Made by a program: the position numbers and the translations under genes
Shown: in pieces, positions 1 through 64,000 of the stretch
How positions within the stretch are numbered: position 1 is the first letter of the stretch
Layout: each line of letters starts with the position of its first letter
The notes under the pieces: model-generated
The model's input: only the letters and a program-made list of their open reading frames with translations
Told to the model about the DNA's origin: nothing
The model's database searches: none
Assembly (NCBI GenBank): GCA_029916745.1
Contig: JARXWK010000002.1
Span: 62,001 to 126,000, forward strand
Source: Dysgonomonadaceae bacterium PH5-43
GTDB lineage: Bacteria; Bacteroidota; Bacteroidia; Bacteroidales; Azobacteroidaceae
Direction: 5' to 3'
DNA length: 64,000 nt

Positions 1-102
1 TGTTTTATTGCGAAACACACAAGTAGATAACTTGATAATATTAAACAAGAAGAAGTTTAGAAGCCAATATAATTTTCTGTCTTCTTTGAAGTTGATTTTC
101 AT
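1..102 (-). CDS. Partial CDS, N-terminus only, unknown function
   Basis: An ATG reading leftward at 102 opens a frame with no stop through 34 codons to the window edge. It begins 11 bp after the stop of the cytidylyltransferase/SDR fusion on the same strand, the spacing expected inside an operon. The visible N-terminus is basic, then hydrophobic and aromatic. Genes following CDP-polyol synthases often encode polyol-phosphate transferases or glycosyltransferases, but nothing visible here proves that. A short chance frame cannot be excluded. Confidence 0.4.
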   Translation of the reverse strand, partial: MKINFKEDRKLYWLLNFFLFNIIKLSTCVFRNKT

Positions 103-113
103 TTAGATTTAAT

Positions 114-1478
114 TTATCGTCTTACATCAACAACTTCACCGGTCAACTTCGATGTTAAAGTATTTACAGAAGCTATAGCAACTAACTCAGGCTTTAATAA
201 CGAATCTTCGGGTTCGTTGCCAAAGCTTTTTGTACGCATAGGTGTTTTTGTTCTTTCAGGATTAATGCAGTTGATTCTTATGCCGAAGCTAAACCATTCT
301 TCGCTTAATGCTTGAACTAAATTTACTATTGCCGCTTTTGTTGAAGAGTATATACTGTAAAGCATTCGTCCGCGAGTGTAGCTGCTGCTTGTGTAAAGAA
401 GTAGCGAACCTTTCGACTCTTTAAGATACGGATAAGATTCTTTAGCTACATTAATAGCTCCTAATAGATTAACATTAATACCGTTTTCAATCTTCTTATA
501 GCTCATACTATATAGGGCTTCTTTAACAAGAAGTCCGGCAGTACAAACAACATAATCTATATGTCCGTTTTCTTTTGCTATTTCGGCTAATGCATTGTGC
601 ACGCATTGTTCGTCGCAAACATCAATATTGTTCTGAGAACGACTCAACGAATAAACCTTTGCTCCAAGTTGTTCGCCAAGTTTAACCACTTCTTCTCCTA
701 TACCATAGCTTCCTCCAAATACAACCAAAACTTTGTTTTGCATAGCTTTGGCAGCGTTATTGTCGAGCGATTTATTATCGCTTATAGATTTTAGTTGGAA
801 TAGTTTATCTAATAAGAATAAATCTTCGCGATAGGTAAGTTTCATATTAAAAACTTCTCCGTCTACAACGAAGATAGGAACTTCTGGTAGGTATTTCTTT
901 ACAACACCACAGTCGTCGGTAGTAACGAAGTTAGGGTCTTTAAGTGCTGTTTCGTAAGCTTTCTTAATAATACTGCGCTTAAAACATTGAGGAGTTTGTC
1001 CGTTACGAAGCGCCGACCTTTGAGGAATAGATGTAATAAGATTGTTATCGTCTACTTGTATAATAGTATCGGTAGTTTTAATAGCCACGTTCACAACATC
1101 GTATCTTTTCAAAGATTCGATACAGTCGTTAATGATGCGATTATTAACTAAAGGGCGCACAGCATCGTGGAATATAAGATTATCTTCATCGTTTTCACCA
1201 GCATTAATAGCTGCCAAGCTCGAATGGTATCTTTCTTTGCCACCTTGAAGCACTTTGCGTACTTTTGTGTACTGATTGTTGATTATTAGTTGTTCAACTT
1301 CGGGAATATAATCTGCTTTACTAACGATGATAATATCGTCTATATTCTCGTTTTGCTCAAATACATCAATAGTATGTTCTATTACTTTTTTTCCTGCTAC
1401 TTTCAGAAACTGCTTCGGGATAGCCTCTTCCATTCGAGAACCACTTCCTCCAGCCAAAATAACTGCTATATTCTTCAT
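114..1478 (-). CDS. Bifunctional cytidylyltransferase / SDR reductase (CDP-ribitol synthase type)
   Basis: The 454-aa protein is a two-domain fusion. Residues 1 to about 225 are an IspD/TarI-type cytidylyltransferase with the nucleotide-binding loop AGGSGSRM, PKQ at 21-23 and HDAVRP at about 104-109. Residues from about 248 are a short-chain dehydrogenase with GGSYGIG at 255-261, Ser around 364-366 and catalytic Tyr377 and Lys381 (YSSTK). This order matches the Haemophilus Acs1/Bcs1 enzymes, in which the SDR reduces ribulose 5-phosphate and the IspD domain makes CDP-ribitol. The isoprenoid IspD lacks an SDR tail, so a surface-polymer role is more likely. It follows the gene at 1486-2346 by 7 bp. 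The sugar substrate is inferred. Confidence 0.85.
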   Translation of the reverse strand: MKNIAVILAGGSGSRMEEAIPKQFLKVAGKKVIEHTIDVFEQNENIDDIIIVSKADYIPEVEQLIINNQYTKVRKVLQGGKERYHSSLAAINAGENDEDNLIFHDAVRPLVNNRIINDCIESLKRYDVVNVAIKTTDTIIQVDDNNLITSIPQRSALRNGQTPQCFKRSIIKKAYETALKDPNFVTTDDCGVVKKYLPEVPIFVVDGEVFNMKLTYREDLFLLDKLFQLKSISDNKSLDNNAAKAMQNKVLVVFGGSYGIGEEVVKLGEQLGAKVYSLSRSQNNIDVCDEQCVHNALAEIAKENGHIDYVVCTAGLLVKEALYSMSYKKIENGINVNLLGAINVAKESYPYLKESKGSLLLYTSSSYTRGRMLYSIYSSTKAAIVNLVQALSEEWFSFGIRINCINPERTKTPMRTKSFGNEPEDSLLKPELVAIASVNTLTSKLTGEVVDVRR

Positions 1479-1485
1479 TCAAAAA

Positions 1486-2346
1486 TTATTTTAAGGGAAT
1501 ATTGTATAGTCCGCCGCTTTGCCCACAATACAATAATAATTTTCCTTTATAGAAATCGACATCTTCGGGTTCGTTAAGCACTATATCTCCGATGTAAATC
1601 TTCTTTTCTATTCTTTTTTGTGTCAGATTAACAACAATAACGGCGCGTTCTTTGTCTGTTCTTTTTTCGCTTCCATTATAGTCGTGCAAACCGACAGGCA
1701 AATATAAGCAATTTTTATGAATAACTCCACCTTGCAGTAGGTTAGAAAAGGAAATTTCGAATTGTTCTATAATGTCTTTTTCTGTAAATATCACCTCTGT
1801 ACTGTCTAAAGGCGGTAAAGGTAGTTTTGTTATTAAATAATTATTTGCAGCTGTAGACTCTTTTGTTTTGTCATTTTTATAAGGTAGTGAGATTGTATAA
1901 ATACATTTCTTTTTTTTGTCGATAAACCAGTTGGCACTTTCTTGTTCGTGTCCATTAGTTTGTATTTCTAAAGTTTGTATTAATTCAGAGCCTTCATTGT
2001 TGATGCTTTCAACAAAGCATCGGTTTTTCCCACTACATTCTGATATGTAAATAGTTGGATATTTCTTGTTGCCTTTTTTGTGATAAGGTCCAAATGCGGC
2101 ACAGTTTACATGATTTTTCTCATCTGCACTTGCGAGGTTAAATTCTGAGATTAATTTCTTTTTCTTTAAGTCGAAAACTCTACACAATCCGCCATTGTTA
2201 AGTAAGAATGCTGTGTTTTTGTGTATAGCCATTCCTTGTGCCGATTTGTTTTTGTATGCTCCTTGAAACGAAAATTGTTCTTTTACTTGGGCAGAGCAAA
2301 TAAATGGTATCGTGATTAGAGTTAATATAAAGTATATTCTGTTCAT
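1486..2346 (-). CDS. Secreted protein of unknown function, possible beta-propeller
   Basis: This 286-aa protein starts with a hydrophobic signal peptide ending ICSA before Gln, which fits signal peptidase I cleavage leaving an N-terminal Gln. The Cys is not in a good lipobox. The mature part has repeated short hydrophobic-aromatic segments (for example TAFLLNN, TIYISEC, CIYTISLPY, CLYLPVG, KLLLYCGQSGGLYNIPL), suggesting beta-propeller blades, but no catalytic motif is recognisable. It is the first gene of a leftward operon with the cytidylyltransferase/SDR fusion, 7 bp downstream. Function is not recognised. Confidence 0.7.
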   Translation of the reverse strand: MNRIYFILTLITIPFICSAQVKEQFSFQGAYKNKSAQGMAIHKNTAFLLNNGGLCRVFDLKKKKLISEFNLASADEKNHVNCAAFGPYHKKGNKKYPTIYISECSGKNRCFVESINNEGSELIQTLEIQTNGHEQESANWFIDKKKKCIYTISLPYKNDKTKESTAANNYLITKLPLPPLDSTEVIFTEKDIIEQFEISFSNLLQGGVIHKNCLYLPVGLHDYNGSEKRTDKERAVIVVNLTQKRIEKKIYIGDIVLNEPEDVDFYKGKLLLYCGQSGGLYNIPLK

Positions 2347-2384
2347 TATATATTGTAATAATTTTGTGTTAAATTAGTAAGAGG

Positions 2385-2392
2385 CAAAGTTA
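2385..2392 (-). promoter_or_regulatory. Promoter -7 element for the leftward operon
   Basis: Read on the minus strand this is TAACTTTG, a perfect match to the Bacteroidota -7 consensus TAnnTTTG, about 40 bp before the start codon at 2346. No clear -33 TTG is seen at the usual distance, so the call rests on the -7 element and its position. Confidence 0.5.
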
Positions 2393-2416
2393 CGGAAATT
2401 TTCTGAGCCTCGTTTC

Positions 2417-2566
2417 TTTCAATGTGTGAAACAGATTATTTCATACATTGAAAGAATTCGTTTTATAGTTTGAAAGAATTTATCTTGTGGTTTGAAATTA
2501 CTTGTTTCATATAGGTGAAACACTTTGTTTTATACGGTTGAAACAACCTGTTTCATACGGTTGAAA
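2417..2566. repeat. Seven-unit 22-23 bp imperfect palindromic tandem repeat
   Basis: Seven degenerate units start at about 2417, 2439, 2461, 2483, 2505, 2528 and 2551, a spacing of 22 or 23 bp. The best-conserved units read TTTCATACGGTTGAAA, so each unit is itself an imperfect inverted repeat with TTTCA and TGAAA arms. The right-hand units are most alike and the left-hand ones more decayed. The array fills much of the gap (2347-2736) between two leftward genes. No open frame uses it. The rest of the gap shows only AT-rich sequence. Confidence 0.8.
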
Positions 2567-2736
2567 CAAATTTGGCTGTGTACACGAGAGTATCTGGGGA
2601 AATAAATTTTATAAAATAAAGAAGTTTAGCCTTGAACAACGTGTCATTCATTATTTGCTATTAAATGCAACTTTTATGAATGGCATTGGTCTTTTAGATG
2701 GAAAAATTGGTGTCGCTTTGCGCCAACTTTTATCTT

Positions 2737-3945
2737 TTAGTTTTTAGTTTTTATCTTGTGCGAAGCACGCACATGCACAAACGCAATATATTTGCTGTCT
2801 TCATTAACAGGGCAAAGACTTAGATATCCCGACTTGATTTTACCATTCTCTATCACTAAAGGATATTCCCGAGTATTTGTTAAGTGTTGCTGGTAAATAG
2901 CATTAGGAGATGCATTAAATTCTACGTGAAAACTACCATTAGAAGAGAGGTTTACATATTTGTTGAAAAAAGCTAACGATAAATACCCCATACTTTTACG
3001 CATATTAACCTCTACACAAGGGTGCAGTTTGTATCCTTGTTCTGTTTCGTAGATTAACATATCAACACCTATATTGCCCGAGTAAGACGAATAAGTTTTA
3101 TGAAGAATATTCAGAAGTTGAATCTTAACATCTTCAATAATATTCTTGTTTATGTAGGCAAGGATTGCTTCTTCAAGTTTGTTTTGCGATGCGAGTTTAC
3201 TGTGCGTATAAGCTCCTTTTTTATTTGTTTCGAAAACCGAATATCCTAAAAACTCTATACCGTTGTTTATGTTGAAGTGCATAGAGAAGTCGAAAACCTT
3301 GTTTAAAGCTTTCTCTAAAGAAACTGTTTTTTGAGATTTAAGTATGCCGTGAGTAATTTGTCGTTCAGATTGAGGTAATGTGTTTGGATTTAACCAAAGT
3401 AAACCTCTGCCTGATGATGAGAACGGAGATTTAAGTAATTGCATAGTCTCGCTTTTTACAAGAAACTCTTCGATACTATTAATATCTGAAAAGCATTTAG
3501 GCATTATGTCTTTGTCGATAAAGGGAAGCATCTCGATTAATTCGGCTAAAACTTTATGCGAAGTGTTGCGACTGCTAAGTTCTTTGTACTCGTCTTGCCA
3601 TTTGGGTATTGATAAATTCAGTTTGTAGTCTTTATTTATTTTCTCAAATGTATGTATGTTGTTAGGAGCTAATCCCCATAAGCAAATTGCTTGTTCTGAT
3701 AGTTTTGTGTTTGCTATTAAATCTTCTGTTGTTATACCTTTTACAGAGTTGTTTAGTAAGGTAAGGGTATCTTTGAAGTTTTCGGGTAAGTTATTTCTCA
3801 AAAAAACAAAGTCGTCATCGTTAGAATACCAAGCAGGCAGAAACTCTAAATCGTTCTGCATTTTTATCTGAATGCTTGGAGGTTGATAATATTTCGATTG
3901 ATTAAGAATAGCAGTTTCGTTGCCAGGATTAAAATAATGTATCAT
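2737..3945 (-). CDS. Conserved protein, possibly ATP-grasp fold
   Basis: The 402-aa cytoplasmic protein lacks a signal peptide. The segment LLKSPFSSSGRGLLWL at about 167-182 looks like the nucleotide-binding loop of an ATP-grasp enzyme, and VEVNMRKSMGYLS near 313-325 resembles the family's metal-binding Glu-x-Asn motif. These two features are in the right order, but I do not recognise the family. The gene begins 7 bp after the stop of the ABC ATPase gene and is probably cotranscribed with it. Substrate and pathway are unknown. Confidence 0.6.
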   Translation of the reverse strand: MIHYFNPGNETAILNQSKYYQPPSIQIKMQNDLEFLPAWYSNDDDFVFLRNNLPENFKDTLTLLNNSVKGITTEDLIANTKLSEQAICLWGLAPNNIHTFEKINKDYKLNLSIPKWQDEYKELSSRNTSHKVLAELIEMLPFIDKDIMPKCFSDINSIEEFLVKSETMQLLKSPFSSSGRGLLWLNPNTLPQSERQITHGILKSQKTVSLEKALNKVFDFSMHFNINNGIEFLGYSVFETNKKGAYTHSKLASQNKLEEAILAYINKNIIEDVKIQLLNILHKTYSSYSGNIGVDMLIYETEQGYKLHPCVEVNMRKSMGYLSLAFFNKYVNLSSNGSFHVEFNASPNAIYQQHLTNTREYPLVIENGKIKSGYLSLCPVNEDSKYIAFVHVRASHKIKTKN

Positions 3946-3952
3946 TTTTTGA

Positions 3953-4738
3953 TTATTTTTCTATTCTGAACATTTTGTTGTTACGATCGTAGCTAACACC
4001 TTTTCTGTTAAAAATATTGTCGATACTGCCGTCTTCAGATAATTGATTGGGAGAGCCAACTACAAGACCTTTTGTTTTATCCATAATCCAGATAGTATCG
4101 GCAATTTGCAGAGCCAATTCTAAATCGTGAGTGGAAAGAAAAATAGTTTTATCGGTAGTTTTACTTAACGTGTGTAGCAGTTGCATAATTTCTACTTTGC
4201 TTGGAAAGTCGAGAAAAGCAGTAGGTTCATCAAGAAATATTATAGGAGTTTGTTGAGCCAGAGCTTTAGCTATCATAGCTTTTTGACGCTCGCCGTCGCT
4301 TAATGTTTGTATCGAACGCTTCGTTAAGTCTGTTATGTTAACCAAACTTATAGCCTCGTTAATTATTGCAATGTCGGAGCCTGATAGTTTACCCCAAAAA
4401 CTGGTGTAAGGATTTCTTCCCATACTTACCAACTCGAATACCGACATATCTCTTACTTCAACTTTTTCGGTCAGAACCACGCCTACAAGTTTAGATAGTT
4501 CTTTGTTGGAGTAGTTGTTTATAGATTTGTTATTTAGAGTAATTTCGCCCGAAATAGGAGGTTGAAATCCTGATAAAGTTCTTAGTAAAGTAGATTTGCC
4601 TACACCATTGGCACCTATTAAACAAGTAAGTTCTTTACTGTTTATAGAAGAAGAAAGGTTTTTGCCAATAATTTTATCGACTCCCTTTGTTTTATAACCT
4701 ATAGTCAGGTTATTTATATGAATAGTGTTTCGCTCCAT
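3953..4738 (-). CDS. ABC transporter ATPase, iron-complex/cobalamin type (FecE/BtuD-like)
   Basis: The 261-aa protein is a single ABC ATPase domain. It has Walker A GANGVGKST (about 43-51), signature LSDGERQ, Walker B IIFLDEPTAFLDFPSK and the H-loop STHDLE. The Walker B form with DEPTAFLDFPSK and the overall length fit the siderophore/heme/B12 importer family that pairs with a BtuC-type permease and a binding protein. Neither partner is present in the window, so this subunit is orphaned or served from another locus. It is followed by the ATP-grasp-like gene. The start codon lies very close to its probable promoter. Confidence 0.85.
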   Translation of the reverse strand: MERNTIHINNLTIGYKTKGVDKIIGKNLSSSINSKELTCLIGANGVGKSTLLRTLSGFQPPISGEITLNNKSINNYSNKELSKLVGVVLTEKVEVRDMSVFELVSMGRNPYTSFWGKLSGSDIAIINEAISLVNITDLTKRSIQTLSDGERQKAMIAKALAQQTPIIFLDEPTAFLDFPSKVEIMQLLHTLSKTTDKTIFLSTHDLELALQIADTIWIMDKTKGLVVGSPNQLSEDGSIDNIFNRKGVSYDRNNKMFRIEK

Positions 4739-4747
4739 AAAGAGCTA

Positions 4748-4755
4748 CAAAGTTA
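4748..4755 (-). promoter_or_regulatory. Promoter -7 element for the ABC ATPase gene
   Basis: On the minus strand this reads TAACTTTG, matching TAnnTTTG. It ends 10 bp before the start codon at 4738, so the transcript would have almost no 5' leader. It faces away from the exbB promoter about 35 bp to the right. Confidence 0.5.
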
Positions 4756-4788
4756 GGAAAAAAGCATTAATTATTTCGATAATCTGTT

Positions 4789-4796
4789 TACCTTTG
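4789..4796 (+). promoter_or_regulatory. Promoter -7 element for the exbB operon
   Basis: The sequence TACCTTTG matches TAnnTTTG and lies 24 bp before the chosen exbB start at 4821. It supports that start over an in-frame upstream ATG at 4725, which precedes the promoter. Confidence 0.55.
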
Positions 4797-4820
4797 AAAC
4801 CTAATCATTATTTTGTTTTT

Positions 4821-5546
4821 ATGAAACGGTTGTTATTATTGATTATCATAATGTTTGCAAGTGTATCTTTGTGGGCGAATGTAGAACCCGATTTTGTGTC
4901 GGAGATAAATACTCAGACTATGCATCAGGCTATAAAAACTAAGTTTGTTGAAGGGTCGGTGGTGTTTATGAGTTTTATTGCTTTGGCATTGATACTCGGT
5001 TTGGCTTTCTGTTTAGAAAGGATTATTTACTTAAACCTATCTCAAATTAATACTAAAAAGTTTTTATTAAGTATAGAAGAAAAACTTAAACAAGATGATT
5101 TGACCGGAGCTATGGACTTGGCTCGGAATACAAGAGGACCTGTTGCGTCTGTTTGTTATCAGGCTTTACTAAGATACAATGAAGATATTGATATGATAGA
5201 TAAGTCGATAACTTCTTATGGTAGTGTTCAGGTAGGATTGATGGAGAAAAATCTTTCGTGGATTAGTTTGTTTATTGCAACAGCTCCGAGTTTGGGTTTT
5301 TTAGGAACGGTTATAGGTATGATTCAATCTTTCGATAAGATACAGCAATATGGCGATATTAACTCTTCGATAGTTGCAGGAGGAATGAAATTTGCTCTTA
5401 TAACTACTGTTGGAGGTTTGATAGTAGGTCTTATCTTGCAATTCTTCTATAACTATATACTTAGTAAGATAGAGGAAATAATAAGACAGATGGAAGACGA
5501 TTCTATCGTTATTCTGGATATGATAATAAAGGCGAAGAAGAAGTAA
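4821..5546 (+). CDS. exbB: ExbB/TolQ/MotA-family proton channel subunit
   Basis: The 241-aa protein has an N-terminal signal-like segment and three membrane segments, with the family's conserved block TAPSLGFLGTVIGMI and the following GGMKFALITTVGGLIVGL. ExbB pentamers use the proton gradient to energise TonB-dependent outer-membrane import with ExbD and TonB. An upstream in-frame ATG at 4725 would add 32 residues but lies before the promoter element, so 4821 is chosen. It heads a four-gene set with a small membrane protein and two ExbD subunits. No tonB gene is adjacent. Confidence 0.9.
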   Translation: MKRLLLLIIIMFASVSLWANVEPDFVSEINTQTMHQAIKTKFVEGSVVFMSFIALALILGLAFCLERIIYLNLSQINTKKFLLSIEEKLKQDDLTGAMDLARNTRGPVASVCYQALLRYNEDIDMIDKSITSYGSVQVGLMEKNLSWISLFIATAPSLGFLGTVIGMIQSFDKIQQYGDINSSIVAGGMKFALITTVGGLIVGLILQFFYNYILSKIEEIIRQMEDDSIVILDMIIKAKKK

Positions 5547-5559
5547 AACTTTTACAGAG

Positions 5560-5859
5560 ATGGTGTCGATATTGTTAATATGTATATATGTGCTTTTAGG
5601 TTTAAGTTTATTAGCCGTATTGTTTTTCTCAATCCGCAGGTTTATTGTGTTGTGGAAAACAGATAAAAGAGCAGTTACTATCTCTATCGCAGGTATCGTT
5701 TCCTTATTGTTACTACTTCTTACAACTTATATATTAGGAAGTGGAGAGGCTTGGTTCAAGGTTATAGATATGTGGATTTATAGTGCAGCTTGTCTGTTGG
5801 TTTTATCTCTGTTGGCAATAATAATAGGAGTTATTTGGAGTAATATTGTTAATAAATAA
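5560..5859 (+). CDS. Small membrane protein of the exb operon
   Basis: The 99-aa protein is almost entirely hydrophobic, with about three predicted membrane helices (residues 3-24, 40-60 and 73-96). A basic patch RRFIVLWKTDKR follows the first. It sits between exbB and exbD, 13 bp after one and 1 bp before the other, so it is surely cotranscribed. A homologous small membrane gene in this slot is common in Bacteroidota Exb operons, which suggests an accessory part of the motor. Its function is not established. Confidence 0.75.
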   Translation: MVSILLICIYVLLGLSLLAVLFFSIRRFIVLWKTDKRAVTISIAGIVSLLLLLLTTYILGSGEAWFKVIDMWIYSAACLLVLSLLAIIIGVIWSNIVNK

Positions 5860-5860
5860 T

Positions 5861-6454
5861 ATGGCGAGTTTCAAAAGAAAAGTACCTCAAGTAAATTCGA
5901 GTGCTTCGGCAGATATAGCTTTCTTATTGCTGATATTCTTTCTTATAACAAGTTCTTTAGACCCTAAAACAGGAATTTACAGAAAGCTCAATGCCTCAAC
6001 TCCTGAGGAAGTTTTGAAAGAAAGGATTGATATAGAAGATAGAAATCTTCTTACCTTTACAATAGATTCGGTAGATAATGTGTTGTATCTCGATGAAGTT
6101 ATAAAATTGCCAGAAATAAGGGATATAAGTAAAACCTTTATTGCTAATCCTAACAATGCTGACTTCCTTCCCGAGAAGAAAATTGTAGATATAGTTGGGA
6201 TAGGAGAATACCCGGTAACAATTAATCATATTATCTCGGTAAAGATAGACGATAGGTCGAAATACGAAACTTATATATCGGTATTAAATGAGATAACAAC
6301 GGCGTATAATAGGTTGCGTAATGAAGCATCTAACGATATATTTAATACTTCTTATTACAGTCTCGACACGGAAAAGCAAAGAGCTATAAGAGAAATATAT
6401 CCTTTGAAGATATCAGAGTCAATAGTTCCACACGAAAAAGAAGAGGATATATGA
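5861..6454 (+). CDS. exbD: ExbD/TolR-family subunit (first copy)
   Basis: The 197-aa protein has a short basic N-terminus, one membrane helix (SADIAFLLLIFFLITSSLD) with the proton-relay Asp of the family, and a long periplasmic tail. An ATG 15 bp upstream is in frame but overlaps the preceding gene, and the residues from 5861 (MASFKRKVPQV) match the usual ExbD beginning. The tail is longer than in E. coli ExbD, as is usual in Bacteroidota. Its stop overlaps the second exbD gene by 4 bp (ATGA), implying translational coupling. Confidence 0.88.
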   Translation: MASFKRKVPQVNSSASADIAFLLLIFFLITSSLDPKTGIYRKLNASTPEEVLKERIDIEDRNLLTFTIDSVDNVLYLDEVIKLPEIRDISKTFIANPNNADFLPEKKIVDIVGIGEYPVTINHIISVKIDDRSKYETYISVLNEITTAYNRLRNEASNDIFNTSYYSLDTEKQRAIREIYPLKISESIVPHEKEEDI

Positions 6455-6894
6455 GTCGCTTTAGAAAATCAGCAAAGAGGGAAGTTCCCGGATTAAGTAC
6501 GGCTGCTTTGCCCGACTTAATATTTACTATATTGTTTTTCTTTATGATAGTAACCAATATGCGTCCTGTGTCGATAAAGGCAGAGTTTGAACTTCCAGAA
6601 GCAACAGAGTTTGAAAAACTTACAGAGAAAAACTCCATAGTGTATATAATGGTAGGTAAACAAAAAGATAATCTTAGTGTAGAAACTATTCAATTAAATT
6701 CTGATTTTGTTTCGTTAGAAGAACTTCCATTAGCACTGGATAGCATAAAACAAATAGAAGATTTTGATTACGAACAGGCAGTGGTTGTTCTTAAAGCAGA
6801 TAAAGATAGCCAAATGCATCTAATACATAATATTAAACAACATCTTAGAGATGCACAATTACTTACAGTGCATTATTCTGTAAATAAAAAATGA
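6451..6894 (+). CDS. exbD: ExbD/TolR-family subunit (second copy)
   Basis: The 147-aa protein repeats the ExbD plan: basic start, one membrane helix (TAALPDLIFTILFFFMIVTNM) with the conserved Asp, then a periplasmic domain ending in the family-like stretch on residue interaction and VVLKADKDS. Its ATG overlaps the previous stop. Two unlike ExbD subunits next to one ExbB suggest a heteromeric motor. This is the last gene before a new promoter at 6925. Confidence 0.88.
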   Translation: MSRFRKSAKREVPGLSTAALPDLIFTILFFFMIVTNMRPVSIKAEFELPEATEFEKLTEKNSIVYIMVGKQKDNLSVETIQLNSDFVSLEELPLALDSIKQIEDFDYEQAVVVLKADKDSQMHLIHNIKQHLRDAQLLTVHYSVNKK

Positions 6895-6924
6895 AAACTT
6901 CTTTAACCTTTGGTAGATAAAACC

Positions 6925-6932
6925 TAACTTTG
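6925..6932 (+). promoter_or_regulatory. Promoter -7 element for the M48 protease gene
   Basis: TAACTTTG matches TAnnTTTG and ends 22 bp before the ATG at 6955. The -33 region is not clear. Confidence 0.5.
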
Positions 6933-6954
6933 TGGAGAATTTAATTTTAGTATT

Positions 6955-7818
6955 ATGAAGAAAATATTCTTTTTATTATTAGTGAGTGTGGGCTTATATT
7001 CTTGCAGTAGTGTGCCAATTACAGGGAGACAACAATTAAGTTTAGTTTCTGATAGTGAAGTTATGACTTTAAGTCTACAACAGTATGACGAATTTATGGG
7101 GACAGCTAAAAAGTCTTCAAATAAAACCTCGACTGCATTAGTCGAAAAAGTAGGGAAAGATATTGCCGGTGCTGTTGAAGCGTATTTTAAGGTAACAGGT
7201 ATGGAATCTTTACTCTCTGAATATAAATGGGAATTTAATCTTGTAGAAGATGAACAAGTAAATGCTTTTTGTATGCCTGGTGGTAAAATAGTTGTTTACA
7301 CAGGAATACTTCCATACACACAAGATGCAACAGGTTTGGCGGTAGTGTTAGGGCACGAAGTTGGTCACGCAATAGCTAAACACGCAAACGAAAGAATGTC
7401 AAATCAAATGGCTCTCAATTATGGCGGAGTTGCTTTAGATGCAGTTCTTAGCGGTTCGTCTGCTACAACTAAGGCAATAGGCGAAACAGTTTGGGGATTG
7501 GGTTCGCAAGTAGGAGTTATGTTGCCTTTTAATAGAAAACAAGAACTTGAAGCCGACCATTTAGGTTTAATTCTTATGGCTATCGCAGGGTACGACCCTA
7601 ACCAAGCTATACCTTTCTGGCAAAGAATGTCGCAACAAGGCGGAGGTTCTATTGAACTATTAAGTACTCACCCTTCTGATAACAACCGTATAAAAGAAAT
7701 ACAAAAACAACTTCCGGAGGCAATGGAATATTATAACACTATATGGGGAGGTGGTAGTTCTACAAAGACAAATACTCCGGCTAAATCTACATCTACAAGT
7801 GAAGACTGGCACTTTTAA
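6955..7818 (+). CDS. M48-family zinc metalloprotease, lipoprotein
   Basis: The 287-aa protein has a lipoprotein signal peptide with the lipobox LYSC at about residue 17. The catalytic motif HEVGH lies at about 134-138 (within VVLGHEVGHAIAKHANERM), and the third zinc ligand is the Glu of QELEADHLG near 200. This is the periplasmic BepA/LoiP/Oma1-like group of M48, which degrades or helps assemble outer-membrane proteins. The tail is low-complexity, rich in Ser and Thr. It has its own promoter and is followed 25 bp later by the RelA/SpoT gene, perhaps in one transcript. Confidence 0.88.
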   Translation: MKKIFFLLLVSVGLYSCSSVPITGRQQLSLVSDSEVMTLSLQQYDEFMGTAKKSSNKTSTALVEKVGKDIAGAVEAYFKVTGMESLLSEYKWEFNLVEDEQVNAFCMPGGKIVVYTGILPYTQDATGLAVVLGHEVGHAIAKHANERMSNQMALNYGGVALDAVLSGSSATTKAIGETVWGLGSQVGVMLPFNRKQELEADHLGLILMAIAGYDPNQAIPFWQRMSQQGGGSIELLSTHPSDNNRIKEIQKQLPEAMEYYNTIWGGGSSTKTNTPAKSTSTSEDWHF

Positions 7819-7843
7819 GTAGAATTTTAATTCTATCATATTT

Positions 7844-10042
7844 ATGAGCAAATTGTTGACAAAGGAAGAGTCTGTTGATTTTATTAAAACTTATAGTCGC
7901 TTATTAAGAAGTGTTGGTGATATTGCTCTTCCTGGTGATAAAGATAAAATAAAAGAATACATAGAAAAAGCTGTAGCTAAGAATGGCTATGGGGAAGATG
8001 TTTATGGCTTTAATATTCTTCTTCGTAATATTCATACGGCATTAATAATAACGGAAGAGATAGGACTTAAACGAACTTCTGTTATTGCAGTGTTGTTGTC
8101 TTCGATAGTTATAGAAAAACTATGCACATTAGATGATATTACTAAAGATTTTGGCGCAGATGTATCGAAGATAATTCATGGATTAATGAAGATTCATGAG
8201 CTTTACGAAAAGAATGCGGCAATAGATAATGAAAACTTTAGAACATTACTTCTTTCTTTTGCAGAAGATGTGCGTGTTATATTGATTTTAATTGCAGAAC
8301 GTCTGTATTTAATGCGTAGTGCAAAGCAGATAAAGAACGAAACTTATCGTTTGCAAATAGCCGCCGAAGCATCATATCTTTATGCTCCTCTTTCTCATAA
8401 ATTAGGATTGTATAAAATAAAGTCTGATTTGGAAGACCTATCTCTTAAGTTTAGAGATAGAGAAAGATACCTTTATATAAAAGATAAACTTAGCGAAACT
8501 AAACGTTCGCGAGATGAATATATTGCAGAGTTTATTGCTCCGATAGAGAAGCGACTAAAGGAAATGAACCTTAATTTTGATATAAAGGGTCGAACAAAGT
8601 CGATACATTCTATAAACAATAAACTTATTAAGCAGCAAATAGAGTTTGAAAAAATATACGACTTATTTGCTATCCGTATTATATTAGATACTCCTTTAGA
8701 TAAAGAAAAAGCAGAATGTTGGCAAGTATATTCGGTAGTTACCGATATGTATCAGCCAAATCCTAAGCGAATGAAAGATTGGCTTTCGGTGCCAAAGAGT
8801 AACGGTTACGAATCGCTCCACACCACAGTTATGGGCTCTGGTGGTCGTTGGGTAGAAGTTCAGATTAGAACTAAACGTATGGACGAGATTGCCGAGAAAG
8901 GTTTAGCTGCTCACTGGAAATATAAAGGTCTGAAAGGAGAAAGTGGGTTCGATAGTTGGTTGAATAATGTTCGTGAAGTGTTGGAGAATAAAGATGAATC
9001 GCCAGCCGAGCTTATCGATAACTTTAAGATGGACCTATATGATGATGAAATCTTTGTGTTTACACCTAAAGGTGATTTGTTCAAACTTCCCCATAATGCT
9101 ACTATCCTCGATTTTGCTTTTGCAATTCATACATCTGTAGGAGCTAAATGCGTATCGGGCAAAGTAAATGGTAAGAATGTATCCATAAAACAGAAGCTAC
9201 AGAGTGGCGACCAAGTAGATATACTTACTTCTCAAAATCAAACACCTAAGCAAGACTGGCTAAACTTTGTTGTTACAAGCAAAGCACGTATTAAGATTAA
9301 GCAATCGCTGAAAGAACAAGATGCTAAACAATCGGAGTTTGCGAAAGAACTTCTTAAACGTCGTTTCAAAAATAGAAAGATAGAAGAAGATGAGGCTACT
9401 CTTATGCGCCTTATAAAAAAGATGGGGTATAAGACTGTTACTAAGTTTTATGCGGATATAGCTAACGACCGTTTAGATGTAAATGCTGTAATAGATCAGT
9501 ATCAAGAAAGAAAAGAACACGAAGCCTTAGAGCATTCTGAAAGGAGTGTGGAAAACTATCAGGCTCGTACTACTCCTGTTGAAGAAATATCGACCAAAGA
9601 AGATGTTTTAGTTATCGATCGTAACCTTACTGGTATAGATTATAAACTTGCTAAATGTTGTAATCCTATATATGGTGATGATATATTTGGTTTTGTGTCT
9701 TCGCAAGGTATTAAGATACACAGAACAAACTGTCCGAATGCTCCTACGCTTTTTAGTAAGTATGGATACAGGGTTGTTAAATCACGATGGGCAGGAAAAT
9801 CGGGCGCAAGCTATCCTGTTGTCTTAAGGGTTGTTGGGCACGACGATATAGGAATTGTAACTAATATTACGTCTATAATATCAAAAGAAAGCGGAATGAT
9901 GTTGCGTTCTATTAATGTTGATTCGCAAGATGGTATCTTTCAGGGTACAATAACAGTGCTGCTAAGCGATACCTCAATGCTTAATAGTCTTATCAAGAAA
10001 ATAAAAGCTATTAAAGGCGTTAAGCAAGCGGAACGGGTTTAA
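7844..10042 (+). CDS. relA: RelA/SpoT-family (p)ppGpp synthetase with degenerate hydrolase domain
   Basis: The 732-aa protein has the long-RSH order: HD-type domain (about 25-180), synthetase (about 215-360), TGS (about 395-460), zinc-finger region (CCNPIYGDDIFGF near 605) and C-terminal ACT domain. The synthetase keeps GRTKS, YDLFAIRI, PKSNGYESLHT and VEVQIRT, so it should make ppGpp. The HD domain has lost its metal site: where hydrolases have HDVVEDT there is SSIVIEKLC, and LADRLHNMR has become IAERLYLMR. The synthetase carries RMKD, the charge type usually seen in bifunctional enzymes. I infer a synthetase-only RelA paralogue, with a SpoT-like hydrolase elsewhere. Confidence 0.9.
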   Translation: MSKLLTKEESVDFIKTYSRLLRSVGDIALPGDKDKIKEYIEKAVAKNGYGEDVYGFNILLRNIHTALIITEEIGLKRTSVIAVLLSSIVIEKLCTLDDITKDFGADVSKIIHGLMKIHELYEKNAAIDNENFRTLLLSFAEDVRVILILIAERLYLMRSAKQIKNETYRLQIAAEASYLYAPLSHKLGLYKIKSDLEDLSLKFRDRERYLYIKDKLSETKRSRDEYIAEFIAPIEKRLKEMNLNFDIKGRTKSIHSINNKLIKQQIEFEKIYDLFAIRIILDTPLDKEKAECWQVYSVVTDMYQPNPKRMKDWLSVPKSNGYESLHTTVMGSGGRWVEVQIRTKRMDEIAEKGLAAHWKYKGLKGESGFDSWLNNVREVLENKDESPAELIDNFKMDLYDDEIFVFTPKGDLFKLPHNATILDFAFAIHTSVGAKCVSGKVNGKNVSIKQKLQSGDQVDILTSQNQTPKQDWLNFVVTSKARIKIKQSLKEQDAKQSEFAKELLKRRFKNRKIEEDEATLMRLIKKMGYKTVTKFYADIANDRLDVNAVIDQYQERKEHEALEHSERSVENYQARTTPVEEISTKEDVLVIDRNLTGIDYKLAKCCNPIYGDDIFGFVSSQGIKIHRTNCPNAPTLFSKYGYRVVKSRWAGKSGASYPVVLRVVGHDDIGIVTNITSIISKESGMMLRSINVDSQDGIFQGTITVLLSDTSMLNSLIKKIKAIKGVKQAERV

Positions 10043-10058
10043 TACAATCTTGAAAAAC

Positions 10059-11273
10059 TCAAAGTGCGCTTTTCAGTTCTTTGAGAATTAAATCTAAATA
10101 ATCAATCAATAGCGTTTCGTGGTTTTTACCTTCAACTTCAACTACTCTGGCTTTGCCGCCTAACTCTTTAATAGAATTGTAAGTGTTGATGCTGTTAGAT
10201 GGAAAAACCCAATCGTCGGCAGTTCCATAGATTAAAACAACGCTATCCTTTGGTGCGAACGAAAAGAAAGAATTTTTATTCAAGATATTAATAAGTTCGG
10301 TATCGCTTCCGTCTATAACTCCTTGTCGGAAATCTTCATTAAATAATAGTTTAGGATTAGTGTTTATATCTAACTCTTCAGTATGGAAATAAGCTAAATC
10401 ATAATTATTTGCCTTTAATAAGGCATTGTCGGATTCCGAAAATACCTTGTCGTAAGCTTTAGAATAGTTGTAATTTGTTTTATACATATTGAAAGTCCAC
10501 AAATAACTACTAATAAAATGCGCATCAAGGGTAATGTCTTGTGCTAAAAACTCTTTCGCAAACGAAACGTTATCGTACGAACCCGAACCTGCTACTGTTT
10601 TGTAGATGTAAAGTCCAGAATTATTTGTGTTCTCTATCTTTTCGTGTAAAGCCAACGAAGCATTACCTCCCTCAGAATATCCGGTTATAAACAAATCATT
10701 GTTGAAAGTTAAGCCTTTAGTGTTGTCGGCATATTCTTCAAAAGCTCTGACCATATCTAAGCCAGCTTGACCTAACGATTCTTTGTGTATGTAAGGGTGA
10801 ATAATGTTGTTGCTTTCTCCATAACCTATATAGTCGGGAAGTAAAACGGCGCAATTATAAGCAGATGCCAAAGCTATGCCTAAAAACAGCTCAATATTAT
10901 AATTTGATATTGAAGATACCGAGATAGACGGAGCTTCTTTTTCGGTTACAGTACCGTGATTATATACAATAGTGGGAAATTCGGGATTAAAACTTTTAGA
11001 TATAATTAAAGCTCCAGAAGCTTTTATCTTCGTTCCCTTAGGATATTCGGTGTAATAACTTACTTTATAGCAATTAACATCACTGTTTACTATGTTCATA
11101 TACTCTTTATATCCGAAGGTTTTGAGTGCCAACTTTATTAACCCTGTTGTCATAGAACCGCTTTCTTCAACTTTGTCTAAATAATCATAAGTGGGAGTTG
11201 GGTTGTAATCGTCGTCTGAACAAGAAACTAATAATAATCCTAACAGAATAAAAAGATAACATTTCTTTAACAT
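10059..11273 (-). CDS. Secreted alpha/beta hydrolase (lipase-like), lipoprotein
   Basis: The 404-aa protein has a lipoprotein signal peptide (LLLVSC, Cys at about 18). The nucleophile elbow is GYSEGG at about 196-201, the acid is probably Asp in GTADDWVFP near 350 and the base His in GKNHETLL near 383. The segment LLPDYIGYGESN is typical of secretory lipases and acyl esterases of the LIP-like group. The substrate is unknown. The gene is convergent with the relA gene, with 16 bp between the two stop codons and no obvious terminator. Confidence 0.8.
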   Translation of the reverse strand: MLKKCYLFILLGLLLVSCSDDDYNPTPTYDYLDKVEESGSMTTGLIKLALKTFGYKEYMNIVNSDVNCYKVSYYTEYPKGTKIKASGALIISKSFNPEFPTIVYNHGTVTEKEAPSISVSSISNYNIELFLGIALASAYNCAVLLPDYIGYGESNNIIHPYIHKESLGQAGLDMVRAFEEYADNTKGLTFNNDLFITGYSEGGNASLALHEKIENTNNSGLYIYKTVAGSGSYDNVSFAKEFLAQDITLDAHFISSYLWTFNMYKTNYNYSKAYDKVFSESDNALLKANNYDLAYFHTEELDINTNPKLLFNEDFRQGVIDGSDTELINILNKNSFFSFAPKDSVVLIYGTADDWVFPSNSINTYNSIKELGGKARVVEVEGKNHETLLIDYLDLILKELKSAL

Positions 11274-11417
11274 TGTGAACTGTTTTAATAATGAGGTGCA
11301 AAGGTATTAAACTTGAAATTAATAAAGAGATAAAAATAAATATTTTTGAGAAAACAATTACCTACTGTTTATCCTAAATGTTTTTCCTAAGATTGGTAAT
11401 ATGTTGATTAAAAAATA

Positions 11418-11449
11418 TTTGCAATTATGCAGACAAAACATTATGTTTG
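11418..11449 (+). promoter_or_regulatory. Promoter of the GH20 hexosaminidase gene
   Basis: A -33 TTTG (11418-11421) and a -7 TATGTTTG (11442-11449) are separated by 20 bp, an excellent match to the Bacteroidota sigma consensus. Transcription would start near 11456, leaving a leader of about 45 nt. Confidence 0.75.
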
Positions 11450-11502
11450 CAGAGCATAATAATATGAAGTACCAATAAAACATATTATTAAACGATTATA
11501 CA

Positions 11503-13782
11503 ATGAAGAACATTTTAGTTTTAGTCTCAACTTTGTTATTATTGATAAGTTGTGAGAAAACAGACACAAACAGAGGAGTAAATATCATTCCTGCTCCAGC
11601 AGAAATATCTATCGGTAGTGAAAGTTTTGTATTAAACGATAAGGTGGTAATAACATTTGCCAAACCAGAATTAGAACTTGCCGCTAAATATTTATCAGAG
11701 TGCTTTGCTAAAGATGCTAACATAACCTTAAGCGTTAAGTCTGATACTGATAGCGATAATGCCATAGTGTTAGATTACGATGAGTCGCTAAATACTTCCG
11801 ATGCTTACTTGTTGAAAGTTGATAAACAGGGAGTAAGCATAACAGGAGCAAATCCTCGTTCGGTTGTATTAGGGATTCAAACTTTAAGACAGATGCTGCC
11901 AGTAGATGCAAACAAAGAAACAACTATTCCTCAAGTATATATTTACGATTATCCCGAGTGGGAGTGGCGTGGTATGCACATCGATATTTCTCGACACTTC
12001 TTTAACAAAGAAGAGGTGTTGGAGTTCTTAGATATAATGGCTTATTATAAATTTAATAAGTTCCATTGGCATTTAACCGACGATCAGGGTTGGCGTATAG
12101 AGATAAAGAAATATCCACTTTTGGTAGAGAAGAGTGCCTGGCGTGAGTTTGATAGCAATGACAAAACTTGTATAAAGAAAGCCGAAAAAGATCATAACAC
12201 CGATTATCTTCTTCCCGAAAATAAGATGAAAGAGGTAGATGGTAAGGTTTTGTATGGAGGATATTTTACACAAGAAGAGATTAAAGAGGTTGTTGCCTAT
12301 GCCACAAAGTTAGGTATCGATGTTATTCCTGAAGTAGATATACCGGGTCATAGTTCTTCGTCGATTGCTGCTTATCCCGAACTGTCTTGTTTCGGAAAAA
12401 CAGGCTGGGGAGAGGTATTTTCAGCACCACTTTGTCCGGGCAAAGATAATACACTCGAAGTTTATAAGAATATATATACCGAATTGTTTGAACTCTTTCC
12501 TTACGAATATGTTCACGTTGGAGCCGATGAGGTGGATATGACCAACTGGACTAAGTGTCCGCATTGTCAGGTTCGAATAAAGAAAGAAAATCTAAAAGAC
12601 GAATACGAACTACATTCTTGGTTTGTGCGCGAAATGGAAAAGTTTTTCAAAGAAAACGGTAAGAAACTTATAGGCTGGGACGAGATAATTGAGGGTGGTT
12701 TGTCGGACGAGGCTACTGTGATGTGGTGGAGAACTTGGTCGCGCAATGCAGTTAAAACCGCAACCGAACAAGGGAATGAGGTTATTCTTACTCCCAATAG
12801 CCATTATTATTTCGACTATCAACAAACGCATAAAACGCTTTCCGATTTGTATGCTTACGAACCTATTCCTGCGAATATGGATACAACCTATAAGCACCTT
12901 ATAAAAGGTATTCAGGCAAACCTTTGGGCGGAAGTAATACCGTCTCGGGAGCGTCAACAGTATATGTATGCTCCTCGTATCTTAGCTTTAAGTGATGTTG
13001 CTTGGAGATATGATAAAAATCGAAACTGGGAAGAGTTTCAGACTCGCTTACTTACGCACTTTCCTCGTTTAGATAAGATGAAAATTAATTATCGCCCGTT
13101 AGATATTCCTAACGTACACGAACGAAATGTATTTATAGGTTCTACTGAAATACAATGGAATAGCCCAGTTAAAGGAGTTGAATTAAGATATACTACTGAT
13201 GGAACAATCCCAGATAAAACTTCTAATTTATATACTAAGCCATTCAGAATAAATGAAACTACAGAGTTTACGATACGAATGTTTCGTCCTGATGGTAGTG
13301 CGGCAGACATCATAAAAACAGTGTACTCAAAAGAAGAATATCTACAATCAGTCGAATTAAAAGAAACAACCGATGGGTTTAACTGTGTGTGGTACGAAGG
13401 GATATTCAACAGTTGTAATAAGATAGAAACTGTGCCAGTAAAAGAAACTTACGTTGTAGAATCTATTTCTGTACCTCAAGGAGTAGGAGGTAAGCAAGGT
13501 TTGGTTTATACTGGATATATAGAAATTCCATCAGACGATATTTATACTTTCCATTTAGGCTCAGACGATGGAAGTGTGCTTTACATTGGAGATGAAATAG
13601 TTGTAGATAATGATGGACCTCATAGTCCGCGAACATTGTCGGCTCAAATAGCTATGGGTAAAGGACTTCACCCTATAAAACTTTATTACTTCGATATGAA
13701 TAACGGAGGATTTATTAGTCTAAAACTATTTAATAGTAAAGGAGAGGAAGTAAGTGTAAAGGGTAAACGGGATTGTGAATGA
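11503..13782 (+). CDS. Family GH20 beta-N-acetylhexosaminidase, lipoprotein, with PA14 domain
   Basis: The 759-aa lipoprotein (lipobox LLISC) has a GH20b N-terminal domain (about 30-145) and a catalytic barrel (about 147-500) with WHLTDDQGWR, the HxxPEVDIPGH-type loop IPEVDIPGHS, and catalytic Asp342-Glu343 in HVGADEVD. It then has a chitobiase C-terminal Ig-like unit (ELRYTTDGTIPD) and a PA14-like beta domain (about 640-755, YTFHLGSDDGSVLYIGD). It would release terminal GlcNAc or GalNAc from host or microbial glycans at the cell surface by substrate-assisted catalysis. It has its own promoter and stands alone, not inside a Sus-type locus. Confidence 0.92.
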   Translation: MKNILVLVSTLLLLISCEKTDTNRGVNIIPAPAEISIGSESFVLNDKVVITFAKPELELAAKYLSECFAKDANITLSVKSDTDSDNAIVLDYDESLNTSDAYLLKVDKQGVSITGANPRSVVLGIQTLRQMLPVDANKETTIPQVYIYDYPEWEWRGMHIDISRHFFNKEEVLEFLDIMAYYKFNKFHWHLTDDQGWRIEIKKYPLLVEKSAWREFDSNDKTCIKKAEKDHNTDYLLPENKMKEVDGKVLYGGYFTQEEIKEVVAYATKLGIDVIPEVDIPGHSSSSIAAYPELSCFGKTGWGEVFSAPLCPGKDNTLEVYKNIYTELFELFPYEYVHVGADEVDMTNWTKCPHCQVRIKKENLKDEYELHSWFVREMEKFFKENGKKLIGWDEIIEGGLSDEATVMWWRTWSRNAVKTATEQGNEVILTPNSHYYFDYQQTHKTLSDLYAYEPIPANMDTTYKHLIKGIQANLWAEVIPSRERQQYMYAPRILALSDVAWRYDKNRNWEEFQTRLLTHFPRLDKMKINYRPLDIPNVHERNVFIGSTEIQWNSPVKGVELRYTTDGTIPDKTSNLYTKPFRINETTEFTIRMFRPDGSAADIIKTVYSKEEYLQSVELKETTDGFNCVWYEGIFNSCNKIETVPVKETYVVESISVPQGVGGKQGLVYTGYIEIPSDDIYTFHLGSDDGSVLYIGDEIVVDNDGPHSPRTLSAQIAMGKGLHPIKLYYFDMNNGGFISLKLFNSKGEEVSVKGKRDCE

Positions 13783-13796
13783 AAGTTAATCGATGC

Positions 13797-13827
13797 TTGA
13801 CAAACGCCTTTTTGTTTTGTACCTTTG
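13797..13827 (+). promoter_or_regulatory. Promoter directly upstream of a terminator hairpin
   Basis: TTG at 13797-13799 and TACCTTTG at 13820-13827 are 20 bp apart, a full consensus match. No gene follows on this strand: the next feature is an intrinsic terminator, so the predicted transcript is only about 50 nt. Confidence 0.5.
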
Positions 13828-13832
13828 TGTAA

Positions 13833-13881
13833 GCAAAAAAACATAAAAGTCGCTAAGAACTATCTCTTAGCGACTTTTTTA
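13833..13881 (+). ncRNA. Candidate short RNA, about 50 nt
   Basis: The span runs from the predicted start a few bases after the -7 element to the end of the T-run of the hairpin at 13845-13880. It has an A-rich 5' part and a strong 14-bp stem. It could be a small regulatory RNA, or the promoter match could be chance and the hairpin simply the terminator of the hexosaminidase gene. Confidence 0.35.
13845..13880 (+). terminator. Intrinsic terminator after the hexosaminidase gene
   Basis: The arms AAAAGTCGCTAAGA (13845-13858) and TCTTAGCGACTTTT (13865-13878) pair perfectly over 14 bp with a 6-nt loop, followed by T residues. The hairpin starts with A residues too, so it may act in both directions between the convergent genes. 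Confidence 0.85.
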
Positions 13882-13962
13882 GTGTTTAGACCCAAAAATA
13901 CAGTGAGTTTTAGTGTAACTTATACCGAGTTTTAGATATAAACACAGTTAGTTTTAAAAAAA

Positions 13963-13994
13963 TTACAGTGAGCTTTTTTCAGAACTCACTGTAA
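13963..13994. repeat. ACAGTGAG inverted repeat between convergent genes
   Basis: TTACAGTGAG (13963-13972) and CTCACTGTAA (13985-13994) form a perfect 10-bp inverted repeat with a 12-nt loop. Related ACAGTGAGTTTT and ACAGTTAGTTTT copies lie at about 13900 and 13942. The same motif builds a terminator hairpin at 41628-41667. Confidence 0.6.
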
Positions 13995-14085
13995 AGTTAT
14001 AAAAGAGTCCCTATTTACCTAAAACATCAAAGTTTGCAATAGAACACAAACGGTTAAAGATGGTGAAATAGGGTTAAAGTTAGTA

Positions 14086-16653
14086 TTAAATATTAATCCA
14101 CTTTACATAAGCAAAGTCCATACGATGAGGAATATCTTTGTTTTCGGGATAAACTCTTAATCCGAACTTGATATTGCCAGCCGCCGAAGCTTTTATGTTT
14201 GTAGAGTAATACACCTTCGAGCCTTCTGTTTTGTCAAGCTTTAAAGGAACTATTTTTAAGTTCTCAGACTGAGAAGCAAGGTCGTTGCGTAACTGAACGG
14301 CTTCTACTCCTAATGCGCCTTGTAGCTCGTGTTTGTCTAAAACAACCGATAGAGAAATGTTTTCTCCTATTTGTATGTTGTGATTTAGTATGTTGTCGCT
14401 ACATTTAACATCAATAACTTCCATTTTATCCCAGTTAGCGGCAACCTCTTCTTTCCAAGCTGCTATCTCTTTTGCTTTAGCAAAACTATTAGAAACCAAA
14501 GTCTTTGAACGATTTTCTAAAACGTTATAGAAACGCTCCACGTAATCGTCGAACATACGTTTAGTTGTATAGTGAGGTGCTATTTGCGCAATAGAATTTT
14601 TAATATATTGCACCCATTCAGGAGAGTATCCTTTACTGTTTTTAGCATAATAAAGAGGAATGACAGAGTTTTCTAACATCGAGTAGATGGTAGCAGCGTC
14701 TAACTGATCTTGATATTCTTGATTATCGTAAGTTCTTTTCTCTGTAAGAGCCCAACCAGCTCCTTCTCTATAGCCTTCGTACCACCAGCCATCAAGAACT
14801 GAGAAGTTAAGAACTCCATTCATTTGTGCTTTTTCTCCCGACGTTCCAGATGCTTCTAACGGACGAGTGGGTGTGTTTAACCATATGTCTACGCCAGATA
14901 TTAAACGTTTTGCTAAACGCATATCGTAGTTTTCAAGGAAGATAATTTTACCTAAAAACTCAGGACGACGAGATATTTCAACAATCTTTTTAATTAATCC
15001 TTGACCTCCACCATCGGCAGGGTGAGCTTTACCTGTAAAGATAAACTGAACAGGACGATCGGGATTGTTTACTATCTTAGATAGTCTTTCTAAATCGGTA
15101 AATAATAAATGTGCTCTTTTATATGTAGCAAATCTACGACCGAAACCGATTAGTAATGCGTTAGGGTTGATTTTGCCTAATAGTTCAACAACTGCTGAAG
15201 GATCGCCTTGATTCTTTAACCAGCTATCTTTGAAAGACAATCTGATGTGTTTAACCATTCTTTCCTTCATAGTCATTCTTACGTCCCAAATTTCTTCATC
15301 ACCAACATTGTATATCTTTTCCCAGATAGCAGCGTTCGATTGGTCTTTGTAGAATTCTTTTCCGAAATGTTTTTCATAAAACTTTCTCCACTCAGAGGCA
15401 GCCCAAGTAGGCATATGAACTCCGTTAGTAACATATCCAACGTGAGATTCTTGAGCAAAATATCCTTTCCATAAAGGAGCAAACATTTGTTTAGAAACTT
15501 CACCGTGTAAGAAAGATACTCCGTTTGCTTCCTGACAAGTATTAAGGGCAAACACACTCATAGAGAATTTTTCGTAACTTCCAGGATTTGTACGTCCCAT
15601 ATCCATAAGTTCTTGCCAAGTAATTCCTAATTTAGCAGGGAAATGGTTCATATATTTCTCGAACAAAGGTTCTTCAAAATAGTCGTGTCCGGCAGGAACA
15701 GGAGTATGGCAAGTGTATAAAGCAGAAGCTCTAACAACTTCTATAGCCTGATCGAAAGTTAATTTGTCGTTAGCAATATAATCAGCTAAGCGTTGAGCAT
15801 TGATAAGAGCAGCGTGTCCTTCATTACAGTGGTAAACTTGTTTTTTAATTCCAAGTTTGTTTAGTAATAAAATACCTCCAACACCTAATAGATATTCTTG
15901 TTTTAGACGATTTTCATTGTCTCCTCCGTATAGTTGAGCGGTAATGCTACGGTCCCATTCAGAGTTTTGATCCATATCAGTATCTAAAAGATAAAGTTTT
16001 ATGCGCCCAACATTAACAGTCCACACATAAGAATATACAGTAAACGAGCTGTAAGGAACTTCTAAAATCAGAGGTTTGCCATCTTCGTCCATAACTTGCG
16101 TTAAAGGAAGCTGAGTAAAATCTTGAGGTTCGTAGTTCGCTATTTGTTGTCCGTCCATAGAAAGGGCTTGAGAGAAGTATCCGTAACGATACAAGAAGCC
16201 AACCGCCGTAAGGTCGGCATTAATATCGCTCGCTTCTTTAATGTAGTCGCCAGCTAAAACCCCCAAACCACCAGAGTATATTTTTAATATATTTGCTAAA
16301 CCATACTCCATACTAAAGTATGCAATACTTGGTATAGATTGGTTTTTAGGTTCGTTCATATAGTCGGTGAACTTTTTATATACAGAATTAATTCTGTTCA
16401 TTAATTCTTTATCTTTAGTCATCTCTTCTAAACGAGCAAACGAAAGACTGTGTAAAAGCAGCACAGGGTTTCCTTCGGTGCGTTCCCATAAGTCGCTATC
16501 TATAGAAGCAAATAATTCTTTAGCTTCATAGTTCCATATCCACCATAAGTTGTGAGCCATTTCGTCGAGAACTTTAAGTTCTTCAGGCATTTTAGAATAA
16601 ATAATGCTTTCTCTCCAAATAGGATCGTTGCCGTTGCTTGTTTTAATCTTCAT
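14086..16653 (-). CDS. glgP: Alpha-glucan (glycogen) phosphorylase, GT35
   Basis: The 855-aa enzyme has the N-terminal DUF3417 domain (about 12-110, [13 protein letters not shown]) and the GT35 phosphorylase body. Conserved blocks include [42 protein letters not shown] and the pyridoxal-phosphate site region [16 protein letters not shown], where the Lys of GEKAQMNG is the likely cofactor lysine. This is the short bacterial/archaeal MalP-like type, which releases glucose 1-phosphate from glycogen or maltodextrin. It begins 4 bp after the stop of the glycogen synthase gene, so synthesis and breakdown enzymes are cotranscribed. Confidence 0.92.
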
Positions 16654-16657
16654 AACT

Positions 16658-18334
16658 TTATTTCTTGTTTTTAGTATGTTTATTTCTTGTTTTTGTATTT
16701 CTAATCGCTATATCAAAAGCTTCAAGGTAGTAGTCGATAAAGTAAGTCCATAATGCTTTTTCAGATAAGTCGAAAGCGGCTTTTCTTATGTTAGCTATCT
16801 CTTCGCTAGACGAATTAGAGCTAAAAGACATTATAACTTCTTTTATCTTTTCTGCTACTTGAAAATAATTATCTTCAGTACGAGTAATTACTTCTACACC
16901 TTTATTTAATGTATCTACACTTTCAGATGCAGTCCACACTCCAAATCCTGCAAGATTTGTTGTTATTGTTGGTATATGAAAAGCAATACTTTCTAAAGGA
17001 GTGTAACCCCAAGGCTCGTAATACGAAGGGAAAATAGTTAAATCAAAACCTATAAGTAAATCGTAATAAGGTAAATTAAATATTCCATCGTTGCCATTAA
17101 GATAAGAAGGAACGAATATTATCTTTACTTTATCGTCGGTGTTATTTGAGAAGTTTAAATAACTAAGATAATTAGATATTTTATCAGAATAAATATCCGT
17201 AAGTTCGTGTGTGAGATAAGAATTAGGAAGAGGATAACTTTCGTTATTGTTAGCTTCTAACCTTTCAATTAAATCTTTTCTTGCACCATTAATCCCTGCA
17301 GGAACCATAATAAGAGCTAAAATATCTTTATCGGGTTTACTTAACCTTACTCTATTTATAGCTTCAACAAAAATGTCTAATCCTTTGTTGCGGTATTCGT
17401 ATCTTCCACTTGTTCCTATTAAAACTGCATCTTCAGATATTTCAGAGCCGGTTAATTGTTTCGCAACCTCTATTATTGCTTTTCGAGCAGTATTTTTCTT
17501 TTTATTATATTGCTTTTCGGCAGGAACGAAGTTGGGCTCGAATCCGTTAGGAGTGATAATGTCTGGCTTTTTATCTAAAAGTTGAGTAGCTTCAACGCCA
17601 GTTATTTCGCTTACAGTAGTAAAGCAGTCGCTGAAGTGAGCGGCAGCTTTTTCTAAATAATGTTTACACTGTACGTTTAGTTCCTGAGCCATTTGGTCTC
17701 CGTTGTAGTTGTGCATCTGACCGTACAAAGGTTTGTCATTGCCCGATATTGAGCGACCTACAGAGGTGGCGTGAGTTGTGAAGATTGTAGATATATAAGG
17801 TAGATTAGTGCGAACGTATAGTACGCCCAAGCCTAACATCCATTCGTTAAATAGAGCAATAACGTTTTTTTCTTCTAACTTTAAGAACGTAGAGATGCTT
17901 TCGATTACCTTTGCCGTAGCATAAGCAAACATACACGATTCGTCGTAATCGCCATAACCAACAGTAGAGTCAATTCCGTAATTCTTCCATAATTGATAAT
18001 AAATATCTCCTTTGATTTCGTAAAACGGAGAGAAGTCTACTAATATAGTTATAGGCTTTCCTGGTATATTCCATCTTCCTACTCTAACTTTTAGGTTTTC
18101 ATTCTCTATGGCGTATTTCTTCCAAGACTTTAGAACTGTTTTATTTTCAATAAAATCAGGATTTTCTTTACCTACCCACAAGTCGGGTCCTATAAATATA
18201 ATTTTATCTTTGAACAGACTTTGTAGTGTTTTCGCCTTGGTTGATAAAACTGTGTAAATACCGCCAACTTTGTTGCAAACCTCCCAGCTTGATTCAAATA
18301 TATAGTCTGGTGTAAGTTTTTTAGAGCTTATCAT
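16658..18334 (-). CDS. Glycogen synthase, GT3-like (eukaryotic-type)
   Basis: The 558-aa glycosyltransferase starts with [22 protein letters not shown], close to the [13 protein letters not shown] signature of animal and yeast glycogen synthases (GT3) and unlike the GT5 GlgA. It has [25 protein letters not shown] and the acceptor-side motif [10 protein letters not shown] with the catalytic Glu pair. GT3 enzymes use UDP-glucose rather than ADP-glucose, so the donor here is inferred to be UDP-glucose. It is the first gene of a two-gene operon with the phosphorylase. Confidence 0.88.
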
Positions 18335-18359
18335 AAAAATGTATTTTCGATTTGAGGTG

Positions 18360-18367
18360 CAAAGATA
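18360..18367 (-). promoter_or_regulatory. Promoter -7 element for the glycogen operon
   Basis: On the minus strand this is TATCTTTG, matching TAnnTTTG, 25 bp before the start codon at 18334. Confidence 0.5.
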
Positions 18368-18530
18368 AGAACAATTTAAGAGGTAATTTAACTTTTTGAT
18401 AAATAATTGAAACGTTTAACTTATTATTGTCTTTATTTTCAATGCTTTGAATGTTTTAGCAAGATAAATAAATGCACACTAATAACCCATAGGACAAATA
18501 AATATGTAATAATTTAATTCAGTCAACAGG

Positions 18531-19580
18531 TTATTCCAACACTAATTTACCTGTCTGTATTACCTGTTTATTATCAGATATTTTGTAGATATATATCCCT
18601 TTGCTTAATCCTTGATAGCTTATAGATTGAGGGTGATAGAGAATGTTTTCCTGTAAAGCTGTTTGACCTTGTAGGTTAAGTATTTCAAAAGATAGTGGTA
18701 CTTTGCCCGAGATAATATTTATCGTTGAGTTGTTCTTGTTTGGTAGTATTGTTATTGATGGTATTTCTATATCACTAACAGATTGTCCTTTTGGGGGCTT
18801 ACCATCACAAAAGCAATCACCAAATTCGTTGTCGTTATAAATAACTTCGTCGCCTTGTTTAAAACAAGCAAGTTTGAAGTAAGGTATATAACATATCGGG
18901 AAACTATAAATTTCCCAAAAAAGTCCAGTATTACTTCCTATGCCTTCTATCCAAATAACATTATGATTTATCGCATTAGATTCATAATGTCTCACGTGTA
19001 ATTCTTTACCATACAATGTGTATTCAACGTTTAAGACTTCAGTGTCAATCACACCGTATCCCTCTTCTATCATTCCAACATAATCATATACACTTAAACC
19101 ATAATCATTACATTTATAATACAGAACGTTATTCCGAGTGAATCTATCGCCTTTCTCTTTTGAAAAATCGTATAAAATATATTCGTCAGTATATGGTAAG
19201 CCGTAAGGATTGCCAATGCCTCGTGAATCATGAACTAAAAACCATACTTTTTGATTTTCTTCTCTGAAGCCTCCTACATAAAAGTCGTTATGGTCTATGT
19301 TTAGAGTTGAGTCGTTAAGTAGATATAGTTTGCTATATTTTTTCTCGTTAATAATTGTATCTCCAACTAAGCCATACATAAATTGATGGGAGGGACGACC
19401 TGGTTTGCCTGATTGATAAGAATATTCTTGTACCACCCATATTGCACTATCCTTAGGGAATGGTTTGTATTCTCGTTCCTCTGTTTCTATTACAGGATTT
19501 TCATCACTATCCAACTCTTGCGAGTGGAGCAAGGCAGTGCTTATTAATAGCATTACTACAAAGTATACAAGCTTTTTCAT
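18531..19580 (-). CDS. Secreted protein with type IX secretion C-terminal sorting domain
   Basis: The 349-aa protein has a signal peptide ending LLHS before Gln-Glu. Its middle is of unknown function, with repeated aromatic-acidic segments and Cys residues (CFCDG near 255). The last 80 or so residues look like a type A T9SS sorting domain: SITILPNKNNSTINI, then PLSFEILNLQGQ, then SKGIYIYKISDNKQVIQTGKLVLE at the very end. Such domains direct export through the outer membrane by the type IX system and are then cleaved. The mature function is unknown. The gene stands alone. The gap to 20398 holds a dispersed repeat. Confidence 0.85.
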   Translation of the reverse strand: MKKLVYFVVMLLISTALLHSQELDSDENPVIETEEREYKPFPKDSAIWVVQEYSYQSGKPGRPSHQFMYGLVGDTIINEKKYSKLYLLNDSTLNIDHNDFYVGGFREENQKVWFLVHDSRGIGNPYGLPYTDEYILYDFSKEKGDRFTRNNVLYYKCNDYGLSVYDYVGMIEEGYGVIDTEVLNVEYTLYGKELHVRHYESNAINHNVIWIEGIGSNTGLFWEIYSFPICYIPYFKLACFKQGDEVIYNDNEFGDCFCDGKPPKGQSVSDIEIPSITILPNKNNSTINIISGKVPLSFEILNLQGQTALQENILYHPQSISYQGLSKGIYIYKISDNKQVIQTGKLVLE

Positions 19581-19790
19581 ATTTTCTATTTTTACTTGTT
19601 TATAAAAAAGAACTATTTATCTCAACACTCTACCTTTTTATTAAAATTTTCTAAGGTCTCATTTGCAAATTAATACATTTTATTTGTATAAAACAAATAA
19701 AAGTTAATAAATGTGTCAGTTTTTGTAACTATTCAGACCACCATTGGTTAGCGCTAACTTTTATCTTTGAGTTTTTAACTTTTAACTTTA

Positions 19791-20304
19791 CCTTATCCGA
19801 TTAGAATAAACAACCTCAAATACAGTACTTTATAAAACTCCAAAATAAAAGCTTCACTTAGGGTCGTCTCTCTACTAAGAGACCCCTCCTCTCTCTTAGT
19901 AGATAGGCGAGGTGTCTCTACTAAGAGAGACGGGGTGCTTTAAGTAGAAAGACGAGGTGGTTCTACTAAGAGCGGCATCGGGTATCTACTAAGAAACAAC
20001 TCGCCTATCTAATAAGAGCAACAAGGGGTATATAGTAACAACCAGCTCGCCCATCTACTGAGAGCGGCGAAGTGCTTCACAAGAGAGATAAAGCCGTCCA
20101 TTTGTCCACACGCTAACTTTTACGCTCTTCTCAGAGAGTTAAGGAATTACAGATAGTTGCTTATTGGGGCAGCTTGCTTGCACTCTTGCTCCGCTCTTAA
20201 GATTAAGCAAAGGGTCTATAATATCAAAATAATAGAAATAATAACAGTCTTGTAGAAATAAGTAAGTAGAGAAAATGTCGAGAATTTGGGCGAAATAGAA
20301 AAAG
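19791..20304 (+). repeat. Dispersed 0.5-kb non-coding repeat, copy A
   Basis: One of three related copies in the window. It opens with CCTTATCCGATTAGAATAAA, shared with copy C. A core starting GCTTCACTTAGGGTC (19851) leads into about nine imperfect units of about 23 bp with the core TCTACTAAGAG. A conserved unique block from about 20096 follows (CCGTCCATTTGTCCACACGC and ATTACAGATAGTTGC), then an AT-rich end with GAATTTGGGCGAAATAGAAA. There is no open frame. It lies between divergent genes. The rest of 19581-20398 is AT-rich, with a promoter at 20369. Confidence 0.88.
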
Positions 20305-20368
20305 TTTTATCGGACAGCAATATAATTAAATAAATCTCAATTACTGCCTTACATCAAAGATTGTTTTG

Positions 20369-20376
20369 TAAATTTG
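20369..20376 (+). promoter_or_regulatory. Promoter -7 element for the acyltransferase-nitrilase pair
   Basis: TAAATTTG matches TAnnTTTG and ends 22 bp before the ATG at 20399. It lies just outside dispersed repeat copy A. Confidence 0.5.
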
Positions 20377-20398
20377 CATTCAAATCAATAAAGATATA

Positions 20399-20938
20399 AT
20401 GAAGAAGATTTATTCGTTTTTATTAAAACTGTTAGGTTGGACGTATGAATTAGCTGCTCCTATACCTCCTAAATGTGTTATTTGTGTAGCTCCCCATACA
20501 AGTAACTGGGATTTTGTGATAGGAATGATATTCTATAAATCAATAGGGGGCAATCCTCATTTCTTAATGAAAAAGAGTTGGTTTGTTTTTCCTTTGAATT
20601 ATATCTTTAGAGCTTTTGGTGGTTTTCCTATTGATAGGTCTAAAAATAGTTCGATGACAGACCAAATGGCAGAAGAGTTTAATAGACAAGAAAGTTTTCA
20701 GTTGGCTATAACTCCTGAAGGTACAAGAAAAAAGAACTCTAATTGGAAAACTGGGTTTTATTATATTGCCACTCATGCTAAAGTACCCATCGCCTTAGCT
20801 TCTCTCGATTATTCTATAAAAAAAATAAGATTGATAGAAAACTTTATCCCGACAGGTGATGTAGATAAAGATATGGATTATATCAAGCTTCAATATAAAG
20901 GTGTTTTGGGTAAATATCCTGATAAATTCTCTATGTAA
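20399..20938 (+). CDS. Lysophospholipid acyltransferase-family protein (PlsC-like)
   Basis: The 179-aa protein carries the acyltransferase motifs in order: PHTSNWDF at about 33-40 (the catalytic HX4D box), GGFPIDRSKNSS near 74-85, and AITPEGTRKK near 100-109. It is shorter than classic PlsC and has no strong membrane helix, like the short acyltransferases of Bacteroidota. It would transfer an acyl chain to a lysolipid at the inner membrane, but the exact substrate is unknown. The nitrilase-family gene starts 4 bp after its stop. Confidence 0.82.
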   Translation: MKKIYSFLLKLLGWTYELAAPIPPKCVICVAPHTSNWDFVIGMIFYKSIGGNPHFLMKKSWFVFPLNYIFRAFGGFPIDRSKNSSMTDQMAEEFNRQESFQLAITPEGTRKKNSNWKTGFYYIATHAKVPIALASLDYSIKKIRLIENFIPTGDVDKDMDYIKLQYKGVLGKYPDKFSM

Positions 20939-20942
20939 AACA

Positions 20943-21725
20943 ATGAAAGAATTAAGGGTTAGTTGTGTTCAGTCGAGTATAGAGTGGGAAGATAAACTAC
21001 GGAATCTTACACACTTTTATTCTCTTATCTCTCAGCTTAAAGGTAAATCTGATGTGGTGGTATTGCCCGAAACTTTTACCACAGGTTTTTCAATGAAGGC
21101 TTCTCATTTGGCAGAAACTATAGAGGAGGATACGATTAAAACAATAAAAAGCTGGGCGCAAGAGTTCGGTTTTGCTATTGCTGGAAGTTTTATTTCTAAA
21201 GAAGATAACAACACCTTATATAATAAAGCATTTTTTGTAACTCCCGAAGGAGATACTTATTTCTATAATAAGCGTCATTTGTTTAGAATGGGAGAGGAAA
21301 ACAAAGTCTTTTCTCCTGGAGATACATATTCTATAATAAATTACAAAGGTTGGAACATAAGGCTAATAGTTTGTTACGACTTACGTTTCCCTGTTTGGAT
21401 AAGAAATAAAAATAACGAATACGATTTGTTAATCTGTGTTGCTAATTGGCCTAAAGCCCGAGCGAAAGTTTGGTCAAGCCTTCTTGTTGCTCGTGCTATA
21501 GAAAATCTATGTTATGTTTGTGGTGTAAACAGGGTGGGTGAAGATGGTAATGGATTAAAGTATCAAGGCGATTCTCTTATTATAGATTACAAAGGAAATG
21601 CTTTAGCAGAAGCTATTAACGATGAAGAAAGCTTATTGACTGTTTCTGTAAATAAAGATAAACTTAACGATTTCAGAGAAAAATTCCCAGCCTGGAAAGA
21701 TGCCGACGATTTTACAGTTTTGTGA
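20943..21725 (+). CDS. Nitrilase-superfamily omega-amidase (YafV/Nit2-like)
   Basis: The 260-aa protein has the nitrilase catalytic triad: Glu in VLPETFTTGFSM (about 44), Lys in FYNKRHLF (about 112) and Cys in RLIVCYDLRFP (about 145). The CYDLRFP form and the short length match YafV and Nit2 omega-amidases, which hydrolyse alpha-ketoglutaramate or alpha-ketosuccinamate in methionine salvage repair. An in-frame ATG at 20901 overlaps the upstream gene, and MKELRVSCVQSS at 20943 is the standard family start. The gene is cotranscribed with the acyltransferase. Confidence 0.85.
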   Translation: MKELRVSCVQSSIEWEDKLRNLTHFYSLISQLKGKSDVVVLPETFTTGFSMKASHLAETIEEDTIKTIKSWAQEFGFAIAGSFISKEDNNTLYNKAFFVTPEGDTYFYNKRHLFRMGEENKVFSPGDTYSIINYKGWNIRLIVCYDLRFPVWIRNKNNEYDLLICVANWPKARAKVWSSLLVARAIENLCYVCGVNRVGEDGNGLKYQGDSLIIDYKGNALAEAINDEESLLTVSVNKDKLNDFREKFPAWKDADDFTVL

Positions 21726-21759
21726 ATAATTTGCAAACTTTGGTATTGTTCGGATTGTC

Positions 21760-22290
21760 CTATCTCGATTGTAGTTTATTGAAAAACTCCCAGATAATAA
21801 TTCCAGAAGTAACAGAAACGTTGAGTGAGTGCTTAGTTCCAAACTGAGGAATTTCTATACAAATATCACAATTATTCATAGCTTCTTGGTCAACACCTTT
21901 TACTTCGTTGCCCAAGATAACAGCATAAGCTTGTTCTGTTAGGTTTAACTCATTAAGCATAATACTATTTTCGGCTTGCTCTATTGCCGCTATACAATAT
22001 CCTTGCTCTTTTAGTTCTTTTATGGCATCTAATGTGTTGTTGAAGTATTTCCACTCAACTGTGTTTTCTGCTCCCAAGGCTGTTTTGTGTATTTCTGCAT
22101 GAGGAGGAGTAGCAGTTATTCCGCATAAATACACCGCTTTAACTAAAAAAGCATCAGATGTGCGAAATACAGAACCTACATTGTGTAAACTTCTTACATT
22201 ATCAAGAACAATAACTAATGGAATTTTCTTCGTTTCCTTAAACTCTTCTGTGCTAATGCGTTTTAATTCTAATGTTTTTAGTTTTCTCAT
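21760..22290 (-). CDS. TrmH/SpoU-family RNA 2'-O-methyltransferase
   Basis: The 176-aa protein contains the three SPOUT motifs: NVGSVFRTSDAF (about 37-48), ILGNEVKGVDQ (about 125-135) and the C-terminal HSLNVSVTSGIIIWEF. The deep trefoil knot formed by motifs 2 and 3 binds S-adenosylmethionine. It lacks the long N-terminal substrate-binding domain of RlmB, so it resembles TrmL/TrmH-type tRNA enzymes. The target nucleotide cannot be told from sequence. Its ATG overlaps the sufE stop by 4 bp, the last step of a five-gene operon led by gyrB. Confidence 0.85.
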   Translation of the reverse strand: MRKLKTLELKRISTEEFKETKKIPLVIVLDNVRSLHNVGSVFRTSDAFLVKAVYLCGITATPPHAEIHKTALGAENTVEWKYFNNTLDAIKELKEQGYCIAAIEQAENSIMLNELNLTEQAYAVILGNEVKGVDQEAMNNCDICIEIPQFGTKHSLNVSVTSGIIIWEFFNKLQSR

Positions 22291-22715
22291 TTTGTTTCTT
22301 GTGATTTGAATACTAAAGCATATAGTTTCATCTGTTTAAGCATCGATACTAATCCGTTGGAGCGAGTAGGGGAAAGGTGTTCTTTTAATCCTATCTTTTC
22401 AATAAAGTATAAATCGTTTGATAATATTTCTTCAGGAGTATGTCCTGAAAGTACTTTTATTAAAAGAGATACTATTCCCTTTACTATAACCGCATCGCTA
22501 TCTCCCTTGTATATAACTTTTCCATCTTCGTAATCGGCTTGTAACCAAACTCTACTTTGACAACCTTCTATAAGATTGTTAGATGTTTTGTGTTCGGCAG
22601 CCAGTGTTGGTAAGTCATTTCCCATTTCTATTATTAGGGCGTATTTATCCATCCAGTCGTCAAATGCTGAAAACTCTTCTATTATATCGTCTTGTATTTG
22701 ATTTATTGTTTTCAT
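22287..22715 (-). CDS. sufE: Cysteine desulfuration protein SufE
   Basis: The 142-aa protein fits SufE in length and pattern, with the sulfur-acceptor Cys in LIEGCQSRVWL at about residue 52. SufE takes sulfur from the desulfurase SufS and passes it to the SufBCD scaffold for Fe-S cluster assembly. The other suf genes are not in the window. It lies between the glutaminyl cyclase-like gene (9 bp upstream) and a TrmH-type gene that overlaps its end. Confidence 0.9.
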   Translation of the reverse strand: MKTINQIQDDIIEEFSAFDDWMDKYALIIEMGNDLPTLAAEHKTSNNLIEGCQSRVWLQADYEDGKVIYKGDSDAVIVKGIVSLLIKVLSGHTPEEILSNDLYFIEKIGLKEHLSPTRSNGLVSMLKQMKLYALVFKSQETK

Positions 22716-22724
22716 ATCTGTAAT

Positions 22725-23705
22725 TTATTTTTCGTTATAAATTATATGGGTTATTGTTTCTCCTACCGCTTTTATTGTTTCTTTGCTTACGGCGTCCATA
22801 TTATCATCAACTGTATGCCAATAGCTACCAAATCCATTTTGACTATTTGGGTCAGATTGAATAATATCTATACATGGGATTTTTCTTATTTGATTAACGG
22901 GAACGTGGTCGTCTTCTATGCTGCCACCATATTTATTTACAAAGTATTCTTCGTATCCTAATTCGTGAGCTTTTTGCCATACTTTTTTAACAATGTCGGA
23001 AGCATAATACATAGATACTGTTTCTTTGTAGAAACGAGCGTTTTTAGCACTTGCCATATCTAAAAGAATACCATACTTTGCGGTATAGCCTTGTGTGTGA
23101 GGATTTGCAGCCCAATACTTAGAGCCTAAACACCAACCTCCTTCATATTTGTTTTCAAATTTAGGAACACCCCAATCTTCGGCATCAAATAAAATAATGT
23201 CAACGCCAATTGTAGGATTGTTTATTCCTATTTGTCGGGCAATTTCCATTAATATACCACAAGAACCTGCGCTGTCATTAGCTCCGTCGATAGGAGTTTT
23301 ATGATTATCAGGGTTTGAGTCGTGGTCGGCAAACGGACGAGAATCCCAGTGTGCACAAAGTAATATTCTATTCTTATTCTCAAGATTAAAAGAAGCTATA
23401 ATGTTTTTTGCTTCTAACGCGATATTATCATAAGTTCTTAAAGTCGCATCTTGCTCTATTACTTCAGCTCCAAATTTCTTAAATTCAGAAATGAAGTAGT
23501 TGGCACAAGCTTTATGAGCTTTAGAGTTCGGTACTCTTGGTCCGAAAGCGACTTGCTGAGCTGTGTAATTATAAGCACTGTCGGCATTAAACGTTGGAAT
23601 ACAGTTGTTTGTAACTTCCATTTTAACTTCAGTATTTTGTTTTGTTTCTTTATTGCAAGAAACCATAGCTATGAATAAGCATATAATTAGAAATGTTTTT
23701 TGCAT
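22725..23705 (-). CDS. Glutaminyl-peptide cyclotransferase-like M28 protein, lipoprotein
   Basis: The 326-aa protein has a lipoprotein signal peptide (IAMVSC). The M28 fold zinc ligands are visible in LLCAHWDSRPFADHD, DGANDSAGS and ILFDAEDWG, with a later His in EDDHVPVN. The combination SRPFADHD and FDAEDWG is characteristic of glutaminyl cyclases rather than aminopeptidases. It would convert N-terminal Gln of exported proteins to pyroglutamate in the periplasm. The start at 23705 (MQKTFLIIC) gives a clean signal peptide; an upstream ATG adds nine charged residues. It follows the dipeptidase fusion by 4 bp. Confidence 0.85.
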   Translation of the reverse strand: MQKTFLIICLFIAMVSCNKETKQNTEVKMEVTNNCIPTFNADSAYNYTAQQVAFGPRVPNSKAHKACANYFISEFKKFGAEVIEQDATLRTYDNIALEAKNIIASFNLENKNRILLCAHWDSRPFADHDSNPDNHKTPIDGANDSAGSCGILMEIARQIGINNPTIGVDIILFDAEDWGVPKFENKYEGGWCLGSKYWAANPHTQGYTAKYGILLDMASAKNARFYKETVSMYYASDIVKKVWQKAHELGYEEYFVNKYGGSIEDDHVPVNQIRKIPCIDIIQSDPNSQNGFGSYWHTVDDNMDAVSKETIKAVGETITHIIYNEK

Positions 23706-23709
23706 ATCG

Positions 23710-25458
23710 TTATTTTTTGTTTTTCTGAACAATATCCATTACTCGCATTAAGTTACCACCCCAAATTTTAGCAATGTCTTCTTCCGAATAACCTCGTCTA
23801 AGTAATTCAATGGTTATTTTAGGCATTCCGCTTATTGTCTGTATATCTGTTAGGCTTCCGCCTCCATCAAAGTCAGAGCCTATCCCCACGTGGTCTATTC
23901 CTACAGTTTTCACTATATGGTCGATGTGATCTGCGGCATCTTTAGCTTGAGCTTTGTCGTCGTTTCTTAAGAAATAAGAATAAAGACAGACTTGTATAAC
24001 GCCTCCTTTTTCTGCTATTGCAGACATTAATGAGTCGGAAATGTTACGAGGGTGATTTCTCAAAGCTTTAGCAGACGAGTGAGAAGCAATTACGGGGTAT
24101 TCGCTTACTTCCAATACATCGAAAGATGTTTTTTCTGATGTGTGAGAAATGTCAACCATTATTCCTAAGCGGTTCATTTCTTTAACCACTTGCTTTCCGT
24201 AGTCGCTTAATCCGTTATGTTTAGAATTGCTTTTACTTGCTGAGTCGCAGATGTCATTGTCTCCATTGTGGCATAAGGTAATGTATGAAATGCCCATATC
24301 TGCAAATTTCTTAATGTTCTGAATTTCTGTGCCGATGCCATAACCATTTTCAATACCCAAGAATATAGCTTTCTTACCCTCTTTCTTTAATCGTTTTACA
24401 TCATCACTTGTTTTAGCTATTTCAGCTATATCTTTGTTGTTGTTAACTTGAGAGGTTATTTCGTTTAGTATCGACTCTGTTTTGTCGACAGCTTTTTGAG
24501 TAGAAGATTTATTAAGTGAGCCTTGCTTTATATATGCAACCATAAATACGGCATCAATTAGTCCCTCTTGCATCTTAGGAATATCAACCTTGATTTGATA
24601 TTTCACAATTTCGTCTTCGTCTTCAACTCCTAAATCTTTAGGATTAACGTTTATTGCTCCGTTGTTTTCGCCCAAGTTAATACCGTATTTGAAGTATAAA
24701 GGAGTATCGCAATGCGAATCTATTGTAATTATTTGTTTATGGATTTTTTTAGCAAGATGATAAAGTTCAGCTTCTCCAATAAGATTAGAAAATAGAGGAC
24801 GCATAGAGTCGTTATCTGTAAGAGCCATATTTTCGGGGTGCCATTGAACGCCTATTATAGCTTTACCTTCGTTAGATTCTATAGCCTCATTAAGACCGTC
24901 TTTGGAAGATGCAGATTCTATAAATCCAGAAGCAATATCTTTGCAAGCTTGATGATGAAAAGTATTTGTTTCTATTTCATCAGTTTGCATAATATCAAAT
25001 AGCTTTGATGTGAGATTGATTTTTATCTGATGAGTAGCAATGTTTCGGGCTTCAGACTGGCTGTGATTTATAGTAGATTCGGGGATTTGAGAAGGTATGT
25101 CTTGAATGATATTTCCTCCAAAGGCAATGTTTAAGACCTGATGTCCTCTGCAAATTCCTAATATTGGAATATTCATTTCGGAAGCCTTTCGAGCTAAATA
25201 AATATCGTAGTTATCTCTTTCCAAGTCAAATGAATCAACGGAAGGGTGAAGCTCTTCATTGAAAAAAGAAGAATGAATATCTCCACCTCCAGAAAGGATT
25301 AATCCATCAATGTTAGATAAAATTTCATTCAACACCTCTTCACTGTTGGTCAGGGGTATCAAAACAGGAGACCCTCCTGCTTTAATAACAGCATTTGAGT
25401 ATGCGTTAGAAATGCAGGAGAGTCCGTCTTTGTGATTGACTGATAAGCCAATAAGCAT
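23710..25458 (-). CDS. Fusion of class I glutamine amidotransferase-like hydrolase (C26) and M19 dipeptidase
   Basis: The 582-aa protein joins two hydrolases. Residues 1 to about 235 are a peptidase C26 / PuuD-like domain with GICRGHQ (Cys103) and the His-x-Glu of VQWHPEN. Residues from about 245 are a membrane-dipeptidase (M19) domain with the metal motif IDSHCDTP and later ISHTS, ASHSSAKALRNHPRN and GSDFDGGG. C26 enzymes cleave gamma-glutamyl bonds and M19 enzymes dipeptides, so the fusion could complete breakdown of gamma-glutamyl peptides. The start at 25458, 1 bp after the gyrB stop, gives MLIGLSVNHK, the usual C26 beginning. Confidence 0.85.
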   Translation of the reverse strand: MLIGLSVNHKDGLSCISNAYSNAVIKAGGSPVLIPLTNSEEVLNEILSNIDGLILSGGGDIHSSFFNEELHPSVDSFDLERDNYDIYLARKASEMNIPILGICRGHQVLNIAFGGNIIQDIPSQIPESTINHSQSEARNIATHQIKINLTSKLFDIMQTDEIETNTFHHQACKDIASGFIESASSKDGLNEAIESNEGKAIIGVQWHPENMALTDNDSMRPLFSNLIGEAELYHLAKKIHKQIITIDSHCDTPLYFKYGINLGENNGAINVNPKDLGVEDEDEIVKYQIKVDIPKMQEGLIDAVFMVAYIKQGSLNKSSTQKAVDKTESILNEITSQVNNNKDIAEIAKTSDDVKRLKKEGKKAIFLGIENGYGIGTEIQNIKKFADMGISYITLCHNGDNDICDSASKSNSKHNGLSDYGKQVVKEMNRLGIMVDISHTSEKTSFDVLEVSEYPVIASHSSAKALRNHPRNISDSLMSAIAEKGGVIQVCLYSYFLRNDDKAQAKDAADHIDHIVKTVGIDHVGIGSDFDGGGSLTDIQTISGMPKITIELLRRGYSEEDIAKIWGGNLMRVMDIVQKNKK

Positions 25459-25459
25459 A

Positions 25460-27415
<1,956 letters not shown>

Positions 27416-27456
27416 CTATAATAAATTTATTGTTGTTTTACTTTTGTTTCAGCAAA

Positions 27457-27464
27457 CAAAGATA
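27457..27464 (-). promoter_or_regulatory. Promoter -7 element for the gyrB operon
   Basis: TATCTTTG on the minus strand, 41 bp before the gyrB start, placed after the rpsT terminator. No good -33 match is visible. Confidence 0.5.
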
Positions 27465-27505
27465 CTAAAAAAATGGCATAAAATAAAGTATTGGTAAATA
27501 TTTAA

Positions 27506-27540
27506 AATAAAAAAAGCCAACCCGTAAAGAGTCGACTTTT
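27506..27540 (-). terminator. Intrinsic terminator downstream of rpsT
   Basis: On the minus strand AAAAGTCGAC (27540-27531) pairs with GTTGGCTTTT (27521-27512) over 10 bp, including two G-T pairs, with a 9-nt loop. A run of T follows. It separates rpsT from gyrB on the same strand. Confidence 0.75.
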
Positions 27541-27562
27541 ATTTATTTAAGAGTTGTGAATT

Positions 27563-27817
27563 TTAATTCAATTTATTGACATGAATTGACAATTTTGATT
27601 TTAAGTTAGATGCTTTGTTTTTGTGGATAACATTCTTTTTTGCTAATTTATCCAACATAGAGCTAACTTTTTGGTATAGTTCAGAAGCTGCAGTTTTGTC
27701 AGTTGTTCTGCGAAGAGTTCTTACAGCATTTCTTGCAGTTCTTGCATAGTATTTATTATGCAATCTTTTCTTTTCTGCTTGTCTTATTCTCTTTATAGAT
27801 GATTTGTGATTTGCCAT
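27563..27817 (-). CDS. rpsT: 30S ribosomal protein S20
   Basis: The 84-aa, Lys/Arg-rich protein begins [18 protein letters not shown], the standard S20 start, and has the usual helical repeat of basic residues through to the C-terminus. It binds 16S rRNA early in small-subunit assembly. It lies 38 bp after tRNA-Glu on the same strand with no promoter match between them, so the two are probably transcribed together and end at the hairpin at 27506-27540. Confidence 0.95.
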
Positions 27818-27855
27818 CTCTAATTAAATTCTTTTAATTTTTAATTTTTTATTTG

Positions 27856-27927
27856 TAGTCCATAGGGGAATCGAACCCCTCTTTCCAGAATGAAAATCTG
27901 GCGTCCTAACCGATAGACGAATGGACC
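27856..27927 (-). tRNA. tRNA-Glu (anticodon UUC)
   Basis: The minus strand folds as a 72-nt cloverleaf. The anticodon stem is CCAGA/TCTGG with loop TTTTCAT (anticodon TTC). The T-arm is AGGGG-TTCGATT-CCCCT. The acceptor starts GGTCCAT and ends ATGGACT with discriminator A, giving a G-T closing pair. CCA is not encoded. Confidence 0.95.
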
Positions 27928-27946
27928 TCGTTTCGTTTAGCGAGTG

Positions 27947-27977
27947 CAAAGATAGAGCTAATTTTTTAATCTCCAAA
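27947..27977 (-). promoter_or_regulatory. Promoter of tRNA-Glu (and probably rpsT)
   Basis: On the minus strand a -33 TTTG (27977-27974) and a -7 TATCTTTG (27954-27947) are 19 bp apart, 20 bp before the tRNA. A consensus-grade match. Confidence 0.75.
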
Positions 27978-28006
27978 ATATTTGCAACTTTTTTTTGAAA
28001 AAAATG

Positions 28007-28014
28007 TAACTTTG
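28007..28014 (+). promoter_or_regulatory. Promoter -7 element for recO
   Basis: TAACTTTG matches TAnnTTTG and ends only 5 bp before the recO ATG at 28020, with TTTG at 27981-27984 as a possible -33 at 22 bp. The mRNA should be leaderless or nearly so. Confidence 0.55.
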
Positions 28015-28019
28015 CACTT

Positions 28020-28745
28020 ATGTTACACAAAACTAAGGGGATTATTCTCTATAAAAACGATTATAACGACACTTATTCTATACTTCACGTATATACTGAA
28101 GAGTTTGGAATTGTGTCATACCTTACTTCACGCAGTAAAGGTAAAAAAACTAAGCTGAGTAGGTCTCTATTCCATCAAATGGCTGTTTTAGATCTTGAGG
28201 TAGAACATAAAAACAATAGAGAAATACAACGTCTTAAGGAGGCAAAGGTACATATTTCTTTTTCTTTTATGTTAGATAATCCAATAAAAAGCAGTATTTG
28301 TATATTTTTAGCCGAATTTATCAATAAAGTAGTGAAGGAATCGCACTCAAATAAACTTTTATTCGATTATGTAGTTCAATCTTTACAAGTTTTGGATTTG
28401 TTGGAAAAAGATTATGCAAATTTTCATTTGGTGTTTTTGATTAGACTTAGTCAGTTCTTAGGATTTTATCCCGATGCTACTACCTATAACAAAGGAATGT
28501 TTTTTGATATGCAAAACGGAGTATTCACACATTATAAACCTACGTATTCTTATTTTCTTAATCCCGACGAGAGTGCAAACTTTTATAATTTACTTAGAAT
28601 GGATTATAATAATATGTCTAAATTCAAGTTGTCGGGAAAAGAACGAAACGAAATTATTAAACGCATACTTGATTATTATCGTTTGCATTTGACTAATTTC
28701 TCCGAAATTAAATCGTTGGAAATCCTCCGTGAAGTTTTTGGCTAA
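28020..28745 (+). CDS. recO: DNA repair protein RecO
   Basis: The 241-aa protein begins MLHKTKGIILYKNDYNDTYSILHVYTEE, the conserved OB-fold start of RecO, and continues with a helical region (LDLLEKDYANFHLVFLIRLSQFLGFYPD). RecO works with RecR to load RecA on single-stranded DNA at gaps. The zinc-finger Cys residues of some RecO proteins are absent here. The start is fixed by the family alignment, which makes the near-leaderless transcript notable. The tRNA-Arg promoter overlaps its last codons. Confidence 0.88.
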   Translation: MLHKTKGIILYKNDYNDTYSILHVYTEEFGIVSYLTSRSKGKKTKLSRSLFHQMAVLDLEVEHKNNREIQRLKEAKVHISFSFMLDNPIKSSICIFLAEFINKVVKESHSNKLLFDYVVQSLQVLDLLEKDYANFHLVFLIRLSQFLGFYPDATTYNKGMFFDMQNGVFTHYKPTYSYFLNPDESANFYNLLRMDYNNMSKFKLSGKERNEIIKRILDYYRLHLTNFSEIKSLEILREVFG

Positions 28746-28768
28746 TTCGGATTAAAGCCTTACTTTTG
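28737..28768 (+). promoter_or_regulatory. Promoter of tRNA-Arg
   Basis: TTTG (28737-28740, inside the recO end) and TACTTTTG (28761-28768) are separated by exactly 20 bp, 27 bp before the tRNA. A consensus-grade match. Confidence 0.75.
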
Positions 28769-28795
28769 CAACGAAATAAATAGATTCTAAATCTT

Positions 28796-28867
28796 GCCCC
28801 TGTAGTTCAACGGATAGAATAGAAGTTTCCTAAACTTTAGATAGCAGTTCGATTCTGCTCGGGGGTA
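28796..28867 (+). tRNA. tRNA-Arg (anticodon CCU), integration target
   Basis: A 72-nt cloverleaf: acceptor GCCCCTG pairs with CGGGGGT, the anticodon loop is TTCCTAA (anticodon CCT), the T-arm is AGCAG-TTCGATT-CTGCT, and the discriminator is A. CCA is not encoded. Its last 15 bases belong to a 20-bp sequence repeated at 38603-38622, so this gene is the attachment site of the mobile element to its right. The tRNA remains intact. Confidence 0.93.
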
Positions 28868-28872
28868 CAACC
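28853..28872 (+). other. attL, 20-bp core in the tRNA-Arg 3' end
   Basis: This copy of the 20-bp direct repeat covers the end of the T-arm, the acceptor strand and five bases beyond. It is identical to 38603-38622. Confidence 0.9.
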
Positions 28873-28873
28873 T

Positions 28874-28914
28874 AAAACTCTAATCGCTGATTTTATAAGT
28901 GGTTAGAGTTTTTT
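28874..28914 (+). terminator. Intrinsic terminator after tRNA-Arg, carried by the element
   Basis: AAAACTCTAA (28874-28883) pairs with TTAGAGTTTT (28903-28912) with further T residues. It lies inside the element, so it replaces the chromosomal terminator that now sits beyond attR. Confidence 0.75.
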
Positions 28915-28923
28915 CTTCTCTGA

Positions 28924-28945
28924 TTTGCACAACATTTGCACAACA
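28924..28945 (+). promoter_or_regulatory. Candidate integrase arm-type sites, left end
   Basis: The 11-mer TTTGCACAACA occurs twice in direct tandem (28924-28934 and 28935-28945), about 55 bp inside attL. Another copy lies at 38479-38489 and an inverted partial copy at about 38459-38468, inside attR. Paired placement near both ends fits arm-type binding sites for a tyrosine integrase. Confidence 0.55.
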
Positions 28946-29064
28946 AAGATAGTTCTTCTTTAAGATATATCAAATTCTCAATTATCCTTTCCAAAAAATC
29001 TATTCCATAGAAATACCTACCTTTGTATTCTTAATTCTAATTGCAGTCACCCCTTTTATGAGCG

Positions 29065-29096
29065 TTTGGCTAAACCGAAATAATCATCTATCTTTG
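29065..29096 (+). promoter_or_regulatory. Promoter of the cargo operon
   Basis: TTTG (29065-29068) and TATCTTTG (29089-29096) are separated by 20 bp. Transcription would start near 29102, leaving a leader of about 285 nt before the first gene at 29387. Confidence 0.7.
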
Positions 29097-29101
29097 CACT
29101 C

Positions 29102-29386
29102 GTTAGGGTGTTAAAACCTTAGCAGACATATTAGTTATAGAAGCGTTTCGGCTTTTATCCTCTTTTTGAAAACGACCAATTTTTACTCCGAAGGATAAAA
29201 CAGCAACAAACGCTCATGCTTTCGTCTATATGCTTCCAGTATATATTCAGATTAGCGTGGGGTGGCTGTTTGTTTCGGAGTGGGTGCTTGGTCGTACCTC
29301 AAAAAGAATAAACTGAACATTTCCCACGCTTCTTCGTTTTAAACACCTTCTGTCAGGGAAATAGGAAGACTCAAAAAATAATCAAC
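29102..29386 (+). ncRNA. Long structured leader of the cargo operon
   Basis: Nested complementary segments form one long structure: ACGACCAA (29172) with TTGGTCGT (29288), ACTCCGAA (29185) with TTCGGAGT (29274), AACAGC (29199) with GCTGTT (29265), ACGCT (29210) with AGCGT (29254), and an apical TATA/TATA hairpin. An alternative upstream stem uses some of the same bases: AGCGTTT (29142) with AAACGCT (29208), and TTTTATCC (29153) with GGATAAAA (29193). Such mutually exclusive pairings are typical of regulatory leaders. No known riboswitch or open frame was recognised. Confidence 0.55.
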
Positions 29387-29659
29387 ATGACAGAATCGGA
29401 AATTAACGACTTCATCGAAACATTGAAAGAGAAAAAAGGCAAGGTAAAAATTTTGGAATTGAAAGGACGTCCAAAAGTTGAAACGACAACTGAATATCAA
29501 ATCAAAACAATTTCAAATTCTATATGCATTAGTGAAAATGGTGCCCCTTCACAATGTCGGTGTTCCGTCTCAATGGTAGATATAAAAACCAAAAAAGAGA
29601 GAAGAATGAGCATACAAACACTTTGTGATAAAATAATTAAGAACGATGGCATTAATTGA
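29387..29659 (+). CDS. Small protein of unknown function, first gene of the cargo operon
   Basis: The 90-aa protein is soluble, with a charged N-terminal helix (about 1-25) and beta-like segments with a Cys pair (CRC at about 57-59). No family is recognised. Its end overlaps the start of the SPFH gene by 14 bp, which implies translational coupling and a shared role. It follows the long structured leader. Confidence 0.6.
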   Translation: MTESEINDFIETLKEKKGKVKILELKGRPKVETTTEYQIKTISNSICISENGAPSQCRCSVSMVDIKTKKERRMSIQTLCDKIIKNDGIN

Positions 29660-30755
29660 TGTTGTAAAATGCGAGGTTCATGATGAGGAATTTGTATATA
29701 AGTTCCCTTCAGATGATTTAAGGATAGGCACACAATTAGTTGTTTATCCTGCCCAGACTGCTTTTTTTATTAAAGGAGGTAAGGTGTTGGATGAGTTTCA
29801 ATCAGGGACTTATACCTTGAAATCTGAAAACATCCCATTGTTAAACAAATTGATTAATCTACCTTTTGGCTCAAACTCTCCATTCAAGGCTGAGGTGTGG
29901 TTTATCAATCAAATCTCTAAATTAGATATTAAGTGGGGAACACCTACTCCTATTCAATTAGAAGACCCTCGCTATAATGTGATTGTTCCAGTAAGAGCAT
30001 TTGGTCAGTATGGATTCAAGATTAAAGACCCACGTTTATTTCTTGAAACCCTAATAGGAAACATGACAAGCTTTACAGCCGAAAAGATAGAGCAGTATTT
30101 CAAGGGAAAAGTATTGGCTCAACTTAGTGCTTTAATATCTCAAAAGATTGCTCAAGATGGCGTTTCTATATTAGATATAAATGCTCACTTAATTGATATG
30201 TCGGAGTATTGTAATTTCCAACTGTGCAAGATTTTTGATAAATATGGTATTGAAGTCATTGAGTTTTCTTTTATGTCTATCAATGCTCCTGAGGATGACC
30301 CAAGTATTGTGAAACTGAAAGAAGCAAAAGATTTTGCTGCAAGGTTGAAAATCACAGGTAAAGATGGTTATCAAATGGAACGTAGCTTTGATGTTATGGA
30401 AGCTGCAGCTCAAAATGAGGGTGGAGGTATGATGAATATAGGAGCAGGACTTGGTGCTGGTTTGGGTGTTGGTACGCAGATGGGAAACATGTTTACTCAA
30501 ACAATGAATACAAATCCAGCAACTCCGCCTCCTTTGCCACAAGAACCTACTTATTTCCTCTATTTCAACAACCAACAACAAGGCGGATTTAACAGCCAAG
30601 CCGTTCAAACACTTATATCGCAAGGGCAAGTTAATGCCGATACATTGATTTGGAAACAAGGCATGCCTAATTGGGCGAAAATATCCACATTGTCAGAGTT
30701 TGTTAATTTATTTGGAGGGCAACAAATGCCTCCTCCTATACCTTCTAATCTATAA
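29646..30755 (+). CDS. SPFH-domain protein with C-terminal GYF-like domain (YdjI-like)
   Basis: The 369-aa protein has an SPFH/band-7-like core (about 30-240) resembling the YdjI or virion-core-protein-like group: it starts with a strand-rich segment (LRIGTQLVVYPAQTAFFIKGG) and reads on through KVWFINQ-type and DINAHLIDM strands. A Gly-rich linker with GAGLGAGLGVG follows (about 263-285), then a Pro-rich spacer and a GYF_2-like domain (about 298-352, YFLYFNNQQQGGF, LIWKQGMPNWAKIS). In Bacillus, YdjI works with a zinc-ribbon partner and a PspA protein at the membrane. Here the next genes encode a membrane protein and a zinc-ribbon membrane protein. Confidence 0.8.
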   Translation: MALIDVVKCEVHDEEFVYKFPSDDLRIGTQLVVYPAQTAFFIKGGKVLDEFQSGTYTLKSENIPLLNKLINLPFGSNSPFKAEVWFINQISKLDIKWGTPTPIQLEDPRYNVIVPVRAFGQYGFKIKDPRLFLETLIGNMTSFTAEKIEQYFKGKVLAQLSALISQKIAQDGVSILDINAHLIDMSEYCNFQLCKIFDKYGIEVIEFSFMSINAPEDDPSIVKLKEAKDFAARLKITGKDGYQMERSFDVMEAAAQNEGGGMMNIGAGLGAGLGVGTQMGNMFTQTMNTNPATPPPLPQEPTYFLYFNNQQQGGFNSQAVQTLISQGQVNADTLIWKQGMPNWAKISTLSEFVNLFGGQQMPPPIPSNL

Positions 30756-30759
30756 GAGC

Positions 30760-31107
30760 ATGAAAAATATAACATTAATTATTGGAGTTATCCTATTGCT
30801 TGCAAACTTGCTTTTCGGAAGCATTCTGAGCTTTTACCCTGCCTTTAACATGTGGTTAAATTGTGGGGTAATTGCAGTCACCACACTTCTTCTCTATTCT
30901 CTAAGGTGCATCACATTGAAAGATGGATTTTACATTTCTCTATCCATGTTATTCGGGATGTTTGGAATTATAGAATTTATCTTAGGACTATTTGCGCCCC
31001 AACGATATGAAAACAACTGGTATTTGATAGCCATAATTTTCATTGTGGTTATTGAGGCTATTATTCTGACAATTACAAATATCATTTCAAAAACAACAAA
31101 TAGATAA
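30760..31107 (+). CDS. Multi-pass membrane protein of the cargo operon
   Basis: The 115-aa protein is strongly hydrophobic, with about four predicted membrane helices (about 4-25, 31-50, 57-78 and 86-108) and short loops. The ATG at 30760 lies 4 bp after the SPFH stop. A TTG further upstream in frame overlaps the SPFH gene and is unlikely to be used. The zinc-ribbon gene starts 4 bp after it. No family is recognised. The context suggests a membrane anchor or channel for the SPFH assembly. Confidence 0.65.
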   Translation: MKNITLIIGVILLLANLLFGSILSFYPAFNMWLNCGVIAVTTLLLYSLRCITLKDGFYISLSMLFGMFGIIEFILGLFAPQRYENNWYLIAIIFIVVIEAIILTITNIISKTTNR

Positions 31108-31111
31108 TCAA

Positions 31112-31891
31112 ATGGAAGACATTAAAGCAATTACCTGCCCTAATTGTGGAGCAGCAGCAGTAAACCATCAAAATTGTGAATATTGTGGAAGTTTGTTAAT
31201 TAGATTGCTACAGATAGGCATTAATCTTGAAACATCGGCTTATAAGGATAATAGCAAGGTGTTTAAGGGATTAATTCAGGTCTTAAAAGACAACTTGCAA
31301 TTACAGAAGCAAAACCCTAAAATTACAGTAGGTACACAATTGGTTTCTTATGAATATTATGAAGAGTATGCCGAAGATGAACCATTGTGCATAGATAATT
31401 ATATATTGTCAGTAAGAGATGGAGTAGAGCTCGGTGCTTCTAACGATGGGAAACCACATTTAATGGTCGAGTTTACTTTCTCGGAAGATAATAGTTCACA
31501 CATGCTACTATTGAATAAATTTAGGACTCTTGACTTCTTAGACTTATTCACTTATTATATTGACAAAGGCGTTGATGAGTCAAAATTGTATAGATACTTT
31601 ATTGATTTTGGCGATGATGCAGAAGGAGCAGCAAGATTATTTTCCAAGATACTTCAAGTTGTATTTGAAATACCATCTAATAGCCTTTTGAAATTTGAAA
31701 ATGAAGAAGGAGAAACAAAAGAACAACATAAGGAATGGTTTCTAAAAAACATTGTAGGTCAACAAGAAATTCAGGGGACTGATGAGCAGGAAGAAAATGA
31801 ATTAGCTTCTTTCTTAGACTGGAAAAGTTGGAAATTTTGGGGAGTTATCTTTCTTATTATCTGTGCTATCTGCGCTATTTTTGCAGATTAA
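31112..31891 (+). CDS. Zinc-ribbon protein with C-terminal membrane helix
   Basis: The 259-aa protein opens with a zinc ribbon (C9-x2-C12 ... C22-x2-C25, in ITCPNCGAA and CEYCGSL). The middle part is an acidic alpha/beta region of unknown fold, and the last 20 residues form one membrane helix (WGVIFLIICAICAIFA). The layout of zinc ribbon plus tail anchor is like the YdjG-type partners of YdjI, though the sequence relation is not proven. It ends the four-gene cargo operon and is convergent with the serine recombinase gene. Confidence 0.75.
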   Translation: MEDIKAITCPNCGAAAVNHQNCEYCGSLLIRLLQIGINLETSAYKDNSKVFKGLIQVLKDNLQLQKQNPKITVGTQLVSYEYYEEYAEDEPLCIDNYILSVRDGVELGASNDGKPHLMVEFTFSEDNSSHMLLLNKFRTLDFLDLFTYYIDKGVDESKLYRYFIDFGDDAEGAARLFSKILQVVFEIPSNSLLKFENEEGETKEQHKEWFLKNIVGQQEIQGTDEQEENELASFLDWKSWKFWGVIFLIICAICAIFAD

Positions 31892-31904
31892 TACCACCAA
31901 GAGG

Positions 31905-32573
31905 CTAAATGCAGTATTTTTCATAAATCCGCTGTACTTGAACGATTTGAAACTGACAGCCTCGACTGGTCTTAAATCCCTGTGAATTCAGGGATTTTGT
32001 TATTTCAGCAAAAGACTTGTTATCATTGACCATCGCTTTGATAAGGGCTGAGGCTCGTTTGTTATTATCGTTATCAATAGCCTTTTTGCTGTTGGTTCTA
32101 TTGCTGTTTTGAATAGCCTCCACATGTCTATTCATAAGATTTTCGGATTTTCCCAATTTGCAGCCACGAGATTTTTTAGCCTGTAATGATTGGCGGGTGC
32201 GAATGGAGATAAGGTTTGCCTCGTATTCGGCTATTGAACTGATAATGTGAAGAATGAGACGGTTTGCTTCTGGGAAGTCGCAAAAGAGAATTTCTACATC
32301 GCTTTCCAATAGCCGACTGGTAAAAGCTACATTGCGAGATAACCTATCCAACTTGGCACAGACCAAAATAGAGCCTGTTTTTCGGCATTGAGCTAAAGCC
32401 TCCATTAGTTTTGGTCGGTCATTGCGCTTGCCCGTTTCGGTTTCAACAAATTCACTGATTATAGTAGCTCCTTTGAGATGTCTATGAATAATCTCACGTT
32501 GAGCCTCAACACCGAGACCACTTTGTTCCTGCTTACTGGTAGATTGTCTTAGATAGGCGATATATGTTTTCAT
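31905..32573 (-). CDS. Serine recombinase (resolvase/invertase family)
   Basis: The 222-aa protein starts MKTYIAYLRQSTSKQEQSG, with catalytic Ser in RQST (about residue 11). It has the conserved KLDRLSRN block (about 85) and the long E-helix with ISSIAEYEANLISIRTRQ. A short C-terminal region (SFAEITKSLNSQGFKTSRG) is a recombinase-type helix-turn-helix. This size is typical of Bacteroidota element-borne resolvases. A 44-bp inverted repeat directly upstream is a likely crossover or operator site. It may resolve element dimers or invert DNA. Confidence 0.88.
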   Translation of the reverse strand: MKTYIAYLRQSTSKQEQSGLGVEAQREIIHRHLKGATIISEFVETETGKRNDRPKLMEALAQCRKTGSILVCAKLDRLSRNVAFTSRLLESDVEILFCDFPEANRLILHIISSIAEYEANLISIRTRQSLQAKKSRGCKLGKSENLMNRHVEAIQNSNRTNSKKAIDNDNNKRASALIKAMVNDNKSFAEITKSLNSQGFKTSRGCQFQIVQVQRIYEKYCI

Positions 32574-32589
32574 TTCTCTTGATTTGTTG

Positions 32590-32633
32590 GGAACTTACAA
32601 ATACTGAACGAACGTTCAGCAAATGTAAGTTCC
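32590..32633. repeat. 44-bp double inverted repeat upstream of the serine recombinase
   Basis: An outer 10-bp inverted repeat, GGAACTTACA (32590-32599) and TGTAAGTTCC (32624-32633), encloses an inner one, CTGAACG (32604-32610) and CGTTCAG (32613-32619). Both are perfect. The position 17 bp before the recombinase start fits a resolution site or autoregulatory operator. Confidence 0.75.
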
Positions 32634-32641
32634 GATTTTTA

Positions 32642-32956
32642 CTATAAAGAATACTTCTGTTTAACTCTGTTCTCATAGTTATTGACCTTCTCTACATTGG
32701 AATCAATGACACCAACCAACATGTCAAAGTATACACCTTCAACCTCCTTTTTAACTTCCATCTGAGAGGAAAGAAAAACAATGTCAAATAAATCCGTTCC
32801 TTCGTTGTACATTACTTTGACCCATCCCTTGAAAATGAAACCCTGTACTTTGAACATTAAGCCGTTTTGAATTGTGGTGGGAGAATTAAATCCCCATGAC
32901 CAAACTATCATTAGTTGCGATTTCAGAATTGATAAGATGTATTTTGATATTTCCAT
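32642..32956 (-). CDS. Small protein of unknown function
   Basis: The 104-aa protein starts at MEISKYILSILK (32956); an upstream ATG at 32998 lies before the promoter element and is unlikely. It is rich in aromatic and hydrophobic beta segments (LMFKVQGFIFKGWVKVMYN), with an acidic-basic helical C-terminus. No family is recognised. It is divergent from the gene at 33095 with well-formed promoters for both, a layout common for accessory genes of mobile elements. Confidence 0.55.
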   Translation of the reverse strand: MEISKYILSILKSQLMIVWSWGFNSPTTIQNGLMFKVQGFIFKGWVKVMYNEGTDLFDIVFLSSQMEVKKEVEGVYFDMLVGVIDSNVEKVNNYENRVKQKYSL

Positions 32957-32984
32957 AACTGTTATTGTGTTGTTAATCACACTA

Positions 32985-33015
32985 CAAAGATATGGCATAT
33001 ATTTAATATATGCAA
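32985..33015 (-). promoter_or_regulatory. Promoter of the leftward small gene
   Basis: On the minus strand TTG (33015-33013) and TATCTTTG (32992-32985) are 20 bp apart. The start codon at 32956 follows after about 28 bp. Confidence 0.65.
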
Positions 33016-33043
33016 GTGAATAATGTTAAAAATATGACATTGA

Positions 33044-33074
33044 TTGAATATTTGCAATATTATTTCTATATTTG
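33044..33074 (+). promoter_or_regulatory. Promoter of the rightward small gene
   Basis: TTG (33044-33046) and TATATTTG (33067-33074) are 20 bp apart. Transcription would begin near 33080, which argues for translation from 33095 rather than upstream ATGs. Confidence 0.6.
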
Positions 33075-33094
33075 CAGAAATGCAAATTAGGAAA

Positions 33095-33322
33095 ATGGGA
33101 CAGGAAAGAACGGTGATACACTTATACATAAAGAATGATAATACCCATCATTATTTTGGTAGTATGGCGAATATTTATGAACACTTCTCTTATGACCAAA
33201 TTGGCATAACATTCGGGTCTCTACGCAACTATTCTTTATCTTCTAAAAAGCCTTATGAAAACACTAAGGTAATTATCCGAAAAGGAACTTTGCTGGCGAA
33301 GCCCAATAAAAAGCCTGACTGA
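33095..33322 (+). CDS. Small protein of unknown function
   Basis: The 75-aa protein starts MGQERTVIHLYIKNDNTHHYFGS. In-frame ATGs at 33044 and 33080 precede or coincide with the predicted transcription start, and the TTAGGA just upstream could serve as a weak ribosome site. The sequence is polar and basic at the C-terminus, with a helix (MANIYEHFSYDQIGITFGSLRNY) that could bind DNA or protein. No family is recognised. It stands alone on the plus strand, divergent from the gene at 32642-32956. Confidence 0.5.
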   Translation: MGQERTVIHLYIKNDNTHHYFGSMANIYEHFSYDQIGITFGSLRNYSLSSKKPYENTKVIIRKGTLLAKPNKKPD

Positions 33323-33561
33323 AAAAGGTTTTGCTAACGGTTTGGCTTGTTGTTTTGGGTGGGGTTAGTGCTATTAGTTAGGTTAAGTTATTATTGATAT
33401 AATATATTATAAATCAATTATTTAAATTGCAAATTTACTTCTTTGTAATTATACCAATAAAATTTAATAAGAACTTGTTTCTATCTATAATAGAATTTGA
33501 ATATGTATTTTTTTTGATTTAAATAATTTATAATTAAAATTTTAACCCCAAAATAGACAAA

Positions 33562-33588
33562 CCACACCCCCCTTTGTTAAGGGGGAGT
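33562..33588 (-). terminator. Hairpin after the rep gene
   Basis: CCCCCTT (33568-33574) and AAGGGGG (33579-33585) form a GC-rich stem with a 4-nt loop, 16 bp beyond the rep stop codon on the minus strand. No long T-run follows, so termination is inferred. The rest of 33323-33601 is very AT-rich with no gene. Confidence 0.5.
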
Positions 33589-33601
33589 GAGTTCGGAGGA
33601 A

Positions 33602-34519
33602 TTACACCTCAAAAATGCTTAGAATTTTGCCTGTGGTCTTGTCTTTAAATCTGATTAATCGGTTTGCATATTCAAAAAACAGTTCGGCTAATAAATCGTC
33701 ATTGCTGTCTGCCAACCTTGACAATATCATACTTGGAACTAATTTTGTGCTGTAATCTCCAAATGCCATTTGTAATCGAGGGTTGTTTTCATAAAACTCT
33801 TGGAGGGGTTCTTTTTTGAGGTGTAATTCCGTCCTGTAAAATCTATTCATATCCACCCATTTTTGTATATAATCCTTTTGAGACATTTCTAACTCCTTAC
33901 TCTTATCGTATCCTTTTAATTCAAATCCCCCATCTTTTGTATTTTGTTTTATGTAAAAAGTTGCATCTAATAGCCGTTTTTGATTACAACCGTAGTTAAA
34001 CCTAACGCCTTTTATCTGCTCTCTTTCGTCATCATACGCTTTGCGATTGACGATGGGCAATAGGTTCTTGTTTTGTATAGCTCTTTTGATTTTCATGGGA
34101 AAGTTGATGTTAATATCCAATGCAATGTCAAGTGTTGTGATGTTGTTCTCAACTAATTGCAATTCTTCGGCTGTAAACTTCAAGAACGTAAGAATGTTAA
34201 TATCTTTATAAAAGGACGTGTAAAAGACTTGGTTCTCTATGTAAAACCAGACATAGGTATTTCCATCTATATCTTTTCTCTTATTTGAATAGCATAACTT
34301 TCCAAATAACATATATTCCATCGTATTGGGATTCTGTACCAACACGTGAATGACATTGTCGAAAATTAAACCGGCCCCTTCTATACGTTGCAACTTGAAC
34401 TCATAGTAAAAGTCATCCTTGTATGTAATGCTGTTGAGAAATTGAATTACAGCCTCATCGGCTAAATAACATGCTGTAAAAGCATCAACTGTGAATTTGT
34501 ATTTTGTCTTCATCTTCAT
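33602..34519 (-). CDS. Rep_trans-like replication initiator / relaxase
   Basis: The 305-aa protein resembles the Rep_trans (pT181/filamentous phage factor) group. It has LDIALDINI near 127-135 (the acidic strand of the active core), a Tyr-containing GYDKSKEL near 204-211, and RTELHLKK near 228-235, the usual order of the family's (R)LDxAxD, YDK and RxE blocks. Such proteins nick an origin and act as plasmid initiators, or as relaxases of the MobT type in integrative elements. It is preceded by a 57-aa basic protein and an origin-like region, supporting a role in excised-element replication or mobilisation. Confidence 0.65.
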   Translation of the reverse strand: MKMKTKYKFTVDAFTACYLADEAVIQFLNSITYKDDFYYEFKLQRIEGAGLIFDNVIHVLVQNPNTMEYMLFGKLCYSNKRKDIDGNTYVWFYIENQVFYTSFYKDINILTFLKFTAEELQLVENNITTLDIALDININFPMKIKRAIQNKNLLPIVNRKAYDDEREQIKGVRFNYGCNQKRLLDATFYIKQNTKDGGFELKGYDKSKELEMSQKDYIQKWVDMNRFYRTELHLKKEPLQEFYENNPRLQMAFGDYSTKLVPSMILSRLADSNDDLLAELFFEYANRLIRFKDKTTGKILSIFEV

Positions 34520-34533
34520 TTATATGTTTATCT

Positions 34534-34707
34534 TTATTGTTCGGGAATCCCATGCCAATAGGCTTTCATGCTTTGGCTTATTTTACGTCTTGTTTCATCG
34601 CTGACCCTTTGGCGGTAACGAGGGTTTTTGCTACCCTTCTTAGCAAGGGACATTTTTTGTCTGGTTGCCTCGCTTACTTTTCTACTTGTTCTTTTGGGTT
34701 GTTTCAT
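34534..34707 (-). CDS. 57-aa basic protein with NUMOD3-like motifs
   Basis: This short gene reads ATG to TAA on the minus strand and ends 14 bp before the rep start. The protein begins MKQPKRTSRKVSEATRQKMS and contains two copies of the pattern S-x-E-T/A-R-x-K-x-S (SEATRQKMSLAKKG and SDETRRKISQSMKAYW). This is the NUMOD3 helix seen in the DNA-binding tails of GIY-YIG homing endonucleases. About a third of its residues are Lys or Arg. No nuclease domain is attached. It probably binds the element's own DNA, perhaps the origin just upstream. Confidence 0.65.
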   Translation of the reverse strand: MKQPKRTSRKVSEATRQKMSLAKKGSKNPRYRQRVSDETRRKISQSMKAYWHGIPEQ

Positions 34708-34727
34708 ATTTCTGTTTTTATATAAAT

Positions 34728-34959
34728 ATGAACTACTTTGAAAAAGTACGAGCTATTATGAACTATTTTTTGAAAATGTTAAAAATCTATGTAGGGAAAA
34801 TTGTTGAGGCTTAAAATACATAAAGAACCACTATGTCCATTATAGTTCAATGTAGTTCTTAATTACACGAGCGGGGATACTGTAAAGTAAATCTATCTTA
34901 TCAAACCACCATCTTTTTCCGCAGCCTTGAACTTTATTAAGTTCACTCCCGCTCGGTGT
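34728..34959. other. Origin-like region: iteron-like repeats and a long inverted repeat
   Basis: Five GAAC(T/C)A copies occur: ATGAACTACTTTG (34728), ATGAACTATTTTT (34758), GAACCACTATG (34825), and inverted copies at 34848-34841 and 34858-34851. They are followed by an imperfect inverted repeat, ACACGAGCGGGGA (34865-34877) and TCCCGCTCGGTGT (34947-34959), in otherwise AT-rich DNA. The region lies just upstream of the NUMOD3-like and rep genes, the usual place for an initiator's origin or an oriT. Function is inferred. Confidence 0.55.
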
Positions 34960-34964
34960 AAAAC

Positions 34965-34997
34965 AATCGCCTGTTCGTTATAAGACAACAGGCGATT
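34965..34997 (-). terminator. Intrinsic terminator after the gene at 35030-35410
   Basis: AATCGCCTGTT (34965-34975) and AACAGGCGATT (34987-34997) pair perfectly over 11 bp with an 11-nt loop, flanked by short T/A runs on both sides. It probably ends the leftward transcript of the two genes at 35030-35741 and could work both ways. Confidence 0.7.
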
Positions 34998-35029
34998 TTA
35001 CATCTAAGTAATTTTCCCCGAAAGTTTTA

Positions 35030-35410
35030 TTAAACATCAAAGATGTGAACTGGCTTATCTTTTTCCAAAAATTCCCTAATCTCATCTTCTTTTAGTTCGA
35101 AAAACGTTATTTTTTCTTTTAGTTCGGAAATTACTTCATATTGCAACTTGCTTCTTATATCACCATTTAAGTTGACTGTTTCAAGCCAAATTAAGCGATT
35201 GCTTTCATCATCTCCATCTTCATAGTTGCGATATGGATTTAGGGCTGCTTTACTTACCAACGTAATGCACCAACATTCATAATGAACATTCCCATTTTGC
35301 CAATAAGGTCTTTCAAAAACATCATACCCTTTTTTAATCAATGCTTCCACAAATTGAGAGTCATTCGCATTTCTACCGAAATTTCCAGTGTTTTTTTTAA
35401 GTTCTTCCAT
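35030..35410 (-). CDS. Protein of unknown function in the helix-turn-helix operon
   Basis: The 126-aa acidic protein has no signal or membrane helix. It contains aromatic and Cys residues (FERPYWQNGNVHYECWCITLV) and an acidic C-terminus (LKEDEIREFLEKDKPVHIFDV). No family is recognised. It starts 4 bp after the helix-turn-helix gene and shares its promoter, so it may act in excision, mobilisation or control. Confidence 0.6.
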   Translation of the reverse strand: MEELKKNTGNFGRNANDSQFVEALIKKGYDVFERPYWQNGNVHYECWCITLVSKAALNPYRNYEDGDDESNRLIWLETVNLNGDIRSKLQYEVISELKEKITFFELKEDEIREFLEKDKPVHIFDV

Positions 35411-35414
35411 TTTA

Positions 35415-35741
35415 TTATTTTTTTAATTTATTATTTACCCGAAGGTCTTTTTCTAAGATTTGTTTAACATCACTCATCCTATAAAGCCGTTTTCCACCAA
35501 CCTCAACATGGGTTAGGTACTTTTGCTTATTCCATCTCCACAAAGTTGATTTATCAACGCTTAGCATTTTTGAAGCCTCAACACGAGTTAGATAGGTTTC
35601 TTTTTTAGCATCAACCACTTGTTGTTCCAACTCTTGGCGAGATAGCTTTATGGCATATTCCACCATTTCTACCAACTCCCCTATTTTTATTGTTATATTT
35701 AAGTCGGGGTTTTCCTTAAACAAAAGGTATTTATTTACCAT
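35415..35741 (-). CDS. Helix-turn-helix protein (excisionase / MerR-like HTH_17)
   Basis: The 108-aa protein has an N-terminal helical part and a C-terminal winged helix: YLTRVEASKMLSVDKSTLWRWNKQKYL, then VGGKRLYRMSDVKQIL (about 52-97). This is the HTH_17 / excisionase form common in Bacteroidota integrative elements, where it guides integrase directionality or regulates transfer genes. Its promoter carries the same 33-bp upstream operator-like sequence as the integrase promoter, so the two are probably coregulated. Confidence 0.82.
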   Translation of the reverse strand: MVNKYLLFKENPDLNITIKIGELVEMVEYAIKLSRQELEQQVVDAKKETYLTRVEASKMLSVDKSTLWRWNKQKYLTHVEVGGKRLYRMSDVKQILEKDLRVNNKLKK

Positions 35742-35857
35742 AATTTAATTTTTAAAATTTAACATTTTGTCTTTCGCCTTTCGCCTTTCCATGATAGAGT
35801 ACAGTCCATCTTGAAAGTTAACAGCCCTTCTGTACAAGTTCTGCTCCTTTGGCAATG

Positions 35858-35865
35858 CAAATTTA
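35858..35865 (-). promoter_or_regulatory. Promoter -7 element for the helix-turn-helix operon
   Basis: TAAATTTG on the minus strand matches TAnnTTTG. The -33 match is poor, which would suit an activator-dependent promoter. The leader would be about 110 nt. Confidence 0.5.
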
Positions 35866-35907
35866 TGAGTTAAAATTATGATTATAAACTAATTACTCTT
35901 GTTTGTA

Positions 35908-35940
35908 CTTGTCTGACAAGCTGGAGCAAGAAGAAACAAG
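35908..35940 (-). promoter_or_regulatory. 33-bp operator-like repeat, copy 1
   Basis: It contains the perfect 13-bp dyad CTTGTCTGACAAG followed by CAAGAAGAAACAAG. It is nearly identical to 38388-38420 and begins 43 bp from the edge of the -7 element, the same distance as at the integrase promoter. Confidence 0.65.
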
Positions 35941-36000
35941 TAAACACAAAAAAAGTGCAATGAATTAACACTGCACTTTTAATACTAATAGGCTATAACT

Positions 36001-36963
36001 CTATTTTATCCTTCCTAAAATAATAATTCTCTTTACTACATTATCCCATAAAATATGACCATCTTTCAAAACAATATAAGTTGGATTTATTGATTGTTCC
36101 GTCCCAATATATCCAAACTCTTTTTCCATACTTTCATAGAAAGCTTTTCGATTGGTTAAGATGTCTATATAATTAAGTCTCTCCAATGCCTTAATAGTAA
36201 TAGCCACATCTTTCCCTTTTTGCCCGTCGACCAACTCGTGGAGCTTTTCCATCAAAGCTTCTTTATTGTTATGATGGAGATAATCTCTAAAGTCTTTGAT
36301 TTCTTTTTCCTTCTTTCCCTTTTCTGGAATTAATGGACGTTCTTGTGGATGTTTTATCAAATAATTAGCTATTTTCCGTTCGTTATTCTGTCTAATAGCA
36401 TCTTTTTCCTCCTCACTACAATCTAATAGGTCTAAATAGCAGTCAGCTCCATTTTCAAACAAAAATTCAGCATATTGGTTTGATTGCTCATCTTCTTTGT
36501 CCATGTATCGTCTAAAACGAGTCGCATTAGTCTTTATGGTTTGAATAGCTTTATAGTGTACTCCTCCATTTTTCCCCTGTTCGTACATTAATGGCATTGA
36601 TAGGTATCTTTTGGGAGAATCAGAATGGCTCTCCCATGTGTTAATGCAATATGATTGTGGGGGTTGGTTTGTGATATTCCAAATTCTTTCTTCAATGGCA
36701 TTGTCATCTTGAAAGATATTCTCCTCCCTAATAATCTTATCAAAATTGTCAGCCCCATCTTGAAAGCCTTTGGCATACTCATCAATGAGAGGTCTGACAG
36801 CCTCAACAGTTGCGAGAGTCTCATCAAAAAGATGAAACTCCCCCTTTCTCACAGATGATAAGAACATGTCAAAATCATCCTCTTGTACATAACATGTATA
36901 TTCAGAATCAATAAGTTTCCGATATTTACTGTTAAAAAATAAGATTTCTCCCCAGCTACTCAT
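36001..36963 (-). CDS. Protein of unknown function, cotranscribed with the integrase
   Basis: The 320-aa soluble protein is rich in charged residues. Its C-terminal part (DFRDYLHHNNKEALMEKLHELVDGQKGKDVAITIKALERLNYI, about 225-270) is a helical segment of a kind I associate with Bacteroidota element proteins, but I do not recognise a function. Its start overlaps the integrase stop by 4 bp, so translation is coupled. It might assist excision or be a cargo gene expressed with the integrase. Confidence 0.65.
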   Translation of the reverse strand: MSSWGEILFFNSKYRKLIDSEYTCYVQEDDFDMFLSSVRKGEFHLFDETLATVEAVRPLIDEYAKGFQDGADNFDKIIREENIFQDDNAIEERIWNITNQPPQSYCINTWESHSDSPKRYLSMPLMYEQGKNGGVHYKAIQTIKTNATRFRRYMDKEDEQSNQYAEFLFENGADCYLDLLDCSEEEKDAIRQNNERKIANYLIKHPQERPLIPEKGKKEKEIKDFRDYLHHNNKEALMEKLHELVDGQKGKDVAITIKALERLNYIDILTNRKAFYESMEKEFGYIGTEQSINPTYIVLKDGHILWDNVVKRIIILGRIK

Positions 36964-38303
36964 TCTATCATTTTTACCAAATCCTTCTTTATTCCCTTAT
37001 CTATATCTCTATATCGGGCAAAGGCTCTGCTACCTTCCTTATGCCCGCTTAATGCGCCCACTAAGTTAGGGTCTTTTACTCGTTTATACAAATTTCCAAC
37101 AAAAGTTCTTCGAGCAAGATGTGATGAGGCTAATTCATTAATAGGTCGCTTTTCCTCTTTTCCTGTTGTTGAATTCATGATTGTTATACTACGAGTAATA
37201 CCACAGAGAGAAAAAATTTCTTTTAGAGAGTCATTGTATTTCTGCGCACTAATAAAAGGAAATAGCCGCCCTTTGCTATCCGTGTTTGCGTATTTTTTCA
37301 CAAGTGCCTTTGCTCTATTATTTAGTGGAACTTCAACAGGGTCGGGAGTTTTATTCATCGTTTTGTGAGGAATATATTCCACAGCCTCATCTATGATATT
37401 TGCATTGGTCATACTTAAAAGGTCCGAAACTCGGCATCCGATAAGACATTGAAAGATGAAAATGTCTCGTTGTACTTCTAAACATGGATATTTCGACAAA
37501 TTATAATCCGCTATCAGGTTTCTTTCTTCTAACGAGATATAATAGGGTCTGCCGTATTTCTCCGTCATGCCATTATATTTATCAAATGGTTTATTAGTTG
37601 TGAGTCCTTGTTTATTACACCAATTATAGAAGGCTCGGAACTTGCTGAATAGTGTGCATATTGAATTATTGCCCCGTGGTTTGGGTTTGGGATTCTTTTG
37701 CTTGGTATTTACAAGCGAAGGTATCTGTTTGTATATATGGGTAAACTCTTTATAGAAGAGATGCTCATTCCTATAAAAGTCCTCGAAGTCTTTAATGGTA
37801 TCACTATTAATTGTGTCAATGCCTAATTTGAAATCAGGTTTACCATTACATAGTTGGTTAAACAACTCATAGCGTTTTAACGCATTGAAAAGAACACGGT
37901 AATTCTTCTTTCTGACTTCCGAAAGTCTTTGTTTCTCCAAATACAACTCAGTTAAATCAAAGAAATCATCCTTAGGCTTTTGATACTTGTCGGGATATAA
38001 TGTTTTATCAATTAGCTGTTCAAAAGTTTCACTTGTCAATGTCATTTGGCTTTTGTTCGCCTCATAAACATCTAATAGCAATTGCTTTCTTGCAATAACA
38101 GACCGATTGACCCTATTTCGCTCCTCCGTTTCTATAACAGCCCTTGACTTAATACAATCATTCTTGGCATCCCATACAATCGGATTCACTTTGATTTCAC
38201 TACTGTGGAATAACTGCGTATTCCGTCCATCACTCACTCTAAATCTAACATTTACTTCTGCATTCTTTCGATTGCTTCTAACAATAGCTTTTACTGTTGC
38301 CAT
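36960..38303 (-). CDS. Tyrosine recombinase (integrase) of the element
   Basis: The 447-aa protein has an N-terminal arm-binding region, a SAM-like core-binding domain (about 105-220) and a catalytic domain (about 235-447). The catalytic residues are visible: Arg in IGCRVSDLLSM (about 293), the HLARR box near 395, His in LSGHKEG near 420 and Tyr in AFARYRDID near 432. It lies 300 bp from attR and reads inward, as expected for a tRNA-targeting integrase. It has a strong promoter with an upstream operator-like repeat and arm-type sites. Confidence 0.92.
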   Translation of the reverse strand: MATVKAIVRSNRKNAEVNVRFRVSDGRNTQLFHSSEIKVNPIVWDAKNDCIKSRAVIETEERNRVNRSVIARKQLLLDVYEANKSQMTLTSETFEQLIDKTLYPDKYQKPKDDFFDLTELYLEKQRLSEVRKKNYRVLFNALKRYELFNQLCNGKPDFKLGIDTINSDTIKDFEDFYRNEHLFYKEFTHIYKQIPSLVNTKQKNPKPKPRGNNSICTLFSKFRAFYNWCNKQGLTTNKPFDKYNGMTEKYGRPYYISLEERNLIADYNLSKYPCLEVQRDIFIFQCLIGCRVSDLLSMTNANIIDEAVEYIPHKTMNKTPDPVEVPLNNRAKALVKKYANTDSKGRLFPFISAQKYNDSLKEIFSLCGITRSITIMNSTTGKEEKRPINELASSHLARRTFVGNLYKRVKDPNLVGALSGHKEGSRAFARYRDIDKGIKKDLVKMIE

Positions 38304-38337
38304 AATCTTACTTTTTAAATTAAAAATTTATTTGAAG

Positions 38338-38369
38338 CAAATGTATGGGAACAAATCAACCTGTTCAAA
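38338..38369 (-). promoter_or_regulatory. Integrase promoter
   Basis: On the minus strand TTTG (38369-38366) and TACATTTG (38345-38338) are exactly 20 bp apart, 35 bp before the integrase start codon. Confidence 0.72.
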
Positions 38370-38387
38370 GAATCTAAATTGTCTTTC

Positions 38388-38420
38388 CTTGTCTGACAAG
38401 CCTGCACAAGAAGAAACAAG
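38388..38420 (-). promoter_or_regulatory. 33-bp operator-like repeat, copy 2
   Basis: The 13-bp dyad CTTGTCTGACAAG and the following ACAAGAAGAAACAAG match copy 1 at 35908-35940 with only a few differences in the linker. It begins 43 bp from the -7 element of the integrase promoter. Confidence 0.65.
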
Positions 38421-38458
38421 AATGGGGTAAATTCATCTAATAATCCACTGATATTTTC

Positions 38459-38489
38459 GGTTGTGCAAGATGCTTAAATTTGCACAACA
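38459..38489. promoter_or_regulatory. Candidate integrase arm-type sites, right end
   Basis: TTTGCACAACA (38479-38489) repeats the tandem 11-mers near attL. GGTTGTGCAA (38459-38468) is an inverted partial copy. Confidence 0.5.
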
Positions 38490-38602
38490 TCCCTGCAATC
38501 TCATCCGATTGGCTACAATAGAATAAAAAGACAAATGTAGTTAAGTAGGCAGTTTTGAATGATATACACCATATAGGTTTGCATGTGATTTCATTCCTGA
38601 CC

Positions 38603-38622
38603 TTCTGCTCGGGGGTACAACC
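38603..38622 (+). other. attR, 20-bp core
   Basis: This sequence is identical to the 20 bp ending tRNA-Arg at 28853-28872. The rest of a tRNA is not present here, so this is the far attachment site, next to what was the original downstream flank. Confidence 0.9.
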
Positions 38623-38670
38623 AAAAACGCCAGTTGTTAATGAGATAAACAGTTGGCGTTTTTTGGTTGT
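38617..38670 (+). terminator. Long hairpin beyond attR, the displaced tRNA-Arg terminator
   Basis: ACAACC-AAAAA-CGCCA (38617-38632) pairs with TGGCG-TTTTTT-GGTTGT (38654-38670), a stem of about 16 bp with a T-run. It begins inside the attachment core, and on the empty site it would end the tRNA-Arg transcript. It may now also end the leftward gene cluster. Confidence 0.7.
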
Positions 38671-38672
38671 CG

Positions 38673-39476
38673 TTATTCTTTAAGTTTTTCTAAGAAAGAT
38701 TGAATAACAACATATTCTTCTATTATTTCTATTACTTCTTCATCTAAAAGAGAAGTAAACCTTTGAAGTATCATATTGCATATCATATTGGCTTGTATTT
38801 CAGATAAATTAAATTTTTGCATTAGTTGATTATAAGCATCTGTTGTATTACGAGACATTTTTATTGTATCAATAACATTTTTAGTATCATCGTTTTTTAA
38901 TATTTTCAATATCCCTCTGTATCCTTCAATTTCTTTTTTTACTTTTATTATTTCCTCTTCAATACGATTCATCAGATACCATGCTAATGAATGTTTGAGT
39001 TTGAAATTGCGAACAATCAGATATTGTGAATTATCTTCGTCGTTATAAGCGGTGTCTATAGTAGTATTAATTTTGTCTTTGTCTTCTTTCCAATCCCAAT
39101 CCCAATCTATATCGCTCTCAAATATATCATCCCATTTTGCTTTTTCTTCTTCAGATAACGCATAATCAGAGTCTTGAAGTTCTTGATGAATTTCATCTGT
39201 CGTGATTAAATCAGTATCTTCTGCATAATCTCCATAATCGTTCAAAAAATACTTTTGATAATTCAGTAAAGTCTTTTTTGATTTTTCTAAAAACAATTTT
39301 CTTTCTTCAGAATCAGTATATAGCAAATCTCGTTCTATTTCGTCTATTTGAATATGTGAATTTTGCCAATGATTGAGAATGAATGAATAGTCTGATTGTA
39401 CCTGAGGAATTTCAATTGTGGCACAGCCATTCTCGTCAAAATCTAATACGCTATAAGTATTTGTTATATTATTCAT
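38673..39476 (-). CDS. Protein with a GyrA/ParC-like coiled-coil region
   Basis: The 267-aa protein has an acidic N-terminal half of unknown fold (with the Asp/Trp-rich DIDWDWDWKEDKDK near 125-138). The C-terminal part from about 165 resembles the long coiled-coil and hinge of type II topoisomerase A subunits: a helix with RIEEEIIKVKKEIEGYRGIL, then LMQKFNLSEIQANMICNM and ILQRFTSLLDEEVIEIIEEY. GyrA has the matching FxLSExQAxxILxMxLQRLT pattern. The catalytic Tyr domain is absent. It may mimic or interfere with gyrase. It has its own promoter and follows the PD-(D/E)XK nuclease gene by about 170 bp. Function unknown. Confidence 0.7.
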   Translation of the reverse strand: MNNITNTYSVLDFDENGCATIEIPQVQSDYSFILNHWQNSHIQIDEIERDLLYTDSEERKLFLEKSKKTLLNYQKYFLNDYGDYAEDTDLITTDEIHQELQDSDYALSEEEKAKWDDIFESDIDWDWDWKEDKDKINTTIDTAYNDEDNSQYLIVRNFKLKHSLAWYLMNRIEEEIIKVKKEIEGYRGILKILKNDDTKNVIDTIKMSRNTTDAYNQLMQKFNLSEIQANMICNMILQRFTSLLDEEVIEIIEEYVVIQSFLEKLKE

Positions 39477-39549
39477 TTTTTGAAATGTTAAACCTAAACT
39501 ATGAAATTATGAGTACTCTAGAAATATACTCTGTTTGTTGTTTGATTTA

Positions 39550-39581
39550 CAAATGTAATAAATATCTGAATCTTACATCAA
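39550..39581 (-). promoter_or_regulatory. Promoter of the GyrA-like-tail gene
   Basis: On the minus strand TTG (39581-39579) and TACATTTG (39557-39550) are 21 bp apart, with a leader of about 68 nt. Confidence 0.6.
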
Positions 39582-39647
39582 TTTATAACCCACAAACTAT
39601 ATTTGCTTGTGTTTTGTCGAATTTTAGAATATGTATTTTGTATTGCT

Positions 39648-40892
39648 TTATAAGCCTCTTTTCTTAATATTGTTTAACGCTCTAACGGATTTATGTATTT
39701 TATTATTATTGATTTTCAAAAAAGGCTTATCTATTGTATAATAGTTTTTGGCAATTCCATCTATTATTTTACTAATTATTTCTTTGCGGTTTTCATCGTT
39801 TATAATGTTAAAAGTTTCTTTATTTGAAAAATCATAAAATCTTATGTTTTTGATTTCGCTTGGGAAATAATCCCAAGTTCCTTTTGTTAGATTTCCTAAA
39901 GTAAAACCTTTGTCATCATTAACGATTTGCAGTTTATTCCCTTTGTAATTAAATTCTATTTTTAATATCGTTTTTTTGTTGTTGTGTGCGACTTCATTTA
40001 TCAATTGTTCGTCGGGAATTTGCGTATTTAACTTGTTTGCTAATTCTGTAAAAAATCTATGAATAGTGTGCCATTTTACATCTTTGAAATGTTTGGAAAA
40101 GATATAAGCACTTTGAGAATAGTTCTTATTTTCATCAATCTCTTTTTTAAAGATATAAGCACTTTGACAATGGTTTTTATTCTCTGCAATTAAATTTGTA
40201 ATAGCCAGTGCTGTTTTATTGTCTGTTGTCATTTTCTTAACGAGATTGAGATATTGTTGAATTATTGTATTTAAAAATGATTTTTCTTTTTTGTCAATAC
40301 ATAAGTCAAGCCATTCTTGAATTTGATAATAGTCAATTTTGTGCTTTCTTGAATCAAATATACCATTTTTTTTGAGAGAGCCAATAGTTTCATCGGTGGG
40401 CTCTTTGTATAAAGTCAAATAATACACATAAGTTTTATCTTCATCACATTTGTATTTACATTCTTTCTCATTTTTATCTTTACCTTTGGTAATTGTATTG
40501 TAGTATCTTTCTAATTGCCCTTTGTAACCCTCTTTTGCGTCTTTATGAATGCTGGGTTTTGCGTGAATTTTATTTTCAATAATTATTGCTTGCTTTTCTT
40601 TCTCGTTGATGATCAGAATATCAATTTCTTCGTATTCCGATTTGTTTTGTTTGTTGGGAATAACTTCGCAACCATCTGTGATAAATTTTTCTTCATCTAT
40701 TTTTAGAATTTTACGTACGAACAATTCTAAAAAATGAGAATTTGAGTCAAGTAAATAGGAAATAAAACGAGAATGTAATGTTACTTCTTCGTGTCCAAGG
40801 AAGAAAATGTCGAAAATATTAATGTCTTCACTCTCTATTTCCTCCCTATATTCCTGTTCAATGACAGAAAGTTTTTCTAAAAAATCTTGCAT
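39648..40892 (-). CDS. PD-(D/E)XK nuclease-superfamily protein (PDDEXK_4-like)
   Basis: The 414-aa protein shows the PDDEXK_4 plan. An N-terminal block, EVTLHSRFISYLLDSNSHF (about 38-56), precedes the catalytic strand EEIDILIINEKEKQAIIIENKIHA, where the Asp of EIDILI and Glu-x-Lys of IENKI are the metal and catalytic residues. GQLERYYN follows. The C-terminal half is of unknown fold and includes a 17-residue tandem duplication with the shared core QSAYIF. Such nucleases are frequent in defence and mobile regions. The start MQDFLEKL (40892) suits the family; an in-frame ATG at 40997 would add 35 basic residues and remains possible. Confidence 0.8.
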   Translation of the reverse strand: MQDFLEKLSVIEQEYREEIESEDINIFDIFFLGHEEVTLHSRFISYLLDSNSHFLELFVRKILKIDEEKFITDGCEVIPNKQNKSEYEEIDILIINEKEKQAIIIENKIHAKPSIHKDAKEGYKGQLERYYNTITKGKDKNEKECKYKCDEDKTYVYYLTLYKEPTDETIGSLKKNGIFDSRKHKIDYYQIQEWLDLCIDKKEKSFLNTIIQQYLNLVKKMTTDNKTALAITNLIAENKNHCQSAYIFKKEIDENKNYSQSAYIFSKHFKDVKWHTIHRFFTELANKLNTQIPDEQLINEVAHNNKKTILKIEFNYKGNKLQIVNDDKGFTLGNLTKGTWDYFPSEIKNIRFYDFSNKETFNIINDENRKEIISKIIDGIAKNYYTIDKPFLKINNNKIHKSVRALNNIKKRGL

Positions 40893-41040
40893 GTTTTTTA
40901 TATTATTAATTTTCTCTTGTAAAGGTAAAGTTTTTTTTACATATAAAGGGTTGGAATGTACCAATTTTCGACATTTTCTTTTTGTGAGAATTATCAAACT
41001 TTAGGACTTTCTGTGCATCGTACATAATTATCTTTCTCTT

Positions 41041-41559
41041 AAAAACACAAAGCTTCACTTAGGGTCTTCTCTCTACTAAGAGACCCCTCGTGTCTCTACT
41101 AAGAGAGGCGATGTCTCTCTACTAAGAAAGACGGGGTGGTTCTACTAAGAGAAATGAGGCTGTTATACTAAGAGCTGCATCGGGTATCTACTAAGAAACA
41201 GCTCGCCTATCTACTAACAAAGGCGAGGGGTATCTACTAAGAGCAACGAGGGGTATCTAATAAGAAACAGCTCCCCTCTTTAGTAACAACGATAAGGAGG
41301 TTCTGCTGAGAAGCGGTGAAGTGCTTCGCAAGAGAGATAGAGCCGTCCATTTGTCCAGTCGCTAACTTTTACGCTCTTCTCCGAGAGTTGAGCAATTACA
41401 GATAGTTGCCTATTGGTGTAGTCTGCTTACTCTCTTATCTACTCTCTTAAATGACACAAAGGGTCTATAATGTCAAAATAATAGAGAAAGGAGAAATCTT
41501 GTGAAAATAAGTAAGCAGAGAAAATGTTGAGAATTTGAGTGAAATAGAAAAAGAAAGAT
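41041..41559 (+). repeat. Dispersed 0.5-kb non-coding repeat, copy B
   Basis: Copy B begins at AAAAACACAAAGCTTCACTT and contains about eleven 23-bp units with the core TCTACTAAGAG, then the conserved block (GCCGTCCATTTGTCC, TTTTACGCTCTTCTCCGAGA, ATTACAGATAGTTGCC). It lacks the 60-bp left extension that copies A and C share. It is flanked by TATCTTTCT (41029-41037) and AGAAAGATA (41552-41560), a possible short terminal inverted repeat. No open frame is present. Confidence 0.88.
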
Positions 41560-41627
41560 ACAATTTTCGCTGAATAGTTACATTTTGTACTATGTTACAA
41601 AAATAACTCACTGACTTTTTAAAATAA

Positions 41628-41667
41628 CACAGTGAGTTTCTACCAATAACTCACTGTGCTTTTTTTT
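41628..41667 (+). terminator. ACAGTGAG-type intrinsic terminator hairpin
   Basis: CACAGTGAGT (41628-41637) and ACTCACTGTG (41649-41658) pair perfectly, followed by C and eight T residues. A further AACTCACTGA lies at about 41604. The gene to the right reads leftward, so in this orientation it would terminate transcription coming from repeat B. The same motif occurs at 13963-13994. Confidence 0.6.
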
Positions 41668-41725
41668 AATCGAACTGCAATCTTTTGCGTACGTAAATTT
41701 ATTTACATACGGACGTAAATTTAGC

Positions 41726-43063
41726 TTATCCCTTTATGTTTGGTTTTTCCAGTCCGTAACCCTTCTTTTTGTCTTCGGCTTTAAGCATTAGCGATATAAG
41801 CAAGGCGAGAAGTCCGAAGCAGGTAAAAATTATCATAGGGAGGGTGTAGTCGTAGCCCGATTCTGTTACACAATATTTGTCGAGCACCCAACCTATTAGT
41901 AGAGGCACCATACTTAATCCTATGTTTTGCACCCAGAATATTAGTGCGTAGGCGGTTCCTAATTTGTTTTGTGGTATGATTTTAGGAACTGAGGGCCACA
42001 TTGCCGATGGTACTAACGAAAAAGCTATTCCTAACACTATCATAAGAGAGGCGGCAAACCACCATACGTTTAGGAAAGGGGCAGCGAATAGGGCGTGAAC
42101 GACTATCAATAACGATGAGCCTATCATCATAATTGTTGCTCCTTTTCCTATTTTGTCGTATATTCCTCCGAAAAGAGGTGTAAGAAGTATGGTTCCGAAG
42201 GGGAGTATTGCGGGTATACTTCCAGCCAGTTCGGGGTCGACATTATACTTGTTTATCATCAACGATGTGGCGTATTTTAAGAATGGAAATACTGCCGAAT
42301 AAAACAGTACGCATAGTAGTGCTATCAGCCAAAAGCCTTTGTTGGTGATGATGGATCCGATGTCGGAAAGACGGAAAGGCTCTTCTTGTTCTTTTTCTAT
42401 GTGGGCTTCCGAAGCGTCGAGTTTGCGGTCCATAACGCAGAATACGAGGTAGGCGATAAGTCCGATGCATAATGCGCCTAATCCTAATAGTATTGGAGCC
42501 GATAAGCTTCCTAATGCTTTTGTTAGTGGGGTGGTAGATGATAGAGCTAATGCTGTGCCTAATCGTGCGATGGCTACTTGAATGCCCATTGCTAAAGCCA
42601 TTTCGTGTCCGGTAAACCATCGTGCAATTACTTTGGTAACTGTGATGCCTGCTGTTTCTATTCCCAATGCGAATATTGCGAATCCGATGCAGGCAAGGAA
42701 TACTTGCGTTCTGATTCCTAATATTTCTCCATCGTAGGCTTGCGATATTGCCATATATTTAATTCCGCAGCCGATAATCATCAGTAGGCAGGCTCCTATT
42801 CCGGTTAGGCGTGCGCCGAACTTGTCGAGTATCATACCGCTTATTATTAGCATAAAGAGGAATACGTTAAGCCAGCCGTATGCTGAGTTGAATATTCCGT
42901 ACTCGGTAGATGTCCAACCATATTCGTCTTTTAGCAGATCCATAAGTGGAGCCATTACGTCGGTGATAAAGTAGCCGCAAAACATTGTGAAGGCTACAAC
43001 TACTAAGACTGTCCATCGTGCTACGGGCGAGTCGTTTAGTTTTTTTCTTAAAGCTTGTGTCAT
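41726..43063 (-). CDS. Major facilitator superfamily transporter
   Basis: The 445-aa protein has 12 predicted membrane helices in two halves, with the MFS loop signature SGMILDKFGARLTG after helix 2 and GGIYDKIGKGATI in the second half. A cytoplasmic loop with EAHIEKEQEEPFRL separates the halves. The substrate cannot be told; the general form is like MFS_1 proteins related to MFSD1-type carriers. It follows folC by 19 bp on the same strand, suggesting an mfd-folC-MFS operon. DNA to its left holds an 11-bp direct repeat, ACGTAAATTTA, at 41691 and 41713. Confidence 0.82.
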   Translation of the reverse strand: MTQALRKKLNDSPVARWTVLVVVAFTMFCGYFITDVMAPLMDLLKDEYGWTSTEYGIFNSAYGWLNVFLFMLIISGMILDKFGARLTGIGACLLMIIGCGIKYMAISQAYDGEILGIRTQVFLACIGFAIFALGIETAGITVTKVIARWFTGHEMALAMGIQVAIARLGTALALSSTTPLTKALGSLSAPILLGLGALCIGLIAYLVFCVMDRKLDASEAHIEKEQEEPFRLSDIGSIITNKGFWLIALLCVLFYSAVFPFLKYATSLMINKYNVDPELAGSIPAILPFGTILLTPLFGGIYDKIGKGATIMMIGSSLLIVVHALFAAPFLNVWWFAASLMIVLGIAFSLVPSAMWPSVPKIIPQNKLGTAYALIFWVQNIGLSMVPLLIGWVLDKYCVTESGYDYTLPMIIFTCFGLLALLISLMLKAEDKKKGYGLEKPNIKG

Positions 43064-43082
43064 TGTTTATATTATTTATTAG

Positions 43083-44333
43083 TTATAATGTCGATAGTGC
43101 GTCGGCAACCACAAAGGTGCTGCCGCCAACAAAGATAATATCTTTTTTTGTTGCATCTCTCTTTGCTGCATCAAAAGCTTCTTTAACGGTAGTATATGAA
43201 TCTCCTTCGAGATTGTATTTTGAAGCTTCGTTTTTTAATTCTTCTGCCGACTTAGCTCTTGGTATGGACGGCTCAGTGAAGTAATAGATTGCATCTTCGG
43301 GAAATTGCTTTAATACCGAATCGGAATCTTTGTCGTTTACCATACCTATTACTATATGTAGCTTGTTGTATTGTTCGCGTTCGAGCTGTTTTACTATATA
43401 GTTTATACCTGCTTCGTTGTGCGCTGTGTCGAATATTATCTTAGGGTCGTATTGAATTATTTGCCAGCGTCCCATCAATCCTGTGTTGTCTATAACGTAT
43501 CGAAATCCTCTGTAGACTGCTTTTTGGGGAATGTTTAATTGCTTTTTTAGTACTTTTATAGCAGTTAGTACTGTAGCAGCATTCTTTTCTTGAGCAAATC
43601 CTCCGAGTTGGTCTATCAGTTCGGGATATTCGTCGGTTTCGAACTCCCAATAAGATGAGGGCAGAAGTTTGGATTCTCTAATAGGGTTGTTGTCTTCTAC
43701 GAATATGGCATCTACGTCTATATTAAAGCTTTCTCGTTCTCCTATTATTGCAGGTACTCCTGGTTTTATTATTCCTGCTTTTTCTTTAGCAATGGCTTCG
43801 AGCGTATTCCCCAAAAGGTTTGTGTGATCGAAGCTTATGTTGGTTATTATGCTTAGTATTGGAGTTATTACATTTGTACAATCGAGACGACCGCCTAAGC
43901 CTACTTCTATTATTGCGATGTCTACTTGTTGTGTTGCGAAGTAATCGAACGCCATTCCTGTTGTTAGCTCGAAAAATGATGGCTGTATAGACTCGAAGAA
44001 TGTTTTGTGCTTTGCAACGAAATCTATAACAAACTCTTCAGATACCATTTTGCCGTTTACTTTAATCCTTTCTCTGAAATCAATAAGATGAGGCGATGTA
44101 TACAGACCAACTTTATATCCGGCTTCTTGTAGTACCGAAGCTAAGAGGTGAGAGGTGGAGCCTTTGCCGTTTGTACCTCCTACGTGTATGGTCTTGTATT
44201 TAGTATGAGGGCGACCGAGATGTTCGTCAATAAGGAAAGAGTTTTCCATTCCTTCTTTATATGCACTGCTTCCAACTTTATGAAACATTGGAACGCTGCT
44301 ATATAGATAGTCTATTGTTTGTTTATAATTCAC
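43083..44333 (-). CDS. folC: Bifunctional folylpolyglutamate synthase / dihydrofolate synthase
   Basis: The 416-aa protein has the Mur-ligase-type P-loop GGTNGKGSTSHLL (about 52-64), the following LYTSPHLIDFRERI, the IIEVGLGGRLDCTN block and the C-terminal FDTAHNEAGI. It adds glutamate to dihydropteroate and to reduced folates. The closely spaced mfd gene upstream (19 bp) and MFS gene downstream share its strand. Confidence 0.92.
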   Translation of the reverse strand: MNYKQTIDYLYSSVPMFHKVGSSAYKEGMENSFLIDEHLGRPHTKYKTIHVGGTNGKGSTSHLLASVLQEAGYKVGLYTSPHLIDFRERIKVNGKMVSEEFVIDFVAKHKTFFESIQPSFFELTTGMAFDYFATQQVDIAIIEVGLGGRLDCTNVITPILSIITNISFDHTNLLGNTLEAIAKEKAGIIKPGVPAIIGERESFNIDVDAIFVEDNNPIRESKLLPSSYWEFETDEYPELIDQLGGFAQEKNAATVLTAIKVLKKQLNIPQKAVYRGFRYVIDNTGLMGRWQIIQYDPKIIFDTAHNEAGINYIVKQLEREQYNKLHIVIGMVNDKDSDSVLKQFPEDAIYYFTEPSIPRAKSAEELKNEASKYNLEGDSYTTVKEAFDAAKRDATKKDIIFVGGSTFVVADALSTL

Positions 44334-44352
44334 GGAGTAATTACTTGTTTTT

Positions 44353-47300
44353 TTATATTGAAGAAATAACTTCTACTGCTTTTTCTACTGTTTTAACGTT
44401 GTCGATAGATAGTAATCTCCTCTTGTTAGTTTCTTTTAACTGACAGTGTTGATAGTTGTGTTTAACGTATTCTAATAAACTATCGAACGCTGCGCTCGAA
44501 TAATAAGGAGATTCTATATTGTTTACAAGGAATAGCGACATCTTGCCGTTCTTTAGCGATACTTTTTCTATTCCTAATTTTTTAGCCATTCGGCGAAGGC
44601 GAACTATACGTATAAGCTCTTCCCCTTGTGATGGAATGCTGCCAAAACGGTCTTGCAGTTTATTGCGAAACGCTTCTACTTCTTCGTCTTTTTCCATCGA
44701 GTCGAGTTCACGATATAAAAGTATTCGCTCCGAGTCGTTAGGTATGTATGTGGCAGGGAATAGTAATTCCATATCGCTTTCTACATTTGTTTCTATTACA
44801 TAGTTTTCGCCCGAATCAACAGATTGTTCATTCTTGTATAGTTCGAAAAACTCTTCATTCTTAAGTTCTTGTACCGCTTCAGTTAATATTTTCTGATAAG
44901 TTTCGTATCCAAGATCAGCAATAAAACCGCTCTGTTCGGCACCAAGCATATTTCCTGCTCCTCTTATATCTAAGTCTTGCATAGCTATATGTATGCCGCT
45001 ACCTAATTCGGAGAAGTTTTCTATGGCTTGTAGTCTTCGTCGAGCTTCAGGAGTGAGCGACGATAGAGGTGGAGCTAACAAGTAGCAGAAAGCTTTTCTG
45101 TTTCCTCGTCCCACACGTCCTCTAAGTTGGTGTAAATCGCTAAGTCCGAAGTTTTGAGCGCTGTTTATTATTATGGTGTTAGCGTTGGGAATGTCTATTC
45201 CGTTTTCTATTATTGTTGTTGCAAGCAATACATCGTATTCGTGATTAGCGAAGTCGGTTATTATCTCTTCGAGGCGAGAAGGTTCCATTTGTCCGTGTCC
45301 GACAGCAACTCGAGCATCTGGCACTTCTCTTTGTATAAGCTGTTGTAAGTCGCTTAGGTTAGATATCCGATTATTGATAAAGAATACTTGTCCGTTGCGG
45401 CTCATCTCGAAGTTTACGGCTTCGCGTATTATATCAGCCCCAAAAGTATGCACTTCGGTTTGTATAGGGTATCTGTTAGGTGGAGGCGTGGAGATGTTAG
45501 ATAAGTCGCGAGCTCCCATAAGACTGAATTGCAAAGTGCGAGGAATAGGAGTGGCGGTTAATGTAAGAGTGTCTACGCTTACTTTTAGTTGTTTAAGCTT
45601 TTCTTTAACACTAACGCCAAACTTTTGCTCTTCGTCGATAATAAGTAATCCTAAATCTTTGAATACAACATCTTTGCTTATCAATCGGTGAGTGCCAACA
45701 AGTATATCTATCTTTCCCTCCTTTAATCTCTGTAATATTTCTTTAATCTCTTTGGTTGTTCTTGCTCGAGATATATATTCTATGGTAACAGGGAAATCGT
45801 TTAATCTGCCTTTGAAAGTATTGTAGTGTTGATAAGCAAGCAAAGTAGTTGGCACTAATACAGCAACCTGTTTACTATCTGTTGCTGCTTTGAAAGCCGC
45901 ACGAATGGCAACTTCTGTCTTCCCAAATCCAACATCGCCACATACAAGACGATCCATAGGACGCGAAAGTTCCATATCTTGCTTAATGTCGTTAGATGCT
46001 TTTAACTGGTCGGGAGTGTCTTCGTAAACGAACGATGCCTCCAATTCTTTTTGAAGATAAGAATCGGGAGAGAAAGCAAAACCCTTTTCATCTCTACGCT
46101 TAGAGTATAGTAGAATAAGGTCTTTTGCAATGTCTTTAACTTTCTTCTTCGTTTTGTTTTTTAGATTTTCCCAAGCTCCCGAACCAAGTTTGTTTAGTCG
46201 AGGAGCCTCACTATCTTTACCCTTATATTTTGATATTTTATGAAGGTTGTGAATGCTAACAAATATTATGTCGTCATTTAAGAAAGTCATCTTTACCACC
46301 TCTTGCATCTTGCCGTTGATTTCAGCTCTTACAAGTCCTGCAAACTTACCAACTCCGTGATCTATGTGTACAAGATAATCGCCGAGTTGAAATTGTTGTA
46401 GTTCTTTAAGAGATAGAGCAATTTTACCAGAACGAGCTTTATCCGACTTAAGATTGTATTTGTGAAATCGGTCGAATAGTTGATGGTCGGTATATAAACA
46501 TACGTGAATAGAGTTGTCGATAAATCCTTCGTGAAGAGTTCTTAACACAGGAGTGAATTGTATATTGTCGCCTCTGTCTTCGAATATAGCCTCAATACGT
46601 TTTATTTGTTTTTCGTTGTTGCTTAAGATGTATATTTTGTAATTGTCTTCTTGTTTTTCTTTGAGAGAAGATGCAACAAGTTCGAAATTCTTTTTGAATG
46701 ATTGCTGAGGTTCTGTCGAAAATTCAATTACCGAATATTTATCCTTATTGTTTACAGACGGAGCACCTATATGTATCTTAGTATATGAACTTAATCCAGA
46801 TTTGAAATTTTCAATAGGAGAGAGCATTAGACGTATTTGTTCAATCGAATTAAAAGTTTCTTCATTGGTAATTGTAGGCTCTTCATTCCAAAGAGAGTCT
46901 ATCTTTTCGTAAAACCAACTTTCTTTGCTGAATACTATCTTAGTGTTTTTTGGAAGATAAGAGAAGAGGGTAGTGTTGCCTTCGCCAGAGTTGCCAGATA
47001 TGATAGATATAGCATCGAGCTTTTCTTTAGATAATTGAGTCTCAACATCAAAGCTGCGAATACTTTCAACTTCATCTCCAAAGAAATCCACACGGTAGGG
47101 ATATTCGTTTGAAAAAGAAAATACGTCTATAATAGAACCTCGTACAGCATATTGTCCAGGTTCGTAAACATAGTCGACACGCTCAAAGCCATAAGAGTCT
47201 AATACTTCTTGCACAAAAACACTATCTATTTTTTCGTTAATGCTTATCGATAGAGTATTGGTTTTTAGAGCATCACTCGAAACAACCTTTTCGGCAAGAG

Positions 47301-47682
47301 CTTCGGGGTAAGTAACTATAATTGAGGGTTTGTTTCCTGCATTGAGAACACTAAGCACTTCGGTACGAAGTATTTCGCTGGCGGCATCTTTTTGCCCGTA
47401 TCTTATATTCCTTTTAAACTGAGAAGGGAAGAAGAGAACATCATCGTCGTTTAGAATCTGACAACAATCGTGATAGAAATAGCCAGCTTCTTCGAGGTCG
47501 TTCATAACACAAAGCAATGAGTTCTCTTTCGATTTAAGAAAAATCGAGGAACATACAAGGCTGGGAGCTGAACCCTTTAAGCCTTTTAGGTAGATATTGT
47601 CGGTCTCTTCTGCCGATAAAAGAATTGCATTTATAGCTGGGTGAGAGGCATAAATGCTTTGTAAAGTTAAATTATCTTTCAA
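44353..47682 (-). CDS. mfd: Transcription-repair coupling factor
   Basis: The 1109-aa protein has the full Mfd layout: UvrB-homology region (about 10-330), RNA-polymerase-interaction domain with DYLVHIDHGVGKFAG (about 440), the RecG-like translocase with Walker A GDVGFGKTEVAIRAAFKA (about 575), DEEQ in LLIIDEEQKFGV, motif VI HQLRGRVGR, and a C-terminal TRCF domain. It removes RNA polymerase stalled at lesions and recruits UvrA. It is the first gene of the leftward mfd-folC-MFS group. Confidence 0.96.
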   Translation of the reverse strand: MKDNLTLQSIYASHPAINAILLSAEETDNIYLKGLKGSAPSLVCSSIFLKSKENSLLCVMNDLEEAGYFYHDCCQILNDDDVLFFPSQFKRNIRYGQKDAASEILRTEVLSVLNAGNKPSIIVTYPEALAEKVVSSDALKTNTLSISINEKIDSVFVQEVLDSYGFERVDYVYEPGQYAVRGSIIDVFSFSNEYPYRVDFFGDEVESIRSFDVETQLSKEKLDAISIISGNSGEGNTTLFSYLPKNTKIVFSKESWFYEKIDSLWNEEPTITNEETFNSIEQIRLMLSPIENFKSGLSSYTKIHIGAPSVNNKDKYSVIEFSTEPQQSFKKNFELVASSLKEKQEDNYKIYILSNNEKQIKRIEAIFEDRGDNIQFTPVLRTLHEGFIDNSIHVCLYTDHQLFDRFHKYNLKSDKARSGKIALSLKELQQFQLGDYLVHIDHGVGKFAGLVRAEINGKMQEVVKMTFLNDDIIFVSIHNLHKISKYKGKDSEAPRLNKLGSGAWENLKNKTKKKVKDIAKDLILLYSKRRDEKGFAFSPDSYLQKELEASFVYEDTPDQLKASNDIKQDMELSRPMDRLVCGDVGFGKTEVAIRAAFKAATDSKQVAVLVPTTLLAYQHYNTFKGRLNDFPVTIEYISRARTTKEIKEILQRLKEGKIDILVGTHRLISKDVVFKDLGLLIIDEEQKFGVSVKEKLKQLKVSVDTLTLTATPIPRTLQFSLMGARDLSNISTPPPNRYPIQTEVHTFGADIIREAVNFEMSRNGQVFFINNRISNLSDLQQLIQREVPDARVAVGHGQMEPSRLEEIITDFANHEYDVLLATTIIENGIDIPNANTIIINSAQNFGLSDLHQLRGRVGRGNRKAFCYLLAPPLSSLTPEARRRLQAIENFSELGSGIHIAMQDLDIRGAGNMLGAEQSGFIADLGYETYQKILTEAVQELKNEEFFELYKNEQSVDSGENYVIETNVESDMELLFPATYIPNDSERILLYRELDSMEKDEEVEAFRNKLQDRFGSIPSQGEELIRIVRLRRMAKKLGIEKVSLKNGKMSLFLVNNIESPYYSSAAFDSLLEYVKHNYQHCQLKETNKRRLLSIDNVKTVEKAVEVISSI

Positions 47683-47698
47683 GGCAATAAAATTTGTG

Positions 47699-47706
47699 CA
47701 AATGTA
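47699..47706 (-). promoter_or_regulatory. Promoter -7 element for mfd
   Basis: TACATTTG on the minus strand, 16 bp before the mfd start. No clear -33. Confidence 0.45.
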
Positions 47707-47727
47707 CCCATAATAAACAAATAATTG

Positions 47728-47735
47728 TATCTTTG
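47728..47735 (+). promoter_or_regulatory. Promoter -7 element for the GT2-pyrC operon
   Basis: TATCTTTG matches TAnnTTTG, 34 bp before the start at 47770, divergent from the mfd promoter. Confidence 0.5.
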
Positions 47736-47769
47736 AACCGCAAATAATTCATAAAGACATTATAATATA

Positions 47770-48516
47770 ATGAGTGATAGTATTGTTATCATACCGACAT
47801 ATAACGAAATAGAGAATATAGAGAAAATTATACGCAAGGTTTTCTCTTTGTCTAAACATTTCGATATGCTTATAGTAGACGATGGATCTCCAGATGGAAC
47901 AGCAAATAAAGTGAAAGAGCTACAACAAGAGTTTCCTGAGCGTTTGTTTATATTAGAGCGTGAAGGAAAACTTGGTTTGGGTACTGCATATATTGCAGGT
48001 TTTAAATATTCGCTCGATAAAGGTTATGAATATATTTTTGAAATGGATGCCGATTTTTCGCACAATCCTGATGATTTATTAAGGTTATACAGTGCTTGTG
48101 CCGAAGAAGGAGCCGATGTGGCTATAGGTTCTCGTTATATTAGCGGAGTAAATGTAGTAAACTGGCCTATGTCTCGTGTGTTGATGTCTTATTTTGCTTC
48201 AAAGTATGTGCAATTTATTACCGGGTTAAACATAAAAGATACTACAGCAGGCTTTAAGTGTTATAGACGTCAGGTTTTAGAAACTATAGGCTTAGACAAT
48301 ATAAAATTTAAGGGATATGGCTTTCAGGTAGAGATGAAATACACAGCTTACAAGTGTGGCTTTATACTTAAAGAAGTTCCCATAGTGTTTGTGAATAGGG
48401 TAGAAGGCGTATCTAAAATGAGCGGAGGTATCTTTAGTGAGGCTTTTCTCGGAGTGATACAGTTGAAAGTAGGTAGCTTTTTTAAGAAGTATCCACAAAA
48501 ACAAAAAGCAAAATGA
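47770..48516 (+). CDS. Polyprenol-phosphate hexosyltransferase (dolichol-P-mannose synthase-like GT2)
   Basis: The 248-aa protein is a GT2 enzyme: IIPTYNEIENI at the start, VDDGSPDGT (about 36-44), the DAD metal motif in EMDADFSHNP (about 92) and FKGYGFQVEMKY (about 180). It has no C-terminal membrane helices, so it is a soluble or peripheral DPM1-like type that charges a polyprenol phosphate with a sugar, probably mannose, for lipid-linked glycosylation. It overlaps pyrC by 4 bp. Confidence 0.88.
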   Translation: MSDSIVIIPTYNEIENIEKIIRKVFSLSKHFDMLIVDDGSPDGTANKVKELQQEFPERLFILEREGKLGLGTAYIAGFKYSLDKGYEYIFEMDADFSHNPDDLLRLYSACAEEGADVAIGSRYISGVNVVNWPMSRVLMSYFASKYVQFITGLNIKDTTAGFKCYRRQVLETIGLDNIKFKGYGFQVEMKYTAYKCGFILKEVPIVFVNRVEGVSKMSGGIFSEAFLGVIQLKVGSFFKKYPQKQKAK

Positions 48517-49847
48517 TATTAATATACAACGCAGAAATAATAAATGAAGGAGCCCGATATAGGGCTTCGGTTTTAATAGAAGGAAAGAGAATAAAGAATA
48601 TTTTCAGAGGTGCAGTGCCGGAAGATATTCTTAGTAGTGTTGACGTTGTTAATGCTGAAGGATTGTTATTACTGCCAGGAGCCATAGATGACCAAGTGCA
48701 TTTTCGTGAACCCGGACTTACACATAAAGGCAATATATATACCGAATCGAAAGCTGCGGTAGCTGGTGGCATAACTTCTTTTATGGATATGCCTAACACG
48801 CAACCTCAAACAACTACAGTTGAGGCTTTGAATGATAAATTTGATAGAGCTGCCGAATCATCTCTTGCTAACTACTCTTTCTTTATAGGAGCGACTAATG
48901 ATAATATCGACGAATTGAAAAAAGAGGGAGCAAAGAGAGCTGCCGCTGTTAAACTGTTTATGGGTTCGTCTACAGGTAATATGTTGGTAGATAACACCGA
49001 TACTCTTAATGGAATATTTTCAGAAATAGATATGGTTATTGCCGCTCATTGCGAAAGCGAAGAGGTAATAAAATCTAATAAAGAACAATACATACAAGAA
49101 TTTGGTGATGATCTGGATATAACTTTCCATTCCAAGATAAGGAGTTGCGAGGCTTGTTACGAATCGTCGTCAAAAGCAGTAGCGTTGGCAAAAGAGCGTA
49201 ATGCTCGTTTGCATCTGTTTCATCTTTCTACAGCTAAAGAGATGGAACTGTTAGAGGCTAAGCCATTAAAAGAAAAACGTATTACAGGCGAAGTATGTGT
49301 TCATCATCTTTGGTTTACCGATGAAGATTATGCTCGTTTAGGTAATAGAATAAAATGGAATCCTTCGGTAAAAACAAAAGCAGATAGAGATGCTTTACGT
49401 CAAGCCTTAATTGATGGAAGGTTAGATGTGGTTGCTACCGACCACGCTCCCCATACTTGGGAAGAGAAACAGGGTAATGTATTTCAGGCTGCTTCAGGTG
49501 GGCCGATGGTACAACACGCTCTAACTGTTATGCTTGAGCTTTGTAGTCAGGGTGTGTTCACTCCTGAACTTGTAGTTGAGAAAATGGCTCACGCTCCTGC
49601 CGAATTATTTAATATAAAAGATAGAGGATATATCAGAGAGGGTTATTATGCCGATTTGGTTTTAGTATCTCCTAATACTCCGTGGACAGTAACTAAAGAT
49701 ACTTTGTTGTATAAATGTGGTTGGTCGCCTTTAGAGGGTGCAATCTTTAACAATAAGGTTGTGAAAACTTTTGTAAACGGAAGTTTAGTCTATAACGAAG
49801 GATATATTGATGAACACTTTAGAGGAATGGAATTATGTTGCAAATAA
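48513..49847 (+). CDS. pyrC: Dihydroorotase
   Basis: The 444-aa amidohydrolase has DDQVHFREPG (zinc ligands in HxR form, about 58-67), the active-site GGITSFMDMPNTQP, AVKLFMGSSTG containing the likely carboxylated Lys (about 151), and the metal and catalytic Asp in VATDHAPHTWEEK (about 310). This is the class I long-chain dihydroorotase that closes carbamoyl-aspartate in pyrimidine synthesis. It overlaps its neighbours on both sides (4 bp and 13 bp), so the three genes form one operon. Confidence 0.92.
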   Translation: MILIYNAEIINEGARYRASVLIEGKRIKNIFRGAVPEDILSSVDVVNAEGLLLLPGAIDDQVHFREPGLTHKGNIYTESKAAVAGGITSFMDMPNTQPQTTTVEALNDKFDRAAESSLANYSFFIGATNDNIDELKKEGAKRAAAVKLFMGSSTGNMLVDNTDTLNGIFSEIDMVIAAHCESEEVIKSNKEQYIQEFGDDLDITFHSKIRSCEACYESSSKAVALAKERNARLHLFHLSTAKEMELLEAKPLKEKRITGEVCVHHLWFTDEDYARLGNRIKWNPSVKTKADRDALRQALIDGRLDVVATDHAPHTWEEKQGNVFQAASGGPMVQHALTVMLELCSQGVFTPELVVEKMAHAPAELFNIKDRGYIREGYYADLVLVSPNTPWTVTKDTLLYKCGWSPLEGAIFNNKVVKTFVNGSLVYNEGYIDEHFRGMELCCK

Positions 49848-50410
49848 AAGATACAATAGTAAGTTTAGATTTGTTAGAAGAATACTTTCTGTGCGACCTA
49901 TCGGTATGTAAAGGTATTTGTTGTGTGGAGGGAGATTCTGGAGCTCCTGTTGAAGAAGAGGAAATAGCTGAGCTTGAAAAAGTTCTACCTATAGTATGGG
50001 ACGATTTATCGCCAAAAGCAAAAGAACTTATAGAGAAACAAGGCGTGGTTTATCTTGATGAAGACGGTGAATATGTTACTTCTATTGTTGATGGAGAAGA
50101 TTGCGTATTTACTTGTTATGATGAGAAGGGGTACTGCAAATGTGCTATCGAAAAAGCTTACAGAGAAGGTAAAACCGATTACTATAAACCAATATCGTGT
50201 CATTTATACCCTGTTCGTGTGGCTAAATATAATAGCTTTCGAGCGGTGAATGTACATACTTGGAGTGTTTGTGGTGCTGCCAGAGCTTTGGGTAAGAAAG
50301 AAAACCTTAGAGTTTATCAATTCCTTAAAGAACCTCTTATAAGAAAATTTGGAGAAGATTGGTATGAACATTTGCAGCAAGCAGCCAAAGAGCTACAACA
50401 AGCCGATTGA
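49835..50410 (+). CDS. Cys-rich DUF3109 protein
   Basis: The 191-aa protein has a conserved Cys set (CDLSVCKGICCVEGDSGAP near 20-38, CVFTCYDEKGYCKCAIE near 90-106, SCHLYPVR near 121 and VCGAARALG near 145), matching the DUF3109 family. The Cys pattern suggests metal binding, as in related YkgJ-type proteins. Its biochemical role is unknown. It overlaps pyrC by 13 bp, and its stop abuts the stop of the convergent TamL-like gene without any spacing. Confidence 0.85.
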   Translation: MLQIKDTIVSLDLLEEYFLCDLSVCKGICCVEGDSGAPVEEEEIAELEKVLPIVWDDLSPKAKELIEKQGVVYLDEDGEYVTSIVDGEDCVFTCYDEKGYCKCAIEKAYREGKTDYYKPISCHLYPVRVAKYNSFRAVNVHTWSVCGAARALGKKENLRVYQFLKEPLIRKFGEDWYEHLQQAAKELQQAD

Positions 50411-52738
50411 TTAGAATGGATACCCCACGGCTATATGCCAAGCAAAGTTTCTGTTTAAGTTAGGATTTAATATAGCCCACTTTTTTCTACCCGAACGGGC
50501 AGGGTCGTAAGCTTTGAAACCACCATCTAAGCGAATGAGGAAGTAATCGAAGTCTAAGCGCAACCCTAATCCGTAGCCAAGCGCAATTTCTTTATAGAAA
50601 GAATCGAAACGAAATTTGCCGCCTTCTTGGTCTTCGTAATCTTTGATAGTCCATATATTACCGGCATCAATAAATGCGGCAGCTTCAAACTTCCAGAAAA
50701 AACGAGTGCGATATTCTATACTTAAGTCTAACTTTATATCTCCTGATTGGTGGAAGAAGTTAGATTCAGAGTTAGACTTATAGCTACCAGGACCTAATTC
50801 TCGTACCGACCAAGCTCTAACGCTATTGGCTCCTCCCGAATAATATCTTTTCTCAAAAGGTAACATTTTTGAGTTACCGTAAGGAATCCCTATCCCGAAG
50901 CCAGCTCTCCAAGCTATTGTGTTTTGATTATCGATAACTATAGTTTTAGAATAATCTATATCTCCCTTTACAAATTGTGCAAAATATGTTCCGAATAGCT
51001 CGAACGAACCTATGTTGTCTTTTTTTCTATCCAAAAGATGACTTACTCCATATAAAACATTACCAGCCGACTCTACCGAAAAACGGAAAGAATGTGCACC
51101 TTTACGCTTTTGAGATGGATTGTAAGTAGAATGAGTATAAGAGTAATTAGTGCTAACAATAAATTGATCGGTATATCCGAAATACTTAGCATTAGATGGC
51201 AGGCTATTCATAAAATCGTCATTCTTGTAGGGCAGATAAACATAATCGATGTCTAATAAATCGAGTTGATGTTTTACAGAGTTGCGTTGAAGTCCTTCCC
51301 ATTTGTAGCGCAAGCTTGCCGATAATATAGTTCGGTCGTATTCGGGTCGAGTTTGATAGTTGTAACTCAAAGAAAGTTCGGTAGACGTTCTCATTCTTCG
51401 AGTAAACGAATTTTTTGTAAAAGGCATCAAAAACTTAGGAGTATGTATAGAGGCCTCACCTCCAAGTTCGAAGTAAGGATTAAGGTTGCGAAGAGCTTCA
51501 TAAGCTCCTCTTACTTTTAAGTTGAAAACTTCAGAGCCTCTAAATAAATTACGATGAGTATATCCTATGGTGCTTGCAATGCCTAAGTCGCCTGCTGTAT
51601 TAGTGCCTTCGACAGAGAAAGAAATTGCTTGTTTCTTTGCTGGTATCGCAACAATGTGGCAATCAAGAAAGCACGAATCGTTTCTTTGCTTTTCTTCGTA
51701 TTGTATATGTATGTTGTTTAATGCTTGTAGATTAGAAAAGGAAGAATATGTGTAATCTTCTCTTAATTGAGAAAATTCTCTTTCGGGAGTTAAAAAACTA
51801 TTGTTTAGTAAAGTACTCGTTCTTAACGATGGTTTATTGCCAGTGTAATAGATAGTGTATTCTCCTTTTGTAATACTATCTCTCTTTATAGGTTCTGCAG
51901 GGTTAAGAATACTAAGAGGGTCGTTGTTTAAATAAATATATACATTGTCGTAATAATATTTAGGGTATGTAGTTGAGTCTTTGTGTGGTTTTAGCTTTAA
52001 CTCTAAATCTACAGCATTGATGTTTAACGTACTGTCGGCATCGAAATAAAAGTTGTCTTTATAAAAAGAGTAGTAACCATTATTCCTTAAAATACTTGAT
52101 AATCGTTGTCGTTCGTTGTCTAACTGTTCTCTATCAAACAGCATACCTTCTTTAATTCTTGAAGCTTTGTTAGACGATGAGTTTTCTAAAACATTATTAA
52201 CAATAGTATCTTCTATTAAGGTGGAATAGTTTCTTATAACATAAGGTGTGTTACCTTTAATGTCGTAAACAACATCAACTTTTTTGTTTTTATAAATGAT
52301 TTTAGAAGTAACATCTACATTTATGTAACCTTTGTTTATGAAAAGTTTTTCGAACTCGTGGTCGGTCTTTGCAACTAATGTAGAATCAAAGATAACAGGA
52401 GGTTCGCCTATTTTATGTATAAGTTTATTTATCCACTTTGTCGTATCTTTCCCCGCAAGATTATACACTTGAAACATAGTTTTGTTTATTCCAAACATTT
52501 TGTAGTTAGGTTGTTGTCTAACGTGCGACTTCAATTCCATACTTTTATATCCGTCTATGTTTGAATTGATTTTTACTTTATCTAAAAGATACTCGTCTTC
52601 GGGAATAAATTTGGTAGAACTGCAAGAGTTAAGGCTCAATAAGGACATTGTAATAAACACAGAAAATATTATTCTTAGTGTATATCTTAATATTCTGAAA
52701 GAAGAATTACTTTTGTTGTATAAATCTATTTCTACCAT
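50411..52738 (-). CDS. tamL: TamL-like outer-membrane assembly protein (BamA/TamA family)
   Basis: The 775-aa protein has a hydrophobic export segment with a lipobox-like LNSCSS near residue 40, POTRA-like domains (about 50-350) and a C-terminal 16-strand barrel of the D15/BamA type (about 380-775). Signature parts are YSGGANSVRAWSVRELGPGS (strand 12/L6 region) and the closing AWHIAVGYPF. Lipidated TamA homologues (TamL) are specific to Bacteroidota and normally work with TamB. A tamB gene is not next to it. The true start may lie downstream, for example at the Met just before SLLSLNSC. Confidence 0.85.
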   Translation of the reverse strand: MVEIDLYNKSNSSFRILRYTLRIIFSVFITMSLLSLNSCSSTKFIPEDEYLLDKVKINSNIDGYKSMELKSHVRQQPNYKMFGINKTMFQVYNLAGKDTTKWINKLIHKIGEPPVIFDSTLVAKTDHEFEKLFINKGYINVDVTSKIIYKNKKVDVVYDIKGNTPYVIRNYSTLIEDTIVNNVLENSSSNKASRIKEGMLFDREQLDNERQRLSSILRNNGYYSFYKDNFYFDADSTLNINAVDLELKLKPHKDSTTYPKYYYDNVYIYLNNDPLSILNPAEPIKRDSITKGEYTIYYTGNKPSLRTSTLLNNSFLTPEREFSQLREDYTYSSFSNLQALNNIHIQYEEKQRNDSCFLDCHIVAIPAKKQAISFSVEGTNTAGDLGIASTIGYTHRNLFRGSEVFNLKVRGAYEALRNLNPYFELGGEASIHTPKFLMPFTKNSFTRRMRTSTELSLSYNYQTRPEYDRTILSASLRYKWEGLQRNSVKHQLDLLDIDYVYLPYKNDDFMNSLPSNAKYFGYTDQFIVSTNYSYTHSTYNPSQKRKGAHSFRFSVESAGNVLYGVSHLLDRKKDNIGSFELFGTYFAQFVKGDIDYSKTIVIDNQNTIAWRAGFGIGIPYGNSKMLPFEKRYYSGGANSVRAWSVRELGPGSYKSNSESNFFHQSGDIKLDLSIEYRTRFFWKFEAAAFIDAGNIWTIKDYEDQEGGKFRFDSFYKEIALGYGLGLRLDFDYFLIRLDGGFKAYDPARSGRKKWAILNPNLNRNFAWHIAVGYPF

Positions 52739-52758
52739 TAAACTTATCTAATTTCGTA

Positions 52759-52766
52759 CAAAGATA
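52759..52766 (-). promoter_or_regulatory. Promoter -7 element for the tamL-like gene
   Basis: TATCTTTG on the minus strand, 20 bp before the start codon at 52738. Divergent from the element at 52789. Confidence 0.45.
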
Positions 52767-52788
52767 AGCTTATTACAAAATAGTTTTT

Positions 52789-52796
52789 TAGTTTTG
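52789..52796 (+). promoter_or_regulatory. Promoter -7 element for the TrmH-type gene
   Basis: TAGTTTTG matches TAnnTTTG and ends 21 bp before the start at 52818; an ATG-type start at 52794 overlaps it and is unlikely. Confidence 0.45.
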
Positions 52797-52817
52797 TCAA
52801 ATAAAAGTTGTATTAAA

Positions 52818-53576
52818 ATGATAAGTAAGAATAAAATTAAATTTATTAAGTCGTTAGAAAAGAAGAAAAACAGACAAGAGTTGAGGCTGTTTTTAGCCGA
52901 AGGGAATAAGCTTGTAGAAGATATTTTGCCATACTTTAGCTGCGAATTACTTATCGCTAAGCCCTCGTGGATAGATACGCATAATGTTAAGGCTAAAGAA
53001 ATGATAGTGGCAGAAACAGGGGATATAGAAAAAGTTAGCTTGTTAAAAACGCCCCAAGATGTGGTAGCTGTATTTGCTTGGTCGGATAAAGAGCTTAACA
53101 ATACAGAATTGCAAAACGATTTAACTCTACTGTTAGAAGATATTCAAGATCCGGGTAATTTGGGAACCATTATAAGGATAGCCGATTGGTTTGGAATTAA
53201 AAATATTATTTGCAGTAGAGATTCGGTCGATGTATATAATCCTAAAGTAGTGCAAGCAACTATGGGAGCTATAGCTCGGGTTAATGTGTTTTATTCGTCA
53301 TTGCAAGCCGTGATAGAAGAAAATAAAGATTTGCCAGTATACGGAACTTTTTTAGACGGAGAAGATATTTATAAAGAAGAAGTATCGAGCACGGGCTTTA
53401 TAGTAATGGGAAATGAAGGTAATGGTATTAGCAAAAGCTTGGAGTCATATATAAATAAACGATTGTTTGTGCCTAACTATCCTCCAGGCACTACATCGTC
53501 AGAGTCGCTTAATGTGGCAGTTGCTACTGCTGTTGTTTGTGCTGAGTTTAGACGTAGACAAATCTATTCTGTTTAA
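52818..53576 (+). CDS. TrmH/SpoU-family rRNA/tRNA 2'-O-methyltransferase with N-terminal domain
   Basis: The 252-aa protein has a substrate-binding N-terminal domain (about 1-90, NRQELRLFLAEGNKLVED) and the SPOUT catalytic domain with DPGNLGTIIRIADWFG (about 116-131), GFIVMGNEGNGISKS (about 195-209) and the C-terminal knot segment SSESLNVAVATAVV. The two-domain form resembles RlmB/YsgA-type enzymes that methylate 23S rRNA or tRNA ribose. It stands alone and is followed by dispersed repeat copy C. Confidence 0.88.
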   Translation: MISKNKIKFIKSLEKKKNRQELRLFLAEGNKLVEDILPYFSCELLIAKPSWIDTHNVKAKEMIVAETGDIEKVSLLKTPQDVVAVFAWSDKELNNTELQNDLTLLLEDIQDPGNLGTIIRIADWFGIKNIICSRDSVDVYNPKVVQATMGAIARVNVFYSSLQAVIEENKDLPVYGTFLDGEDIYKEEVSSTGFIVMGNEGNGISKSLESYINKRLFVPNYPPGTTSSESLNVAVATAVVCAEFRRRQIYSV

Positions 53577-53651
53577 TAAAATCTAATATTTAGGGTATAA
53601 AGTTCTTTGTAACTCCTAAACAAACAAAATTAATCAGGGGTAAAAGTATAA

Positions 53652-54225
53652 ATCTTTCTTCCTTTTTGCTATTTCGCCCAAATTCTCGACATTTTCTCTA
53701 CTTACTTATTTTCACAAGACTACTCTTCTTGATATTATTTTGATATTATATACCCTTTGCTTAATTCATAAAGCGGAGGCAAGAGGGTAAGCAAACAACC
53801 CCAATAGGCAACTATCTGTAATTCCTTAACTCTCGGAGAAGAGCGTAAAATTTAGCGTGTGGACAAATGGACGGCTCTATCTCTCCTGAGAAACACTTCA
53901 CCGCTTATTAGCAGAACCTCCTTATCGTTGTTACTAAAGAGGCGTGCTGTTTCTTATAAGATACCCCTTGCTGCTCTTAGTAGATACCCCTCGTCGTTCT
54001 TAGTAGAAAGGCGTGCTGTTTCTTAGTAGAGACCCGATGCCGCTCTTTATATAACCGCCTAATCTCTCTTAGTAGAACCACCCCGTCGTTCTTAGTAGAG
54101 ACACCTCGCCTTTCTACTAAGAGAGAGAAGGGGTCTCTTAGTAGAGAGACGACCCTAAGTGAAGCTTTTATTTTTGCGCTTTATAAAGTGCTGTATTTGA
54201 GGTTGTTTATTCTAATCGAATAAGG
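53652..54225 (-). repeat. Dispersed 0.5-kb non-coding repeat, copy C (inverted)
   Basis: Read on the minus strand it starts CCTTATTCGATTAGAATAAA (54225), has the GCTTCACTTAGGGTC core start (54165), about eleven 23-bp units, the conserved block with CCGTCCATTTGTCCACACGC, and an end with GAATTTGGGCGAAATAGCAA. It is closest to copy A at both ends and to copy B in unit number. It lies between two convergent genes (53576 and 54266) and fills nearly all of that gap. There is no open frame. Confidence 0.88.
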
Positions 54226-54265
54226 TTCGAAATAGCTATAATGACAGAGCTATGCTTTTTTGAAT

Positions 54266-54658
54266 TTATGATATTTTATCAGGCAGTAACAATATTCTAC
54301 TAATCACAGGTTGTCCACTGCCGAGTTTCGCCGACAACAAGTCTATTCCGTCTAAGATATAAATATTTACCTCGTCTCCAGAACTAACACTCCCGAACTC
54401 GTTCATATTTAATAGTTCTTCCACAGTTGCATCTGGGTTAACGGCCGCCTTGTCTTTTAATAGATTGAGCAAAGCTCTGGGTTGTATATATTCTTTTAAT
54501 AAAATAATAACACCATTGAAGAACGATGTCGAATGAGTTTCCTGATTGAGAGGAGAAACAGATACAAGTCTGTTGCTTTCGTCTATCTCTATGTAGTGGA
54601 GCTTGTACAGCTTATCGTAGGGCGAACAAGTATAGTGGGCTGCAAATCTTTTTACCAT
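54266..54658 (-). CDS. Conserved protein of unknown function
   Basis: The 130-aa protein has no signal peptide or membrane helix. It has beta-like segments at the start (HYTCSPYDKLYKLHYIEIDE) and a helical middle. No family is recognised. It overlaps the stop of the DUF3078-type gene by 7 bp and is surely cotranscribed with it. It ends near repeat copy C. Confidence 0.65.
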   Translation of the reverse strand: MVKRFAAHYTCSPYDKLYKLHYIEIDESNRLVSVSPLNQETHSTSFFNGVIILLKEYIQPRALLNLLKDKAAVNPDATVEELLNMNEFGSVSSGDEVNIYILDGIDLLSAKLGSGQPVISRILLLPDKIS

Positions 54659-55953
54659 TTGTAATCGAAGCCAAAGCTTAACACTTGGTTAAGTTGAAAA
54701 AATCCTAAATCATCATCTTTCTTTTTGCTGTCGTCAAATATTGCATATATAAATAAACGAACAGAAAAGTATTGTGTTAAGGCAAAATTGATATTATTCT
54801 CTGATTCAATTAAAACTCTTTCGTAATTGGTGAAAAACTTAAAACGAGAAGAAAAAGATAATTGCCTATTTACGGTCATTTCATATTTTGAATTAATAGA
54901 AGACCCTAAGTCTATTTTGTGTTTCTTCCCTTCGTCTATTCCGTGTCTTGTGGGTTTTATATCATCATCGAAAATCCACTTAGACTGAACAGTTAGAGGA
55001 GATACGTCTATTGTAAGTTTGTATTTTTTATATCTGTTGCTGTTGAATTTCTTTTGGTTTTCGTATTTCATACCAAAGATACCCATATTTATTTGAGTAG
55101 GAGAAAAGAAATTTGAAGTATACTCTTTCGGGTTGCCTTTAGAGTGGGCAAACAGTTGAGTTTTTATTTCTAAGTTTGAAGAATAATACCATTTATCGTT
55201 GAAAGCTCGTATGCCAAAGTCGGAGTAAGTACGAAATAAATCTTCTCCCACCTTAATCTTCTCGTCTTTAGATTTGTTTAGGCTAAGTTTCCATTCTATA
55301 AAGTTGTTGAATTTAATTTTATTCTTCTTATAGTTGATATTCATATTTTGTATAGATAGTAGGTTGAAGTTAGAAGAACCTCCGCTCGACCAGTTATCGC
55401 TTATCTCTGTCTGAGTAATCTTTAGCGAATTACTACCACTTACTATCCAATATCGTATTTTAGGAGTGTATCTTGCATTCTCGTCTATCATACTCTTGTC
55501 TATTTCTATATCTTCGGGTTCTACCTTGAATATACTTTCTAACAAGTTAGGCTTAATCTTTTCAACCTGTTCTATTTCGTTGATTTCTTTATGAGAATGT
55601 TTTATTTTGTCTGGATTTTCGGATATAAACTTACGGTAAGCTTTTTCTCTGAAAGGGGTTTTCCCTAATACGTATATGTTTGTAGATAGAATGGAGTCTT
55701 TTTGAGGTAAATCCAATATAGTTTTTCTTACTATAGAATCTTTAGGTAGAGTAATTGTAGAGTCGAAACTAAACTTACCATCGAACATAGGAGTTAGAAG
55801 ATAAGGATTGATAGTAGGGATTACTGTGTTGGTTGTAATTACAGAATCAGGTACAATGTCAACGTTGTCTTGAGCCTTCGCATAAGAAAACGAAAGCAAA
55901 ACACACAGCAAAAATGTAATCAAGATATTGTTTTTAGAAATATAAAAAAACAT
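54652..55953 (-). CDS. DUF3078-type outer-membrane barrel protein
   Basis: The 433-aa protein has a signal peptide (LLCVLLSFSYAKA before Gln), a proline-rich N-terminal region, and from about 165 a long series of alternating polar-hydrophobic beta strands starting SNSLKITQTEISDNWSSGGSSNFNLLSIQ. The W-SSGG-S/N pattern followed by barrel strands matches the DUF3078 family of Bacteroidota. It should sit in the outer membrane; the function is unknown. The last strand ends in FGFDYKW, with the aromatic C-terminus of barrel proteins. Confidence 0.8.
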   Translation of the reverse strand: MFFYISKNNILITFLLCVLLSFSYAKAQDNVDIVPDSVITTNTVIPTINPYLLTPMFDGKFSFDSTITLPKDSIVRKTILDLPQKDSILSTNIYVLGKTPFREKAYRKFISENPDKIKHSHKEINEIEQVEKIKPNLLESIFKVEPEDIEIDKSMIDENARYTPKIRYWIVSGSNSLKITQTEISDNWSSGGSSNFNLLSIQNMNINYKKNKIKFNNFIEWKLSLNKSKDEKIKVGEDLFRTYSDFGIRAFNDKWYYSSNLEIKTQLFAHSKGNPKEYTSNFFSPTQINMGIFGMKYENQKKFNSNRYKKYKLTIDVSPLTVQSKWIFDDDIKPTRHGIDEGKKHKIDLGSSINSKYEMTVNRQLSFSSRFKFFTNYERVLIESENNINFALTQYFSVRLFIYAIFDDSKKKDDDLGFFQLNQVLSFGFDYKW

Positions 55954-55990
55954 TGTTACGAATCTTTAAACTGCGAAATTAAGGATTAAT

Positions 55991-56021
55991 TTTGTTATAA
56001 CAATGAAATCTTTTACTTTTG
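55991..56021 (+). promoter_or_regulatory. Promoter of the aminotransferase operon
   Basis: TTTG (55991-55994) and TACTTTTG (56014-56021) are 19 bp apart, 40 bp before the start at 56062. A consensus-grade match heading a long rightward gene run. Confidence 0.7.
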
Positions 56022-56061
56022 TGAACTTATACTTATAACAACATAGAAATAAATTGTAATT

Positions 56062-57273
56062 ATGCCCGAAATTTCAATTCGAGGAAAGGAGATGCCTGCA
56101 TCTCCAATTCGTAAGTTAGCACCTCTGTCTGATTCGGCAAAGGCAAGAGGTCTTAAGGTGTATCACTTAAATATAGGACAGCCAGATATTCAAACTCCAG
56201 AAGAAGGTTTAGAGGCCGTTCGTAATATTGACAGAAAGATATTGGAATACAGTCCGAGTGATGGCTTTTTGAGCTTTAGACAAAAGTTAGTACATTATTA
56301 TTCAAAATTCAATATAAATGTAACGGCTGACGATATAATTGTAACTACAGGAGGTTCGGAAGCTGTATTGTTTGCGTTTTTAGCTTGTCTTAATCCTGGC
56401 GATGAGATTATTGTGCCAGAGCCTTCGTATGCTAACTATATGGCTTTTGCAATTTCGGCAGGTGCTATTATTCGTTCGGTCCCTTCTTGTATCGAAAATG
56501 GATTTGCGCTTCCTCCTATAGAAAAGTTTGAAGAGTTAATTAACGAACGTACAAAAGGTATTTTAATTTGTAATCCTAACAATCCTACAGGATATTTGTA
56601 TACTCGTTCAGAAATGAATCAGATACGAAATTTGGTAAAAAAACATAATCTGTATTTGTTTTCAGATGAGGTTTATCGCGAATTTATTTATACCGCATCT
56701 CCTTATATCAGTGCATTGCATCTTGATGGAATAGAAGATAATGTTGTGTTGATAGATTCTGTGTCTAAACGATATAGCGAATGTGGTATACGTGAGGGAA
56801 TGTTGATTACACGTAATAAAGAGCTTAGAAAAACAGTGATGAAGTTTTGCCAAGCACGACTAAGTCCACCTCTTTTGGGTCAGATAGTAGCTGAGGCGTC
56901 TTTAGATGCATCGGAAGATTATATGAGAGGAGTGTACGATGAATATCTTGAGCGTCGTAACTTCTTAGTAGGAGCATTGAATAAAATTCCAGGAGTGTAT
57001 TCTCCTATCCCTATGGGAGCCTTCTATACTATAGCAAGCTTACCAGTTGATAATGCTGATGATTTTTGCGCTTGGTGTTTGTCGGATTTTGAATATGAAG
57101 GACAAACCGTGTTTATGGCTCCAGCATCAGGGTTTTATACAAATCCATCATTAGGAAGAAATGAAGTGCGTATAGCGTATGTTCTAAAAAAAGAAGAACT
57201 TCAAAAAGCTATGATAGTGTTGGAGAAAGCTTTGGAGCAATATAAAAAAGAGAAACAAAAAGCGCGCGACTAA
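56062..57273 (+). CDS. Class I/II aminotransferase (aspartate-aminotransferase family)
   Basis: The 403-aa fold-type I enzyme has the substrate-side NIGQPDIQTPEE, the GGSEAVLFAF cofactor-binding turn (about 95), NPNNPTGYLY (about 172), SDEVYREF (about 203), the pyridoxal-phosphate Lys in DSVSKRYSECGIREG (about 237) and the C-terminal Arg in RNEVRIAYV. It transfers amino groups between an amino acid and 2-oxoglutarate; the specific amino acid is not clear. The permease gene starts 11 bp after it. Confidence 0.85.
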   Translation: MPEISIRGKEMPASPIRKLAPLSDSAKARGLKVYHLNIGQPDIQTPEEGLEAVRNIDRKILEYSPSDGFLSFRQKLVHYYSKFNINVTADDIIVTTGGSEAVLFAFLACLNPGDEIIVPEPSYANYMAFAISAGAIIRSVPSCIENGFALPPIEKFEELINERTKGILICNPNNPTGYLYTRSEMNQIRNLVKKHNLYLFSDEVYREFIYTASPYISALHLDGIEDNVVLIDSVSKRYSECGIREGMLITRNKELRKTVMKFCQARLSPPLLGQIVAEASLDASEDYMRGVYDEYLERRNFLVGALNKIPGVYSPIPMGAFYTIASLPVDNADDFCAWCLSDFEYEGQTVFMAPASGFYTNPSLGRNEVRIAYVLKKEELQKAMIVLEKALEQYKKEKQKARD

Positions 57274-57284
57274 AATATCAACAA

Positions 57285-58529
57285 ATGAGTCTTGAGTTTT
57301 TTATAGCAAAACGGATATATTTTAATAAAGCAGGAGGGGATAGAATATCTTCTCCTGCTATTCGTATTGCTGTAATAAGTATGGCTTTAGGCTTGATCGT
57401 GATGATATTAGCCGTAGCAATAGTTGTAGGTTTCAAAAAAGAGGTTGGCAATAAAGTTATAGGTTTTGGTTCGCATATTCAAATAACAAACTTCAAGAGT
57501 AATGCTATCTATGAAAACTATCCGATAGAGGTTAATGCAGAATTGATACAAGATATATACTCTAATCAGAATGTTGCTCACGTGCAAGGCTTTGTTACTA
57601 AGCCAGCAATAATAAAAACAGAAGAAGACTTTCAAGGTATAGTAATTAAAGGTGTAGATGAAAATTTTAATTGGAGTTTCCTTAAAGAAAGTTTAGTAGA
57701 AGGAGATGTTATTGCGGTTAATCCCGACTCCGTATCTCAAAATACGATTATATCTAAGACTATTGCTGATAAATTAAATCTGAAGCTGAACGATTCTTTT
57801 ATCTGTTACTTTATACAGGAAAGAGTTAGAGTTCAAAAGTTTATTATAAAAGGAATTTATCAGACTAACTTTCCTGAATACGATAACTTGTTTGTTATTG
57901 GCGATATAAAACCTTTGAGAAAAATAAACGAATGGGATTCTGATTTAGTGAGTGGCTTGGAGGTTATAATTAAAGATGATGAAAAATTAGATGAAACAGC
58001 CAACGCTTTATATCATAATCTGAGTGTAAAAACCGACCGTTTAGGTAATCCTTATTACACCCGTTCTATAAAACAAATTAACCCTTATATATTTATTTGG
58101 TTAGATGTTCTCGATACTAATGTGGTAGTTATTCTTATAATTATTTTTATGGTAGCAGGCTTTTCTATGATATCGGGTTTGCTTATCATTATTCTGGAAA
58201 GGGCAAATATGATAGGTATATTGAAAGCATTAGGCGAAAACAACACAAGTATAAGAAAGATATTTCTTTATATATCAGCATTCTTAATTACAAAAGGTTT
58301 GTTGTGGGGCAATATTATAGCGTTAATAATCTATTACTTGCAAAAATATACAGGCATATTTAAGTTGGATCCTGAAATATATTATGTATCGGAGGTTCCA
58401 ATGGAATTGAATATCTGGACGATTTTACTCTTAAACATAGGAACACTTATTGCAACTATATTAGTGTTAGTGGGTCCTTCTTATCTGATCGCAAAAATAA
58501 GCCCCTCGAAAACAATTAGATTTGAGTGA
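57285..58529 (+). CDS. FtsX-like ABC permease (LolC/LolE-like)
   Basis: The 414-aa protein has one N-terminal membrane helix (VISMALGLIVMILAVAIVVGF), a large periplasmic domain (about 50-270), then three helices with the FtsX-type segment MVAGFSMISGLLIIILERANMIGILKALGEN. This is the LolC/E layout, which extracts lipoproteins from the inner membrane with the ATPase LolD. No LolD gene is adjacent. It lies between the aminotransferase and the phosphatase gene, in the same run. Confidence 0.85.
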   Translation: MSLEFFIAKRIYFNKAGGDRISSPAIRIAVISMALGLIVMILAVAIVVGFKKEVGNKVIGFGSHIQITNFKSNAIYENYPIEVNAELIQDIYSNQNVAHVQGFVTKPAIIKTEEDFQGIVIKGVDENFNWSFLKESLVEGDVIAVNPDSVSQNTIISKTIADKLNLKLNDSFICYFIQERVRVQKFIIKGIYQTNFPEYDNLFVIGDIKPLRKINEWDSDLVSGLEVIIKDDEKLDETANALYHNLSVKTDRLGNPYYTRSIKQINPYIFIWLDVLDTNVVVILIIIFMVAGFSMISGLLIIILERANMIGILKALGENNTSIRKIFLYISAFLITKGLLWGNIIALIIYYLQKYTGIFKLDPEIYYVSEVPMELNIWTILLLNIGTLIATILVLVGPSYLIAKISPSKTIRFE

Positions 58530-58547
58530 AAACTGTACGAATAATAA

Positions 58548-60485
58548 ATGACTATTATGAATTGGATAAAAAAAATACAGCACTCGTTTTCTGCAAAATT
58601 AAGTTTCTATGTCCTTCTCTGTGTAGTTATAATATTTCTACTTTCTTTCTTATCTCTTTATCTGTTTGCCAGTCGCTCAATTAGAGAAAGTGCGAATGAT
58701 AAGGCAAAAAATAGATTGGAGATAATTCAATATAAAATAGAGAATGTTTTTTCAACTATAGAGACAGTCCATAATAATATTCATTGGACAGTTTTTGATA
58801 AAGAAATTGAACCAGATACATTCTTTGATATGACGCGCGATATTGTGAAAAACAACCAGTATATTTTTGGTTGTGCAGTCGCTTTTGAACCCTATTATTT
58901 CAAAGAGAAAGGGTATTATTTTGCTCCATTTTCAAGCCGACAAGGCGATACAATTTACACCACCCAACTGGGAACAAATACGTATGATTATTTCGAAATG
59001 GAATGGTATGATGTTCCGAAATGTTTGAATGAGCCTTTTTGGTCAGATCCGTATTATGATGTTGGAGGCGGAAAGGTGTTAATGATGACTTATTCCACAC
59101 CTCTTTTCGATAAAAATGGTACTTTTATAGGTGTTTTGACTGCGGATGTCTCACTTGATTGGTTGACAGATATGGTAAATGAGGAGAAACCTTATAAATC
59201 TAGTTATTCTATATTGTTCGGTCGAGACGGTATTTGTATAGTTCATCCACGTAAGGATTATATTATGACTGAATCGGTATTCAGTCTCTCAGAAAGGCTT
59301 AAAGATAAACATCTGATACAAATGGTAGATTGTATCACAAAAGGAGAAGCAGGTTCGGCGGAACTTAAAAATACATTCAGTAACGATCTTATAGAGTCTT
59401 ATGCATACTATAAGCCGCTGCGGTACAATGGTTGGTATTTGGTTATGATTATCCATAAAGAAGATGTTTTTAAGGAACTTAATAAAACCAAGATAATAAC
59501 AATACTGTTGCTTATAGCAGGACTTGTTTCTTTGTTTGTTTTTTGCTTGTTTATAGTAAATAAACTAACTAAACCTATGAGAGATTTTTCTCGTTCTGCC
59601 AGAAAAATAGCACAAGGTAACTTTAATGTAGAATTACCACAGATTAACTCTAAAGACGAGATGTTAGAGATGAAAAACTCTTTTGTTTTTATGCAAAAAG
59701 AATTGGCTAATTATGTCAAAGAGTTACAAGAAACGACATCAAAGAAAGAACGCATAGAAAGCGAATTGCGCATAGCTAATGAAATACAGATGGGAATGAT
59801 TCCTAAAATATTTCCGCCTTTCCCAGAAAGAGACGATATCGACTTGTTTGCAGTCTTGCATACAGCGAGAGAAGTGGGAGGTGATTTGTACGATTTTTTT
59901 ATAGACAACGAAAAACTATATTTTGCGATTGGTGATGTTTCTGGCAAAGGAGTGCCTGCTTCCTTGTTTATGGCTGTAACACGAAGTTTGTTTCGTTCAA
60001 TAGCTACATTATATGAAGATCCTGGACAGATTGTTTCGTCGATGAACAAATCTATATCCGAAACAAACGATGCGAATATGTTTATAACTTTGTTTATAGG
60101 TGTTTTGGACCTTTTAACAGGAGAGTTGCGCTATTGTAATGCGGGGCATAATCCGCCTATATTGAAGACTAATAATGGGAATGTTAGTTTTATGACAGTA
60201 AAACCAAATATTCCAGTCGGATTGTTTGAGAATTTTTCTTTCCAATCAGAAACAATGACGATAGGCAAGGATACGATACTGTTTTTATATACCGACGGAT
60301 TGACAGAAGCGGAAAATATAGAACGAGAATTTTATAAAGAAAGTAGATTAATACGAGAATTGGAAACTGCAGTTACTCGTAATCCCAAGGAGCTTATTCA
60401 TTCGATAACAGAATCTGTAAGTAGGTATGTAGATGGAGCAGAACAGAGCGACGATTTGACTATTTTAGTTCTTCACTATAATTGA
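58548..60485 (+). CDS. Membrane sensor PP2C phosphatase (RsbU/SpoIIE-like)
   Basis: The 645-aa protein has a first membrane helix (about 19-42), a periplasmic Cache-like sensor (about 45-310), a second helix (about 314-336), a HAMP domain (about 337-390), a coiled-coil linker and a SpoIIE/PP2C phosphatase domain (about 425-645). The metal-binding motifs are GGDLYDFF, AIGDVSGKGVPASLF, YTDGLTEAEN and SDDLTILVL. It would dephosphorylate a STAS-domain antagonist in response to an outside signal. The matching kinase and STAS genes follow at once. Starts at 58548 or 58557 are both possible. Confidence 0.88.
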   Translation: MTIMNWIKKIQHSFSAKLSFYVLLCVVIIFLLSFLSLYLFASRSIRESANDKAKNRLEIIQYKIENVFSTIETVHNNIHWTVFDKEIEPDTFFDMTRDIVKNNQYIFGCAVAFEPYYFKEKGYYFAPFSSRQGDTIYTTQLGTNTYDYFEMEWYDVPKCLNEPFWSDPYYDVGGGKVLMMTYSTPLFDKNGTFIGVLTADVSLDWLTDMVNEEKPYKSSYSILFGRDGICIVHPRKDYIMTESVFSLSERLKDKHLIQMVDCITKGEAGSAELKNTFSNDLIESYAYYKPLRYNGWYLVMIIHKEDVFKELNKTKIITILLLIAGLVSLFVFCLFIVNKLTKPMRDFSRSARKIAQGNFNVELPQINSKDEMLEMKNSFVFMQKELANYVKELQETTSKKERIESELRIANEIQMGMIPKIFPPFPERDDIDLFAVLHTAREVGGDLYDFFIDNEKLYFAIGDVSGKGVPASLFMAVTRSLFRSIATLYEDPGQIVSSMNKSISETNDANMFITLFIGVLDLLTGELRYCNAGHNPPILKTNNGNVSFMTVKPNIPVGLFENFSFQSETMTIGKDTILFLYTDGLTEAENIEREFYKESRLIRELETAVTRNPKELIHSITESVSRYVDGAEQSDDLTILVLHYN

Positions 60486-60494
60486 TTGCAATCT

Positions 60495-60917
60495 ATGAAG
60501 AAACGCTTGATTATTAAGAATGAAATTTCTGAAATTAGCCGATTAAATAAATTTGTAGAAGAATGTGGCAAAGAGTTAGATATCTCTATGGGTTTGGCTA
60601 TGAGTCTAAATCTTGCTATAGAAGAGGCTGTGTCGAACGTAATTATGTATGCATCTCCGGAAACGAAAAAACAGGATATTTACATTGATGTGGAACAAAC
60701 AAAAGATTTTTTGGTGTTTACCATTATCGATAAAGGAATAGAATTCGACCCGACTCAAAAGGAAGATACGGATGTTACTCTCCCTATTGAAGAGCGTTCG
60801 ATCGGAGGTTTAGGTATTTTTCTAATAAAAAAGATAATGGACGAAGTAACTTACAAAAGGGAAGAAGGACAAAATATACTCACTTTGAGAAAAAAGATAA
60901 ATAATCAAATAACATAA
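60495..60917 (+). CDS. Anti-sigma factor-like serine kinase (RsbW-like HATPase)
   Basis: The 140-aa protein is a GHKL ATPase of the RsbW/SpoIIAB kind with the N-box LNLAIEEAVSNVIMYA, G1 box TIIDKGIEFDP and G2 box GGLGIFLIKKIMDEVTY. Such proteins phosphorylate a STAS antagonist and bind a sigma factor or other target. The ATG at 60495 starts 9 bp after the phosphatase stop. A TTG at 60486 is the only alternative. No sigma factor gene is adjacent in the window. Confidence 0.85.
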   Translation: MKKRLIIKNEISEISRLNKFVEECGKELDISMGLAMSLNLAIEEAVSNVIMYASPETKKQDIYIDVEQTKDFLVFTIIDKGIEFDPTQKEDTDVTLPIEERSIGGLGIFLIKKIMDEVTYKREEGQNILTLRKKINNQIT

Positions 60918-60928
60918 AAACATTCGTT

Positions 60929-61237
60929 ATGGCTATTGAAATTCAAGAAAAAAACGGAAAGATTCACGTCAGTATTGCTGGACGTTTGGATACGGTCAGT
61001 TCCCACGAATTTGAAAAGCAGATTAAACCTCTGACTGAGATTCCTCAACCAGACATTGCTATTGACTGCTCCAACTTCGATTACATTAGCAGCTCCGGCC
61101 TTCGCCAGTTTCTCATTCTGCAGAAAGCGGTAATTGCCAACAAAGGAACTTTGGTAATCAACAACCTGAAACCGGAAATAAAAGAAGTGTTCGATATGAC
61201 AGGTTTTACCAGTATATTCACAATTAATCCAGAGTAA
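60929..61237 (+). CDS. STAS-domain anti-anti-sigma factor (RsbV-like)
   Basis: The 102-aa STAS protein starts MAIEIQEKNGKIHVSIAGRLDT and has the phosphorylation-site loop DYISSSGLRQFL, in which one of the Ser residues is the target of the kinase and phosphatase. It follows the RsbW-like gene by 11 bp. Its base usage looks more GC-rich at third positions than the upstream genes, and this style continues to the window's end. Confidence 0.88.
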   Translation: MAIEIQEKNGKIHVSIAGRLDTVSSHEFEKQIKPLTEIPQPDIAIDCSNFDYISSSGLRQFLILQKAVIANKGTLVINNLKPEIKEVFDMTGFTSIFTINPE

Positions 61238-61268
61238 TCAATCCTATTCATTTTCAATTATTTAAGAT

Positions 61269-62537
61269 ATGAAACTTTACGATGAAGCGTATATCATTAA
61301 TTACGCACGACAACATTCTCCATTCTACAAAGAATATTATAAAAATTTACCTGCTCAGGTTAATTCGGTAACCGAACTTCCATTAGTCGACCAAACTGAT
61401 TTTTGGGCGGCCAATACCTCGGACGAAACCAATACGCTGCTGACGGATACAATGAAAAATGGAGTGGCTTTCAAAAGTGGAGGCACCACGAGTGCTCCCA
61501 AGTTTTCGATTTATACGAAAGAAGAATGGGCGACTTTATGTGAATTAAGTGGACTCGCTTTGATGTACAATGGTATCAAAACTGGTGATAAAGTTGCCAA
61601 TCTTTTTTATGGCGGGCAACTCTATGCCAGCTTCCTGTATTCGCATGACAATATACAGAACTGTCCTATATCCATAACGGAATATCCAATTATGGGATCG
61701 ACTCCTGTGCCGGAAATGTTACATTTAATTGAGCAATTCAAAATTAATGTATTGGTAGGTGTACCAACGACTATTGTTACCATATATCAATACGCGAAAG
61801 AACATAAAATTGATCTTTCGTTTGTTGATAAGATTTATTTTGGAGGAGAAACATTCTTCCCCGACCAACGGGAATTTGTGGCATCAATCAGTCCAGGTAT
61901 TCAAATACGCTCTTATTGCTATGCCTTAGTAGATGGAGGATTAGGTGGGTTTTGCGATGATTCTTGCGGATTTAACGAGCATCGTTCGTTTGATTATGCC
62001 ATTGTTCTGGAAATTATCGATGAAGATACCAGCGAAGTTATTCACGAAACCAACCGGGAAGGCAAATTGGTGGTTACCTCTCTTTATCGTCTCCTGCAAC
62101 CTATGATTCGCTATCCGTTGGGAGATAGAGGTGTGTGGCTGGAACCTGAAGGGACATTCAACCGAAAGTTCAAACTACTAGGACGTTCAGAAGAAGGTGC
62201 TCGCATAGGTCCTATTTCGATTTATTACGATGATATTCGTGGCATTCTTACTCGAGTAAAAGAAGTGAATGTCTTGAATTATCAACTGATAGTTAGTCAC
62301 GTTGATGGAAAAGATAAACTCACTTTCTACATAGCAACCGATGACTCGGAAAATGCTGGCAAGTATACTTCCGACTTTCTGCGGATTTTGTTAGAGGAGC
62401 GTCATTTTATTGCAGACGAGATGGAAGCTGGACACATTCATGAACCGGAATTTATTTTCGGAACAATTGAAGATTTGCAATACAATGAGAGAACCGGCAA
62501 AGTAAAACGAATTATAGATAACAGAATCAAACTCTAA
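61269..62537 (+). CDS. AMP-forming adenylate ligase, phenylacetate-CoA ligase-like
   Basis: The 422-aa protein has the adenylation loop FKSGGTTSAPKFSIYTKEEW (about 76-95), IYFGGETF near 196, RYPLGDRG near 285 and LGRSEEG near 303, typical of the PaaK-like branch of adenylating enzymes. It is somewhat shorter than PaaK. It could activate an aryl or fatty acid for the neighbouring LuxE-like and LuxC-like proteins. It starts 31 bp after the STAS gene in an apparent operon. Confidence 0.82.
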   Translation: MKLYDEAYIINYARQHSPFYKEYYKNLPAQVNSVTELPLVDQTDFWAANTSDETNTLLTDTMKNGVAFKSGGTTSAPKFSIYTKEEWATLCELSGLALMYNGIKTGDKVANLFYGGQLYASFLYSHDNIQNCPISITEYPIMGSTPVPEMLHLIEQFKINVLVGVPTTIVTIYQYAKEHKIDLSFVDKIYFGGETFFPDQREFVASISPGIQIRSYCYALVDGGLGGFCDDSCGFNEHRSFDYAIVLEIIDEDTSEVIHETNREGKLVVTSLYRLLQPMIRYPLGDRGVWLEPEGTFNRKFKLLGRSEEGARIGPISIYYDDIRGILTRVKEVNVLNYQLIVSHVDGKDKLTFYIATDDSENAGKYTSDFLRILLEERHFIADEMEAGHIHEPEFIFGTIEDLQYNERTGKVKRIIDNRIKL

Positions 62538-62550
62538 AAGGGAAATACCT

Positions 62551-63678
62551 ATGTTACAACACGCAGATTATTTATGTAATAATTCGGACGCCTATAATCA
62601 TTCTCCAGAAATGAATCGTCTTTTTGTGGAAGGCATGAAAGAGATCACTCGTTTTCATCAACAGAACAATCCCTTTTACGCTCGTTTGTTGAAAAAGAAA
62701 AAGTTTGATATAGATTCGCTTTTGAAGGTAGATGATTGTGCAAATATTCCGTTCCTGTATGCCGACTTTTTCAAAACGCACGTAATGAAAAGCATTCTAG
62801 ATGAAATGGTAACGGAGCACTTTACTTCTTCCGGAACCACGGGGCAAATGAGTCAGATGTTTTTTGATGCCCGTACTATCGGATTGGGTATTCAAATGGT
62901 TGATTTTGAAATGGAATACCTGGGTTTTGTGGCTCCGGAACAAGAATGTAATTACATTTTATATTCATACGAAATACCTGAAGATTCCAAATTGGGAACA
63001 GCAAACACCGATAAGCGAATGCTTAAATACACTAAAGTGAACGAAGTCGAATATGCATTGAAACAAAACGGTCGGGGAGGGTACGACTTTGACGTTTTTG
63101 GGATTATCCGCGCTTTCCAGCGTTTTGCAGAGCAAGGATTGCCTGTCCGGATTTTAGGATTCCCTTCGTTCTTTTATTTCACGTTAGAACAAATGCGCGA
63201 TTTGAAAATCCCACCCATGAAACTACACCCTGATTCTTGCTCGGTGTTTGGTGGAGGCTGGAAAGGATATGCCGGCAAACAAATATCGAAATTAGAATTA
63301 TATCAATTAGGAGAAGAGATGCTGGGTATTCCCAATCATCGTTTTTGCGATGGGTTTGGCTCGGTTGAACATTCCATTCCTTACTTAGAATGTAAAAATC
63401 ATCATTTCCATGTGCCGACCTGGTCTCGTGTGTTTATTCGCGACATGAAAACGCTTGAGGTGTTGCCGATGGGCGAACCTGGTTTTCTCCAGTTTGTTTC
63501 GCCTTATATTTCATCTGCGCCTGCTCATAGCATCGTCATGGGAGACAAAGCGGTTTTGTATCCTGCCGAAAAATGTAGTTGCGGATTAGAAACGCCTTAC
63601 TTCGAGATCTTGGGTCGTGCAGGAACGTCTAAAAACAAAAGCTGCGCCATTGCTGCTTCGGAATTTTTGAAAAAATGA
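62551..63678 (+). CDS. LuxE-like acyl-protein synthetase
   Basis: The 375-aa protein matches the LuxE/AMP-dependent acyl-protein synthetase family. It begins with a helix, then shows IPFLYADFFKTHV and the adenylate loop FTSSGTTGQMSQ (about 91-102), with GFPSFFY, a GGGWKGYAG segment and FGSVEHSIPYLEC downstream. In bioluminescent bacteria LuxE activates a fatty acid and passes it to the reductase LuxC. It starts 13 bp after the adenylate-ligase gene and is followed 7 bp later by a probable luxC-like gene. No luciferase genes are seen. Confidence 0.85.
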   Translation: MLQHADYLCNNSDAYNHSPEMNRLFVEGMKEITRFHQQNNPFYARLLKKKKFDIDSLLKVDDCANIPFLYADFFKTHVMKSILDEMVTEHFTSSGTTGQMSQMFFDARTIGLGIQMVDFEMEYLGFVAPEQECNYILYSYEIPEDSKLGTANTDKRMLKYTKVNEVEYALKQNGRGGYDFDVFGIIRAFQRFAEQGLPVRILGFPSFFYFTLEQMRDLKIPPMKLHPDSCSVFGGGWKGYAGKQISKLELYQLGEEMLGIPNHRFCDGFGSVEHSIPYLECKNHHFHVPTWSRVFIRDMKTLEVLPMGEPGFLQFVSPYISSAPAHSIVMGDKAVLYPAEKCSCGLETPYFEILGRAGTSKNKSCAIAASEFLKK

Positions 63679-63685
63679 ATTGATT

Positions 63686-64000
63686 ATGAAAAAGATACAT
63701 TTATTTAAAGGAGAAATACAGGATTCTTATCAGATTGAACAAATCGAACAATCTATTCTCCAAACTATAGGAAAACCGCTTGCAACGCAGGTCTTATTGA
63801 ATGCTGGAGAAAATCTGTCTTCCCGATTGGCGAAAGGCGATGCCGAACTCGAAGCAATATTGATGCATTCAGGAGTGGACGCAGAAGAAGCAAAGGCGAC
63901 GGTTTGTGGTTTGGCTGATGTTTTCAGTAAATCATATATGACGGAGAAAATTTGTCACGAGTTGGGACGAATCGATCCCTTCGTACTTCGCCGTTTCAAT
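63686..64000 (+). CDS. Partial CDS, probable LuxC-like acyl-CoA/acyl-protein reductase
   Basis: An ATG at 63686 opens a frame of 105 codons to the window edge without a stop. It begins MKKIHLFKGEIQDSYQIEQI. The helical N-terminus with IDPFVLRRFN at the visible end resembles the start of the LuxC/acyl-CoA reductase family, and the gene directly follows the LuxE-like gene. The catalytic Cys region is outside the window, so the family assignment rests on context and a weak N-terminal match. Confidence 0.6.
   Translation, partial: MKKIHLFKGEIQDSYQIEQIEQSILQTIGKPLATQVLLNAGENLSSRLAKGDAELEAILMHSGVDAEEAKATVCGLADVFSKSYMTEKICHELGRIDPFVLRRFN

Follow-up and report, generated by a model that had tools for sequence, protein, structure and literature searches.

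A family of hairpin-array repeats in a Dysgonomonadaceae genome whose copies keep apart from one another

Background

A non-coding repeat of unusual build occurs three times in the 64,000-nucleotide stretch analysed here (the window, C2:62001-126000) of the genome of Dysgonomonadaceae bacterium PH5-43, and the question it raises is what kind of element this is and what arranges its copies along the chromosome. A preliminary description had placed the copies at 19791-20304, 41041-41559 and 53652-54225 (inverted), where they are indeed present, and had given them a fixed order of head, array, conserved block and AT-rich tail, which is seen in all three (Table 1). The 23-bp units of the array are borne out by Tandem Repeats Finder, which reports periods of 22-23, 46 or 69 in each copy (3/3), and a check of the open reading frames (ORFs) agrees that the neighbouring genes are divergent, tandem and convergent, respectively. 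Three identities had been suggested: a non-autonomous mobile element, a nucleoid or segregation site, or a structured RNA. The lineage of the host bacterium includes termite-gut symbionts: in G003, a genome of the same genus, a stretch of 12,000 bases is identical to a plasmid (NC_011562) of Candidatus Azobacteroides pseudotrichonymphae, which lives in a termite-gut protist. One of ten window proteins scanned carries a T9SS sorting domain, in keeping with such a Bacteroidales origin.

Table 1. Parts of the three window copies, and occurrences of an IS-like end elsewhere in the genome
Feature	Sequence	Position	Strand	Basis or remark
Copy 1, GTAACTATTCAG motif (outer-end motif of the composite form)	window	19725..19736	+	right end of copy 1 without partner
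Copy 1, type A left extension (ACCTTATCCGATTAGAATAAAC...)	window	19790..19851	+	
Copy 1, conserved head AAAGCTTCACTTAGGGTC	window	19848..19865 (C2:81848-81865)	+	head pattern
Copy 1, palindromic 23-bp unit array	window	19866..20065	+	limits approximate
Copy 1, tail block	window	20054..20305	+	tail profile
Copy 1, right end GTTTTATCGGACAG	window	20304-20317	+	
Copy 2, conserved head	window	41049..41066 (C2:103049-103066)	+	head pattern
Copy 2, array, about 11 palindromic 23-bp units	window	41067..41310	+	limits approximate
Copy 2, tail block	window	41296..41571	+	tail profile
Copy 2, right-end motif CTGAATAGTTAC	window	41570..41581	+	
Copy 3, conserved head	window	54151..54168 (C2:116151-116168)	-	head pattern
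Copy 3, palindromic 23-bp unit array	window	53920..54150	-	limits approximate
Copy 3, tail block	window	53650..53921	-	tail profile
Copy 3, type A left extension	window	54169..54226	-	
IS-like end	L089	978-1069		
IS-like end	L113	1141-1235		
IS-like end	L122	1753-1801		
IS-like end	L146	15346-15436		
IS-like end	L114		-	
IS-like end	L142		-	contig start

Results and discussion

Copy number and gene context

The draft genome comprises 2,537,984 bases (2.54 Mb) in 46 contigs and has an estimated completeness of 99.97%. Pattern, BLAST, tail-pattern and profile searches together place the hairpin-array repeat at about 95 sites in it, so that the family is large and dispersed, as had been described, with far more than the three members first noted; an outcome that the preliminary description itself had named as speaking against it, namely only three copies explained by recent segmental duplication, is not what was found. 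The head pattern AAAGCTTCACTTAGGGKC, allowing up to two mismatches, has 87 matches genome-wide (48 on the plus and 39 on the minus strand), 77 of them without mismatch, and the reversed pattern, used as a control for these 18 bases, has none. Eight further places came from BLAST, the tail pattern and R1, a sequence profile of the head and first units, some of these being incomplete or truncated where a contig stops. With copy 41053-41559 as query, BLAST scored 40 of 117 candidates and gave 54 matches, with 40 strong places at 76-100% identity, the query's own among them. The tail pattern matches at 35 places. For R1, 150 of 1,327 candidates were scored, and places were counted among the matches listed.

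The element had been said to code for nothing, and none of 39 copies examined (L047 left out) lies inside an ORF of at least 240 nt. Both neighbouring genes were found for 37 copies, of which 19 lie between tandem genes (10 and 9 by direction), 11 between divergent and 7 between convergent ones; in a control set drawn from 706 kb, 188 intergenic regions without the element divide into 107 tandem, 50 divergent and 31 convergent. Since the two sets of counts are alike, the element samples intergenic DNA regardless of gene direction, and what was seen in the window, that it is tied to no one gene arrangement, extends to the genome, with orientation making no difference. It has the MITE traits of being short, non-coding, multi-copy and intergenic.

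Anatomy of the element

An alignment of 32 copies and a reading of 88 oriented ones gave a common plan. The left edge is sharp, (TGCAAAG)CTTCACTTAGGG, with (TGCAAAG)CTTCAC standing against differing upstream DNA in many copies. This is where the part common to the copies begins; the longer left part of the copies at 19791 and 53652, first taken as the start of the element, marks a subtype found in 7 of the 85 copies that could be classed (three short ones of the 88 were dropped). There follow about 11 palindromic units of 23 bp per copy, for example with the core TCTCT-CTACTA-AGAGA, in an order that is largely constant between copies, whole units being gained or lost; 24 of 86 copies have the unit 1 loop in inverted form on an unchanged stem.

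The tail block of about 250 bp is a fixed part in the window, whereas genome-wide it is present in 37 and absent from 48 of the 85 classed copies (by string tests). Extra upstream modules accompany 32 of the 37 tailed but 14 of the 48 tail-less copies, so that tail and modules go together. Right ends are of several kinds, GATAAAGCTTTCGCTGAATAGTTAC and GTTTTATCGGACAGCAAT among them; six or more of the tail-less copies close with a long stem, AAAGGCAAGG..CCTTGCCTTT or a similar one, and T-rich DNA comes next. Of 35 tailed copies, 31 carry the head AAAGCTTCACTTAGGG unaltered, while the columns of the tail agree at 88.5% on average; agreement is as high as 97.7% in the best run of 18 tail columns, which indicates that conservation is not special to the head.

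Other repeats lie near. A repeat that we call R2 (CCGTAGGCAACGCTTCGCTCGCCGTACGGCTATGG) and modules AACTTTTATCTTTTAGTTTTTAACT and CTCTTAGTTCTTCACTCTTAGTTC stand directly to the left of many copies in the same orientation (L005, L012, L023 and others), R2 being found alone as well and as a cluster of four (C1:122482-127123). Long runs of a GATA microsatellite lie to the right of the array in L088 and L113. Palindromic units of about 23 bp also make up another array, unrelated to the first (TGAAACAACCTGTTTCATACGG-like), which occupies window positions 2448-2569 and occurs upstream of the L049 head as well, so that a 23-bp hairpin plan is used at least twice in this genome.

Spacing of the copies

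The copies exclude each other, and this observation is new here. Neighbours on the same contig (61 gaps) mostly lie at least 11,000 bases apart, with a median gap of 18.6 kb and an accumulation of gaps at 13-17 kb. A single gap is below 5 kb where 12.8 would be expected from random placement, three are below 10 kb (23.2 expected), four below 12 kb (26.8 expected, sd 3.3; the minimum over 20,000 random placements was 14) and 17 below 15 kb (31.5 expected). The expectation is the same when placements sample random sites at the real density of intergenic regions. Exclusion is seen in both orientations: the smallest of 34 gaps between like-oriented neighbours is 10,966 bases, and the 27 between opposite ones are 147, 7,462 and 9,164 and then 13,102 upward, those of 147 and 7,462 forming one cluster on contig C8. 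The test omits a contig-end fragment on C30 and a relic on C20. Runs of orientation along the contigs were also considered and dropped, the like-oriented pairs numbering 28/53, 30/57 or 31/56 depending on the list, and 34/61 in the final one, with no clear signal.

One may ask whether the draft assembly, or the way in which copies were searched for, has created the spacing, and there are grounds for the suspicion: a number of contigs stop within or next to copies, the head pattern under-counts copies that have lost their heads, and the profile search scored only part of its candidates. We nevertheless think this very improbable. The R2 repeat has 41 places in the same assembly, four of them within 4.7 kb on C1, which argues that close pairs are not lost by assembly as such, and the searches not relying on the head pattern added only 8 places to its 87. 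Moreover, a profile scan of 464 kb gave, besides known copies, one array relic (L069:3132-3224, on C20, some 9 kb away from a copy; it came to light later than the spacing test), and a scan of 242 kb in four long copy-free stretches gave nothing at E below 1.

Another explanation, to which we give equally little credence, is that close direct copies recombine with the loss of one of them, which leaves the survivors spaced. The smallest like-oriented gap fits such a process, and the three shortest gaps all join opposite copies. However, deletion between direct repeats would spare inverted pairs, and inverted pairs also avoid each other, with nothing between the third of these short gaps and the next of the 27; in addition, copies are only 88.4% identical to their nearest fellow copies on average.

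Copy-free stretches reach up to 94 kb. Among eight proteins scanned in them, six match known families (DnaB and PurL-type enzymes among them) and two match none; the six belong to housekeeping, exopolysaccharide or secreted-protein families, and the idea that the long gaps are mobile islands was rejected. One such stretch, L142 (C22:1-20000), has a G+C content of 44.9%, compared with 33-38% in the others, and no Pfam family matches its 1430-aa ORF.

A proposed exclusion at insertion

The account that we tentatively place first is that exclusion acts at insertion: the repeat would be an old, lineage-specific, non-autonomous, MITE-like element, derived by insertion, whose spread obeyed an exclusion rule resembling target immunity. 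Copies with sharp edges in differing flanks arise most naturally by insertion, and of the three identities first suggested the non-autonomous mobile element is the best supported. Also in favour of this account are the number of copies and their intergenic placing, the exclusion seen in either relative orientation, the near absence of relics from the DNA scanned, and the few copies with paired end motifs and flanking 8-bp repeats (see below). A MITE-like element of the BrickBuilt plan (see below) would have been inserted by transposition into some 95 intergenic sites; a putative mobiliser sitting on a resident copy, whether at the conserved left end or on the hairpin array, would make the surrounding DNA unavailable as a target, and new copies would thereby be kept more than roughly 11-13 kb from the resident one. 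The head would be the part recognised.

Target duplications of Mu, Tn3 and Tn7 are 5 bp long, as against 8 bp in the three cases readable here (see below). Mu, the Tn3 family and Tn7 likewise avoid DNA within kilobases of a resident copy, according to the part of the literature consulted (PMC7350765), where the cis-immunity of Mu is said to peak near 5 kb and to fade out to 25 kb, and that of Tn3 and Tn7 to extend further. Unlike the present element, a non-coding repeat in a genome without an rve domain, these are autonomous transposons or phages. Whether the spacing rule stems from target immunity, with no immune transposon in evidence, or from chromosome layout, it would be unusual for small non-coding bacterial repeats, and comparison of strains offers a way to test its origin.

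Folding, chromosome layout and RNA

The first 240 nt of 81 copies fold better than their dinucleotide shuffles (30 per sequence), with a mean z of -3.85 on the head-to-tail strand and -4.14 on the other; for copy 2 alone the values are -2.03 and -2.17, and for its tail -1.18. Being nearly equal on the two strands, the scores point to dyad symmetry in the DNA rather than to one RNA strand. Such symmetry would suit sites of chromosome architecture, which we rank second and regard as possible if rather unlikely: selection would keep copies every 15-25 kb or so, their arrays, extruded from supercoiled DNA as hairpins or cruciforms, anchoring or insulating domains with HU-like or head-specific proteins bound to them, so that orientation would be irrelevant. 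HU binds cruciforms, and the naRNA4 RNA made from REP325 of E. coli acts on cruciform DNA, as stated in the portion of PMC6907758 that we draw on. The exclusion and the accumulation of gaps at 13-17 kb are in keeping with such sites, as are the indifference to orientation and gene context, the loops inverted on unchanged stems, and the exactness of the head relative to the average tail column. It is because the copies are spaced that the nucleoid-site suggestion stays viable. Against it, a turnover that holds the spacing should leave relics, and 464 kb yielded one; the long copy-free stretches contain ordinary genes among the eight proteins scanned; the head is not uniquely conserved, given the best stretch of the tail, and most heads were found by the head pattern itself; and the protein partner is hypothetical.

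In a bolder form, which we consider slightly less probable again, the copies would be a chromosome-wide ruler, arrays held at least about 11-13 kb apart and each organising or insulating a domain of the nucleoid, i.e. a bacterial counterpart of regular boundary elements, derived from a mobile element that has been domesticated. The well-kept palindromes and the head AAAGCTTCACTTAGGG do suggest some present-day use.

The structured-RNA suggestion fares less well. The family might consist of RNA genes in many copies, for instance for a DNA-bridging RNA like naRNA4 of E. coli, with the spacing as a side effect, and in favour of this one may cite the better-than-shuffled folding, the terminal stems before T-rich DNA in at least six tail-less copies, and a TATTTTTC-like box upstream of some of 41 copies that lack upstream modules. 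That box is missing in many of the 41, however, and was dropped as a general promoter motif, and the folding is without strand-specific support. Consensus folding found little covariation (a double change in 3 of 60 consensus pairs), which is weak as proof of an RNA. Among stems of length 8 with a single mismatch, A-C mismatches outnumber G-T ones by 122 to 37, which would favour the tail-to-head strand, but identical sites were counted repeatedly and we rejected this asymmetry as strand evidence. In Rfam searches only two tRNAs reached the gathering score over the whole window, and four loci searched at E up to 1 gave, apart from a tRNA, only matches under that score. We therefore regard an RNA gene as improbable.

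Relation to known elements

The preliminary description knew of no described element of this form. The form does have a precedent, BrickBuilt, described from Porphyromonas gingivalis and P. gulae, in which a leader, spacerless tandem 23-nt imperfect repeats and a tail are set between genes in many copies, some without leader or tail, with long stem-loops predicted (Klein et al. 2015, PMC4596501, in the parts used here). All of that plan is found in our element, the tail in the 37 classed copies mentioned above. The sequences tell otherwise. The BrickBuilt unit AGAYCATARTATCCTCTCRTRTG is no closer to ours than chance (P 0.45, 3,000 shuffles), and homology by unit sequence was rejected; the pattern of that unit has no match in 393 genomes of the order, our own included, a set that may omit P. 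gingivalis. Nor are its IS5-like terminal repeats, GAGACCTTTGCA / TGCAAAGGTCTC (GAGACC.../...GGTCTC) as printed in the same source, seen by eye at our ends, for which the left (TGCAAAG)CTTCACTTAGGG and the right CTGAATAGTTAC or GTTTTATCGGACAG were compared. BrickBuilt has 19 copies in that account, compared with about 95 here, and its Table 1 puts some only a few genes apart, e.g. PGN_0553 / PGN_0558, so that no comparable exclusion is apparent from it. With a different unit, different ends and close copies in BrickBuilt, ours is best seen as a parallel element of the same kind: a second one of this plan, with an unrelated 23-bp unit, roughly five times as abundant and under a strong spacing rule. 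The plan being known, the unusual part is the spacing.

REP/BIME sequences of E. coli, including naRNA4/REP325, are also arrays of extragenic palindromes at many intergenic sites (PMC6907758, same portion), but they are linked to RAYT, whereas no Y1 domain occurs here, and they differ in units, left head, tail and spacing rule. We found no published description of the present element among titles on BrickBuilt, repeats of Azobacteroides, naRNA4, spaced palindromes, even spacing, immunity and termite symbionts, mostly from outside subscription journals.

Ends, reach and a candidate mobiliser

If exclusion at insertion is the right account, traces of transposition might be sought at the ends. 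GTAACTATTCAG-like motifs stand inverted at both outer ends of 4 of the 40 copies examined (L007, L013, L016, L021), most of the 40 being without recognisable terminal repeats. In L013 an identical 8-bp AAATATTT lies on both flanks, and L016 and L007 have 8-bp flank repeats with one difference (7/8); the flanks of L021 show no duplication, despite both end motifs. GTAA ends and 8-bp duplications, which are traits of IS66, prompted the idea that the element came from IS66, but neither an IS66 nor a Y1 or rve transposase domain was found in the genome at E 0.001, in a search confined to these three; among 14 control genomes the same search found IS66 in 4, Y1 in 5 and rve in 6. An IS66 origin, a RAYT/REP origin and a mobiliser of the Mu/Tn7/IS21 type were rejected accordingly. 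The lack of these domains counts against exclusion at insertion, as do the length of the duplications, the case of L021, the scarcity of terminal repeats, the three short gaps between opposite copies, the relic on C20 and the absence of young copies.

As to this last point, identity across head and array is 95.4% in the closest pair, and the mean for a copy and its nearest fellow is the 88.4% given above (83 copies), which argues against a recent burst. Flanks are alike over about 50 bp or more in the pairs L020/L030 and L010/L099, so that in a few cases a copy and the DNA around it may have been duplicated as one. Outside the genome nothing comparable was found: the R1 profile, with 79 candidates scored per genome, had no match in 37 congeners, of which 9 are at least 90% complete with little contamination, and a DNA search of 38 relatives returned two scraps only, of 27 and 41 bp. 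Viral contigs contain neither the exact head pattern nor the exact tail pattern, and plasmids and phages, searched sensitively at the DNA level, gave nothing, in collections that may in both cases omit near relatives of the host genome.

An IS-like end, ACGTGAGTTCGATATAAGATTAGAATAAAGC, lies at the ends of contigs C7, C21, C22, C24, C34 and C43 (Table 1). Its first 17 bases are those printed for MITE239 of P. gingivalis in Table 2 of PMC4596501. The 12-mer GATTAGAATAAA occurs, within the DNA of this genome that was examined, only at this IS-like end and at the type A left ends, and by this shared sequence the IS-like end may be a lead to a candidate mobiliser.
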